NCBI RefSeq assembly: GCF_000002985.6
Contig: NC_003283.11
Location: 8,494,001 to 8,558,000, forward strand
Reading direction: 5' to 3'
DNA length: 64,000 bases
Origin: Caenorhabditis elegans
Lineage: Eukaryota; Nematoda; Chromadorea; Rhabditida; Rhabditidae
Shown here: positions 1 through 64,000 of the stretch, one piece after another
Position numbering within the stretch: position 1 is the stretch's first letter
How the letters are laid out: the number at the start of each line of letters is the position of its first letter
Translations under genes and position numbers: made by a program
Notes under the pieces: generated by a model
Told to the model about the DNA's origin: nothing
Databases searched by the model: none
Seen by the model: the letters and a program-made list of their open reading frames with translations, nothing else

Positions 1-894
1 ATGAATTGTTTTTTGTTACAAATAATCACAGTTGTGCTGTATATCTACTAAACATTTCTGCTCTTGTAATTTAAAACTAGGACTAGAAAACCAGAGTAAA
101 CCGTGACTCCCCTTATTTTTTCGCATTTCCAATAAACTCTCAACTGATTTCAAAACCGAATCTAATAGTATTTCTAACATCTGACCGAATTTAGACGTTC
201 TTCGATAGAGCTTTTTGGAAATTCGGAAGATTGTGTCAAAATGAAATAACGACGTAACCTGTTAAAAACCAATAGTCAAGTATCAAAAGTAAATCTCGAG
301 AATCAAATCAATTAAACGACATGTTCCTCCTCTCTTCTTCTTCCTCGTTCTTTCCATCTAAATTCCATGCTATGTTATCCTTTTTCTATCAAATAATCTT
401 GTATTCCAATCTTTCCTCGTTCCATTCTCTCTTTCATTTATCATTGGTTTCTGTGAAGCTCTTCGATTCTTCCGACTCCCCGCGCATCAATTATTCGTTC
501 GGAATGTGTCCTCCAGATGGATTACGAAATGACGAATGAGCCGCTCGTAGTCGTCTAAGAAGTGAAAGGCAAAGAAGAAGAAGAACTTATTTTACTTATT
601 CTTTCCACTTTGTCATTTTCATTTTGTTTCGTTCACTATCCTTCATTCTCTGATCGAAACCGCCAAGATATATATGCCCAGCTGTGGTGACCTTTCTTTT
701 TCAAATTCACTTCGTATATATCACTCTCCGTTGATTTTGGTTTTTATTTCCGTTGTTAAAAGAACAAGATGTGGATTTTTTAGCTTCTACATCCTAAAAT
801 TTTTTTGAAAATGAAATGACACAGTATCTACGGTCTCTATCAGTTTTAAATATTTGAATTTCTCCTGATAACTCCAATTGTTGATTGCAGGTTA
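1..894. promoter_or_regulatory. 5' flank and probable promoter of pxn-1
   Basis: I see no coding exon here. The segment holds a pyrimidine-rich stretch around 323-440 and a TATA-like run near 667. It ends in a consensus 3' splice acceptor (TTGATTGCAG, ending at 890) only four bases before the pxn-1 start codon. That spacing is typical of a trans-splice acceptor for a spliced leader, or of a cis acceptor joining a non-coding first exon. The sequence alone cannot separate these two. Confidence 0.5.
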
Positions 895-3800
895 ATGAAC
901 TTATATCTCCTCCTACTTGTAATTGCCACGTCATCGTGGCAATTTGTGGCTGGATTGGAGTGTCCCGTGGAATGTACTTGTGATAAGAAGGGACTTGTAG
1001 TGGATTGCAGTAGTTCTGGTAAGCTTTATATATTGTCGAATTATGTTGATTACACCATTTATCTTGAATTCTTATTGTATTTAGACACTGTCACCGTGAC
1101 AGTTTTCCTACCGCGATGATTGTGTGTCCGAATTTTAAGTTTAAAGTTTGTTATACATAAATTAAGAATTATAGAGTAGGGATTGTTAGATAGATTGATC
1201 ATAAATATGTACATGGAAACCAACAGTACAATCGAAAAACGTACATATTGCATGACAAGTACACCAAAAAACTGTTTGGTCTTTGAAACCGGGCAGCCGG
1301 GGCCTCCTTAGCTCAGTTGGTAGAGCGTGAGACTTTTAATCTTAAGGTCAGGGGTTCGAGTCCCCTAGGTGGCTTGATTTTTTGCTCAAAAATTGTATAA
1401 TTTTATGAATGCTTGTTTAATTTGCACTTGAAGCATTTGTTACAGAAGAATATACTGCCTAACCCCAAAATTGCATTACCTATAAAACTGTATTAGTTGA
1501 ATATTTAATTGTTTCATTTTTCAGGCCTCACCAGGATTCCAAAAAATATTTCGCGGAATGTTCGTAGTTTGGTAATTAGGAACAACCGTATTCACAAACT
1601 GAAACGATCTGATTTGGAAGGATTTAATCAGCTTGAAACTCTTGTCCTTACTCATAATAAAATTAAAATAATTGAAGAGGTCAGTTGTTTTTAATTGAGA
1701 TTTAAGATTTTAGTTGGTTACATTTAATTTGGCCGATAGAAATTAAAATCATTTTCAGAATGTTCTTGATCACCTTCCAGAGCTGAAACGTCTTTCATTA
1801 GCTCATAATGAACTGGTTTATATTCCACCACTTTGCTCTGATTCTCGGCCACTAGCATCTCTGAATTTGAAACGAAACCACATTCAATTTATTGACGAGC
1901 AGGTGGGTCATTTGAATCGAAATTGATAAATTAGACATTTTTTAGGTTCTACGTTATTTCCCAGATCTTACACAACTCGATTTTTCACACAATAGAATAC
2001 AGTCGTTACGTACAAAACTTTTCGATAATCTTCCAGCTCTCTCACATGCACATTTACATTCAAATCCTTGGCATTGTGATTGCAGGTATGCAAAAAATTT
2101 CGGTGCCTCATGCTGGAATCGAACCAGCGACCTTCTGTTTACTAGACAGACGCTCTGCCACTGAGCCAATGAGGCGCGGCAGCAACGGATAGAAAACGTA
2201 AGAACGAAACACATGTTTTACAGGGCATCAAAAGTAAAAGCCTTGTTGCAAAAGGTGAAATGGGAGAAAAAAGTATACTGTACAAATCCCGTTGAGCTAC
2301 GTCATCAGGCACTAGATGAGGTCTGTATTAGATAAAAATAAAAATAAGAGTTTAATATTATGTTTTCCAGGTGGACGATTCTGCACTGACCTGTGCTAGA
2401 CCAGCAGAAGAGTCATGGACCGGCGAGGAGATAAAGCTGACATGTGCTAAAAATTCCAGCAGCAAGCTCGTTGTATGGATGTATGAGTGAGTATAACCTT
2501 TGGATCAATAATATTCAAGTTCATATAAAATCACTTTCAGAAATGTCGAGGTCGATTCATCTTCACTGGACGGTTATGAGATACATGATACAGTGATAAC
2601 TGTTCCTCGAAAAACCAATGTCAACTTTATGACATGTACATATGATTTTGATCATATTCCACATCACAGGTAAATTCGGAAGAAAAGGAGTGCGATACTG
2701 AAATTTTAAATATCATCTAGGCTTTCCTGAAATTCCTTATTTTTCATTATTAAGAACCGTTTTTTTAATAAAAATAACTTGATATTCCTTTTTTATTCCA
2801 GACGTCTCCGACAAAGCCAGCATCAAGGAAATGGTTCTCCTCAGTTCACATATAAACCACGGGATAATTCCTTCCGAGAGGGATCAGAAGTTAAAGTAAA
2901 CTGTGAAGTTATGGGAAATCCAAAACCTACAATAAATTGGTATCATAATGGAAAACGGTTCATTTCATCGAGAAAAAGGCAACTTGGTCTATCCAATAAT
3001 GTTCTTCGTATATATCCTTTCTTGGAAGAGGACTCTGGAAGGTATGTGAATATACTCTATCTTTTTTGAACGATTTATATTATTGCGGGAAGTAAAATTG
3101 TCCTATCCTAGTTTGACCCCTAAACTTTTTACAAGATATTCCTTTGAAAGAGCAAGTGTAGATTATATGTGTCAGTTTTGAGCTCTAGAAATGCGCGGGT
3201 TTTAAATTTTCATATCACAAAAGTTTTATAGTGCAACTTTTGTACAAAAACCAATTTTTTACCAAATAGAGAAACTACTACTCGTATATAATCTGAAATT
3301 CAGGTACACATGCGAAGCGGTGAACAGCGTTGGAAAAGTCAGACATGCGTTCTCGTTGGATCTCATAAGCAGTGTACCTCCAAATATTTACGAAGGACCA
3401 CAATCTGTTAGCCAGAATCTTGGAGGATCAGTAAGTTTTCAGTTTTTATTTATAATTAGAAAGTTTAAAATTTAGGTTGTATTCGTCTGCAAAGCCAATG
3501 GAAATCCAGTTCCCGATTACACTTGGTCATTTGATGGAAGTACAATTGGCCATATTAAAGGAAGATTTATGGTATCTGATGATGGAACAGAGCTTCGTAT
3601 ATCAAATATTGAAAAGAAGGATGAAGGATATTATTCTTGTATGGCTGGAAATCCAGTTGGAGCAATGAGTGCTGATGCGAAACTTACTGTAATTGGAGGT
3701 GAAACTAGGAAGGCTGCGGCTCCACAAATTGATGAAGAGCTTCTACGAGCAATTGCTCAAAAAGCAAGACAAAATGTTGAAAATGCTGTGGAGAAGACAA

Positions 3801-6800
3801 GAAAACAATTAACACAAGATAAAGTTACAAATACCAATGATTTGAAAAGACTTTTCCGCTTCTCTACTCCAAAGCAAGCTGTCGAATTGTCAAAAGCCCG
3901 GGAGATTTATGAAGAATCAGTTAGACTAGTTAGAGAACATGTTGAAAAAGGATTAATTCTGAATGTTGATGAGCTTCACCCAAAAAATGTTTCATATGAA
4001 TCAGTGCTTCATGTGACTCATGTTCAAGCTCTCATGGGCCTCAGTGGATGTCATACAGGACAATACAAGAATCCATGTACTGATACGTGTTTCCATCATA
4101 GATACAGGTAATATTAATAGACTATGAGTATTCTATCAAAATAATTGTGGGTCAAAGTAGTTGACAATGTTTGAATTTGAGTTCGAATTTAGAAAATTAA
4201 AGCAATAACCTACCATAAAGAGTAATTTGAAAACTTCTGGTTTAACCAAGAAATAAGAAACTTTCAGTTAATTTTTTTTGGAAAAATCCAGGCAAGATCT
4301 CACGAACGAAACTATATTATTTACAGATCATTCGATGGCCAATGTAATAATAAAAACAAACCAATGACTGGAGTTTCCCTAATGCCACTTCGACGTCTTT
4401 TGAAACCTGTATATGAGAATGGATTCAATACTCCAGTTGGTTGGGAAAAAGGACGACTCTATAATGGATATCCACTTCCAAATGTTCGAGAAGTTTCCAG
4501 ACAACTTGTTGCAACTGAAAATATAACTCCACACTCAAAACTTTCATCAATGGTTATGCAATGGGGACAGTTCGTAGATCATGATCTTACTCATACAGTG
4601 ACAGCTCTTTCGAGACATAGTTATGCTACGGGAGCTTTTTGTAATAGAACTTGTGAGAATTTGGATCCATGTTTCAATATTCCGTTATCACCAAATGATC
4701 CAAGAGTGAAGAGTGGAAGGTGAGAATGCTAAAATTTTAGAATCTAGTTCTCCAACTATAATCAGTTTTCAGTGCCAAGTATCCGTGCATTGAATTTGAA
4801 CGTAGTGCTGCAGTTTGTGGATCAGGAGAAACATCTCTTGTCTTCAATCGAGTTACCTACAGAGAACAGATGAATGCTGTAAGTTTATTTTACTTTTCAT
4901 GATCTTTTCTAATTTTTTGTTCATCACAGGAATCTTATACAATTTCCAGCTAACCTCATTCCTGGATGCATCAAATGTATACGGTAGCAATGAAGTTCAA
5001 GCTCAAGAACTTCGTGACACTTATAATAATAATGGGATGCTCCGATTTGATATCACTTCTGAAGCTGGAAAAGAGTACTTGCCATTTGAGAAAGATTCTA
5101 ATATGGATTGCCGTCGAAACTTTAGTGAAGAGAATCCGATTCGTTGTTTCTTGGCTGGAGATCTTAGAGCAAATGAGCAACTCGCACTTGCTGCAACTCA
5201 CACGATTTTCATTAGAGAACATAATAGAATTGCCAAAAAATTAAAATCGATGAATGGAAATTGGGATGGCGAGATTATTTATCATGAAACGAGAAAAATT
5301 GTTGGAGCTATGATGCAACACATTACCTACAAACATTGGATGCCAATTATTTTTGGAGGACAGGTAAGTTGTCGGATCCACGAGTGAAACACTTACATTG
5401 ATTAATTTTTACTTATAGGCGCAGATGAACAAGTTCGTAGGAACATATCAAGGATACGATCCGGATGTAGATGCATCCGTAACAAATGCTTTTGCTACTG
5501 CAGCTTTCAGGTACAAATTAAACAAGCATTCGCAAAATTTTACAATTTTTGAACAAAAGATCCAGCCACCTAGGGGACTCGAACCCCTGACCTTAAGATT
5601 AAAAGTCTCACGCTCTACCAACTGAGCTAAGGAGGCCCCGGCAGCCCGGTTTCAAAGACCAAACAGTTTTTTGGTACTTGTCATGCAATATGTACGTTTT
5701 TCAATTGTACTGTTGGTTTCCATGTACATGCATATTTATGATCAATCTATCTAACAATCTCTCTATCTCAAAAATTCCAAATGTACATAATTATAAATTT
5801 AAGATTCGGCCATACAATCATCAACCCATCTTTATTCCGTCTTGGAAATGATTTCATGCCAATTAAAGAAGGGCATATTGCTCTTCATAAAGCATTTTTC
5901 ACCCCTGAATTGGTTCTGACACAAGGAGGCGTTGACCCCCTTCTACGTGGATTATTCGCAAGTCCACTGAAACATCCGATGCCAACTCAACTACTAAATA
6001 TGGAGTTAATTGAGAAATTATTTATGAAAGGCCACGAGGTTGGTTTGATGATTGGAAAATCATCATTGAAATCTGAAATGATGAACATTTTAAACCGGAA
6101 ATGAATGAAATTTCAGGTATCATTGGATTTGGCAGTCATGAATATTCAAAGATCCAGAGATCACGGATTACCGAGGTTTGAACGGAAATTGAATTGGACT
6201 TTCAGAACAATGAAAATTTAATTTTCAGTTACACAGAATATCGAAAATTCTGTAATCTTCCAGTTCCGGTTCAATGGGAAGATATGAAAGGATACATAAA
6301 AGATGACATGATTATTCAAAAACTTCGAGGATTATACGGTGTTCCACGTATGTTTCTGAAATTAGACAATTCTATTTTAATAATTTTTCTTAAAAATCTG
6401 GTATCTCACTGTCGTATTACAAATATCTCTTCAATTGCGCTTTCCTAACCCTACAAGTGGGCGGAGTCATCGGTCACACAAGAGACAATGGTTGGCGAAA
6501 CCCGACTCATGTCGGCCACTCAGATGACGACCCTTTTATAAGCGACTGCAAACACACTTAGCGACGACGCTTTGGCGAGCGCAATGAATGTTTAACCATC
6601 TTTCGGCTGAATCCATGATGCCAATTTTCAAAATACTGAGCGCATGAAATGAAAATTTTGACTAATTTCATAAGTTTTGCACATTCAGAAAACATTGACT
6701 TGTGGGTCGGAGGAATTGTCGAGGAGAAGTTGGAGAATGGGTTGTTCGGTCCCACTTTTGCATGTATTATTGGCGAACAATTCAGGAAAATTAGAGATGG

Positions 6801-8160
6801 AGATCGGTTCTGGTGGGTGGATGACGATGGAAATTATAAGCCTGAAAAAGACGTGTGGGAAATCTGAAATTAAAATTTTCAGGTATGAAAAGGATGGAGT
6901 TTTCACACCAGAACAGCTGCGGGAGATCAAAAAGATCACACTGGCAAGACTTTTCTGTGATAACGGGGACAACATTGATCGAATCCAGGTGAACATTTAG
7001 AACGGAACATGAATCTGAAACTATCTGTAAACTTTGTAGAAGGACGTATTCATGTACCCAGGAATGGACAAGGAGAACTATGGAACATGTCAAGAAACGG
7101 AAATGATGAACTTGAGAGCATGGAGCAAATGCTGTGATAATGTGTGTCCGACAATGCTAGATAGAATTCTTCGAAGGTAATTACAGTTGCTTCAGATTTC
7201 TAGAAAAACTGAAAAATAATAAGAATGTGTAGGTGTGTAATTATGAAAAATTATGCACCAGAAACTGAAATTTCGGGGTACTGGAAAAATGGCGTCATTT
7301 GAAATTATCTTGGTATATAACTTATGAAGTAAATAAGTAAACATATCGTATTGGACATTTCCCAAATTAGTTTCAAGATTATTTTCTAGTGTTTCAAATA
7401 TTATGCATTAACCCATTTTTGTCACTGAGCCCGATGTTTTCGAAAAAAACTCTATAATTCAATAACTGAGACCTCACTTAAAAACCCGAGTAATTCAATT
7501 TTTAGGTTTTATTTGGATTTAGAGTTAGGTCAGGTGTAAACAATTAATGTTGACGTCAAATTGTTTATGAATATACTCTCTCATTGAATTGTAATCCCGG
7601 AACAAAATACCAGACAAGAACATAATAAGGTTTTAATCTGATAAGAGCAGTATGGCTTTCATTAGGTTTAGATTTTAATATTCATAGTAAAAGTTATTTG
7701 AAGGATATTAGACCTGGCATGCATGCCTACGATCTATTTTACCTCTGTGATTTGATGTGAACGTAGTACATATTTTCTGATTTGTTCTTCTTGAATTTTA
7801 TTTATTTTGTTGAAAGTTCAATTTGAACAGATAAGAAAAAGTACACGAGGCAGGCGTAGTTTCAATATTCTTCAATTTGGAGTGTTTCAAATTCGCACAC
7901 TGCATAACCTTTAACTTAAAAAAAAACCAAATTTCCAATATTCAGCCGACATCGTGGATCCCGTCTCCACGGATGTAATCAGAACGGGATTTGGAGGCCT
8001 GAAGGTGCTAAGTGGATTCCACAAAATGAAATATGTACTGAATGTGTTTGCCAGGTGAGTTTTCAAATTTTAATCAGTGTAAAAATTATTTGTTTTCCAG
8101 GGAAGCCGTGTTTGGTGTTCGACAAAAGAAGATTGTTCGGACAATCGAAGCCCATTTTAA
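895..8160 (+). CDS. pxn-1: Peroxidasin homolog PXN-1, 22 coding exons
   Basis: Joined exons are 895-1018, 1525-1679, 1759-1902, 1946-2085, 2224-2320, 2371-2486, 2541-2669, 2802-3041, 3304-3430, 3476-4107, 4327-4719, 4773-4878, 4950-5363, 5419-5510, 5804-6038, 6117-6175, 6229-6347, 6689-6812, 6883-6988, 7040-7176, 7946-8054 and 8101-8160. They give 1285 aa, the length I recall for PXN-1. Order: signal peptide; leucine-rich repeats with N- and C-terminal cysteine caps (to about 235); immunoglobulin domains (about 250-500); heme peroxidase (about 620-1170); cysteine-rich VWC module at the C-terminus. Peroxidase residues are visible: distal heme site [11 protein letters not shown] (His near 720), catalytic Arg in REHNRIA, proximal His in RFGHT (near 973). 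Peroxidasins are secreted matrix enzymes that form sulfilimine cross-links in collagen IV; in C. elegans the family acts in basement membrane and axon biology. Three tRNA genes lie in its introns. Confidence 0.95.
1180..1425 (+). repeat. Inverted repeat arm 1 (contains tRNA-Lys)
   Basis: This stretch of pxn-1 intron 1 is the reverse complement of 5511-5760, with few differences: a 4-base GCAT indel near 1209, a 2-base indel near 1262 and scattered substitutions, denser at the edges. The tRNA in the middle is identical in both arms, and homology extends well past it on each side. The unit is therefore a duplicated segment, not two independent tRNA insertions. Confidence 0.9.
1302..1374 (+). 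tRNA. tRNA-Lys (anticodon TTT), sense copy in pxn-1 intron 1
   Basis: A 73-nt cloverleaf. The D stem is GCTC/GAGC, the anticodon stem TGAGA/TCTTA closes loop CTTTTAA (anticodon TTT), and the T stem is AGGGG/CCCCT. The A box (TAGCTCAGTTGG) and B box (GGTTCGAGTCC) are intact, and a T6 run just downstream could terminate Pol III. The fourth acceptor pair is T:T, which is unusual. The gene lies in the sense orientation in pxn-1 intron 1 and is identical to the copy at 5564-5636. Confidence 0.85.
2104..2175 (-). tRNA. tRNA-Thr (anticodon AGT), antisense in a pxn-1 intron
   Basis: On the minus strand, acceptor GCCTCAT pairs perfectly with ATGAGGC. The anticodon stem TCTGT/ACAGA closes loop CTAGTAA (anticodon AGT, threonine). 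The T stem is GCTGG/CCAGC with B box GGTTCGATTCC, and the discriminator is A. A T6 run follows the 3' end as a Pol III terminator. The gene sits in the 138-bp intron 2086-2223 of pxn-1, opposite to its transcription. Confidence 0.95.
5511..5760 (-). repeat. Inverted repeat arm 2 (contains tRNA-Lys)
   Basis: The reverse complement matches arm 1 (1180-1425) over about 245 bp. The arm starts right at the 5' splice donor of the intron 5511-5803 and fills most of it. With arm 1 it brackets pxn-1 exons 2-14. Confidence 0.9.
5564..5636 (-). tRNA. tRNA-Lys (anticodon TTT), antisense copy in a pxn-1 intron
   Basis: The minus-strand sequence is identical over all 73 nt to the tRNA at 1302-1374, including the T:T mismatch at the fourth acceptor pair. 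The A and B boxes are intact, and a T4 run follows shortly after the 3' end. It lies opposite to pxn-1 transcription. Confidence 0.85.
6348..6688. other. Long pxn-1 intron with a compositionally different block
   Basis: This 341-bp intron carries a block at about 6450-6600 that is clearly richer in G+C than the other introns. It includes a small hairpin (CCGAC-TCAT-GTCGG, 6508-6521 region) and a TTTTATAAGC motif. I find no tRNA boxes and no open frame. It may be a repeat fragment or an unrecognised non-coding element. Confidence 0.3.
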
Positions 8161-8590
8161 TAATTTTTATTGGTTGTTTTCGTTTTCTTTTAAACTCTGT
8201 TGTTCAATTTGCTGCTTCTATTAAGTATCTCAATTCCTTCGCTGGTGCTTTCCAATTCCGTATTTTCATTATTAGCCTTGCGTTAAATTGCCATTTATTT
8301 TTCGATTATTGATTTGAAAAACTTTTCTAAACAGATGCACGACTAATAATGATAATACGGTATTATATTTCTAAAATATAAATATAAAATTCCAAAAGTT
8401 CTGAACAAATTTTTCCTTCAATAATCAAATTCTTAGAATCAAATTTTCCGATAGTTATTTTTCATTTTCAGATTCAAACATCAAACCGAAACTGAAAACG
8501 TCAAAAATATTTAGTAGAATGAAAACACGTAAATAAATAGAGTGATAATAATGGAGAGGGAAAAGATACAGAGACCGGCGAATTCGTTGT
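8161..8590. other. Convergent 3' intergenic region
   Basis: This is the 3' flank of pxn-1 (+) facing the 3' end of the small minus-strand gene. It is AT-rich, with an AATAAA-like motif near 8532 on the plus strand. I see no gene in it. Confidence 0.6.
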
Positions 8591-11500
8591 TCAATTCGAT
8601 TTGGTAGCCGTCTTTGCAGAGACCGTAGTCGATTTCAGTGTCTCCTTGAATTTACGAAGCTCGTCTTGGGTGCGGCTCCACGGGCGGATTGTGCACGTCT
8701 TTTTCTCACTTGCAATTGAACCATCAAGCTGTGGAAGTTTACATGTTGAAGAGAAGAGTGAAGCAGTTTCAGATCGAACCCTGTAAAATTGAATGATGAG
8801 GAAACAGTTAATCTCGAAATATCAAAATGTTTTTCAATTAAACATTTTGTAAAAACTGAAAACTTAAGTTCACACTCAAACTAAGTACCTGCAAAGTGGT
8901 AAAGGGCTTGTGGCTCTATCTGGCAGAACAGGTAAAACTAGATGACTTCCGCTTGATGACTTTTTCATATTATACGGATATAAATATATTGGAATTGCAG
9001 CGAATAGTAGAACTAAAACTCAAAATCTCAAGAAAAAAGTGGGCTGAAAGAAAGAGAGCAGGCGTGAAAAAAGAGAAAAATATTTCGAGCGCTCCAATGC
9101 ACCTGGCCATCTAGTTCCAGCTTCTTGTGCTCGCCGTCGTCACTCACAAATTACCATAGTGACTCCGCCTAGATTTCAATCAAAAGTCAAACAAACTCAC
9201 AATCTCGGATGACTTTTCCCATCGGAATTCATGATTTGTTGATAAAGTTTGAGTAAGAGAATATGACAATAGTGTCTAACACTTCGAATGATGTGAGAGC
9301 TACTCGATGAAAGTAGACGGAGCTTGTTGAGCTTCAGGGCTCGCGCGCAAAATTATGGGGTTGATTGAAATAATGGGGAGGAGAGAACAAGGGTGTGTGT
9401 GAACAGGAAATGGAAGAGAAATACACAGAATTCGGTGTGAAAAGTTTTGAATTATCTGAGCAATCAGAAGTCTGCTATGAACTTTAAATTGATCTTATAT
9501 GTTCAAACCACTTGTCCAAACACCTATAAAACAACAGCTGAAACGGAAATTGAAACACAAAAATAGTTATATCGATGGTTGATGTCCGAAGAATTTTCAC
9601 ATGCACAAAATTTGTTTCAGATTATCACATGGCTCATGTTTCACATCGACGTTTTTGCAGGGCTTCATGAAAACAAAAATCAACAATAAAAGGGAAAAAA
9701 GCGTAAGCCAGAACTGTTGAACACATCTAGTTTGATCAAAAGCCAAAAATATAATTATCCTAGTATCAACTAAATCAACTGACTTGAATAGTTTGAAAAC
9801 TTTTGCCACAACAAAGCCATTCCAAGTTTTGGGTTTTCTAATATTGAAACCTCAAAATTCTTAGAAACCTTCTGCAGTTTATGATGGATGTCTTCACATA
9901 GTCTTTGGCGCCAAACTTTTACAAAATTTGTGAATATCATAGAAATGAAGACTGAAACCTTTATCGGCAAGTTATGAATTATTTGCCGCCAAAATTGCAA
10001 GATATGGTATGGAAATGATATGTAGATATGGAAACCTTTGAAAATCAACTTTTAACGATAAGGGACGTTTAAATAGCACGCGTTCTTGCAAAAAGTAAAA
10101 TCCATTTTTTTAAACAATCAGAAGCTGAGCCAACACCTGTACTAGTGATTGACATAGTCTGTAAACCTATCGAATGAAAGAATAATAAGTTTGTACAACA
10201 TTACGTCCCTTTTACTTTGAAAGAATTTGAAGTTTTGTTATCATTCTGCAAAGTTTTGATGATGACGTTCAACGTCTAGTTTTGACTAATTAGTCTGCTG
10301 AATAAAAAACATGCAAAATAGTTTTTTCATGAACTTCCCAGTTCCGTATTTCTATGCAACAAAAACAACCTAATTATCAACCAACCTTCGCACATTCTCA
10401 TCAATCTTATTCTTCATGCTACTTCTCGGTCCACTGCTTCTAGCCCTCGGTATAAATCCATTTATAGCATCTGAAAATATCACTTTTTATCAGATGACAT
10501 CACTCCATGCATACCTTCAATACAAAATTCTCTGCATCTTTCTTCCTTGTTTGAACCCATAGTAAACGTTTGATTGAGCATTGATTTGTCTTGAGCAGCC
10601 AGTTTATTCTCAAATCTGTAATGAAAGTTTGTTGATCTTACAAATTATATGACAGATTTAAGTAACATTTACAAAAGTTGGCACTGAAATTCGTAATCTA
10701 TAATTAATAAAATACTGCACTGAAATGGCAAAAAACACCTGCTATTTGATTGAACATTTGGTGCTAACGAAAAATTACGGAAGTGAGACAAAGGAAACAA
10801 TTATATTTTCAAAATTAATATGGTTAGTACAAAAATACCATACATATAAACCCAAACTAATACTTTCGGGAATGCCCGTTACAAATTGAGCTTGCCTAAT
10901 TATATCAAAAGAACATAAATTGGTATTATTTTCTGTCAGGGGTTTTGATTGATGTTGACACTTTCTTTTTGGCAAGTGACGAATTAAAAAGTTTCAAAGA
11001 CCAACCAGCATACATATTAAGCTAGATCGGTAGAATATTCTCACATCAAGACCATACTTGAAACTTTTTTGTAGCAAAAAAGGCAATGAAAGCTGTGGGA
11101 ATTTGAATCTCACAAGAAAAGCGGAAATGATATTTGGATTTTCAACTGTCGAAAAGATAGATTTTCAAACTTCAGTTATTTATTTTTAAAAATCGAGAAA
11201 AACAATATCTAAGAGTTGTAAAACTGTTGTTCAAGCCAACGTTGTTATTTTTCCCGAAACTTTTCAATTTTTCAAATTTTCCCAAAAAGTCCCGTCCACA
11301 ATACGCGGTGAGCTTCTGTGAGAACCAAGCAAAACATAATTACGTTTCAATTTTCCCATAAACGCAGCTAACGACTTTTCCAATAAATATTTTAATCTAA
11401 ACCTTACTAGATTTACTTTACTTCTTCATATGTAAAACGTATGTTTATTATAAAAATTGGGATATTATAGTAGAATTAGTCACATTCCCTGTTGAACGTA

Positions 11501-14500
11501 AAATGGTAATCAACAGTTAAAATGTCTAGTATCCAAATCTAATTAGCTGAAATTGTAGCAAAAAATTCATGCTAAAAAAGTCTGAACAGATTTTCAAATG
11601 TGATTGTCTAATATCATGTCTGTCCTTGCCAAGTGATAAAAATCCAGACAAGAACTAGCTAGACAATTACAAGTTCGTAACATGCCATTTTAAGTATTTA
11701 CCCGACTGCAGAGAGAAACTGAAGTTATTGTACTTTAAAACTAAATTGTGAGGTTCAAAACAAGAACAGATAAGGATGATGATGAATTTGCCACAAAAAA
11801 TAATTGCTGTTAAGAATTTAACGAATTCTGATACCATTTCTAAACCTTCCTTGGTTTGGAATCTGTTAATTGAAAAACTTTTTCTGGAGATGATTAAGAC
11901 ATGCTCAAAATTCGTCAAGATAGGCCAGTTGTCGAAAAACCAAAAATTAAAAGAGACCTCATTGAAAAAAAACTGACAAAAAAGCTACGCGAGGCGAGAA
12001 GAAGATTAAAAATAATCGGAAATTGGATTCAATGGCTTCACGGATTGCCATTTGTGTGCCTTTAAACTGAAAAAGAGGGAAAAGGAAACGGGCGGCGCGT
12101 GGGAAATTTTCAGCTGAAAGCCAAGTTCACAAAATCTGAAAAAAAATTGGAGACTGAAAATGAGATTTGGAAGTAAATTTGATTAATCACGAGACAAAAA
12201 CTTCTTGCAGCAAACAATGTTCTGATCTATGGGTTACTCTAAAATCTTGCTCCAAAATAATAAAATCAGGCACATTTGGGGTGTGGGAACCCGTGAATGT
12301 TGTCAAGGAACCACTGAGTGGGTGTTTTTGTGAGAAATGGAGTATGATTGAGAACTTTGATTCAGAACTCACTAGTTAGCAGTGATGCGAGTTATTTTAT
12401 ACGAATCGTGTTGGAGAGCAATATGATCAAGATCTCAAACCTAACAGAATTGTTTTGTGGCTCAAATGAGAAGCTAGAAATACATAGAAAAGTCACCTCT
12501 ACAAGCAGGTGAAGTAAATGCAGAAATTTTGAAAAATACATGACTTAAAAGGAGGTTGTACTTTACGGTCTCATAGACAGAAATGACAAGAAAGATTTTT
12601 TTTTGTGAGACAACGGATATTAATGTGAAAATATTTCAATTTCAATTACAACTGAGAAATTTGAACAAAAACTTGAGCTGAACATAGTAAACATTAAAGT
12701 GAATTCTTGTGAAAGGGAAAATTAAAGCCCAATTGAATCAACTGGTACACCTGATACACTCTAAAAAGGCACTTGTTCATTTAAATGATTGGTGCGTTTT
12801 TAGACGGCTTTTTAAATGGAAGGGGTTCTAAATCCTTTTGTTATTTTCTATAAAGCGAGAAATATCAGATTACTGATTACAAGAATTTCAAAGAAATCAA
12901 GAACTCAAAAAAAAAACTAAAGCTACTGTATTCGTTGAAAGAATGAGATCTATTCAAAGTCAGGAAACTTTGTGAATTGAAGAAAATGTTTCTGAAAATG
13001 GAAAATGGAAAACAATTTATGGGAAAAAAGCAAAACAATATTTCGAGTGTAAATTCAGATTTTTTGAATTGCTACATACTACGGAAGCAAGAAAATGAGA
13101 ACTGGAAGAACAAAGATCTATCCATGAATAAGTTTAGAGGAATTTTAATTAAAAATATGTCCTATCACAATAGAAAAAGCAATTTTGTGGTGTGCTTGGT
13201 GTGAAGAATCAAAAACTCAAGAACTTACAGAGAAGTGATGTCATTGTTATTGTGATTGACTTTCTTCTTCTCGCTTCGAGATCTGCATATTGGAAGATGT
13301 GCTGCACCGGGTAGATAGTTGACCATATTCTGACTGAAACAAGTTGTAAGAAAAATTTCAGAATTATTTTATTCAATAAATAATGGAGGAAGGTTACGGT
13401 AGTATTATACCGTTAAAGGAAGAAGGGTCTCATTTCAAAAACCCGTATTCAAATAATTTTATGGTTAAAAAAACGAGTGGTTTGAAAATTGTGACAGATG
13501 GTGGTTTGACGTGATTCAATGAACAGAGAGGTTCGAAACCCCACATTTTTGTGTTCTATGTCTTCTCTGAATCTCTAACTGGTTGTCATGGATAAGCGTA
13601 AATCAAATCGCAAAAAAAAGAGACTGAAAAAAAGAAAAAGAAATGCAGAATGAAATAAATGAAAAGTCGGAATCAAATAGGGGTGTTGTGATTAAATTTT
13701 GTCGACGGAAGCTGGGAGCGGCGGATAACAATGACCCAGGTGAATGGGAGAGAGAAAACAGGATGTTTGGTGGAAAATGGCTTGGTTACCATCTGAAAAC
13801 AATTGAATTTTGCTTTGGATTGGAATTCCGGACAGGGAAATTTTCGAATATAAGAGGAATGCATGGGGGACTTGTTATTAAAACTTGAATAAAAACGCTT
13901 TCAGAATCTACCATTTTGTTTCAGACGATGAGAAAATTATGATCTAGTTTATGTATTTTTTGTGAAATGATCGAGAGATATTTGTGGCACACAATATGCT
14001 TTTTTCCAACATTCTTTATTTATCAAAAAAAAAACTTTAATTTTAATTTGTTTTTCTTGAACATCAAATCTCTGACAAAAAATGCTTTTGAGAATGCACT
14101 TGAATCTGATCTATTTTTTCTGTTATTACACAATTTTGAATAACTCTAAATTCTGGAAGTGAACACTTATGTTTTCACTTGAACTCCTGGCAACCGTATG
14201 CCAACAATGACAATTGGCCTGAGAACTTCCTTTCAAATAATGAATAATTCAAACCAAAGAGCGGAGATTAAATCAAACCATTGTGATCGTGAGAAGCCTC
14301 AAAAAACATTTGAGATGTGTGACTTGGAGGTGCTAGAATCTATTATGCTTTTTCAGATTTGTCTGAACGAAATCGGTAGATTTTCTAACTTTTAGTTCAA
14401 AGTTTATACAGACAGAATAATATTTAAAATCTGCTCTAAAAGTTCGAGTGACGTAGGAATGTAAAAAGTGAGATGACTAGACTGAAATTGGATGAAATCA

Positions 14501-15036
14501 GTAAAATAATAAAAAATCCTAAAATAATCCTAAACAAACAGCATTTTAGAGTTTTTTCCATAAAATATTCAAGAGTTTTCAAATTTAAAAGCATTACCAA
14601 TAATAATTTTTATCTTAAATTAAATTTACTGTTTTTAAACATTCCATAGATCTTGAAGTTCAGTAATAGTTTTGAAATCTTCGACAACAGGATTGCCTGA
14701 AAAATCTCTTTAAAAAGGCAAGCTTACTAGTATAGTTCCGAAACTAGAAAACAATATGGATTTTGTGCCAGAACTCTGAAATAGAAGTACCCGAAATAAC
14801 AAGAAACTAAATAACGAAAGCGAACTCACTGGGGAACGGTGTTTTATCCAAAGCCAAAAACATTTCGATCTAGATAAATGTACTTTCATGACTAATTGTC
14901 ATGAATATAAGTGCGAAATCTTTCAGATCCTTTTGGGAAAGATCACATGCTTTCACAAATTTTCAATTCGTTAGACAACATCACTATTTTCAAAACATCA
15001 TTTAATAGTTTCAAATGTTACTCACTTTTGATTCAT
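8591..15036 (-). CDS. Unrecognised 163-aa protein, five exons spread over 6.4 kb
   Basis: I assembled this from minus-strand exons 15036-15026, 13333-13229, 10615-10515, 10470-10386 and 8780-8591. All have GT/AG borders and compatible phases; the total is 492 nt with a single stop. The first exon is only 11 nt (ATG AAT CAA AA), so the start is the weakest part. The protein is basic and Ser/Lys/Arg-rich, with short motifs such as RSRSEKKK, KEERCREFC and KTCTIRPWSRTQDELRKF. I see no signal peptide or membrane segment, and I do not recognise the family. Introns of 1.6, 2.6 and 1.7 kb are long for a worm gene of this size, suggesting regulatory content or further alternative exons. It is convergent with pxn-1 and its 5' end faces the esterase-like gene. 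Confidence 0.6.
10616..13228 (-). other. 2.6-kb intron of the small minus-strand gene
   Basis: This is the longest intron in the window, AT-rich throughout, with only short scattered open frames. I found no exon with coding character and consistent splice sites on either strand, and no tRNA or repeat that I can name. Confidence 0.4.
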
Positions 15037-16236
15037 GAATTTTGTGATGGAAGAAACGAAAATAGATATTACTAAGGTAACAAAGATGAATTTAAATCTA
15101 TGTTTATTCCAGACAAAATAAAAATATGATTTTAGAAAAGTTGTCTTCAAAACAAAAAAATGGGACAGGAAACCATATATTTTAAATTTGACTTTTGAGA
15201 TTTAAAATGTATTTCCAGTTTTTAATGAATGATGTTTGAAATATTTGAGACATCTAACAGGAATTTTGAAATTAAAGCTTATACGAGCAGGTGCTTTATG
15301 GAAAATGAAAAATTGAGACGAATTGAATTAACGATGAAAATTAGAAATTACAATAATTGAAATATTGCTGTGAAAAATCTGAGAATACACACCACAAAAT
15401 GTTTTGAAAAATCAACAAAATTGGAACCAGGTTTGATAGATTGAAAAAGTTGAAAAAATTATTGTTCTGCTCAAATGAATTTTGCTAATATGTAAATTTT
15501 CTCATTTTTTTCGAGAAAAGAACTAGAGAAAATTTCAATAACAGCATGCACTGCGTGCACACGGATTGAGTGCATTATATGTTTGCCAAAAAACTGAAAT
15601 TGCCTAGAGTCAGTTTGTTGGCTATAAGTGGAGTAAAGTCTGATTAAAAATTAGTTATTCCCTGGAATTCTGATAGTGAGTCATTTTAGTTTGAGAACTT
15701 TTGACTTCCAGCTTCATAGTTATTTTCCTTCGGCACGATAAATGCTGGATTAACGCCAGAAAGTTCTCGAAAATGGAATGATATCAATGAATCATGTAGA
15801 TATGTAGATAGCTTTAAAATGCATTTCTCCTTCATTTGTCAGCTGGTTTTGAACAATTTGGAAGCGCAAAGTATGACACAATAGCTTTGTTTGTATGATC
15901 ATATGATTATATGAGAGCTGGAAAAATGTCAACCGATTTAGGCAGAAGAATGCTTATCTAAATCAAGTTTTCTCAATAGAAACACATGTAACCTCATTTC
16001 TAAATTACCTGGTGAGACCCCTGTTTGGTTTTTATAGGTTGTAGGTCGGTGCAGGGCTACGAAGGACCTCTCTCATGTATTCTAATTTTAACCTTGCCAA
16101 CAGTATGGCATTCTTTATACCACCAAAAATCAAATGTGGTCTCAAATAATTTGCATTTTGAAATATGGTTTTCAATTATCAATACACAGCAACACACTAT
16201 CTCTTCTCCCAAATCTCAAATCAGTTCAAATCATAA
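15037..16236. promoter_or_regulatory. Divergent intergenic region
   Basis: This region lies between the start of the small minus-strand gene and the start of the esterase-like gene, so it should hold both promoters. The sequence is AT-rich. A short palindromic patch (GCATGCACTGCGTGCAC) lies around 15545. I see no coding exon. Confidence 0.4.
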
Positions 16237-18663
16237 ATGCCAGTTTATCAATCACTCTTCTTTATTTTGCTTTACTTTGTTGATCATATGCCATCTGCAA
16301 AAATTCGAATAACGTAACTTCCTTTTCTTTTGAATCATTCATATGTCTGTTCTGATTTCAGTAACGGAGTCATCGAAGGCCGAGAGCTGACAGCCACGTA
16401 CTCATTATATGGAAATCAGACGAGTGTCGTGTTTTTGGGCATTCCACATATTGAACCGCCAGTTGGAAAATTGAGATTCAGAAAACCGAAACCTTACAGA
16501 AATACATGGAATAATACTCTAGAAACAAAAGAATTTAAGCCAACGTGTTTTAGAAATTTTGTGTGAGAATTTTTACTTTTAAACCATTTTTCATTACTTC
16601 CTTTAAAAAATCAGTTCCAGAGCAGCAGACGGATCAACTTCAGAAGACTGTCTTTACATCAACGTCTACTCAAATAAATATTGCATAGAAAACGTAAAGC
16701 ATTAAAAAATGAAACAAAAACAGTTATTTTTACTTTGTTGAACTACATCTAAGCGATCGTAACATAGTCAACGTGAAGGGTACGGTAGGGATTATGGTAG
16801 GAATCGTACGATAACAGTAAATTGTCGTTGTGTTTTCGGATATTTTTCGTTATTAGGAATTATTAATATTTTCAGAAGAACTGTTCTGTAATGGTTGTTG
16901 TGCCAAGTGGTTTAGTGCAAAGCCACGGTTCATTTTTTAATGATACAATCATTAACAATTTTGTTGGTCAAAACCGCAATATTGTGGTGGTTACTGTACC
17001 ATATCGTCTTGGTATATTTGGATCTCCTAACTTACCAGGAAACGTGAAAAATATTTTAGAGAAAAATTTGATGTTGTATGGTAAGATATAACCTGGAGAC
17101 TTCAGCTCGCAACTTAAAAATTACAGATGTTATCGAAGGATGTAATTGGGTTGACCGAGAAATTGGAAATTTCGGAGGAGATTCGAGTAAAATTACTTAT
17201 TTCGGACATCGTTCTGGTGCTACAATTGGGGCAATTTTGAGTCTTTTGCCGGAATCAGAGAATCTTTTTCATCAAATGATTTTGATGAGCACTCCGTTGT
17301 ATATGCAATCAAAAAGTGAGATTAACAACAACTACAACATAATTTTATATTTCAAATTTTTAGCGGCGAACTCTAAATCTTTCCTGAAAGTTGTAAAACA
17401 AGTTGGATGTGATGAAAGTATAGAAAACGTTGATATCATTGAATGTATGAGAAAAGTACGTGCGGAAAATTTTGTAGACACTCACAATCAATTGAATGAG
17501 GAAAACGAAGATTCATTGAATTTTGTTATTGATGGAGTGGTAACTGACTAATTTACTTTCATGTTACTTTCAAATTTTTCAGCTCTTGCGAGACGAACCT
17601 AGACGAATCTTGGAAAGCGGAAATTTTAAAAAGATTCCACTTTTGATAGGGACAGTTCCACATGAAGTTCTCTATACTCGATATATGATTGATAAAGAAA
17701 ATGGAATCAAAATGAAAGAACTTTTGGAATTGTGTGAATTATTTGGTTTTGTGGGAGCTTATGAAAAACCGTATGGTTTTGTTGAACAATGTGTTGAATT
17801 TTATATGAAAAGTAGGGATTTTCTCTTTGAAAATAAAAATATTTTTAAAACTTCCAGACTCCACAACAGCGACTTTTCTTGATGATTATATATTCCATGT
17901 TCCAACTTCGTATCTAGCAAGAAAACATTCTTCTGAAAAGCCGGTATATTTGTACAGTTTCACTTATCAGGATATTCAATTGTCTATGGAAAAATCTTCA
18001 GATTTTGTGAGTCATGAAAATAAGATTTTGACAAAAAAAAACGGTGAAAATTAAAAGAATGAATCAGAGTGGAAACATCACGGAGAAAGATTTGAGAATA
18101 GAAAATATTTACACTGAATTAATATCCAGATTTGTGAATTATGGTGCACCATATGGAGATGAATGGAGCAAATTGAATCCCAAAATTATGAAATATTACG
18201 ATATAGATTTTAATGATAAATATGAAATGGCTGGGATGAGATATGGATTTCATGAAAAATCATTCGAATTCTGGGACGATACGGCAAAAGAGTAAGTGCT
18301 CATAAATCCTATTTTTGTGGCAATATTCAATAATCATTTTGATAATAATTAGAACATTTTCAGATATGGTGGAGTTTTTACTTTTAGTAATGATCAACCT
18401 AAATCATTCGACACGTTCCCTGTCTGGGAGTTTGCCAAATTGAAGAATTATGTCAAAACTGGAAGTGGTGCTCACAAAATTCCGAAGGAAATTGAAAAGT
18501 TTATAGCTCATAAGAAAAACGGTAATTATTATTTGATATCTTATGGAATTTGTATTATTTAGAATACGACGTACGCATGAAGAATTCAATATACCTACAA
18601 AAGATTCAAATGGATCCATCTGTTATTCCTGTCAATTATTTTTTTTTAATTGAGTGTAATTAG
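16237..18663 (+). CDS. Carboxylesterase/neuroligin-fold protein lacking the catalytic serine
   Basis: Exons are 16237-16313, 16362-16562, 16615-16693, 16876-17080, 17127-17315, 17364-17539, 17583-17811, 17858-18006, 18068-18291, 18364-18521 and 18563-18663, giving 595 aa, normal for the family. I chose the ATG at 16237 because it opens a hydrophobic signal peptide (MPVYQSLFFILLYFVDH) that splices in frame. Family marks: FLGIPHIEPPVGKLRFRKP near the N-terminus, SEDCLYINVY, and VPYRLGIFG. The nucleophile elbow, normally G-E-S-A-G, reads G-H-R-S-G, so the serine position is Arg. The oxyanion HGGG segment is also replaced (VVVPSGLVQSHG). Inference: a secreted, catalytically dead member, as in neuroligins and gliotactin-like adhesion proteins. 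No transmembrane segment is visible at the C-terminus. Confidence 0.85.
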
Positions 18664-18746
18664 GAAAGTTTCCAAAATTGAGATTTTTATGATTTTACCA
18701 ATTCATTAACAATATCATAACAATAAAAAAATAGTTTAAATCTTCA

Positions 18747-19461
18747 TTACTCCGCTTTGTTGATTCGTTTCATTCGATTCTCTCTCAATTCTCGATCCCA
18801 CGTGGCAAACGGTTCCATTTTCAAAACGCCTACTGTGCTCGTGAAGAACTGTTGTAGGTCAATTTCTGAAAATAAGATAATGAAAAATCGTGAAATTAAT
18901 TGCTTGTTCAGTTAGAGTCCAAGTGTTCAATGAATTCCTTACCGTGAGTTTTCTCATATTTATCAGCTTGCACAATCATGTCAAACTTGTCGAGATGTTT
19001 CACAACTCTAGCTGTCAATGATGAAGCTTCTTCGTATTCTTTCCAGAGCATTGTCCACTCCTCGCCAACATTTGGAACGAATGAAGCGATTGTATTGATA
19101 GCCTGAAAAGTGATTTGAGATATTTTTGAAGCAACTTTCTACAGAATTTTGATTTTAATCAGAATCAAGAAATTATCTTTTTCTCTAAATCAAATTTGTC
19201 TTGATCAGAAACTCCGCAATGTGGAGTGATATCCCCAGCGATAGCCTCTCCAATATCATGTACAAGAGCCATCTTCACAGTCCGAATTGCATCTAATCCA
19301 TCAATTTGTCCTTCCAGTGCCATTGCGAGTACAGCCATTCGATACATGTGGCAGGCTACAGTTTCTGGTTCAGGAACTCCACATTTTACCCAGCCGGTTC
19401 GCTTGAGATGTTTCAAATTGTCAAGAACATCTAGCAATTCGAAGATTTTAACAGAAGACAT
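18747..19461 (-). CDS. HD-domain phosphohydrolase, HDDC2 (5'-deoxynucleotidase) homolog
   Basis: Minus-strand exons 19461-19177, 19102-18943 and 18865-18747 give 187 aa, close to human HDDC2. Motifs: RTGWVKCGVPEPETVACHMYR (metal His) and ALVHDIGEAIAGDI (the HD pair), followed by the conserved segment EEWTMLWKEYEEASS. HDDC2/YfbR enzymes are metal-dependent 5'-nucleotidases acting on deoxyribonucleoside monophosphates. Homology requires exon 1 to run through LEKK, but the next bases are ATAATTTC, not a GT donor. The only canonical alternative, GTTTCT at 19212, would delete 12 conserved residues in frame. So either splicing is non-canonical or a shorter protein is made. The 3' end lies 83 bp from that of the convergent esterase-like gene. 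Confidence 0.85.
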
Positions 19462-20359
19462 CTGTGTGGAAATATGGCTTAATTGTAATAGAATCTTATA
19501 ATATCTACGAGGTATTCAATAATTCGACTGAACAGCTAAAAAAGGTGACACTGAGAAAACGTTAAAGAAAATATTATGCAATTTAAGACGCGTTTATAAT
19601 TTAATAGTCTAAAACTCTCCAGAAAGGTCTCAAGACTCAATACATACACAAAAGTATGAAATGAAATATAAATTGAAAAGAGAAATGAAAATTGGAGCGG
19701 AGTCGGCAAACGGGTGGAGCTTGAACTGGTTTGATGGTGTTCACAGGAAAGTGGGTATATATGCAACGGCAAAAGATAATGAACGGGGACACAATACAAA
19801 GGGATAGCCGGATTGATTTTAATTTAAAAAAAGTGAACTGGGAAAAAAGGTTAAACTATTACTAGGAAATAACGGAGTGTAGATTGAGACTTAGACGTTC
19901 TTAATTGAACCAGAAGAGTTATGGGATGTTTGGGGCAAGTTTAAAGAGAGAGAAATGGAAATTGAGAGAAAAGAAATAGGCCCGAATGAAAACAGGAAGA
20001 GAGCTTAACACGGGGAAAACATTGAGAAAAGATCTCGACACGAAAATTTGTTGGTTGCGGAAAACTTGGCAAAAACGATATGATTATATTGAAAGGATAG
20101 GCTGTTCTTACAGTAAAAAGATTAAAAAGTAGTTGATAATTACACAAGAACGAGGTGCATGAAGCGCGGAATAACAATAATACGAAAATAATTAAAAATT
20201 GAACGAAGGTTTTAGAAATTGAATACTTGTGGAGCAAAAGTGATTGAACCATTTGGATGATTGATGATGATAAATAAGAAATCCGTTTTTAATGACATCT
20301 GAAAATCAATGAATTGATTGTTAAATAACAGAAGCAAATCTTACCGTTTATATGATAGA
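19462..20359. other. Intergenic region between the HD gene and the ankyrin gene
   Basis: About 0.9 kb, purine-rich on the plus strand (many GAAA/GAGA runs around 19670-20000). It holds the promoter of the HD gene and the 3' flank of the ankyrin gene. No coding exon or RNA gene seen. Confidence 0.5.
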
Positions 20360-23300
20360 TCAATCAGTTTTCGTTTTGTTTGAAGATACCGGAGGCTTGT
20401 CAAAATCTTTCATAGAATTTGATGGGAAGCGGTGTACAACAGTCTTGTCCTTCACATACACCTGCGAACTGGATGAAGCCGAATTAGAAGAAGACACAGA
20501 TGTTGTTGCTTCGCCTCGAACCGATTTACTCTTTTTCAAGGCTATAGCTGACTCAATATCAGCAACTATCCCACGAACTCGATTATCTCTCATTTCCACT
20601 TCATTTCGTCGTGCCGCTTCTTCGATCACCTTCTCGGTTCTCATTCTAGCGACTTTCTCGGCTATCATATCAGTTCTCGGATCCCTTGGTCTCAAGTTAA
20701 AAGAATTGGGAGAACTTTCGAAAGCCGGATTAATCGGCTGTGGTTGTTCCCGAACAACAATTTGAACAGCTTGAACCATGAAGAAACAATCTTTGAATCG
20801 ATTTCCTTCAGTTTCCGGAATCGTGAGATTCACCGTGACATTCACTTGCTTGGACTTTGTCTCTAAATTATCTAAAAAATTGCGTAAATTTTCAGGGAAA
20901 TGGAAACTTACTTGAAATAATTGGAGGCAAATTGTAAGCATATATGATTCCATTATGTTCAAATGAGAAGAATGGTTCCAGAATTTCTCGGCGATCGACG
21001 TTTCCGTCTCCAAAGCTAATTCTGAAATAAATTCAATTATTTTATGAAGGTTCCTCATATGATTAACATACGAAACAGATTCTCCAAGTAGTTTAATCGG
21101 TCGGCAGCCTTTTAAATCATCTTTGTATTCAACACGAACACCTCCACTTGCAATACGCTTCTTCTCTTTCGCAGCAATTCTTTCAGCAGTTGCAAGAGCA
21201 TCAGTAACCATCGGAACTCGAACAATATGTGGGAAATTGGCAGGCATTGTAGTGTCAAATCGATTGTATTGACAAGGTATGAGGAAGAGAACCTGACAAA
21301 TGTGAATATTTATAGTTTTAAGATAATTCGAAAAGAAAAAGACTTACCACTGGCTCTTCTTCGAATTCACTTCTCTCGATCACCATTTGGAATGATTTCT
21401 GAAAGAATTTCGAATAAAATTTATTTGTAGTATTTCAGAGTTATATAGAGTTATAGAGTTATAATAATTTCCAAAACTATTCTTAAAACAAAAAATTTAG
21501 ACTAAATAGTTTTTTTTTTAATTTTCATACAAACCTTAACAAATGTACGATTTTGTACAACCACCAATCTATCTAGAATGTCTTGTCCGATGCGAACTTG
21601 ATGAAGACCTGATTTTACAGAATGTACACCCAGCTTGACTCGTCCATCGGCGTCAATAATAATGGCTTCAACCCATGAAACAAACGAGTTGTTCAGAGCC
21701 CTCAAACGTTGATTGATAAATTCTCGTGCTTTGTACGAAATGCTTTTTGCTTGATAATCATGATATTCGGAGAGCTCTTTGTTCTGAAAAAATATTATGA
21801 TTGCTTTTAATATCAATTTTAAATCTAGAAATTTATAGGTAAGTACTTCAAAAGTGTTGATATTTTTGATAAACATTTAAAAAAATACCGCTGCCTGTCG
21901 AGGTGTTCTTGGCTGAACATGATTCAGTGACAACGATCCTCCAATATCAGCTCCATGCCACATCAATTGTCGAGCAATCAGACTAGTGTGTCTTCGGATA
22001 GCTAATGCAACTGGAGATTTATGAAGATCATTCAGCTCATTTAGTGGAGCTCCGTTACGCAGAAGAACATCGACTTGGCACGGTGAACCTGTCATTGCAG
22101 CGAAATGAAGAAGTGTATTTCCACCAGAAAATTTGTGACTCAAATGTATATTCTTGTTGGCGGTCGTATGTATCAAGAAGTGAAGTATTGAGCATTTCCG
22201 ATGCTTGTCTTCGTAACATGGTTTCTCTCCAGGACATGTTGAGGCAAGATGCATTAAAATTGAGCAGGCACGTTCCTCAGTCACATCGTCTTCAAACTTT
22301 TCGAGAAATAAATTAGTGCTCCAGTCAAGAGTTTGGGTCACAACATATGTGATACGAGCTTGACGAGAAAGAGAATCGAATCGTGGAAAACAATCACTGA
22401 ATACATAGTTTTGTTTCCGACGAACGATGATTCGTTCAATTTCTCCAAATCGAAGAAGAACTTGTCGCAAATCGAGATCTCTCAGTGCAATAATCATATT
22501 CTTTTGAAATTCATCATCCGTATTTTCGATCATATTTTCAAGGGCTTTCTTGTGATCCATCATAATGGCAACATAGGTTTCATCTTGAGAAGTTTGATCC
22601 ATGTCTGCATTGGAAACAAAATCACTCCGCCAATTGATTATTTTTGCTCCAGATTTCACGTAATCTGTGTATTGGTACTTCATAAATGGTTTTGCACCAT
22701 TAATCGTCAAGGTGTGAGGCTCTGGATCTGGAATTCCCGATGCTGCTATACCGTATCCCATCCGATGAAGTGGTTTCAGTGCAGCTGGAAGGCCGGTGTA
22801 ATTTCCACTGAAAAACAAAAATTATTTAAGATTATGAACAACTTGATTTCTTACATTGTATTAACGTTCCGTAAATATCTCATTTGAGAATTTTTATGTA
22901 GATCAGTGTAATGCATTGGAGGACCAAGTTCATCTTCATGGCGCAAATACGGAATGGCTACCGTATCCTGTCCGAGCATACTTTGAGCAGCTGCATTCGT
23001 TCCTCGAACCACCATTTCTCCATCTCGAACATTATCACCGGACCATTCATTGAAGTGATGAACATGAAGATTATTTCGCTCTTTTTCAACAACATATTCT
23101 ATCGGATTTTTCGTGCGTTCTTTTTGACCTGGATAGATTGGCGCTGGTGCTCCGGAAATCTCGAATTCTTTCCTTTCGAGCTCTTTTCTTTGTTTCTTTG
23201 TCAATTGTTTTTGTTTGAAGTTGTTCTTCGCAGTCTTTCCATTTTGTTTTGAACTGCTACACGACGGCTGCAATTTTTTAAAATTAAGCTCTTTCTGACA

Positions 23301-23592
23301 CCTGGTTCAAAAAATTATTTTCAATTCCTACCTGAGCAGGTTCTCTATTCGGATAGCTTCCAGAAGTTGATGGACCATCATCTCTTTCTTGATCCGAGAT
23401 AGGAACTATGTGAGTGAATTCTGTGATTGGAACACCATGTACATTGTCGACAATTCGCACCGGTCTGTTCTTTGCATTTTCATCCATCAATTTCCGCATT
23501 TCTTCTGTTCTATCTCTAATTCTCACGGAGCAATTATTTCCCAAATCGGGGTGGCTGCTGCTGCTCCCTTGTACATTATCACCGCCAGTCAT
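20360..23592 (-). CDS. Ankyrin-repeat protein, 911 aa, eight exons
   Basis: Exons on the minus strand are 23592-23332, 23267-22855, 22807-21889, 21783-21535, 21398-21348, 21292-21072, 21021-20912 and 20871-20360. The last two introns (50 and 40 bp) are needed: reading through them keeps an open frame by chance but changes the protein. The N-terminal ~200 residues are polar and low-complexity, with a Lys/Glu-rich segment (KQLTKKQRKELERKEFE). A folded middle region follows. Ankyrin repeats lie at about 450-520 (GGNTLLHFAAMTGSPCQVDV, then a second repeat ending LMWHGADIGGS). A C-terminal domain ends in a Ser-rich tail. No membrane segment. The start ATG lies 15-20 nt after a TTTCAG acceptor, consistent with trans-splicing. 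I do not recognise a specific ortholog; a scaffold role is only inference. Confidence 0.8.
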
Positions 23593-23670
23593 TGTACCTT
23601 TCTCGTGTTCTGAAATTTGGTTATGTTTATTCAGAAGAAATGGTAAAATTTGGAAAACGGAAATTTCCGA

Positions 23671-23820
23671 GGCGTCCATAGTGCGCAGAAAAAGCGAGGA
23701 GTTTTTCGTTTCGCTATTGATCAATTTCAAAAATTGGGCGTGATCAACCAATCAGAGCCTGCGAAATGTTAAGTTGAGCAATGTGAAAGCGAGTAAACTG
23801 TTCTCCGCACTATGGACGCC
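23671..23820. repeat. Short inverted repeat, MITE-like
   Basis: The arms GGCGTCCATAGTGCG (23671-23685) and CGCACTATGGACGCC (23806-23820) are perfect 15-bp reverse complements separated by 120 bp. Weaker complementarity extends outward (GAAATTTCC on the left, GAAATTCTC on the right). The element lies just upstream of the ankyrin gene's acceptor and could form a stem-loop or be a small non-autonomous transposon. Confidence 0.6.
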
Positions 23821-24043
23821 GCATGAAATTCTCGTTTTCAGCAAACTATTTGACAATTTTCGCGGTACCTCTTTTCCGAATTTTTTTTTCGAGGACTAAT
23901 TTTCTTGATCTACTTCTACAAAAACAAGTTTCTTAAAGTTAATTTTTGTAGATCAAAAATAAATATTGCGCTGAAACAGGAGTTTGAATTGTCCGAAATT
24001 TTTTAAAAACTATCAATTGCGAAATCCCTCGCATTTCAAATAT

Positions 24044-24310
24044 TTATTTCTGATGTTTTCTCATCGATGAAATCAATCGCTTTTGAGAGTGAACAGCTTC
24101 CTCCAAACAATAAATCCTACCAAATCCAATGGATCCGTCGCTATCTCCAGATTGCGATGATTGATCCGATGAGCTTCCTGATGTTTCGGAAGATGAAGAA
24201 GACGAGCCTCCACTTGAATCCACAATCGAATTCTTTCTTTTAATGACGATTTCTACTTCTTGTCCACTACTTCCTTCCTTTTTTTGCTTAGATTTTTTAT
24301 CCTTTGGCAT
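24044..24310 (-). CDS. Small Ser- and Lys-rich protein, 88 aa
   Basis: A single exon running from an ATG at 24310. A strong acceptor (CTTTTCAG) lies about 8 nt upstream on the minus strand, which supports a trans-spliced mRNA. The protein begins MPKDKKSKQKK, then has a valine/isoleucine stretch with a basic patch (EVEIVIKRKNS), a long Ser-rich run (about residues 34-58), and ends in a more ordered segment (GFGRIYCLEEAVHSQKRLIS). I do not recognise it. It resembles small nuclear, phosphorylatable proteins only in composition. It lies 452 bp upstream of the ankyrin gene on the same strand; an operon is possible but not shown. Confidence 0.6.
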   Translation of the reverse strand: MPKDKKSKQKKEGSSGQEVEIVIKRKNSIVDSSGGSSSSSSETSGSSSDQSSQSGDSDGSIGFGRIYCLEEAVHSQKRLISSMRKHQK

Positions 24311-24322
24311 TGAACCCAACTG

Positions 24323-25345
24323 AAAAGACTGTTGCTTTTGACAGCCTCTGCAACAAATTGAGTGTGTGTGAGCTAAACTGTGATATACGAAATAAATATG
24401 GATGTGCGTATATGAGTGATAGAACCAGAAGACACTCACACTTCGCTCACAGACAAACACTCACCGAAGAGAAAAAGAGAATTAAAAATGGAGAGCGTGG
24501 AGGGGACGGCACGTTCGAAACGAGACGAGGGGCCCGCTAACAGAAGTGTAGGAAGAAAACAACTCACGGTGGCAGATAGAAATAACGAGAGATGGCGCCA
24601 GAGAAGTAGAGTGCAAATTTGCGACAAGATTTGGGGTGTGAGATTATTGAGCAACAATTTTATGATCCAACATTCAGAATAACTCGATTTGTTTTTCCAT
24701 AAATTCAAAAAAGGCAATTTTTTAATTAATCTGACCCTCGTTCGGGAGGTCTAGAAATAACGACCTAAAAATACAAATTAAACGATTTTAAAGTTTCAGT
24801 TCAGTATATCCATTGAAATTTTAAATCATAAATTATTCAGTTTTTGAAATTTACCTTGCCTTTTTTTAATTTTGTGATTTCTATCTTTTTAATAAATATA
24901 ATAGGACTATCGAAATCCAAACGAGCACAAAAAAAAATTTATAAGCAAAAAAGCATGAAGAAAATCTTATTCGTGTAGATCACAACGGTAGATAAAAAGG
25001 AAAAAAAGGACAAATTTTGTGACTTTGTCAAGGGAATGAAAGAAACAGGAACAAATGGAATTTGTAAAATTGGGAAAGCGAAGACAGAGAAAAAACAAAA
25101 GCATAAATACAAAGATTTTCAGAACATTTCCGTCGCTCACCGACAAAAAATCGTTCCAGACACGACGACCATTGTGCAGCCGGCTCTGCACAAACGTCGA
25201 ATTCGACGAGCAATTGCGGACAAAGGAACGACTCTTTGTCGATTTACGAGAGATGAGAAGTTTCTTGAAATGTTATTTTAAAAATTACAGAAATTAAGGA
25301 AAAAATTAATGAAAAGAATTGGAAGATTAAATAATCATTGTCTTT
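24323..25345. other. Intergenic kilobase with one weak ORF
   Basis: This lies between the small Ser-rich gene and the proline-rich gene. The only frame with any coding look is plus-strand 25036-25281 (81 aa, ATG start, basic, segment LHKRRIRRAIADKG). The block at 25130-25260 is richer in G+C than its surroundings and open in several frames. I cannot support a gene with splice signals or homology, so it is left as a weak candidate. Confidence 0.25.
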
Positions 25346-26805
25346 CTAGACATCAGTTACTTTTTCGACGATAATAATATCGTTTTTGATTTGTTTTGCG
25401 TGGACTCGAGAAGAATCAGTTCGAGAAGGACGTTCTGGAGTAGACTGAAGATTTTTTTGGAAATGGATTGGCGAGATTGGAGAGGATAGTGACATCGGTG
25501 GTAATGGGATAGGCAACATCATCGGCATTGGTGGGAGCGAGTGAGGCTCACGGCTGGAAATATAAAATTAGTATTTAGCGATATTGAATTAGTAAATTAC
25601 ATGAATACCTGAAATGTGGTGATGGTGGAAAGAAGAATTGCGGTGGAGGAATAGGAGGACGACGGGCAATTCTCGGAGGAATGAATGTAGAAAGTGTTTT
25701 TCTGAAATAACGATTTAATATTCGATAACTACTTAAATTCTTACTCTTTATAATCATAATCTCTCGGAAATGTTTCATGTTTAAAATCAAGTCCTTCATT
25801 TTTCCTTTTTTTCTTCATTGAAAAAGTCGAAGATGTGAGCATACTTGCAACAATTCTTATCTTCCTCGTTTCCCTTCGTTCCTTATTTTTTCTTCTATTC
25901 AACGTTTGCACTAGCTTCGCACTCTCAGAAGCGTCTGAATATTCCCCTTCCGAGGATGATTGTGATGACATCTCAGTCCAGTGAGCTGCTTCTTCTGACT
26001 CAATGTCTCGGTACGGTTCAATTTTCGGAGGTAAATTCGGATATCGATCAGGAATCTTGACACCCATCTCTAAAAGAACCGAACCAGCGAGAGCATAAGT
26101 CAAATCAATGTATTGGTGAGGAGCCAATGTTCTGATCATTTCAATGTAGATGTGAGGTGGAGGAAGTGGTTGAAAATCAGCGGGACAAAAACGTTGGGCT
26201 CGTCTTTCCAATGAAGACGTGCTCGGAGACTTTGCCTGAAAATGATAATTACGATATCGAATTTCTGAATAACCTTACGGTTTTCGCTTGAGCTGCTCTT
26301 TTGACTTCGTCGAACGCATTGAACGATACGGCGTTACTTGCAGCAATCATCATGGAAGGAAGAGGTGGTGGTGGAAATGGAGGAAAAGCTCCCCGTTCAC
26401 CGCGCTTATATTCTAACTTGAGCATTAGAAGCCTGTGATACCACTCCTTATGAGAATCAATTTCGTTTGGTGTGACGACTGGACGAAATTCACACTTTTC
26501 CTCATTTTCACCTTCATTTTCTCCACATTTCTGTATTCCAGACTTCTCATTCTTTTCAATTTCCAATTCTGAGCTTTCTTTCAGAAACTCTGGTGTCTTG
26601 AGCTCCAATCGTATTTTTCCCCATTGTAGCCTCTTGCTGAAAGAAATATTTTATCAGAATTAGCTAAAAGGTTTTTTTTTAAATGTCTCTTACAAAAAAT
26701 TTTCATCGGAAGATTGTGGTGATGATTTTAGCGATGAATACCCTGAAGTATCTTCGGTGTCCCTAAAAAAAAATTATTTGCACTGATTAGTAAATTATCT
26801 TACAT
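25346..26805 (-). CDS. Proline-rich, charged protein, 406 aa
   Basis: Minus-strand exons are 26805-26804 (first two bases of a split ATG), 26762-26694, 26636-26279, 26235-25745, 25701-25609 and 25553-25346; all junctions keep frame. The N-terminus is uncertain because the ATG spans an intron and the upstream sequence carries a stop. Features: an acidic N-terminal half (ENEGENEEKCEFRP), several polyproline clusters (FPPFPPPPLPSM, PIPPPQFFFPPSP), a central segment around IEMIRTLAPHQYIDLTYALAGSV that looks folded, and a basic patch (NRRKNKERRETRKIR) resembling a nuclear localisation signal. I do not recognise the family. The polyproline tracts could be SH3, WW or profilin ligands, which is inference. 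Confidence 0.7.
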
Positions 26806-27520
26806 GTCAGTTATGTTAATATCAGTTGTAGTGTTTTCATGCGGTAGACATCGATTTTGGACTGAATGTTCCTTATTAGGTCATGCGGAGAGATCTGAAA
26901 ATAAATATATTTACTTTGATTGATTATTAACACATGACTGAAATGTTAATTGGTGGTTTGATCTTCGGAAAGTTTACAATACACAAGTTCGGCTCAAAAC
27001 AAATATTTGAGTGGTTACAGTTTACAACATTGAAACATGAGGAACTGGAATAATTTTGAAAATTTTGATTAAAAATGACCAAAAAGAAATAAAATAAATA
27101 TTCCGTGGAAAATTAATCAATGAAAAACCAAAAAAAATCCACTAAATTCGAAAAAATTCGGAAGAAAACACTCTGATGATGACAAGTGAAACAAAATTGT
27201 TTTCCAAGCGTCGTCAGAGGTACTGTGTTCCGTGCGAGACCTGCGTTTAAATTTTTCTACTGTGCCTTTACTATTACCGTAATTTTTCAAATTACAAAGT
27301 ACAAACCATCAAAGAACGTGAATTAAACTCGAAATTATACGAAATTCCGACTGCTATTTGTTGATTGCAAACATAAATAGACAATTCCCACAAATGGACA
27401 ACACGTTTTTTTTCTGCCCGACAGCAATGTTTGAGCGTTTGATACCCCTCATGTAGTACTGTAGCTCATTTTAGGGTATAAATACACATTTCTGATCGCA
27501 GTTAGAAAGTCATAATCGAC
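26806..27520. promoter_or_regulatory. Divergent intergenic region before otopetrin gene A
   Basis: This separates the proline-rich gene (-) from the first otopetrin gene (+). A TATA box (TATAAATA, 27477-27484) lies about 40 bp upstream of the first otopetrin start. The segment 27210-27300 (GAGACCTGCG followed by TTTAAA and TACCGTAATTTTTC) looks like a fragment of a dispersed worm repeat, but I cannot name the family. Confidence 0.4.
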
Positions 27521-30500
27521 ATGGTTGTTCGCACCACAAGCAAAAATGAATTGGCGAGAAAAGGTAAGTCACAGTTTTTGTGCTGATCAGCTCTCGAGAG
27601 GGTACACCGAACTTTCAACATCTTGTATGTTCTTCGTAGTACACTTATCCCATTCATCCTTTGTTCGGGATACATCTCATATCTCGTGTACAATACATTG
27701 TAGTTTTTGAAATTTCTGGCTGTAACTTTAACCATTTTTTTTTCAATTTCTTGCGAATATGGACAACAATTATAACTCTGATGTACATGGTATGTAAGAA
27801 TATTCAAGTAAAAATACTATTTACTCTCTAAATTCAATTTATCATCAATTCTAGAACCTCTCCGAGAAAAAGAATCAATTGTCAGTGTTGCGAGTACATC
27901 AACAGCCCCACTTGATCATGTCACAGTTCCAAATGCTCTTCCATCACCAACTGAATCACTGTTGGAACATCCACAGTGGATTCGAAATCCGAAAGCTTTA
28001 CGTTTTCTAGTTGGATTACTCACAAGTATGTATGTACTTCTTCTAACCATCGTATCTTGTCTCATTTCTATCTCATCTGCCTGGAGCTCGCCAGATCTAT
28101 GGCTAGCTGAAACGGTAGGGATTCATAAAGGCCGGAGAGGAAGGAAAAGTCATTTTTTCAGATTTTCTCACTATTGATGTATCTTATTGCAATCTTGTTC
28201 TTCATGTACACGTATTTGATGATTATTTATCCAAAACCGATTAACATGTTGATCATGATCTTGAATCGAAAAACTTCATTGGTGCCAAGACCAGATGTGA
28301 GTTTTTATATTTTGATATCTATGAATGTTTTTCTTAGAAAACTAAACAAAAATCCTTAAGTTTTCTTCGGCATGTCTTACAATGTATTCGACTCTATTTA
28401 ATGACCAAAACGTCTAATTTATGATTGAGTAGTTGAATAGTAAACACCTGTCTACTTATGTACCTTTAAAGCGGCCTATGCCTGCCTCGTGTCTACACGA
28501 GTGACTCTCTATGTTTCCAAAGTTGACTATCATTTCAAGTTTCAATTGAATTTTTAAACAATCTAATTGAAATGGGAAATGAGTAAACCAAATTTTAAGC
28601 TGTGAAAGTAGGCGCTAGGTTCTAAAACTTCAAATCCGCTCTCAATAACTCGACTTCCCAATTTTTAGAGATGGCTTCTTTCCGACCCAATACATAATGG
28701 AGAAGGAGCTGGCACCCTATACTTACGACTTGGAGCCATTTGTAAGTTACTATATTTTTCAATTCCTGTTTCCACAAAATAAATTTTTTCAGTCTTCGGA
28801 ACACTTGGAAGTGTTCTTTGGGGATGTGAAATCTTCTTGTGTTTCTCTGGTGAATGTGTTCATCGGTTGGTCGTTGCCAAGCATATTGCGGCGATAATAT
28901 TCACATTTCTACAAATGCATTTCATAGTTTGTAATTCAAAAATCACATTTCATCGATCGAATATTCTCGCAAGTTTTGGAATGATGCATTGTGTAGCTGT
29001 AAATTTATGGACATGGTTTTCCATGTGTCTTGTGAAAGCGGTAAGTATGGAGTCTCTAAAGCAATTTAAATATTAATTTTCAGCAAGTCAAAAAGCTTAA
29101 AAAGCAAAAGAAAGAGCTGGAATATCATAGTTCCTCATCATCTTCTTCTGATTCTTCTTCCTCTTCCGAAGAAATACTCGAACCGGAATCTTCTACATTA
29201 TTGGAGAACCTTATCGAAGTAGTTTTAGAAAAGTTAAAGCCTGGAAAAGGAACAACATATACAAGCACTCCATATCCTTACACCAATTCATCCAACACAA
29301 CATCATTGCTCCGAATGCAATCAATGGTTCGTCTCGGTGACTTTTCAAGTTTTCTGCTCACTTGTCTCGTTGAATATTCTCTTATTGGAGCAGCTATCTG
29401 CTTCATTATTTGGAAATATATGGGAGCGACAAATATTGAAATGAAAGTTGATAAAAAGAAGAAGAAGCTAAGAATGGATTGTCATAACACAACAATCGGT
29501 CTATTCCTTGGAATATTTTTCATGACTGCCGCTTTTGTAACAATTGGAATTTATACAATGTTGTATAATAAGAAGAAGACTCAAAGTGCTGATTTGGTTA
29601 TTGGAATTGTCAATTTAATTCTATTCTGCGTCACGTTATTGGCAACTATTTTTGGAGCATGGAGGTGAGTGGTCCTGTTCAAAGGTGGATCAAACTCAAA
29701 CTTTCTTTAATTTAGCCTCTAATTTTATAGAGGTAATTTGGGAACGTTGAAACCAAAATCTTCATATAAAATTGTCGCAAACATATTTGAGTGTGATAGA
29801 AAGACTCAAATTAAATGTTTTCACTTTAATTTTTTAATATAAGTTCATTGTGAAGAACATAGTTTCAAGATCAAAGATGCAACTACCACGTTTGAGTATT
29901 TCAAAAGTTATAGTTTACAAACATAGTCTATGTCCAAGAGCACTTAAATTTTCACCTTAATGCAAACAATGATTATCTCATAGTTTGCTCAATTCAACTA
30001 ACTTTTTTCAGAATGCGAGTACTCCAATATCGTCTTCATGCTCATGGGGAAGTTATTGATGAAATTCTTTTAATTATCGGATTAGTCGGAGAACTAATAT
30101 ATTGTTCCATTGGATTTGATATGATTGTTAATGGGAATCGAACTGGAAGTCATGTTCCGAATCTACCAATCGCTGTATTCACATTTCGAATAATTCAAGT
30201 AATAATTCAAGCAATGTACATATTAATTGCATCTCGTCTTCGATGCTTATCAGAAGTCAATGCTCGAACTCAACCTGGAAAACAAACACTGACGTTTTTA
30301 GTTTTAATCAACATAACTCTATTTGTCTATCACACTTTCGAAGGAATGAAGTCAACATACGGATTTCCAGCTCTCATGGAAACAAAGTACTTTGAGCTTT
30401 TGAATATATCGTCACCATTGGTTGTTTTCTACCGATTCCATAGTTCAGCTTGTTTGGCAGAAATATGGAAGCATGCCTATTCTACAAAACATCATCATCA

Positions 30501-30555
30501 TTCTCATCAGACACCAATTAATTCGCCTACTTCCGAGTCTCAACATCATGTCTAA
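27521..30555 (+). CDS. Otopetrin-like proton channel, gene A
   Basis: Two alternative first exons, 27521-27563 and 27759-27789, both end in phase 1 and both fit the shared exons 27855-28114, 28162-28296, 28669-28741, 28793-29040, 29084-29664 and 30012-30555. The second form gives 623 aa. Otopetrins are proton-selective channels with 12 membrane segments in two six-helix domains. Family marks: GEGAGTLYLRLGAIFGTLGS, FLQMHFIVCNSKI, ASFGMMHCVAVNLWTW, RLHAHGEVIDEILLIIGLVG and VFYRFHSSACLAEIWKHAYS. Between the domains is a Ser- and acid-rich cytoplasmic linker, and the C-terminus is His-rich (TKHHHHSH). It is first of three same-strand paralogs here, with a fourth beyond the histone genes. I do not assign an otpl number. 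Confidence 0.9.
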
Positions 30556-32073
30556 GCCCTTAATTCAAATGTTCAATATTTGATTTCTTTTTTTCAAACT
30601 CACATCACTTTGATCTCAATCTTTGATACAAAAATATCGTATAAATTTCAATTTCCATTTTTTTAAATGTACAATAAAATCGTTTCAGAACCACGTTTTT
30701 GAGTACTTGTCGCTACCGTAAGCTTATTTGTTCACACCATAGAGACAGCTCTGCTTATTTACCGTCAGGTCAAAATGTACAGTCAAAAAGAAGAGACTCT
30801 AAAGTTTTTGGTTCAACCTTTGATCTACTAAAGACGGTAAATAATCGATGCACAGACACATGTTGAGGGGGTTTAAACCAAGCTACGTGTGAAAATTGCA
30901 CAGTTAAAAGGCAGAAAATCTAAGAGAGAGAGAGAAACGACTGTTGAGTTTACACATGCCAGGGATAAACTGGAATGAAGAAAAAGATTTAGCAGAGCCG
31001 ACATCAGAACACAGTGTTACAAAAGCTACAAAATATAAATGGTATACATTTTATTGACTCTAGAGCTTCTAGGTATGCACATTAATGTATATAGTCCTGC
31101 ATTGGGATTTGACCTAACATGGGTTGAAAGCAGGCCTACTTTATCGGGATTCATTTGAATACCATCAGTTTCCTTCAAGACGAATCTGTTATCACGAAGT
31201 TTTGCATGCATCGTCCGCTGAAATTATTATCAGCTGAAAACTTTTATCTGAAAATCCCGTTTCTTTATGTTTCCTTCATTTGATTTTTCCTATCGTTTTC
31301 AGAATTCAAATTTAGAAAGTATTAAAGCAAAAAAGTATACATTAAATCAAAATTCACTTTCACTGAAATTTCACAAAATTCAATTTATGGACTCTGGGTT
31401 TCAGGTAGATTTTAGAATATTTTGCAGGCTTCATTTACTCAATTTTTTATTGGAACAGAATATCAAGCTGCACTCAAAATGAACGCAAAAAGGATTTTAA
31501 ACGAATAGTAGCATTCAGCTGTAAGATGTACAACTGTATGTAATTAATTAAAGTTTTCTGGAAAGCTGACAGGTAGACAATACCTGACTGTGACACTTTA
31601 AAGCTTCCACTGTTCATGACGTTCACTGTGAAATAAATTCTAAAATAACTTCAATACAAAAACCTGACTCATTTCTTCTCACCTCCGTATTACCCACTTA
31701 TCATAAATGACAAACAAACAATCAATGATTGCAAACAAAAACTATATTATCAAATATTGGAAGTATCAAAATATTTGCGACTTTATTTGTTTCTTATCAA
31801 AAATTCCAATCTCCGATGACAGGAACATCCGCTGTCTACCCACCACGTCTGCTCAAATTAACAGTTAAGAATTGAATTGACACCCACGAGTACAAACTGT
31901 TCTTTTCTTCCTTCCGGGGGCGCCCCGCCAGGTTCAAATAAACAAAGAGCACGGACGCGGGACAATAAGAAGAAAAGGGTGATTTTGTACTCGATGTTAC
32001 TTCTTCATTCCGCCCAAACCAATACCTCCGAACCATTTATATTTGTGACAACTTGTCAGTTTGACAGCTAAAG
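30556..32073. promoter_or_regulatory. Intergenic region between otopetrin genes A and B
   Basis: About 1.5 kb. A polyadenylation signal for gene A (AATAAA, near 30673) lies at the start. A G+C-rich patch (31910-31935) and an acceptor-like TTTGACAG just before the gene B start lie at the other end. No coding exon seen. Confidence 0.5.
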
Positions 32074-34580
32074 ATGGCAGACAAAGGTTAGATCTTTTTT
32101 AAACATGCGTTCCTTTTAATTAACGATTTGGTTTTTAGAAAGACTTCGCTTGAAAACATCAATTGAATCTACATCCAGCGATGTTACTGTCCTAACAGAC
32201 TATAGCAGTACTATTCCAGAAAATCTTCCGGCGTGGACAAAAAATACAAAAGCACAGTGAGTTGTAGATTTATAATATCTTAAAACTATAATAATTTATT
32301 CAGGAGTTTCGGATTGAAATCTCTTACTGCTCTCTACACTTTAATTCTAACAATTGTCGCATTTATTATCGAAATCTCTCCGACATGGCAATCAGAATCG
32401 ATGAACATTGAATACACGATATTTTGTGTTTTAATGTATTCCATTGCAATTCTCTATTTTATATATTTATACGCTTATATTCTATATCCAATCGTTTTCA
32501 ACACAATCCTCCTATACTTGGAAAGGATGCGGGTGTTGAATGTTCATACTGTCAAACGATGGGTACAACCAGAGCCAGTTTTCACTGGAGAAGGAGCTGG
32601 TACATTATATTTGAGACTGGGAACTGTTTGTGAGTTTATTATTTCATTTTTACTCATTCAACGAACAAAATTTAAGTGTTCGGAACACTTGGAAGTGTCC
32701 TATGGGGATGTGAAATCTTCTTGTGCTTCTTCACAGAGACCAGACATAATATTTATGTTGTCAAATACATTCTTGCATTCTTGTTTACATATCTACAAAT
32801 GCACTTCCTTTGCTGCAACTCTAAAATTGATTTGCCAAAGAATAATTTCTTAGCAAGTTTTGGAATGATGCATTGTGTAGCTGTAAATCTTTGGGTCTGG
32901 TTCTCACTTTGCCTTGCAAAAGCTGTCTATAAAAGTGACAAGAAGACGTTAAAATTGCAAAAAGCGGAGGAAAAATATAAAAAGAAGAACATGACGATAA
33001 CTGAAGCTGTTGCTGAAACAATAACCACTACAATTGCATCGATAGTCTCATCAGAGAGCTCCTCAGGTTTCAGAGCAGACGAGAAACAGTTGAGATCTTT
33101 GTACAAACTGGGAAGTGCTGCCAACTTCCTGTTAACAACCATGGTTGAGTAAGTTCTAATTTCAACACTTCATCAGCTTGTACTTTTTGTTAGTTCTAAA
33201 TCTCATCTTTTGCATTTTTGTAGTCTACTTATGTTTTATGGTTAAACAATGCTGACATTGATATTGATACTCACAGTTAAGAACAATTAGTAAACCTCTC
33301 GAAATAGTCAGAGACCAATTGTTTATTTATAGATTTTCCTTGATTGCTGCAGCAGTGTACTTTATAGTCTGGAAGCACGAAGGAGAGCAGACACCACAAG
33401 ATGCAAGGAAGAAGCATGTTAGATTTGATTGCAAGTAAGTGTGAACAATAGTCGGAGATTGATTAGGAAAGCTTTTTGGCAGCAGCTTTAAAAATTCAAA
33501 GTTTCATAAAAATATTTTTCCAAAGGCAACTTTAAAATTTTCAGATCAACATCAGTTGGCATTTTTGCTGCAATCGTATTGTTGATTGGTTCATTTATTT
33601 CCATTGCAATGCACTATATCTATAATAATAGTGACATGCCTAGAACAGCAGATGAAGTCATCGGAATCGCCGAGACTGTGCTATTTTGTGTCTGTTTGTT
33701 AGCTGTTTTTGGCGCTTTCATAAGGTTTGTATTTTTCAATATTTCATAATTTACTATTACTCACTTTGTATTCATAATTTTCTAACATTAAAAAAGTGGA
33801 CAAAAACACAGGGGTGTTTATTCAGAGGTCACAAATTGTATGACTTGATCTCTAGAAACTGTGACTCTCATATGTATTTTGATGTTGCAGAATGCGAAAA
33901 CTCCAGTACAGGTTGCACGCGCACGGACAAGTTGTTGACGAGATCCTTTTGATTGTGGGGTTAGCAGGGGAGATTGTTTATTGCAGTACAGGTAATTTTT
34001 GGAAACTTGAACATGTTTAAGAAAGATAGAATTTCAGGTTTGGATTTGTATCTGAATGGACGATTGGAAAACACTCCAGGAACATCTTGTCTTACTGTAG
34101 TGGCATTTGTCATGAGAATTGTTCAAGTTGTTGTGCAAAGTGTTTTTATTTTAGTTGCTTCTAGGTAAGTAGCTTCTAGGCAAATTTCAATTTAAAATGA
34201 ATGCGTACATTTTCAGGTTGCGCAGCTTGTCAGCCAGTAATATATCCAACCAACCCGGAAAGCAGATAGTCACATTTTTAGTTGTCTGTAATATAAATTT
34301 ATTTATTTATCACACTTTTGAAAGTGAGTTTTCCTTCTTCTTTTCCCCTTTCAAACGTAGAATTCCTTCCAAAATTTCAGCGATCGAATCAAACTTTGGT
34401 TTCCCACACAAAATGTCATCCGTCTATTCTGCCCTCCTAAATATCTCATCGCCATTAGTGGTATTCTACAGATTTCACAGTTCAGCTTGCCTTGCAGAAA
34501 TTTGGAAACATGCCTATTCGAAGAAATATAATCATAGTCATAATGCACACAAATCGTTAGATGATCTTCATGTTGTTTAA
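32074..34580 (+). CDS. Otopetrin-like proton channel, gene B
   Basis: Exons are 32074-32086, 32139-32256, 32304-32629, 32677-33148, 33333-33434, 33545-33724, 33891-33991, 34038-34164, 34217-34323 and 34381-34580, giving 581 aa. The first exon is a 13-nt stub (MADK) spliced in phase 1, as in genes A and C. Conserved otopetrin blocks match gene A: GEGAGTLYLRLG, FGTLGSVLWGCEIFLCF, LQMHFLCCNSKI, ASFGMMHCVAVNLW, RLHAHGQVVDEILLIVG and VVFYRFHSSACLAEIWKHAYS. The inter-domain linker is Lys/Glu- and Thr-rich, and the tail ends in a short His/Asn/Lys-rich stretch. Gene B has more introns than A or C in its second half, so introns were lost or gained after duplication. Confidence 0.9.
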
Positions 34581-35616
34581 TATGGGTTGTCATTTGTTAC
34601 GAACAATGAAATTGTATATTTTATAAAATTGTTGTTGGTTCCTGAAGTTTCAGAAAGTCTTATTTATAATTGATGTAAAATGGGTTAGCGAAAAAAAACG
34701 ATGTTTTGTTTAGAACGTATTTTAGAAATTGTTTTTTTTAACTCTATTTAAATTTGAATTTTAGATGATTTCATCGACATTTACACAATTCTACATAGGT
34801 TTGCTAGACTTACCGATCAAGATATTTTTTATTCTGTTAATGTGAGAAGGCAAACCCACTTTTATTTTAACGTTTGAAATTGAACGTTCGTTCATGAGCT
34901 TTCAGAATGTTCATAAAATTTAGCCGATTAAATAGCAGCGAACTATCTGAAAATAAAAATTCCAGAAATTTTCGGCGGTCTCTAATGATATCGAAACCTT
35001 TATCATTAACGAGTCTTAACAGAATCTGGCCTGCTAATAATAATTTAAAATTGGTCTTGTTCTAATTAAAAAAGGGGTCTGTTTGATTAGCTTTTCATTA
35101 ATTTTGACATTTTTTTCTGCAAACTTATAGTTTTTTTGTTCATTTCATGACATCACAGTGTTCCGATCACACCATATTCTAGTTTTGTTGTTCTTTTTCT
35201 GTCGCAAACTAGGTACCTCCCCATTCAAAATTTCCGTTCTTGTTCACTAATCATCACAGGTAAACAACTTCCTGCACCAAGTAAACTACCGTAACCATTA
35301 TTTCAAGATCAAACCACTATGTACATACAGTAGACTGGAATAATTATATGGGCGCCAAAAAAAGTAGCAACAAATTGAGAAAAACGGGAGCCTCATCCCA
35401 AATAAATTCTCGATGCGCAGTAATTGAGCAAATAAACTGCCCGGTGCACCTTTACTCAGCAGCAGCCAACACGTGTATTTGTGTCTGTATGTGTGTCTAA
35501 CTTTTCATGATCGGTAACAAAATGAAATGAACAAAAAGTTACGGAGGAGGCGAACTCCCACCCTCCCTTAATGGTTTTTGAAATTTCTTTCCCTCATTCC
35601 AGTTTATATTTCAGCC
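34581..35616. promoter_or_regulatory. Intergenic region between otopetrin genes B and C
   Basis: About 1 kb and AT-rich, with a poly-T/poly-A rich first half. An acceptor (TATATTTCAG, ending 35614) lies directly before the gene C start, which suggests trans-splicing. No other gene seen. Confidence 0.5.
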
Positions 35617-38465
35617 ATGACTAATGCGATTGTGCATAGAGGTGAGTGGGAGTTATTCTGAAAATTTCAGACTGTCTGGCGCAGGCATAAATCACAAAAT
35701 GTGTGATCGTTTCAGAATAAATCAAGCTGAATATACAAAATAAAATAACAGAAAAGTACAAATATTCCAATGTCATCGAGTTTGTTGTTTTCTATAAAAA
35801 TCTAAACTACGATAGTATTGGGTTGGAGATACTACTTTTTAGAGAATTCAAGAAAAGTATACGGTACCTCCGTTATTCAACATATATCTTTGTTTTCTTT
35901 TGAATTATTAAAAATTGTCATTTGAGAGAATATCAATAATTTTTTCTCTATAGTTTCGTAGTAGGTTGTTTTTGAATATCTGTAACCAAGTAATATTATG
36001 TCAACGTAGGTAGAAACTTGTTCAAAAAGGTGCAAGGCCAATATAGAAAATTTAAGATCAAACGTTTTTCTCAAACTTAAATGCAGAAATAATGTTTTGT
36101 AATATTGTAATTCTCTTTATTTCCATACTTTTTTTTAACTTTATGGCTTACACTTTCCAATCATTTTGGAGTTTATTTTGGTCAAAACTTGCAGTGCTCA
36201 TATTTTATCCAATTAAAAATGTATTTCTTTGTCCACAGAATATCATTTTTTTTTCAAATCTCACAAGTTTAGTCTAGCGACCTTGAGCACATTGTTTCGC
36301 AACCTATATAATCCGAAAGTTCGGAGGAGCATGATCACAAAACACAACTATTTTCTTCTAGTCAGCAAAACCAACAATTACCGTATCCATCTTGATTTAT
36401 AAAATTTCTTTTCAGAAATTCTAAAAAATAAAGTATCAATGGAGAGCACAAGCACATCGGTAGCAATGTCCACATCAGACGGGTTCAGTAGCCATGACGA
36501 TATTTCACAATGGACAAAAAATACAGATGCGAAGTGGGTTTGAGATTTAAGTAATAACATTCTTCAATTTAAATGTTTGCAGAAACTTCTGTGTAAATTT
36601 AATGACCGCAATATACACTCTTATTCTTATTATGGTTGCATTTGTAATTGAAATCTCTCCAACGTGGCGGTCTGAAAAAATGTGGCTCGAGTATTCAATA
36701 TTCTGTGTTCTCATGTATGCAGTTGCAGTTGCTTACTTTTTATATCTTTATCTTTTTGTGTTGTATCCAAATGTTATCAATTCATGTATTTACTATTTAT
36801 TCAAAAAAGCTACACCGAGAAGATGGCTTCTAGATGAGCCAGTTTTTAATGGAGAAGGTGCTGGAACAATGTATCTCAGAGTTGGAGCATTGTGTAGGTT
36901 TCGAATTAAATATCCTGTATTTTCAAAATTTAATATTTTAAGTCTTCGGGTCGATGGGAAGTGTGCTCTGGGGAACTGAGATCCTTCTCTGCTTTTTCGA
37001 TAATCAACGACATGGAATTTACGTGGTCAAGTACATTCTTGCAGTGATATTTACTTTTATGCAAATGCATTTTATTTTTTCTAATTCGAAAGTGAGTCAA
37101 TTTTTCAGAAGTGAATATTCAATATGATTTTTCAGATTTCATTGAAACGATCTAATATTATTGCGAAGTTTGGATTGATGCACTCTGTTGCAGTGAACCT
37201 TTGGAATTGGCTGTCCATTTGCCTTATTAAATCTGTAAGTGATAGCTTAAAACTTATTTATAAGCGAACTTTGTAAGTAAAAAATGAAATTTAATTGCAG
37301 AGCATAAAACACGCCAAAAAAGAAATCAAATACACCTATGAAGGATCCGACAACGAAACTAAAACCGAGATCTTGACGGAAATGTCATATGATTTTACAA
37401 CTGACTCTTTTGGACCTCACGATAAACAATTGAGAGCCATTATTAAACTTGGCAGTAGCTCAAGCATCTTGCTCACATGCCTAGTAGAGTTTTCTCTAAT
37501 TGCTGCTGTAATTTGTTTCATAATTTGGAAGAATGATGACTCGAATTCAGGAGAAGCTCTGAAGAAAAAGAAAAAACGACATTTCCGATTTGACTGCAGT
37601 GGCACCACAGTTGGAATATTTCTGGCAGTTGCTGTTCATATTATCTCAGCAGTTGCAGTTGGAATGCATGGAATTCTTTCAAAAAGTAATCGAGATTCTG
37701 CTGCAAATCTACTTGTTGGATACACTGATGTATTTCTGTTCGTTGTTGCACTTCTTGCTTGTATTCTAGCATTCTTTCAAATGCGAAAACTACAATATAG
37801 GCTTCATGCTCACGGAGAAGTCATTGATGAGATTCTGTTAATTGTGGGATTAGCTGGAGAATGTGTGTACTCATGTGCTGGAATGGATTTATATATCAAT
37901 GACAAGATGATTAAAGAACCTGCTTCATACATTACAATTGTATCATTCACATTGAGAATCACCGAAGTCTTGGTTCAAACAATTTTTATCCTTATTGCTA
38001 CTAGGTATGTTTCGGCTAAAACGTCTCACTTTTAATATTCGGGGCTACGGTTGTAACGACTACGAGAAAATATCTTATTTTGCTTTGCATGAAAATATTT
38101 CAGAATGAGATGCTACACCCAGACCAATTGTTACACTGAGCCAGGAAAACAAGTGATAACATTTCTTCTCGTATGTAATATCAATCTATTTATCTATCAC
38201 ACATTCGAAAGTAAGTTCAGTAACGAGTTGTAATCTAACTAATACTAATTTTTTTCCAGCTACTGAATTGAACTTTGGATTTCCCATCAAACTGCCTGAT
38301 AGCTACTCCGCTATGCTTAATATAGCTTCGCCAATTGTAGTTTTCTATCGGTTTCACAGTTCAGCATGTTTGGCGGAGATTTGGAAACATACGTATTCAA
38401 GAAAGAACCATAATGTTGTAACAGATAATACAGTTGATCCTCTCGTGGTAGTAAAGAAAATGTGA
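35617..38465 (+). CDS. Otopetrin-like proton channel, gene C
   Basis: Exons are 35617-35641, 36416-36533, 36583-36893, 36943-37091, 37136-37234, 37301-38004, 38104-38210 and 38260-38465, giving 572 aa. The distal first exon (MTNAIVHR) is supported by its acceptor-like upstream sequence and by phase; the downstream ATG at 36439 could serve as an alternative start. Otopetrin marks: GEGAGTMYLRVGALFGSMGS, QMHFIFSNSKI, KFGLMHSVAVNLWNW, RLHAHGEVIDEILLIVGLAG, and a final FYRFHSSACLAEIWKHTYS. It is the closest in layout to gene B, but fuses several gene B exons into one 704-nt exon. Its 3' end faces the H2B gene, with stop codons about 250 bp apart. Confidence 0.9.
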
Positions 38466-38662
38466 TCGATAATGAATTGCCTCTGAAAACATTCTACAAC
38501 AATAAAAATTAGAATCCCAGTTTGATAGAACAAGTACATAAAAATGTTTATTTTCTGAATGTGTGTTTGATGAATCGCCACAATACAAAACTGAATACCA
38601 GTTTGATGAATATAATCGAAATTATACGAATATTTGCATTGATAAAGGATTTTCACAAATGT

Positions 38663-38678
38663 GGCCCTAAAGAGGGCC
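38663..38678 (-). terminator. Histone 3' stem-loop of H2B
   Basis: On the minus strand, downstream of the H2B stop: six-base stem GGCCCT/AGGGCC with loop CTTT, flanked by AACCCAAC and ACA. This is the metazoan replication-dependent histone 3'-end signal bound by stem-loop binding protein (CDL-1 in C. elegans). Confidence 0.95.
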
Positions 38679-38714
38679 GTTGGGTTCGGTGATTTGCTTT
38701 CAGCAATTGAATGC

Positions 38715-39086
38715 TTACTTGCTAGAGGTGTACTTGGTGACAGCCTTGGTTCCCTCGGAGACGGCGTGCTTGGCAAGCTCTCCTGGAAGAATCAAACGGA
38801 CGGCAGTTTGAATTTCGCGAGAAGAGATGGTGGATCTCTTGTTGTAGTGAGCAAGACGAGATGCTTCAGCAGCGATACGCTCGAAGACGTCGTTGACGAA
38901 AGAGTTCATGATGGACATAGCCTTGGAAGAGACTCCAGTGTCTGGATGAACCTGCTTGAGCACACGGTAGATGTACACGGAGTAGGATTCTTTACGGGCA
39001 TGACGTCTCTTCTTTCCGTCCTTTGGCTTGGTGACGGTCTTGGCGGCTTTCTTTGCTCCTTTAGCAGACGGCTTTGGTGGGGCCAT
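38715..39086 (-). CDS. his-8: Histone H2B
   Basis: Intronless, 123 aa, full length. It has a basic N-terminal tail ([16 protein letters not shown]...[12 protein letters not shown]) and the histone-fold residues [19 protein letters not shown] and [20 protein letters not shown], ending in AVTKYTSSK. It packs with H2A in the nucleosome core. It is transcribed divergently from H2A (39379) across a 292-bp shared promoter and ends in the canonical 3' stem-loop, so it is a replication-dependent S-phase gene. The symbol comes from my recollection that the F45F2 cluster carries his-5 to his-8. The protein is not unique to this locus, so the exact symbol is less certain than the identity. Confidence 0.95.
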
Positions 39087-39378
39087 TTCGATTGATTGGA
39101 CTGGTCGTTGGGCAAGTGTAAGGAATGGGTTGATGGTAATTTCTTTTATAACAATTTTTCGGTGGAAAGGAGGAGCCTATTGACATTCTGTGGGGACATC
39201 TTTCTATGCTGTCTCTCATGCCGAATGTACAAAGTGCACAGTTTTTCTTGGTCACTCTGCCACCTCCCCCATCTGTCTTATCTCTATGTGCCCGCCTAGT
39301 CACCGCAGCTGTGTTTAAAAGGGTGCTGTCTAATGGTCTTCTTCAGATTGTTTCTACATCTACCAACCTATCACCACC
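39087..39378. promoter_or_regulatory. Divergent H2B/H2A promoter
   Basis: This 292-bp region serves both genes. TATA elements: TATAAAAG on the minus strand (39143-39150) for H2B and TTTAAAAG on the plus strand (39314-39321) for H2A. Pyrimidine/purine-rich motifs of the kind shared by worm histone promoters are present (CTGCCACCTCCCCC near 39258). Confidence 0.85.
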
Positions 39379-39762
39379 ATGTCTGGACGCGGAAAGGGAG
39401 GCAAAGCCAAGACCGGAGGAAAGGCCAAGTCCCGCTCATCAAGAGCCGGACTCCAATTCCCAGTTGGTCGTCTTCACCGTATTCTCCGTAAAGGAAACTA
39501 CGCTCAACGTGTTGGAGCCGGAGCCCCAGTTTACCTGGCTGCTGTTCTTGAGTACCTCGCTGCTGAGGTTCTCGAGTTGGCTGGAAACGCTGCCCGTGAC
39601 AACAAGAAGACCAGAATTGCCCCAAGACATCTCCAACTTGCCGTCCGTAACGACGAGGAGTTGAACAAACTGTTGGCTGGAGTGACCATCGCACAAGGAG
39701 GAGTTCTTCCAAATATCCAAGCTGTTCTTCTTCCAAAGAAGACTGGAGGAGACAAGGAATAG
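39379..39762 (+). CDS. his-7: Histone H2A
   Basis: Intronless, 127 aa. N-terminal tail [20 protein letters not shown], the H2A signature AGLQFPVGR, the acidic-patch region [20 protein letters not shown], and C-terminus [12 protein letters not shown]. It lacks the SQ(E/D) tail of H2A.X and the H2A.Z changes, so it is a canonical replication-dependent H2A. Divergent partner of the H2B gene, with TATA box and 3' stem-loop in the expected places. Codon use is strongly biased to the C. elegans preferred set. Gene symbol from recollection of the F45F2 cluster. Confidence 0.95.
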
Positions 39763-39794
39763 ATGCCTTCTTAAAACAACTTACCGAACCCAAC

Positions 39795-39810
39795 GGCCCT
39801 CTTTAGGGCC
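39795..39810 (+). terminator. Histone 3' stem-loop of H2A
   Basis: Stem GGCCCT/AGGGCC with loop CTTT and the flanks AACCCAAC and ACAAAT, 33 bp after the H2A stop codon. Confidence 0.95.
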
Positions 39811-40494
39811 ACAAATATCTTAATCCTGAGTTAAATGTAAATAAAATTGTATTTTAATAATGTTTATTAGTTGTTGTATATATTGAAATGATTTTAAGCA
39901 AATGAAGTGAGAAATTTTGGTACATTGCTCTAGTCTACGTTCAAATGTGTATGACATTTTTGTAATAGTGAATTTTGTTTAAAATTCAAACAAATTGGCG
40001 TCAAAATTTTTTGTCTTCATAATAATGTCCTTGGAAATGACCTCGCTGAATAATCTGATTGAAATAATCCTTCCTGTTGATTCAAATACACATAGATGCA
40101 CTTTCTCATTGAAACAAAGATATTGTGACGTCACAACGCAGACAATTGTTTACTTGACCTGTATTCAGAATGAGAAATTGGTGACGTTTCTAATGCCACT
40201 TGCTGCGTTTTCAATGGAAAAGGAGATAACATACAGAATTGATTTCGTAGTTCGAGAGAATATTATGCTTTGCAGGTGTTAACTTTACAGAAGTTAAAAG
40301 AAGTTTTTACAATTTAATTTGTATTCAAAATGAAGAATGAAGACAGGTCTAGATAATATTCAAGTTAATGGATCTTTGACATTTATTTGAGATGTTTTTG
40401 ACAGGCAGATCGACAGAAGTATACGAACAATTTAAAACGACGCAAGATAATATTTATTCAGATTGGATTGAACATGATCGGATAATAGATATGT
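39811..40494. other. Spacer between H2A and H3
   Basis: About 0.7 kb of AT-rich DNA between two 3' ends. Open frame 39995-40282 has no recognisable content and starts inside plain 3' flank. I see no gene. Confidence 0.5.
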
Positions 40495-40510
40495 GGCCCT
40501 AAAGAGGGCC
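40495..40510 (-). terminator. Histone 3' stem-loop of H3
   Basis: Minus-strand stem GGCCCT/AGGGCC with loop CTTT, downstream of the H3 stop. Identical core to the H2A, H2B and H4 copies. Confidence 0.95.
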
Positions 40511-40566
40511 GTTGGGTTCGGTGGGGGTTTGAATCGAAACGGTCTCAAACTCTGGAAATCAGAAAT

Positions 40567-41525
<959 letters not shown>

Positions 41526-41567
41526 TTTTATCTCTCGATTTCATACAACAAACCAACCGAACCCAAC

Positions 41568-41583
41568 GGCCCTCTTTAGGGCC
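41568..41583 (+). terminator. Histone 3' stem-loop of H4
   Basis: Stem GGCCCT/AGGGCC, loop CTTT, preceded by AACCCAAC and followed by ACAAAT, 43 bp after the H4 stop. Confidence 0.95.
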
Positions 41584-41879
41584 ACAAATGCAATGTAATC
41601 CAGTTTTATTTAATGAATATTTTTTACTATTCTTTGCCATTTTATTTTCAGGAGAATCTCAGAACAAAATATTATTTTCAAAAGGTTTTTTGTCACAGAA
41701 TTAGTAAGATCATTATAGTCATCACTCCAAATCCTTCCTACACTACTATAACCATTCTTTATTGTGAACCAGCCGCTTCGTGCTCTCACTGGCGTACGCT
41801 AAATTGTTTTAATAAATTTTAAAGTGCTAATGTAACATGTTTGTACAGGTACACAGTTTCCTGGAGTTTTGCGGACTTT

Positions 41880-42005
41880 CACGAAAATTCTAAAACGTTC
41901 CAGATTTTTCTTTAAAAAATTCTAGACCTTTCCAGAATTTTCCAGAAAATTTTAACACTTTCCAGATCTTTCTAGAAAATTCTAGAACTTTCCAGTTGTA
42001 GAATT
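41880..42005. promoter_or_regulatory. Heat-shock-element array
   Basis: Alternating GAA and TTC triplets at 5-bp spacing. The best block, 41970-41992, reads TTC-nn-GAA-nn-TTC-nn-GAA-nn-TTC without a mismatch: five contiguous units of the HSF binding site. Flanking sequence repeats the TTCTAGAA and CTTTCCAGA words several times from 41886 onward. HSF-1 binding sites in such arrays are known to be carried by Caenorhabditis Helitrons, so a transposon origin is plausible. Confidence 0.75.
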
Positions 42006-42011
42006 TTCTTT

Positions 42012-42302
42012 CAAAAATTAATATCTGACTTAAAATGAACTTTTTGAAAATGTTTCTTCGGGGATTTGTTTCAAATTTAAAGCGATTTCAGAATTTAATT
42101 ACAAAATTTTTCTAGGTGACAGAAGCTTCCAGTACAATCAAAAAAACTGACCTACAGGTATATAAATGACCACATTTTTTTATTGGGAGATTTACTAAAT
42201 TATCATATTTACAAAAATTAATATCTCACTTAAAATGAACTTTTTTGAAAATGTTTCTTCGGGGATTTGTTTCAAATTTAAAGCGCTTTCAGAATTTAAT
42301 TA
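42012..42302 (+). repeat. Direct repeat of about 90 bp, two copies
   Basis: 42012-42101 and 42212-42302 match almost base for base: three substitutions or single-base indels (CTGACT versus CTCACT, one extra T, AGCGAT versus AGCGCT). About 110 bp of unrelated sequence separates them. They lie between the heat-shock-element array and the truncated H2B. Confidence 0.9.
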
Positions 42303-42437
42303 TCGAATGTCCTATGAATTGTTGCAAAATCTTTGTTTTTCGTCTTTTTAGAGAAATCTGAAAATGCTCTCATTATCTCCATACTCCAATTTTTTAAATT
42401 TAAATTTAAGAAATATTTGACCCCTAACTTTTTACAT

Positions 42438-42716
42438 AAAGAATCCTACTCCTTGTACATCTTCCGTGTGCTCAAGCAGGTTCATCCAGACACTGGAGTC
42501 TCTTCCAAGGCTATGTCCATCATGAACTCGTTCGTCAACGACGTCTTCGAGCGTATCGCTGCTGAGGCATCTCGTCTTGCTCACTACAACAAGAGATCCA
42601 CCATCTCTTCTCGCGAAATTCAAACTGCCGTCCGTTTGATTCTTCCAGGAGAGCTTGCCAAGAACGCCGTCTCTGAGGGAACCAATGCTGTCACCAAGTA
42701 CACCTCTAGCAAGTAA
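42438..42716 (+). pseudogene. his-39: Truncated H2B copy lacking the N-terminal tail
   Basis: Homology to H2B begins abruptly at residue 32 (KESYS) and continues to the stop. It differs from the neighbouring H2B by only four residues (V-to-L, Y-to-F, H-to-N, K-to-N). There is no ATG at the junction; the frame stays open upstream for about 100 nt but that part is unrelated AT-rich sequence with no H2B resemblance. The 3' flank also matches the H2B gene at 38715 beyond the stem-loop, so it was probably copied from that gene. It could be transcribed as a tail-less H2B from a non-histone promoter, but it lacks the TATA box and basic tail. His-39 is my recollection of a single extra H2B-like locus here. 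Confidence 0.75.
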
Positions 42717-42752
42717 GCATTCAATTGCTGAAAGCAAATCACCGAACCCAAC

Positions 42753-42768
42753 GGCCCTCTTTAGAGCC
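42753..42768 (+). terminator. Mutated histone 3' stem-loop of the truncated H2B
   Basis: Stem reads GGCCCT/AGAGCC. One G-to-A change breaks a pair that is intact in the four full-length genes of the cluster. The AACCCAAC flank is kept. Confidence 0.9.
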
Positions 42769-42779
42769 ACAAATGTACT

Positions 42780-43330
42780 AAAATCCATTATCAATATAAA
42801 TATTTGTACAGTTTAAATTCTTGTGTTTATATTTTGGCTTTCAATTGTATTCAGATGCAATATGAATAATTCTTTGAATAATTCATTATCAATCACATTT
42901 TCTTTACAACAACGAGAGAGTCTGCGTTATCTGGTGTAACATGATTATTATTCTTTCTGGAATACGTATGTTTTAAACATTCAGTTAAAATACTGCAGTG
43001 AAATAAATCAAAATATAGTGGCTATCATGCAGTTAAGATATTTCTCAGAACAGTCTTATTTTTCATATTTCTTGTATTCTGAACCGATAACGGACAAAGA
43101 AAACAAATAACAAACAATATTTGCAGACTTTAAGAAGTTCTTGCGTGGGTGTCACATAATTTTTTATTATCTCACTCAGACATTATGGTTTTTCAGTGCA
43201 TCGCCAAAGAAAAACGATGTTTTTTGTTTACCGAAAAAACAAATTTCGAAATTCAACTTATAAATACCCCTTTTAGGGTCTGTTATTTTTCAATTCCGCA
43301 TTATCAAAAACAGTACAATAGGTTAATGAA
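42780..43330. promoter_or_regulatory. Upstream region of otopetrin gene D
   Basis: AT-rich spacer. TTATAAATACCCC (around 43259) about 70 bp before the start resembles the TATA element upstream of otopetrin gene A. No coding exon seen. Confidence 0.4.
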
Positions 43331-45614
43331 ATGTCAATTATTTGGCAAAAGTAAGTCACTTTTCTCTCACCATTCGCAATTTTCTAAATGAACATTTTTT
43401 AGTTTACAAAATCACTTGGCTCCGTACCTATTTGTAGTATATGCATTAGTCTGGACATTGATAAGTTTTATGATAGAACTAGGACCGACATTTAAAACCA
43501 GTGAATATTGGTTTTCATACAGTATTTTTGGATGCTATAATCTGTCTGTTTCAATTGTTTTTTATATTATTCTGGGACTGACATCGTGGAAAAAGGTGAG
43601 AATAGCAAGATTTATTCAAAATACTGTGGAAGTGTTTTGAAGAGTTTTGGACAATCAAATATTGTCGGAATTGGAGCATCTGTATTTTTTCTTCGACTAG
43701 GAGCAATATGTAAGTAAATCACGTCACACTTCAAAAACCAAAAGTTATATTTTCCAGTCTTTTCAATTGGTGCAATCGTTCTCTGGAGTATTGAGCTTTT
43801 CCTCGCGTTTGCTCAAAGTGTTCGACCGTGGATTTGTATCTTGCGAACATGTCTTTACATTATTTTTCATGTTACTCAAGTCGTTTTTGTATCAATAAGC
43901 CATCGAGTCGAATTCCATTATCATCGCATGATTGTTTATTTTGGATTATCTCACACTATTGCTGTGAATCTTTGGATTTGGGCTTCGTTGTGCATCGCAA
44001 AATCAGGAATCGGAAATAATCAGAATGAAACATATCACATTGTCTTTGATCATCATTCTCCATGGGTTATGCATTCAACAGATCAACCGATTGTAGTTAA
44101 TTTAACTTTTGAAGTAAGTTCAAAAGAATAAATTAAAATTGCAATAAATTATTTACGGTTAAAACTCTGGGTATTTTGGAAGAATAGACGCAGAATGTGC
44201 TCAAATATACAAATTTAGTAATGCAACTAAAACAAAACTTTTTGAAAAATATTGAGAAAATTTTTAAGAAGTTTTATTACGAAATTCGTTTGTTTGAGCA
44301 TATTTTGTATTTATTGTTATAAAATGCCTAAAACTGGTACTCTTCCTTTAACTTCCTTTTTGCGGTTATAACTCCATCCTTACGAACACTTCCTTTTTAA
44401 TATTTGAAGCAGTATGTAATTCAAAATGTTTTTAGAAATATGAGTATACTCTACGCACTGTTAAGTATTTCGGAAGTACATCAATCATATTTCTCACCCT
44501 TAATGTCGAATTCTGCCTGATCGCTTTTGGAGCATGCCTCTGTCTATTTTACACAATAGCATGGGAACCAAGTCTTCATGACCACAAAAAGAATCATTAT
44601 ATTGGTTTTGACTATCGGAATACTGGAATTGGAATGTTACTTGGATTTTGTATGCTCATTTTATCATGCCTCAGTGTTGCTTTTGGAAACATTCTGCGTG
44701 ATAACGATTACCAGAAGGCGGCTGGTGAAGTAGTTGGAATATTTCAATTGGCATACTATTTAATTTCAATTTTAACATGTGGAATCGTCTTTCAATGTTT
44801 GTTTAAGCACATAATTCTTAATCAAGAATTTGTGATATCTCCGAATCGAGATCTAATGCCTCATGAAAAGAATATCAATATAATATTTCTGTTAGTTGGA
44901 GTCTGTGGAGAAGTAATGTATTGTTGTATGGGATTGCTTGGAGTAATTCGTGGTGATCAACTGCTAGACACAAAAGGGATTGTAATTGCATCATTTCTTA
45001 CGCGAGCAATTGAAGTTTTGATTCAAGCAATACTTTTATTTTATCTTCTGAAGAAAGGTGGAAGTGTTGAACCATGTGATACTATTGGAAAGCAATCAAT
45101 TACATTTTTAATTGCATTGAACATGATTCTTTTTGGATTTCATGCTATAGAAGGTAGGTATATAATTTTACAACAACTATACATTTTTTTATGAAGGAAT
45201 TGTTCGATCTATATTTAAAAATATCCATAATATAAGTATGCAGTAGTACACATCCGTCCATGTTTTAACGGTTTTAAATTTATTATTTCAGGATCTATTC
45301 GAACATATGGTTTCCCAACAAAGATCGATGATACAAGCAAAATGTTTCTCAAGATCTGCTTGCCTCTCGTGGTTTTCTTCAGATTCCATTGTTCGGTCTG
45401 CTTTGCTGAAATCTGGAAAGTCTATTATCATTTGATCCCGACGAGCCAATCTTCGCGGCAAAGTGTAATCGAAAATACAACCCTAGATGATCCGACTGCT
45501 TCAGCCACTCCTATTTCTGCTGAAGTTTTAATCTCGTCAGAAACAATTGAAACTAATGGAGGTTACCGAGATTTGAATGAACTTTTCTATAATAGGCAAC
45601 ATCTGCAAGCATAG
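43331..45614 (+). CDS. Otopetrin-like proton channel, gene D (divergent)
   Basis: Exons are 43331-43350, 43403-43595, 43643-43709, 43758-44113, 44436-45153 and 45292-45614, giving 558 aa. The start at 43331 (MSIIWQ) is chosen because only that ATG splices in phase. Otopetrin hallmarks persist in weaker form: a hydrophobic TM pair with IELGPTF, GASVFFLRLGAIFFSIG, HRMIVYFGLSHTIAVNLW, EKNINIIFLLVGVCGEVMY in place of RLHAHGEVIDEIL, and FFRFHCSVCFAEIWK. The arginine/histidine-rich RLHAHG motif of A-C is lost. The C-terminal tail is long, Ser/Thr-rich and lacks the His cluster. It is separated from A-C by the histone module and is the most diverged member. Confidence 0.85.
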
Positions 45615-45969
45615 TAAACTTATTTATATGTATGTTTTCTCACCTATGTTAGACTCAAATTGCTCCTAATAGGCCACTATGTGATTTATTACTTACAGTT
45701 CACCATTGAGTCTATAAAATAAAATTGAAAGCTTCAATATTTATTATTAAATCAAATTGACACAAGCAATCAATTCAAACAATTGTAGTTCTGAGCCGTT
45801 GGCCACCCGCAAAAGGCACACAATGGGTTCAAATGGTATGGAAAGAAATGGGGGTAGAAAATATTAAAAAATGAATTGATGACAGAGATCAGACAAGTTG
45901 AGTAAACCTGCAACAAGTGTTGAGAGAGAATGGAACAAAAATGGGCAAGAAGAAAGAAACAATGAAAGT
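45615..45969. other. Convergent 3' spacer
   Basis: Between otopetrin D and the SLC17 transporter 3' ends. AATAAA at about 45719 on the plus strand serves gene D. No coding sequence seen. Confidence 0.6.
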
Positions 45970-48900
45970 CTATGCCATGTCGATGCTATCAATGCTCGGG
46001 GATGATGAAGCTTTTGAGGATTTTGACATCTTTTTGTTATTTGGTTCTTGTTGCATCGAAGCTTTACTTTTAGCCCACCATTGGACCTGAAAAATATACA
46101 AATTAACTGTGAGATAATATAATTTAATCGATAGTTTTAAACAAAAAAAAAACAAACCTCTGTTGAACCCCACACATTGAAAATAATAATTGGGAAAATG
46201 GCAATCACTGTTGAAATGTAGAAAACGAGATTCCATTCAGCAGCGGTACGATCTTTAACAATCATCTTTGTGATAATTGGATGAATGATTCCAGAAACTG
46301 CGACAAAGAAGAATGTGAATCCAGTGACAGCTCCAGAATAGGCCGGAGCCACAGAAACAAGAGCCAATTGACATCCAGGAGTGTGAAGGCCGGCTGAAGC
46401 CATACTGAGGCAGAGGAAGAGAACAGCCATCCAGGCATGTTCATTGTCAAGGAATGTGGCAGCTAGAAGGAAGACACCTAATCCAATAGATCCAATAGAG
46501 TTGAGAACTTTGCAAATTGTGTCTTTCTTCCAAGTGGTGTTCTTTTGAAGCCAAGTGTTCAAGTAGGATGATCCTATCTTAGCAAACCAGAGAGAAACTG
46601 TCGGAAGTGCAGAGAGGATACCGTTTTCCGTGGAATGATAGTGATGAACATCATGAAGATATGAAGGTAAGAACATGATCAATGTCATCAATGGGAATTC
46701 GTGGCACACCAAAGAAATGACAGATGCCCAAACAGCTCCAGATTTCAAAATGTTCTTCCACGGAACTTTCCTCTCGGTTCTCTTCTTTCCAACATCTTCA
46801 GATTGATTAGAGATTGTGATGAATTTCAGTTCATTATCCGAGATGCAGCTTTGTTTTGATGGTTTGTCGGCTCCGAGGAAAATGTAAGAAAAGATGAAAA
46901 GAACTCCGATGAACCCAGAAAGATAGAAAATTGATGGCCATCCACCAAAGATTTCAGTTTGAGAACAAAGTGCTCCTGCAGCTGGGATGATGATGAGAGT
47001 ACCTGGAATCATAATTTATTTTTTTATAAAATCATCCAAAAATTATTCAAAAACTAACCAATTTGTCTTCCACCCGTAGCCAAACCCAGAGCATAACTTC
47101 TTTCAGATGTTGGGAACCATCTAGTGATCAACGAGTTCATGGCAGGTTGCAAAAGAGCATCGGCGAAACCAACCAAGAATCGGCTGAAGATTGCCCAATA
47201 GACACTGATTGGTGCCATCCATGGAAGTGTAAAATTGGCCAATGAAGCAATAGCCACACTGACGAGAATCATATATTTTGCATTGAATTTATCAGCCATT
47301 CCTCCAGTGAACAACATAACAAGAAGACCAGCATTAAATGCAGAGAATATGTATCCTTGTTCATCAGAAGACCAATCAAGGAGTGGAGCAGCATTTTCTG
47401 GATATGTTTCATTATCATATGTAGCTGAAGAGTTGACCATGCAGACAATGGCCATTCCCATATTACTGTTCATCAGGTGAACGCTGAAAATGAAACAATT
47501 ATACTATTTTAATCTTCAAAAGTAGAAATGTAGCATACCATCCAAAACAAAAACAAAGCATTATTGATGTCATAAATCTCCATGATGGAAACCAGCGGTA
47601 AGTGAGAGGTCGTTGTTGTGAAGGAATGCCATCACTGATCGGATGTACTGATGACATTGATCTCAGCAACTGATCTGAAATTTCTTGTATTAGTATGACT
47701 GAAATATATTGAAATTGAAATGCTCCGAAATGCTCAGGAAAGTAGTAATGCTCGACGGTCGCTTATCATTTTATACGCCAGTTGTTTGCCAGTCCTCCGG
47801 AGAAGAGTAGAGATGGTAACCGGAAATTGGCATCAGGAGGCGCAGGATGGGTGCTAGGGGAGAAGAAGCGCCCGGATTACTTGGGGTGGGAAAGATTGAA
47901 GCGAAAAGTTCGCATTTTCTCTGATCCTCTGCACTTTACCAGTGATAATCAGTACTGTGTTTGTCGCTCGCGCGGAACGATACGCGGAAAGAGAGGGAGC
48001 AAAGGGGAAGAGCTTGTTAACCTCTGAGGGCGCTGAGGTTAACAAGGATTCGATTTCATCAGAAACAAGTTACTTTCTGTACAAGCATTCTATGATCTTA
48101 GTTGCAGGTGTGCACATGGAAGACACATTTAGAATAGATCTTGAGAATGAGCACAAACTACTGACTGTTTTTCAAGCTAACTAGTAAGTGACTAATAAAA
48201 TCATCAGGTGATGTCTGATTCTATTGACTCACTGAGAATACTGTCAGCGACATTAGTGACTGGAATTGTACATAAACCGAGATACTAGGTTTTCATGTTT
48301 ATTTCGTAAAACTAGGATACTTTCTTACAGTATTAATTGAACTTTTGGACACAGTCTCTTCGCACTTGTCTATAATCTATGGTTTTTTATACTTACTATC
48401 TTGTCTTATCAACCTACATACCTCCTATTCATTTGCCTACTTAACTTTAATCCCAAAAAACCTTAGGATCATGTTCAAGGGTCTTCACACTCGTAAATCT
48501 ACTGAAGAACTGTTCGAAAGCACAAAAGTGTAAGGGGATCGGAGTATGTGAAAGTGTGGTGGCACAGTGATCAGTGAGGGAGCATACCGCGCGGACTCCA
48601 CACGCGTCAAAAAGTTTTTCGCGCATATTTTGCGGAAATGCCAATGCCCAATGCACACAAACTGTTTTTTTTTGACGGCTCAAGACCTGATATCAACTGT
48701 TTCGTTGTGAAAAGTGACAGTTATAGAGTATTGTGTGTAGTGTGAATGAGGAATGACTGGAAAGAAATGGTCAAGTGACTGGAGGCACCAATATAATCTT
48801 GTTTTGCCTGATTGTTGAAAACGAACAACTTGAGAGACATTTCAATGCTAAAGTACTCAAAAAATCAAATATTATATTCATCAATATCGAAAACATCCGT

Positions 48901-49218
48901 AATCTGCAAATCCTTATAACGCGGAGATTCTCGTAATCCAAAAATCGTTAGATATTCAAGATATTCCTAATCGATTATCGCTTCTTGTTTTCGATACTGG
49001 TTGCGCAAGAATTGTGGAATAGCTAGAAAAAATCTCTGACAACGATTAAAAAGAAGTACGGATAAACTCATGATTCCTACAAATACGTCTGTGACTGAGA
49101 TTAATAGATTTTCGAATTTGAAAGTTAGTATCCGGAAATGAATATATTCCTACATACCTGGAGACTTTGCAGCGTCGTCGTAGTTTATTTTCACTGCATT
49201 TTTCATAAGAACAACCAT
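45970..49218 (-). CDS. SLC17-family anion transporter (MFS), 527 aa
   Basis: Minus-strand exons are 49218-49158, 47674-47539, 47483-47059, 47002-46158 and 46086-45970, 527 aa in frame. The distal first exon (MVVLMKNAVKINYDDAAKSP) joins in phase across a 1.5-kb intron; an internal ATG at 47657 is an alternative start. About 12 membrane segments. Marks of the SLC17 (phosphate/sialic acid/vesicular glutamate-type) branch: SSDEQGYIFSAFNAGLLVML, RFLVGFADALLQPAMNSLIT.RWFPTSERSYALGLATGGRQ, and VAPAYSGAVTGFTFFFVA. The usual G-x-x-E motif region reads ADALLQPAMN. Likely a Na+- or H+-coupled organic anion transporter; the substrate cannot be told. N-glycosylation sites (NSSATYDNET) lie in the first loop, and the C-terminus is Ser/Lys-rich. 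Confidence 0.88.
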
Positions 49219-52200
49219 TTTAGTTAGAGAAATACGGTAACTAGATACGAATCTACACTCTCCTGCTCTCCTTTTCATTTCCTTTTATACCGAATTTAAT
49301 TTATCCGTGTTTGGAGTGTCTAATGCCCCGTGTACCATCCATCGTATCAGCTTATCATCATATCACTAGCGTGTAATTCAGCTCAAGAACCCCGTCGCGC
49401 ACGTTTCGCTTACAGTTTTGTGTATGTTTGTTGTATCTCACATACACTCACAACATGTTTGTTCAGTTTATTATCGGAAGCAGGCCACTGGCTCTCCGTA
49501 AAATAAATGGTTTCGATGAGAAAGAAAGTACAGCGATCAGTTTCCTTGCACACATTCGAAAATTAAACTATCATTCTCGTAGTTGGTCTTGAAAGAACTA
49601 TTAAGAGGGTTGTCTCTGCAAATAGATCGCCAGAGAGAGTTACTCTGATAGTTTGGAAATCAAATGAAGATAAAAGTGAAGAAAGAGAAAAGATTAAGTT
49701 TTGCAAACGATACGGTGTTCTTTGTGTTTCTTTGAACCTTGGATCAAGAAGTCACGTAAACTGAAACTTTAGCTGTAAGACTGTAAGACTGTAAGACAGT
49801 AATTTGGTTTTTATCAATTAAATATTCGTCAATATAATCAAACTAGGGATTCAACTCGAAAGCTATGAACTGAGTTATCCGAACCTCTTCGTAAACTGGG
49901 TGCAATTCACCCACAAAATTCTAGCATACAAATTTCAATTCATAGTGTTGCATATTTTAAGTAAGCCGACGGATTCACTGTACCTTTGTGTGACGTGCCA
50001 ATTTTTTTTGCCTTTTTTGGAAAGTGACGTCTCGTCAATACCGTTGCAAAAAAGAGCCGCGGCGCATCACATGATTCCTTTTTTATGCGCCCCCTGTTCG
50101 GAGCAAGCACCAGCAGCTGCTTCTGCCGTATACGGAAATCGGGTTTCGGGAGTGCATCATCATCAACCTCCTCATCTTCTAAAACCATCCTTTTGAATGG
50201 TGTGTGCTCGGCCGCCGCGGCTCCGCACAGTCTCGTATTGTTTTTGTGAGGGAACATCTATTGCGAAACAAAACAAGGTGTGGTATGTGTGGCGAAATGG
50301 ATTGGAATTTGGAAATTGGAACTCATCAGATTTTTGAATTTAAGAGATATGAAAGTTCAAAGTCGATTTGAATTGTTGCACTAAAAGTTCTTACCCACTT
50401 TTCTTTTTTATCTATGTATACTCATCACATTGCATTTCGTTTAGAAAAACCGATTTTGTCGACTGGACCCCATTTTAAACTAAAGATGCAACGAAATGAG
50501 TCCATTTAACGAGGTACCTATAGTGTCGTCGTTTCGGAATGGAGCACCTTGGCTTCAGCCAATTGTTCGTTTCTGATGAAAATTACACAGAAAACGATGA
50601 AAGACTATTCCGTATATCTATTCGAACCCGAAAAATCAAGCACAAAAAAGATGGGGGTGGCTGATGTTTGCTAGAACAAGAAGCCGAACAAATATTTTCT
50701 GTTGTTTCACTTGTTTTGCACAACTGATGATAAATTGAAAAATAAAGAGAAACAAGTACCGAAAATTTACCTGAAATCTCACTTTTTCTACAAAAACATT
50801 GTGCAAATATATAACAAGTACTTTCGTAGGACGAACAAAGAAAAATAGCTGCAAAAAAAAGCAAAACTGTTACAAAGACGCAAGGGACTTTCGATTACGA
50901 TCCGAGATTTATTCACCGAAAGTGAATATAAAAAATATAAAAAAAGATCTAATCAAAATCCAAATCATGAGCAAAGGAAAAACGGTTTATGAGCTATCGG
51001 TCAGCTAAATGGTGATGATAGGTGCGAAATGCGTTCAAGTGAGGGTCAGTCTGAGCTGAGCCACAAACAAATACGATTTCCCGATTAGTTTTCCATGTAT
51101 GAGATCTTCGGATTATCATTCCTCTGCTCCAAGGAGTATTTTTCAAGCAATCAGGATCATTTTCCTGATTACGATCTTCCAAGTGTGCAGACACATCAGT
51201 AGCACAACTAACTGTGACTACTGACTCCTTTTAACTTGTCAGAAAGTTTGATTTTGTCCGGTTTTCCGGTGAATCTGCACACACGTATCGCGTGAGGCTT
51301 TGCGCGGCGCCCCGATGATCTCATTAAACATTCACGAGAGACAGAGAGAGGAGCCAAAAAGTCAAGTGCAAACAGACTAACCTGTATCTTTATGCATCAT
51401 CGTCTAGAGGTGTGTGCAGCAACCGCACTGAAGTAGCAGCTGGAATTGATGTAGAAAGGTTGCAAGTAGCGAAAAGTCTAAAAGAGGAGAATGTTGGGGA
51501 TAGTAACTGAGACGGACGGGAGCCCAAATGTCTCGGACACACGCAAGAGTACGCAAGCTGGTATATGACGACGCCCGCTGGCAACAACCCCCAAAAAACG
51601 AGAGGGAGGAAGAAGCTTCTTTTCATTCTCTTTTGCTCCCTTTTTCAAAGCAAGAAAACAGGCTGCGTCTCCGACGTTCCTCAGATCTATCATCTTACAT
51701 TCCCGGGAAGAATCATTCTGTCTCATATCTTTTCCGCCTCCGATTGCACACGCCGAGAGAGCTTCCGTAAGAGGTCGGCGGGCGGAGTCGCGTCTAAGCG
51801 TGCTCTGCCATCACCGAAGCCTCGCACCCTCGGGGCGGGAGGGGAGAGTCTATGGGATCCTGTGCGCGCGTTGCTCCTGTGCTCCTGTTCCATGACCTTC
51901 ATCAATTGGGTCATTATCTAGGGGGCTCTAGTTGCCTGCGTCTGGAAGCTCATCAAACCTCTCAGTTATCACCACCGGCCAACTAGTCCTTCTCCGGGGG
52001 CCGGTGGGAAAGAGAGACACAGACTCCACCTTTCCGCGCGCACTCTTATAAGCCTATCTGGCTCCGCACCGCCGACCGTCAGTGCACTTCATTTTCTCAT
52101 CAAGCTCTCTTACAAAGCGTGTGACTCTTTAATCCACGTGTACCTCTCTGATAACTTTCACCGTTCTCATTAATTTCAGACAAACTCTCTCGACTCATCT

Positions 52201-52287
52201 TTTCTCGGATTTCATTCCGAGAGCTCTCAATTGTCTTCTCTCAAACTTTTCCTCCATATATATATCCTCCTATATCCTCCTATTGTC
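49219..52287. promoter_or_regulatory. 3-kb divergent region between SLC17 and asparagine synthetase
   Basis: Both promoters should lie here. The last 500 bp before the synthetase gene are rich in G+C with CG dinucleotides, a palindrome at 51972-52007, a TATA-like CTTATAAG (near 52045) and a pyrimidine-rich leader. Open frame 49940-50257 on the minus strand (105 aa, ATG start) has no recognisable domain. I do not accept it as a gene. Confidence 0.4.
51972..52007. repeat. Perfect 9-bp palindrome in the asparagine synthetase upstream region
   Basis: CCACCGGCC (51972-51980) and GGCCGGTGG (51999-52007) are exact reverse complements around an 18-bp loop, about 280 bp upstream of the synthetase start codon. 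Confidence 0.8.
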
Positions 52288-54518
52288 ATGTGCGGCATTT
52301 GGGCCATAATAGGCGAACAAGTCACCCCACAACAGCAGGATGCATTTATGAAGATTGTAGGACGTGGTCCAGATCTTACAGTTTTGGAAGAAGTTCAACC
52401 GAACGTTCACCTCGGTTTCCATCGTCTTGCAATTGTTATGGTACATCCCACTAAATTTTGAGTACAATGTTTTACTTTAATTTTTTATAGCCCGGAGATA
52501 CTCCAAGCGCTCAACCAATTGTCGGCGGCGGTTTGTCTGTCGTCTGCAACGGAGAAATCTACAACCATCAGTCTCTCAAGGTAATCAACTTTTGATCTGA
52601 TTTCTGAGTGAACTTTCTTTACTGATCTTGTTTTTTTTGCAGATTGACTGCCCGTTCACATTGAAAAATGGTGGAAGTGATTGTGCCGCGATCATTACGT
52701 CATTTATCAAGCACAGTACGCTTTATATTCTGAAAACCCTTAGAATATTTGATTTTCAGATAAAGATCTTAAAGAGGCTTGTGCTTCATTGGATGGAGTA
52801 TTTGCTTTCATTATGGCAGATGATAAGAACGTCTACATCGGAAGAGACCCGATTGGAGTCAGACCACTTTTCTATGGATACAACTCAAATGGTGGGCAAT
52901 CTAGACTTCTTAGTGACTTGGTCTCGCCACAAAAATCAAACAAAAAAAATCAAACAAAGGAGAGCAGACAGAAAAAAAGAGAATCTGCTTTTCTTTCTAA
53001 ATAATTCCAGTCAACACTCTCTATTCCAAACAAAGATTACGTCATTTTCAGGTTCACTTCTCATTGGCTCAGAAGTCAAGTGTATTGAAGAATTGTGCGA
53101 GAGAGTTGAATATTTTCCACCGGGATGCTGTGCCACTATCAGCTTGTTTGCACCAACTCGACCAGTTCAACCACAACAATATTACAGTGTCCCAACAATT
53201 GCTGACCGATTTTTAAGCATTGATTGCACCAAGACATTAGTCCGTGATGTTCTTGTAAAATCTGTTGAGAAACGACTTATGGGAAACAGAAATTTTGGAT
53301 TCATGTTGTCAGGTGGACTTGATTCTTCATTGATTGCTTCAATTGCCACACGTTTTTTAAAACAAAAACCAATTGCTTTTTCTGTTGGATTCGAAGATTC
53401 ACCAGATCTTGAGAACGCGAAAAAGGTCGCAGACTATCTGAAAATTCCACATGAAGTTCTCGTGATCACCCCACAGCAATGTATTGATATTATTCCAGGT
53501 AACTCATTATTGACTTAACTTCAAATATTTACTTTTTTTATTGTAGAAGTAGTATTCGCTCTGGAAACATTTGACCCGCTGATCATCCGATGTGGAATTG
53601 CCCACTACTTGCTTTGTCAACACATTTCAAAAAGTTCTGATGTGAAAGTTCTGTTATCTGGAGAGGGAGCTGATGAACTTTTTGGAAGTTATGCTTATAT
53701 GCAAAGAGCTCCAAATGCACTCCATCTTCATAAAGAAATCCTCCGTAGAATGCATCATCTCCACCAATATGACGTCCTTCGTTGTGATCGATCCACTTCT
53801 TGTCACGGACTCGAAATCCGAGTTCCATTCCTTGACAAACGATTCATCGATCTTGTGAGCCGTCTTCCACCATCATATAAGCTTATGCCTATGAAATTAG
53901 AAAAACATGTTTTGAGAAGTGCTTTTGAAGGATGGCTTCCGGATGAAGTTCTGTGGAGAAGCAAAGAAGGTTTCGCCGAGGCTCTCGGTAAAACTGATTT
54001 GGGAGATATTCTCGCTGAACATTGTGATAAGCTGATTTCAAAGAGTTTGTATGAGCGTCGTGCTGAAAGATTCCCGGACAGGACACCAGAAACAACAGAA
54101 GAATATTGGTATCGCCAAATTTTTGAGGACACCTTCGTCTATGATAAGATGGGACATTTGGTGCACACTAAAGTTTATAGGTTGGTTTTGAGATTGCTTT
54201 GCTTTTTTTCCTTAGATTGATGAAAACAAATATATGTGTGTGTCTTGCTTTTTTTAAACATTATTGCTTACCGGTTTGGTAAGATCAAAAAACAAAATTA
54301 TATTTAGAAATCTCTTTTCATAAAAATACATCAGTTTAGTGATTGTTTTTTCAAGTTAAACTTTACATAATAATTACACGACAACTTTCAGAACGGCTGC
54401 CTGGCACCGACCTGACGAGAAGGAGAATATGCACCTAGAAACCGAGACATTGGATGTAAAAACCGATGATCTTCTCCGACTACGACGCCGATCAACTGGA
54501 TCACTTGGTGTTGCCTAA
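52288..54518 (+). CDS. nrs-2: Asparagine synthetase (glutamine-hydrolysing)
   Basis: Exons are 52288-52440, 52491-52580, 52643-52715, 52760-52891, 53052-53498, 53547-54180 and 54392-54518, 551 aa. The start gives Met-Cys-Gly-Ile-Trp: Cys2 is the glutaminase nucleophile exposed after Met removal. N-terminal class II glutamine amidotransferase domain: GRGPD, LGFHRLAIV, CNGEIYNHQSL, LDGVFAFIM. C-terminal ATP-pyrophosphatase domain: P-loop FMLSGGLDSSL, LLSGEGADELFGSY, LEIRVPFLDKRF, WRSKEGFAEA. It makes Asn and Glu from Asp, Gln and ATP in the cytosol. The C-terminal tail has a basic, Ser-rich end (RLRRRSTGS). The symbol is from memory of cosmid F25G6 and may have been renamed; the enzyme identity is secure. 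Confidence 0.93.
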
Positions 54519-56058
54519 TCAATTTCCATTCACTTATAATTTCATTTAGAATATTCTCATTTTTGTGTCTGTATTTTTACCCAGTTTTGCGCCTTTCAAT
54601 CCCCGTTTTCTTCCCATTTTCTTCCCATCCACCCATTCCGATCGTTCGAATGTATTGGTGTTGCCTTGTCCCATTTCTGTCCCGGTTAGCATTTCATTTC
54701 AATTTCTCGTCTCGCCCGAAATTAGTACGTCGTCTAGGTTATAACTGTGTTTCAATGTTTTTTCTTTTCATTTTATTTAATAACTTTATTTTCATGGACA
54801 TGACATGTCATTCCATGATTTAATTTGCTATTTTCCAATGTTTCATACAAAAAACTGTTGTACATAAACAAGTTTTCATTTTACAGTTTTAAAATTTATG
54901 GTCAGTTTGAAAAATTTGATGATTCTCCCACTCAATTTCATTCAAACCCGGATTCTTTCCCTTTTCCGTCCGTTTTCCGGTTTCGTGGATTCTTAAGAAA
55001 GACCTGCTGATGCAAAACGAAAAAAAAACCGTCGGTATCAGCAAACAAATCACCTTTTTTCCTTCCCTTCTCTGTTTCCTGCGCGAACCCATCATTCCGA
55101 TATATCGGAAATTGATAGGAGCTTTATCAGGGAGAGAATAAGAGCATCATTCTCTGCGTCTCCAATCTCTAGACCATAAAAGTTGATTTTGACGTATCAA
55201 AATCATTGCGGTCTCGTCCGATGGAATTTTCTATCGAAATTAGAAAAAAAAAAGAAAAGACGAAAAAGAAATAAACGGTTTGGCTTTTAGAAGTCTGTGA
55301 TGAAATCGAGAGTGAACTCGACGAGACAAAGTGGCGACGGAGGTGGACGGCTCGATGAAAGGTTAGTTTTGTGTTTCCTACGTGATGACTAACTGGGAGA
55401 TAAGTGGATCTGAGTAATGAAGTGGGCGACGAATATTTTCTGACTACATGTGGCTGCAGCGCAACCTTGTACCTGGAGCAATGAACACCTTGTGAAATAT
55501 AACTTTGGGAGAGGATCTCTAATTAAAAAGTTGAAAATATAGAAATGGTATGCATTCTAACAACAGTGGGTAACTTACCAGAATGTTCTAATAGTTCTAA
55601 AAGTTTACAAAATGCTATTTGGAACCCTCCGTGTTTATCGAAAATTTGGAAACTTTTGGTAAGTTTTTCACCAACCGGGGACTTTTTCTGTAAAAATAGA
55701 ACAACGTAGCAACGTTCAATATGACAATTTGTTAAAATGTTTAAGAATGTTTGACATTTTCCTACAAAGGAAAGTGGAACTATATTTCCTCACAAAAGTC
55801 TCGCTACTAAAACAGTTCATACCTTTCCATGATCCTTTCAGACTCCACAATGTTTAAAATTCTTTTTACAACATAAGAATACAATTTTGAGAAAAACAAC
55901 AAAGAATTAAATAGAATTTAGCAATTGTGCGATTTGCAAAAACACTTGAAAACGCGTTCTTTTAAGTGACGAATGACAAATTCACATGTACTCTAGTTGC
56001 AGGTAAATTCATTTTAAACAAGTATTCTTAAAAATTTTCTCGAAATTATTCAACAGCA
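54519..56058. other. Intergenic region with an isolated exon-like segment
   Basis: About 1.5 kb. A segment at 55300-55361 begins with ATG 12 bp after an acceptor-like CTTTTAG, stays open for about 20 codons (MKSRVNSTRQSGDGGGRLDE) and ends in a GT donor. I found no partner exon downstream in phase, so it is only a possible first exon of an unknown transcript. The rest is AT-rich without features. Confidence 0.3.
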
Positions 56059-57165
56059 ATGTATTTTTCTTTAAATCTCGACGAAAACTTGTTAATTATG
56101 ATTATAGTAATCGCTTATACTCTTCAGTTTTTGTACCATTTGATCAAAATTTCTCTAAATATATTTGGTGTTTACATATTTTATACACCGATTGATTTGA
56201 AAAGAACAGCAGGAGCATCATGGGCAGGTGAGACACACTTAACAACACAATTTTCAATTTTCTAATCGTATACAATTAATTTTTTCAGTTGTAACTGGAG
56301 CCACTGATGGAATCGGAAGATCATACGCGTTGGATCTGGCTAGACGAGGTTTCAATATATTCCTAATATCTCGAACCAAATCGAAACTTGTGAAAACAAA
56401 GAAACAGATTTTGAATAAATATTCTGATATCGAAGTTCGTTACGCCATCTGTGATTTTACAAGGGTATCTTACGAAGATTACAAGAGGTTATTACATAGT
56501 CTCAACGAAGTTGACATTGGAATTTTGATAAACAATGTGGGAATGTGTTTTGACAATCCAGAAGTTTTACACAGAGTGGAAGGTGGAATTGATACTCTCA
56601 CTAATGTTATCAATGTTAATATTTTGCCGGTAACTTTAGTGAGTTGGAATTTCAAATCAAATCAAGCCAGTTTACATTTTTTAGTTGACAGCTGGAATTC
56701 TTCCGCAAATGATGGCTAGAAAATCTGGAATAATTGTCAATATAGGGTCTGCTGCTGGATCAATTCATATGGCTAAATGGTCGGTTTATTCAGCAACCAA
56801 AGTAAGTGTGTTCTGTTCTTGTAACTTTTAACATAGAAACAATTCAGAAATACATTGAGTGGTTCACTTCAATTCTTCAAAAAGAATATGAAAATGAAGG
56901 AATTATATGCCAGACTATAACACCGTTACTTGTTTCAACAAACATGATAAAAAACCCACTTTCATCAATTTTCTGCCCGAATAGTGATTCATTTGCAAAG
57001 TCATCACTGAATACAATTGGCAATTCATCTAGCACAACAGGATATATCACTCATCAGATTCAATTTGAACTCATTAAATTTGTACCGGAAATTATTATAG
57101 ATTTATTTGTCAAGAACTTGAATAATCAACTGCTAGATTATCAACTTGATAAGAAACGCGTTTGA
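56059..57165 (+). CDS. Short-chain dehydrogenase/reductase, steroid-dehydrogenase-like
   Basis: Exons 56059-56227, 56289-56638, 56685-56801 and 56848-57165 give 317 aa. An N-terminal hydrophobic segment (about 10-45) suggests a membrane anchor in the endoplasmic reticulum. Classical SDR motifs: nucleotide-binding TGATDGIG, ILINNVG, and the catalytic Ser plus Y-x-x-x-K (NIGSAAGSIHM then VYSATKKY). The order and length match the HSD17B12/LET-767/STDH group of worm enzymes that act on steroids or long-chain 3-ketoacyl-CoA. The C-terminus is shorter and Ser/Asn-rich, without a clear KKxx retention signal (it ends KKRV). Lies between asparagine synthetase and acr-15 on the same strand; no operon spacing. 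Confidence 0.88.
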
Positions 57166-58297
57166 TTGTATTGGAAATTTGTGAAGCTTTCGAGATATAA
57201 AAAGTTTAGTTTTGAACATTTTCAACTGGAATCGAACTCGTTTTTTCCATGAATGCAAAAATAGACTAGTGAAGTTGTTTTTGTTGATGGTATTGGAATG
57301 TGTTTTTCATTTATTTTATCTTTCGACTTTTTTACAATCGTTCTCTAGGTTTTTGAGAGAAATTAAACTAACTTAAATTTTCAGTGAAAATTCGTTTTAC
57401 ATTCAAACTCCCGAGATGTAGAAATGTACATACGCTTGAAATTTGTGGAAAATAAGTTTTGAAAGATTTGAGTAATTTTGAACAATTATCAGCTGGTGCC
57501 ATCTACACCTTTAAAAAATGTGACGATCCCTAGTTCTTATAAACCCCAAATCTCGGGTACACCTGTTTGTTGTCTCAAATTCCCCAGAGTGACGTGATTA
57601 CAAACCCATTAGCAGTGAAGAAGAAGCTTACATTGAAAAGTACTTAAAGAGAAGCGAAGACAAGCTCATTCTCTTCGTTGTGCACATGGATCCCCCTTGA
57701 GATTTCCAAATCGGTTTGTTGTCCCCTCTTTCTCTCCCCTTCCAAACTTTCCTGAAAAAAAAATGTTTTAGTTGTTTTTGTCTCTTTTTCTCTTCTATAC
57801 TTTTCAGATAGAGTTTTCCAATTCAAAGTCAATTAATCGTAGGAACCGTGAACTCTATCGTCTCACACCAAAAATGATTCTAAATTTCAAATTTCACACA
57901 ATGAGGGAGAGCACATTGTGGTTTATGAGCCGAGAAAGAAAAAGAAATTCAAAAAAAAAGAAAAAGGGAGGAAATGGTGTGTTAGAGAGGTGGAAAAAAG
58001 AAATGACAGCGTAATTTGATCAGGCCTCCGGAAGAAAAGATTCCGATTTAGAATCCTCGTTACGTTGAACTTTCTTCCTAGGTTTTTGCTTTTGTTCCGA
58101 ATATTTTCCATTTTGAAAATACGTCTTTGTTTATAATTCATTTTTAAAAAAATCAATAAATTTTCAACTCACGTTGTAAATAGCCGGCTCAATTCAACCC
58201 ATTTTCACATGTTCATGTGCATGAAAGTACAATGATTTTCCTACGATCTCTGCGAAACCGTGCCTCAGTTTAATTTTAAAGGATTAAAAGGATTAAA
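57166..58297. other. Intergenic region upstream of the structured segment
   Basis: About 1.1 kb, mostly AT-rich. It has a pyrimidine/purine-rich mid-section (57720-57980) and no exon that I can support on either strand. Confidence 0.5.
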
Positions 58298-58393
58298 GGA
58301 CGATCCGTTCTTCAAGTGCTATGCACTGCGGATCTGGGATTCAGGTACACTGCCTGGTGGTGATCCCTCTGGGCTGTAATTTAAGCCACGTCC
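58298..58393 (+). ncRNA. Possible structured RNA (cloverleaf-like), strand uncertain
   Basis: A G+C-rich island in AT-rich DNA folds on paper into a closed multibranch structure. An outer stem GGACG/CGTCC (58298-58302 with 58389-58393) encloses three hairpins: GATCCG/CGGATC with an inner AGTGC/GCACT (58302-58334), GGGAT/ATCCC with CAGG/CCTG (58336-58367), and GGCT/AGCC (58372-58387). There is no tRNA A/B box and no open reading frame. I do not recognise a known snRNA, snoRNA, RNase P or SRP sequence. The fold is by eye. Confidence 0.35.
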
Positions 58394-58719
58394 TAGCCGG
58401 GGACTGTGGCCGTATTTCCAAAACATTTTCCATGCATTTCCATATATATATACATGATTAAATCACAGCGTGCATTTCGAACATGGTTAAAAAGTTATAG
58501 ATCTTAGCAAACTAATTGAAATACGAATTTTAACGTTCCCAGCTATTTTTCATAAATGTTCTCATATCCACTTTACCCCATCGCAACAGTTGTCTTCGTT
58601 ATCTTTTCCTCCCACTTTTCCTCGTTTTCCCATCACTCCGTTCCGTCATTATCTCTGCGCTTCAAGCTCTCTCGATCTCTCATTAAATTTCCAGCGAAAC
58701 TCTCTCCGATGGCCCTGTG

Positions 58720-61347
58720 ATGCTCTTGCCCATTTTATTGCATTTTTTGCTTCTAATCACCCAATTAAATGGCTCACCAGCAGAAGTACGGCTTATCAAT
58801 GATCTTATGTCAGGATATGTTCGTGAGGAAAGACCAACACTTGATAGTTCAAAGCCAGTTGTTGTCAGTTTGGGAGTCTTTTTGCAACAGATTATTAACT
58901 TGGTAATTTGTATTTTTCACTAATTTCTAAATTTTTCATATAAACAATGTTAAAGTTTCAAAAGATTTAATTTTTGTTTACAAATTGGAACACTTTTGAA
59001 AAACTTATTGCAATGAAACTTGGTATTTAACAGATGATGTTCATAGATTTTTATTCAACTATCAATTTTTTCAGTCCGAAAAAGAGGAACAGCTGGAAGT
59101 AAATGCCTGGCTTAAGTTCCAATGGAGAGATGAAAATTTACGATGGGAACCGACTGCTTATGAGAACGTGACAGATCTAAGACATCCACCGGATGCTCTA
59201 TGGACTCCCGATATCCTTCTTTATAATAGGTAACTTCCATTTCTAGAGGAACTTGAAAACTCAAAAACCACAATTTAAACGTTTTCCAGTGTCGATTCGG
59301 AGTTTGATTCGTCGTATAAAGTAAATCTGGTTAATTATCATACGGGAAACATTAATTGGATGCCACCAGGAATATTCAAAGTATCGTGTAAATTGGATAT
59401 TTATTGGTTTCCATTTGATGAACAAGTTTGTTATTTTAAGGTAAGAGGTTTTTTTTTTAGTTTAATACAGCTTTAAAAAAATGAAATTCAGTTTGGCTCA
59501 TGGACGTATACTCGTGATAAGATTCAACTAGAAAAGGGTGATTTTGATTTCTCCGAGTTCATTCCAAACGGGGAATGGATTATAATAGATTATCGAACAA
59601 ATATTACTGTGAAACAATATGAATGTTGTCCCGAGCAGTATGAAGATATCACTTTTACGCTACATTTACGACGGAGAACTTTGTACGTTTTTGTAATTTT
59701 TAGATGAATGAAGATTGAATTTTCATTTTTGCAGATACTATTCCTTCAATTTAATTGCTCCAGTTCTTTTAACAATGATACTGGTTATTTTGGGCTTTAC
59801 TGTTAGCCCTGAAACTTGCGAAAAAGTTGGACTTCAGGTACGACTTATAATATTATTTTGTTAGTTGTAACATTAAGCTATGTAAAGTTTTTAGAAAGTT
59901 AAAATGTGTTTCTTCTATTATTCTTGCGTTCTAGCAAAGCTGAATTTAATTTCAAAGGCTTTTTCGAAACGAAAAGGAAAAACTAATAATGTTTTGCCAA
60001 AGACACGAAAAAGTGGAAAACTAAAGGTTCTGTAAATTTGAAGTTAATTTTTTTAATGTGACATGAACCGAGATGATAGCTGCGAGAGTCGAGTAGCAAG
60101 ACATAAGATTTGAAAAAACAAAAACTTTTTTTTTTAATTTTAACAAAACTTTATGATTGTTTAAATTTCAATTTAGCTACAAACTTAAATTTTATCAATT
60201 TTTCAGATCTCTGTCTCTCTTGCCATATGCATTTTCCTCACAATAATGAGTGAACTGACACCTCAAACATCAGAAGCTGTTCCACTTCTTGGAGTATTCT
60301 TCCACACTTGCAACTTCATTTCCGTTTTAGCCACTTCTTTCACAGTTTATGTGCAAAGTTTTCATTTTCGAAACCAACATGTACACGAACGGATGGATTT
60401 CTGGGTATTTCTTCTTTTTTTTTCATATCAAAATATAAAATTCCAGATGAGGTTCATTCTCTTGGAGTGGTCACCGTGGCTATTGCGAATGAAAATGCCG
60501 GATAGAGAAAATAACTTTCAGACACTGACAGAAAGTTGGAAGGGAAGGAATCGAAGAGAATCTATGGCAAGAACAGCGTTCGAATATGCAGATGGACCGG
60601 TTACACAGATACATTCCATGGGAATTATGTTGAAAGATAATTTTGAAGAGCTTATTTATCAAGTTAAACAGGAGAAGATTGCTGATGAAAAAGGAATTGA
60701 GAGATTGCGGGTGTTACAGAAGATTTACGATCATGTAAAGGTACGGCGATAGTTTTGTTCATATTGATGAACTTTTCAAAAATTTAATTACAATAATCAA
60801 ATTAGATAAACCTATACCTGGATAAACCTAGAATACTCAAGTACCAAACACTATCTTAAATTCTGACAGAAGGCGATAGGCAGGTACGTGCGCCTATCTA
60901 TGTTATTAAAGTCCTAGCATATTTAAAACTAAGACAATTTGATGTTCTAGAGCATTCGGAAGTTTTAAATAATGTTTCTATATTGGGGCTATTTATGGGT
61001 ACAAGTGTATCCAGAAGATTTCTTGACTGTTGACCTCCTAAAGCGCGTGTTTCCTGCTGCCGTATCACAGTAACGTCTCCCGCAGTTTTCAGAGCTCAAA
61101 AGACAGGGTCTTTTAGATACATGTGGACGAGTACAGTAATAGATCAAGCTTTTCAATCAGAATCAAATATTGTTTTTTCCAGATGATCCGAGAACATGAC
61201 GATGACAATGATGAAGACAGTCGAGTAGCTCTTGAATGGAGATTTGCTGCAATTGTCGTCGATCGTCTGTGCCTTCTTGCCTTCTCCTTACTCATCGTCG
61301 TCGTCTCCATCATCATTGCTTTACGTGCACCGTATCTTTTCGCTTAA
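58720..61347 (+). CDS. acr-15: Nicotinic acetylcholine receptor alpha subunit ACR-15
   Basis: Exons are 58720-58902, 59075-59229, 59290-59440, 59492-59682, 59735-59837, 60207-60404, 60447-60740 and 61183-61347, giving 479 aa. Signal peptide LLPILLHFLLLITQLNG. Ligand-binding domain with WTPDILLYNS, Cys-loop CKLDIYWFPFDEQVC and vicinal cysteines in YECCPEQYED, which marks an alpha subunit. M1-M3 follow: M2 is EKVGLQISVSLAICIFLTIMSE. The usual GEK before M2 is C-E-K here, so the loop is altered. A long M3-M4 loop and a final M4 (RLCLLAFSLLIVVVSIII) close the protein. ACR-16 group, pentameric cation channel at worm synapses. A polyadenylation signal (AATAAA, about 61369) lies 20 bp after the stop. 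Confidence 0.93.
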
Positions 61348-64000
61348 ACCAAATGCCTTGAGCAATCAAATAAAACCATTTCATTTCCTTTTTTTTCTTT
61401 TTCAAATGTGTTGGGCGGTGAGTAATCCAAATGTTCCCACACATAAGCTTGGACCAATTAATGTGCCTCGTCTTTTCATTTGAGTACGAATCGTTTTTGG
61501 AAATGGGTGTGAATGGGGTGAAAGATGGATTGAAGAAAAAAGGGCATTAGGCGGAAATTTGAAGATTTGAAGCTTCTTTTCAATTCAAATTTGTTTGTAC
61601 CCACTTACTTTTAAGACAGGTTCACTTGAATCTTGTAACTAGCTACAATACGAAATATTTTAAACTCTGTACTTCATTATGTACTTGTAGATGTTTGATT
61701 CATCCACCCTTTCCCACATTATCAGATCAACGTACATCTGATGTTTCCTCATCCCTTCCTGAAAAAGAGCATCATTGCTCAACAACTACTTTTTTCCTCC
61801 ATTTCGATTCTTCTGTCCTCCCCTTTTTCATTCCTATCCCCCCGTTTTGTCGTTTCCAAATCAAATTCAGTCCCTTTTTCTCTTTCTCATTTCTTCTCAT
61901 GACCTCATCTTCACACACGTCTACCCGCTCAATCTATCTACCTTTCAAATCTCTGTGTGTTTCCCTCCGTGAGCCTAAAAGATTTGATTAGTGGAGCTGA
62001 AGCCTGGGACCGATTGGTACACCTCCCTGCTGAATAACTTCAATCGGTTTCGATAACAAATCGGTGTACGCCCTGGGATCCTAATTGAAAAAGGATGTAG
62101 TCAATCTTTCAACAGCTTCTGGTTTTCATTGGATTGGTGCTCGTTGCTCGGCTCGTCGACTTCTGGATTTCATTTTTTCTCAATTTTCATCGCTTCATCA
62201 TCCGGTTTGAATGAAGCATATGAAGTCGAAGAGTAATGGATTTTATGGTCAGTTTTACGGCCATGGAGTTCGCATTAAAAACACGAGGACAACAGAAAGT
62301 GGGGGAGGAGCCAGGAACAATGATGATGACAGGGAGAATGGAATCATTGAATGTGACCGCATTCTTCAAAAGTTCCACTTTTTTGAAATAAAACTACGAA
62401 AAATAGTGTAAACAATCTCAGAAATTAGAAATGAGCAGAAATCTTCAGTGTGTACTTTGAAGCTTTAAAAGTTGTGCAACGTTTTAGACGTTTTAGACGT
62501 ACCCATTAAACTTTCTGATGGCCCAGTTGCACTTCTAAAATATCTCAAGTTGAAAGTAATGTTACCGTAACCCAAAAACATATATTTTGCACTTAGTTCT
62601 GTGAGCATTTCATTAGATAGATCATGACATAATTATATTGCTCAAAGAGCATGAAATCGGAATATGTGAGTGAACCTATATTATTCATGTCAGAGCAATA
62701 TCTAGGTCTAGCATAGATCAGATCAACAAAGCTTGCAATAATTCAACTTTTATTGTTGGAATTACGTCTGAATTTTGAAGTTGGAGCATCCAATTGCCAA
62801 ATATTTTGGAGATTGAAAACTTTTCAGTTTTACTTCAGGTTCGGAACCTAACAATATTGCACTTGTAGAAAAATTATTTTTCGTCGTCTTCTAAAATTGT
62901 TATAGGTTTACATTTTTTACTGTGATTTCATTTTTTGTGAAGCTTTACTAAATATATGGTCGAAATGTTTGAAACTAAACTATTCTAAACCTTTGAAAAA
63001 ATTTTAATTTCAAGTGTCTAAATTATGAAAATCTGAAAAATTAAGACAGTAAACTACTTTCTCTCCAGCTACGTGATTTTAGTAAACTAAATGTATTGAT
63101 TGAATCTTGGAATTTCGTTTCTTGTGAGAATTCCTATATTTCAAATCTGTACCGACGGTTCTATAGAGCCATTTAACCCGTATCTAACCAATTTTCACCC
63201 CATTTTTCTCCGCCCCCGTCTTCGAATCCAAATTCGAACTACTAACCCAAATCTTTTCTTTCGTCAGTTCCCCTTTTTGCTTCTCCTTTTTTCTCTCTTA
63301 TTGCTGTCTTTGAGCTCGTCCAATCCGTTTTCTGCTTGTTTTTCCCACCGTCAATGTTTCGGACTCCAACAGAAGAAGAAGAAGAAGGACGAGTAGTGTA
63401 TGAGGAGGAGATGACAATGAAATAGAGCTGCGAAGAGGAGGGAAAGACTTCTAGTTTCCAAGTGCTTCAGTCCCTTCAGAAGTTTCTAGTTTTGTCCTCA
63501 TTTTTTTTGCTTGGTTTTGTTTTTGTAGAGGACCTCCAGGGTCGTGAGATATTGCAGCTCTGGTTTCAAGGTGTTTCTCGTTTGGGTATTTTTCAATTTG
63601 TTTCCCTTATCAGTATGTTTTATTATAAGCTTCTTCGTTTATAAACTCACCGTTTGCTTAATTTTCAATTGCTGTATTTTCTCATTATTCTATGCATTTT
63701 TATCTGCGGTTTCACCATTCACAACATATACGGTGAATATCCAACAAAACCAGACGTCTGCAGACCGATTTTCAATGGTCCGGTGTAGTATTTTTCAAGA
63801 TGTTCTTAAAGGGAGCAAATTTTTGGCTGAATTCATTAGATTTTAAATATTTTAGACAACAATATTTCAGGCTTTATCACTATTGAAAATACTGACTGCA
63901 AGGCACTTAAGAGTCGAACCGAAACGTGTGGCGAAAATTATATTTTTGTTTATTTATTGGGGAGATTGGTGAGGGTAAGATGAACCGCCTTTGACAAGAT
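61348..64000. other. 3' flank of acr-15 and intergenic DNA
   Basis: 2.6 kb without a gene I can support. It holds a hairpin-prone segment at 62003-62077 and pyrimidine-rich runs (61730-61960, 63180-63360). A (GAA)n-type purine run lies around 63374-63390. In C. elegans acr-16 is a near neighbour, so this may be its upstream control region. Confidence 0.4.

Follow-up and report, generated by a model that had tools for sequence, protein, structure and literature searches.

The window, a 64-kb stretch of Caenorhabditis elegans DNA, carries from position 895 onward an LRR-Ig-haem peroxidase gene that we take to be pxn-1, presumably the gene also named ZK994.3. Our gene model comprises the first 17 exons and 16 introns and stops short of the 3' end. 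The spliced product of these exons is open over 1107 amino acids and contains LRR, Ig and animal haem peroxidase domains, by which the predicted protein is a peroxidasin. An exon 2 from 1525 and an intron at 5511-5803, as proposed in the initial annotation, hold in this model with its open frame across all 17 exons. Intron 1 (506 nt) and intron 14 (293 nt) are the longest two of the 16 modelled introns. A pxn-1 null mutant has been reported to be superficially wild-type and to suppress pxn-2 (PMC5887144).

Results

Introns 1 and 14 had been claimed to contain an inverted repeat, and this is borne out by both a repeat search and a gapped alignment (Table 1). The repeat search returned inverted arms at 1263-1432 and 5506-5675 (170 nt, 95%) and further arms at 1187-1269 and 5667-5749 (83 nt, 84%), plus shorter colinear pieces. 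Gapped alignment of 1115-1455 with 5467-5822 yielded 332 aligned columns with 26 mismatches and 7 gap events, the arms measuring 341 nt in intron 1 and 356 nt around intron 14. The initial annotation had placed them at 1180-1425 and 5511-5760; this core is present, but the arms exceed both intervals on each side. Their description as near-identical is confirmed by 9 mismatches in 243 columns within 5511-5757, an interval close to the arm proposed earlier.

Table 1. Features of the pxn-1 locus and of the inverted repeat, in window coordinates
Feature	Position	Strand	Basis or detail
Exon 1 of pxn-1	895-1018	+	gene model
Intron 1 of pxn-1, host of the arm read as derived	1019-1524	+	GT-AG, open frame across splice
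Arm read as derived: inverted partial exon 14 - intron 14 - partial exon 15	1115-1455	+	alignment to reverse complement of 5467-5822
Putative antisense relic of the exon 15 start	1115-1133	-	17/19 to 5804-5822
Predicted tRNA-Lys(UUU) gene on the pxn-1 sense strand, T6 run downstream	1302-1374	+	ARAGORN, Rfam RF00005
Putative antisense relic of exon 14	1431-1455	-	21/25 to 5467-5491
Exon 2 of pxn-1	from 1525	+	gene model
Exon 14 of pxn-1	5419-5510	+	gene model
Arm read as source: exon 14 end, whole intron 14, exon 15 start	5467-5822	-	alignment, gene model
Intron 14 of pxn-1	5511-5803	+	gene model
Predicted tRNA-Lys(UUU) gene on the pxn-1 antisense strand, T4 run downstream	5564-5636	-	ARAGORN, Rfam RF00005
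Low-divergence tRNA 5' flank; with the tRNA, probable conversion tract	5637-5757	-	2/117 mismatches

The genome (100,286,401 bases) was searched with each flank outside the tRNA, scoring the best candidates only, and just these two places were returned. The second place had E values of 1.4e-12 and 1.6e-46, which excludes a chance origin of the repeat, and we rejected a source elsewhere in the genome on the strength of the same searches. A tRNA-Lys locus at X:5.45 Mb has a short related 5' flank, yet it was absent from the output, so the search misses short kin. With this short flank excepted, there are two similar copies in opposite orientation and none elsewhere outside the tRNA.

Both arms had been said to carry the same tRNA-Lys. 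ARAGORN indeed predicts tRNA-Lys(ttt) at 1301-1375 (+) and 5563-5637 (-), and the two tRNA-Lys(UUU) genes are identical over 73/73 positions, each scoring 69.7 bits against Rfam RF00005. Both copies have an intact cloverleaf and a T-run terminator, as expected of functional tRNA-Lys genes. Throughout the genome, tRNA-Lys(UUU) is found at about 15 places; the same 73 nt occur in 14 of these 15 and 71/73 are shared by the remaining one. The 5' flanks, compared without gaps, show 6-14 identities over 30 positions in 12 of the 13 other loci, 11 of which nevertheless have the identical tRNA, and 20/30 at the X:5.45 Mb locus.

Short antisense matches to exons 15 and 14 terminate the intron-1 arm on either side, in the order and orientation expected for these exons. 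The exon 15 match scored 28 against a maximum of 27 among 5000 dinucleotide shuffles, with 14/19 at the next best ungapped place within the window; the exon 14 match scored 30 against a maximum of 28, with 17/25 at the next best place. We thus ruled out chance for both relics, each of which beats all 5000 shuffles, by a margin of just 1-2 points. The intron-1 copy lacks 16 nt near the end of exon 14, seen as a gap in the alignment. Since relics of both exons end the intron-1 arm, the copied unit appears to be exon 14 - intron 14 - exon 15. In pxn-1, exons 14 and 15 together encode the peptide AAFRFGH. The same place reads RFGH in six and RFAH in one of the seven other peroxidase loci found, and this conservation in 7/7 loci argues that the coding sequence is ancestral and the version in intron 1 derived. 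The exon relics thus mark one copy as derived, and the sequences strongly indicate that copying proceeded from the intron 14 region to intron 1. At the borders of the copy we found neither a target-site duplication nor clear microhomology; in about 30 nt on either side, the longest common word was 4 nt.

Divergence between the arms is uneven. In source coordinates, mismatches amount to 2/19 in the exon 15 portion, 10/42 in the block at the end of intron 14, 0/73 in the tRNA, 7/53 in the tRNA 3' flank and 5/28 in the exon 14 portion. The 5' flank of the tRNA, with 2/117, differs from the 3' flank (Fisher P 0.0044) and from the 12/61 further out (Fisher P 5.8e-5). With the tRNA left out, a 117-column window holding at most 2 of the 26 mismatches arose in a fraction of 0.00055 of 20,000 permutations, a post hoc value, the data themselves having set the window length; for the longest run free of mismatches, 59 columns, the permutation P was 0.021. 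Low divergence is thus clustered within more diverged flanks.

Dating the duplication from arm identity, as had been suggested, proved feasible in rough terms. The Jukes-Cantor distance is 0.20 over the two outer intron blocks (17/95). At a mutation rate of 2-3e-9 per generation, this corresponds to tens of millions of generations. Such an age exceeds the diversity within the species, so that by this rough estimate the duplication should be fixed.

The arms were further claimed to be able to pair once transcribed. Cofolding of the two introns agrees with this and predicts a gain of about -294 kcal/mol, in an equilibrium model of two separate strands that includes neither kinetics nor proteins. 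In this model, the donor of intron 14 at exon 14 has a mean probability of 0.88 of pairing with intron 1, and its acceptor at exon 15 one of 1.0, versus 0.45 and 0.44 when exon 14 - intron 14 - exon 15 is folded alone. The acceptor of intron 1 at exon 2 is predicted to lie mostly outside the duplex (0.32 over the last 20 nt). Complementary sequence is therefore present in both introns flanking exons 2-14, but of the two sites that back-splicing would use beside the duplex, the modelled donor is largely paired and the acceptor mostly free. Among the transitions between the arms, 7 retain a wobble pair and 7 break pairing. This is no excess of pairing-keeping substitutions and hence no sign of selection for pairing, which we accordingly rejected.

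The window contains two loci with inverted arms of at least 60 nt within 10 kb (four segments). The second one lies in a histone cluster, at 38655-38994 and 42437-42776 (97%). Six sampled 10-kb stretches, a small sample, gave no kb-spaced pair and a single inverted one, which forms a hairpin around a 14-nt loop, and a 9.9-kb stretch with pxn-2 held no inverted arms. Elsewhere in the genome, inverted pairs that we chose by eye among the matches listed involve tRNA-Ile and tRNA-Lys(CUU), the latter with arms of 126 nt and 94% identity, 4.9 kb apart.

Discussion

The repeat in pxn-1 is a local inverted duplication that carries a tRNA gene, a feature fairly ordinary in kind. We consider it very likely that a local inverted duplication, a tolerated tRNA copy, subsequent decay and probable conversion together account for it. 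About 356 bp of pxn-1, comprising the end of exon 14, intron 14 with its antisense tRNA-Lys and the start of exon 15, would have been copied in inverted orientation and would have landed about 4 kb upstream, within the gene's own intron 1. Here the copy would have been tolerated and would have brought a second tRNA-Lys(UUU) gene. Afterwards, the exon relics and the outer intron parts would have decayed, and the tRNA with its 5' flank, about 190 bp, was probably homogenised through gene conversion between the arms. Against this account, the relics, of just 19 and 25 nt, exceed the best shuffle so narrowly; alignment is poor in the block that joins exon 15 to the conserved flank, with 11 gap columns in addition to its 10/42 mismatches; and the borders of the copy lack a target-site duplication or clear microhomology.

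The uneven divergence of the arms suggests the conversion step, which we regard as probable on moderate grounds. The repeat had also been proposed to invert the 4 kb between its arms by recombination; the recombination part of this proposal is indirectly supported, as such unevenness fits gene conversion between the arms. Conversion tracts in Caenorhabditis are reported to be mostly 50-200 nt long and to occur also between inverted neighbours, but the same source warns that the distribution of identical bases alone is an unsafe basis for inferring conversion (PMC3966223). Alternatively, the 5' flank could have diverged little because purifying selection acts there, either on an unrecognised RNA or on a Pol III control element. 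The low-divergence block does adjoin the tRNA, and the X:5.45 Mb locus offers one related 5' flank. However, the flank does not seem to be generally required, as 12 of the 13 other tRNA-Lys loci have dissimilar 5' flanks, nearly all of them with the identical tRNA. Selection of this kind is thus the less probable explanation, though one to be taken seriously.

A circular RNA of exons 2-14 had been predicted from the arms. Pairing would drive back-splicing from exon 14 to exon 2 and give a circle of 2785 nt, the total length of these exons. In favour of this idea, both flanking introns, which are also the longest ones modelled, contain a long near-perfect complement with a large predicted duplex gain. 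Moreover, all six C. elegans circRNAs tested in PMC8330042 are described there as abolished or strongly reduced by deleting one reverse complementary match. However, back-splicing needs the donor of exon 14, which the modelled duplex pairs, and would thereby be hindered. Reverse complementary matches in worms are reported to promote both back-splicing and skipping (PMC8330042); here, exon skipping would likewise be hindered because it needs the acceptor of intron 14, which is paired in the model too. This occlusion is an argument rather than a proof, since the match in glr-2 extends to the 3' splice site and the circle still forms (PMC8330042). Also, 13 exons are at the upper end of the published range, worm circRNAs having 1-13 exons, most commonly 2, and at least 5 in 6.6% of 1166 cases (PMC5753478). 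The substitutions show no surplus that would favour pairing, and intron 1 may already have been removed by the time transcription reaches intron 14, about 4 kb downstream. Among the papers searched, none named pxn-1 together with circRNA in its text, and none mentioned ZK994.3. The prediction is thus not supported, and a circRNA arising from the pxn-1 arms is unlikely, with a slight chance at best.

Pairing of the arms could also have the opposite consequence. If both splice sites of intron 14 were masked, the repeat would reduce correct splicing of pxn-1 and thereby tune the level of PXN-1. The donor and acceptor do become more paired with intron 1 present than in the region folded alone, but these values come from a two-strand equilibrium model, and the even split of transitions speaks against this reading as well. 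We judge it to be just as improbable as the circle. Still more doubtful is an extended version, in which the derived arm would be a built-in antisense to intron 14 that masks its splice sites whenever removal of intron 1 is delayed, thereby limiting functional PXN-1, with recombination around the shared tRNA-Lys keeping the arms alike. We weakly infer that the repeat has no role at the RNA level. An assembly or collapsed-repeat artefact, for which we found no supporting point, is practically ruled out by the mismatches and gap events that distinguish the arms and by the position of both arms within a gene of continuous reading frame.

The local inverted duplication with probable later conversion resembles several known systems. 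In C. elegans, most very young duplicates on the same chromosome lie next to each other in opposite orientation (Katju and Lynch 2003, as cited in PMC4546093). Like the local inverted gene duplicates described in PMC4546093, the pxn-1 repeat combines a shared chromosome, short distance, opposite orientation and a partial copy. What sets it apart is that the copy sits in an intron of the very gene from which it derives and contains exon fragments and a tRNA gene instead of a protein gene. As in the reverse complementary matches reported to flank C. elegans circRNAs (PMC8330042, PMC5753478), long complements lie in two introns; in pxn-1, by contrast, the match extends across both splice sites of the downstream intron, 13 exons lie in between, and a circRNA is no more than predicted. 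With interlocus gene conversion as described for Caenorhabditis (PMC3966223), the locus shares a low-divergence tract of about 190 bp, more diverged ends and close inverted copies. Unlike the paralogs described there, the putative tract joins intronic copies holding a tRNA gene, and it is deduced from one genome. The other inverted tRNA pairs of this genome likewise have the same tRNA in opposite orientation, about 0.6-5 kb apart, but their arms of 81, 89 and 126 nt are, among the matches listed, shorter than those of pxn-1.

The locus provides a small, clear case in which exon relics reveal which way a local inverted duplication was copied, and a tRNA gene would have multiplied here as a passenger of its host intron. 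It also calls for caution: long complementarity between introns does not suffice to predict a circRNA, and the opposite effect is possible where the complementary match crosses splice sites.

As a further observation, intron 14 interrupts the Arg codon of RFGH, and none of the seven other peroxidase loci found has an intron at the RFGH/RFAH position. In nematodes, intron losses are reported to far outnumber gains (PMC9169325).

An intron at the position of pxn-1 intron 14, the host of a tRNA-Lys(UUU) gene, is absent from all seven other peroxidase loci that we found in the genome. In pxn-1 itself, this intron (window 5511-5803) splits one codon of the RFGH peroxidase motif. Among 13 other tRNA-Lys(UUU) loci, a related 5' flank (20/30) was detected only at L024 on the X chromosome, and this locus is possibly kin of the intron-14 tRNA from before the duplication. 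A tRNA-Thr gene in intron 4 brings the total of intronic tRNA genes in pxn-1 to three.

Inverted repeats were also observed at one other place in the window and elsewhere in the genome (see table). The arrangement of a tRNA-Lys(CUU) pair at another locus, L038, resembles that of the inverted tRNA pair of pxn-1, and the base-rate sample of six 10-kb genome stretches contained a hairpin on the chromosome V contig. The second long inverted repeat of the window lies within a histone gene cluster, and involves an H2B gene and an inverted H2B-like copy lacking the normal N-terminal tail. The start of the open frame of this copy falls in unrelated upstream sequence.

Coordinates of repeats and genes in the window and at other loci
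Feature	Position	Strand	Properties
tRNA-Thr (AGT)	window 2102-2175	antisense to pxn-1	intron of 138 nt; T6 run downstream
Inverted repeat, histone cluster	window 38655-38994 / 42437-42776		340 nt, 97%
H2B gene	window 38715-39086	-	
Direct repeat	window 42041-42101 / 42242-42302		61 nt, 98% identity, 201 nt apart; next to H2B-like copy
Related tRNA-Lys(UUU) flank	L024 reverse complement, about 985-1115 (X:5.45 Mb)		
tRNA-Lys(CUU) inverted pair	L038 698-823 / 5744-5869		arms 126 nt, 94%, 4.9 kb apart
Hairpin	L044 4046-4223 / 4238-4415 (C5 near 10.004 Mb)		arms 178 nt, 97%; loop 14 nt
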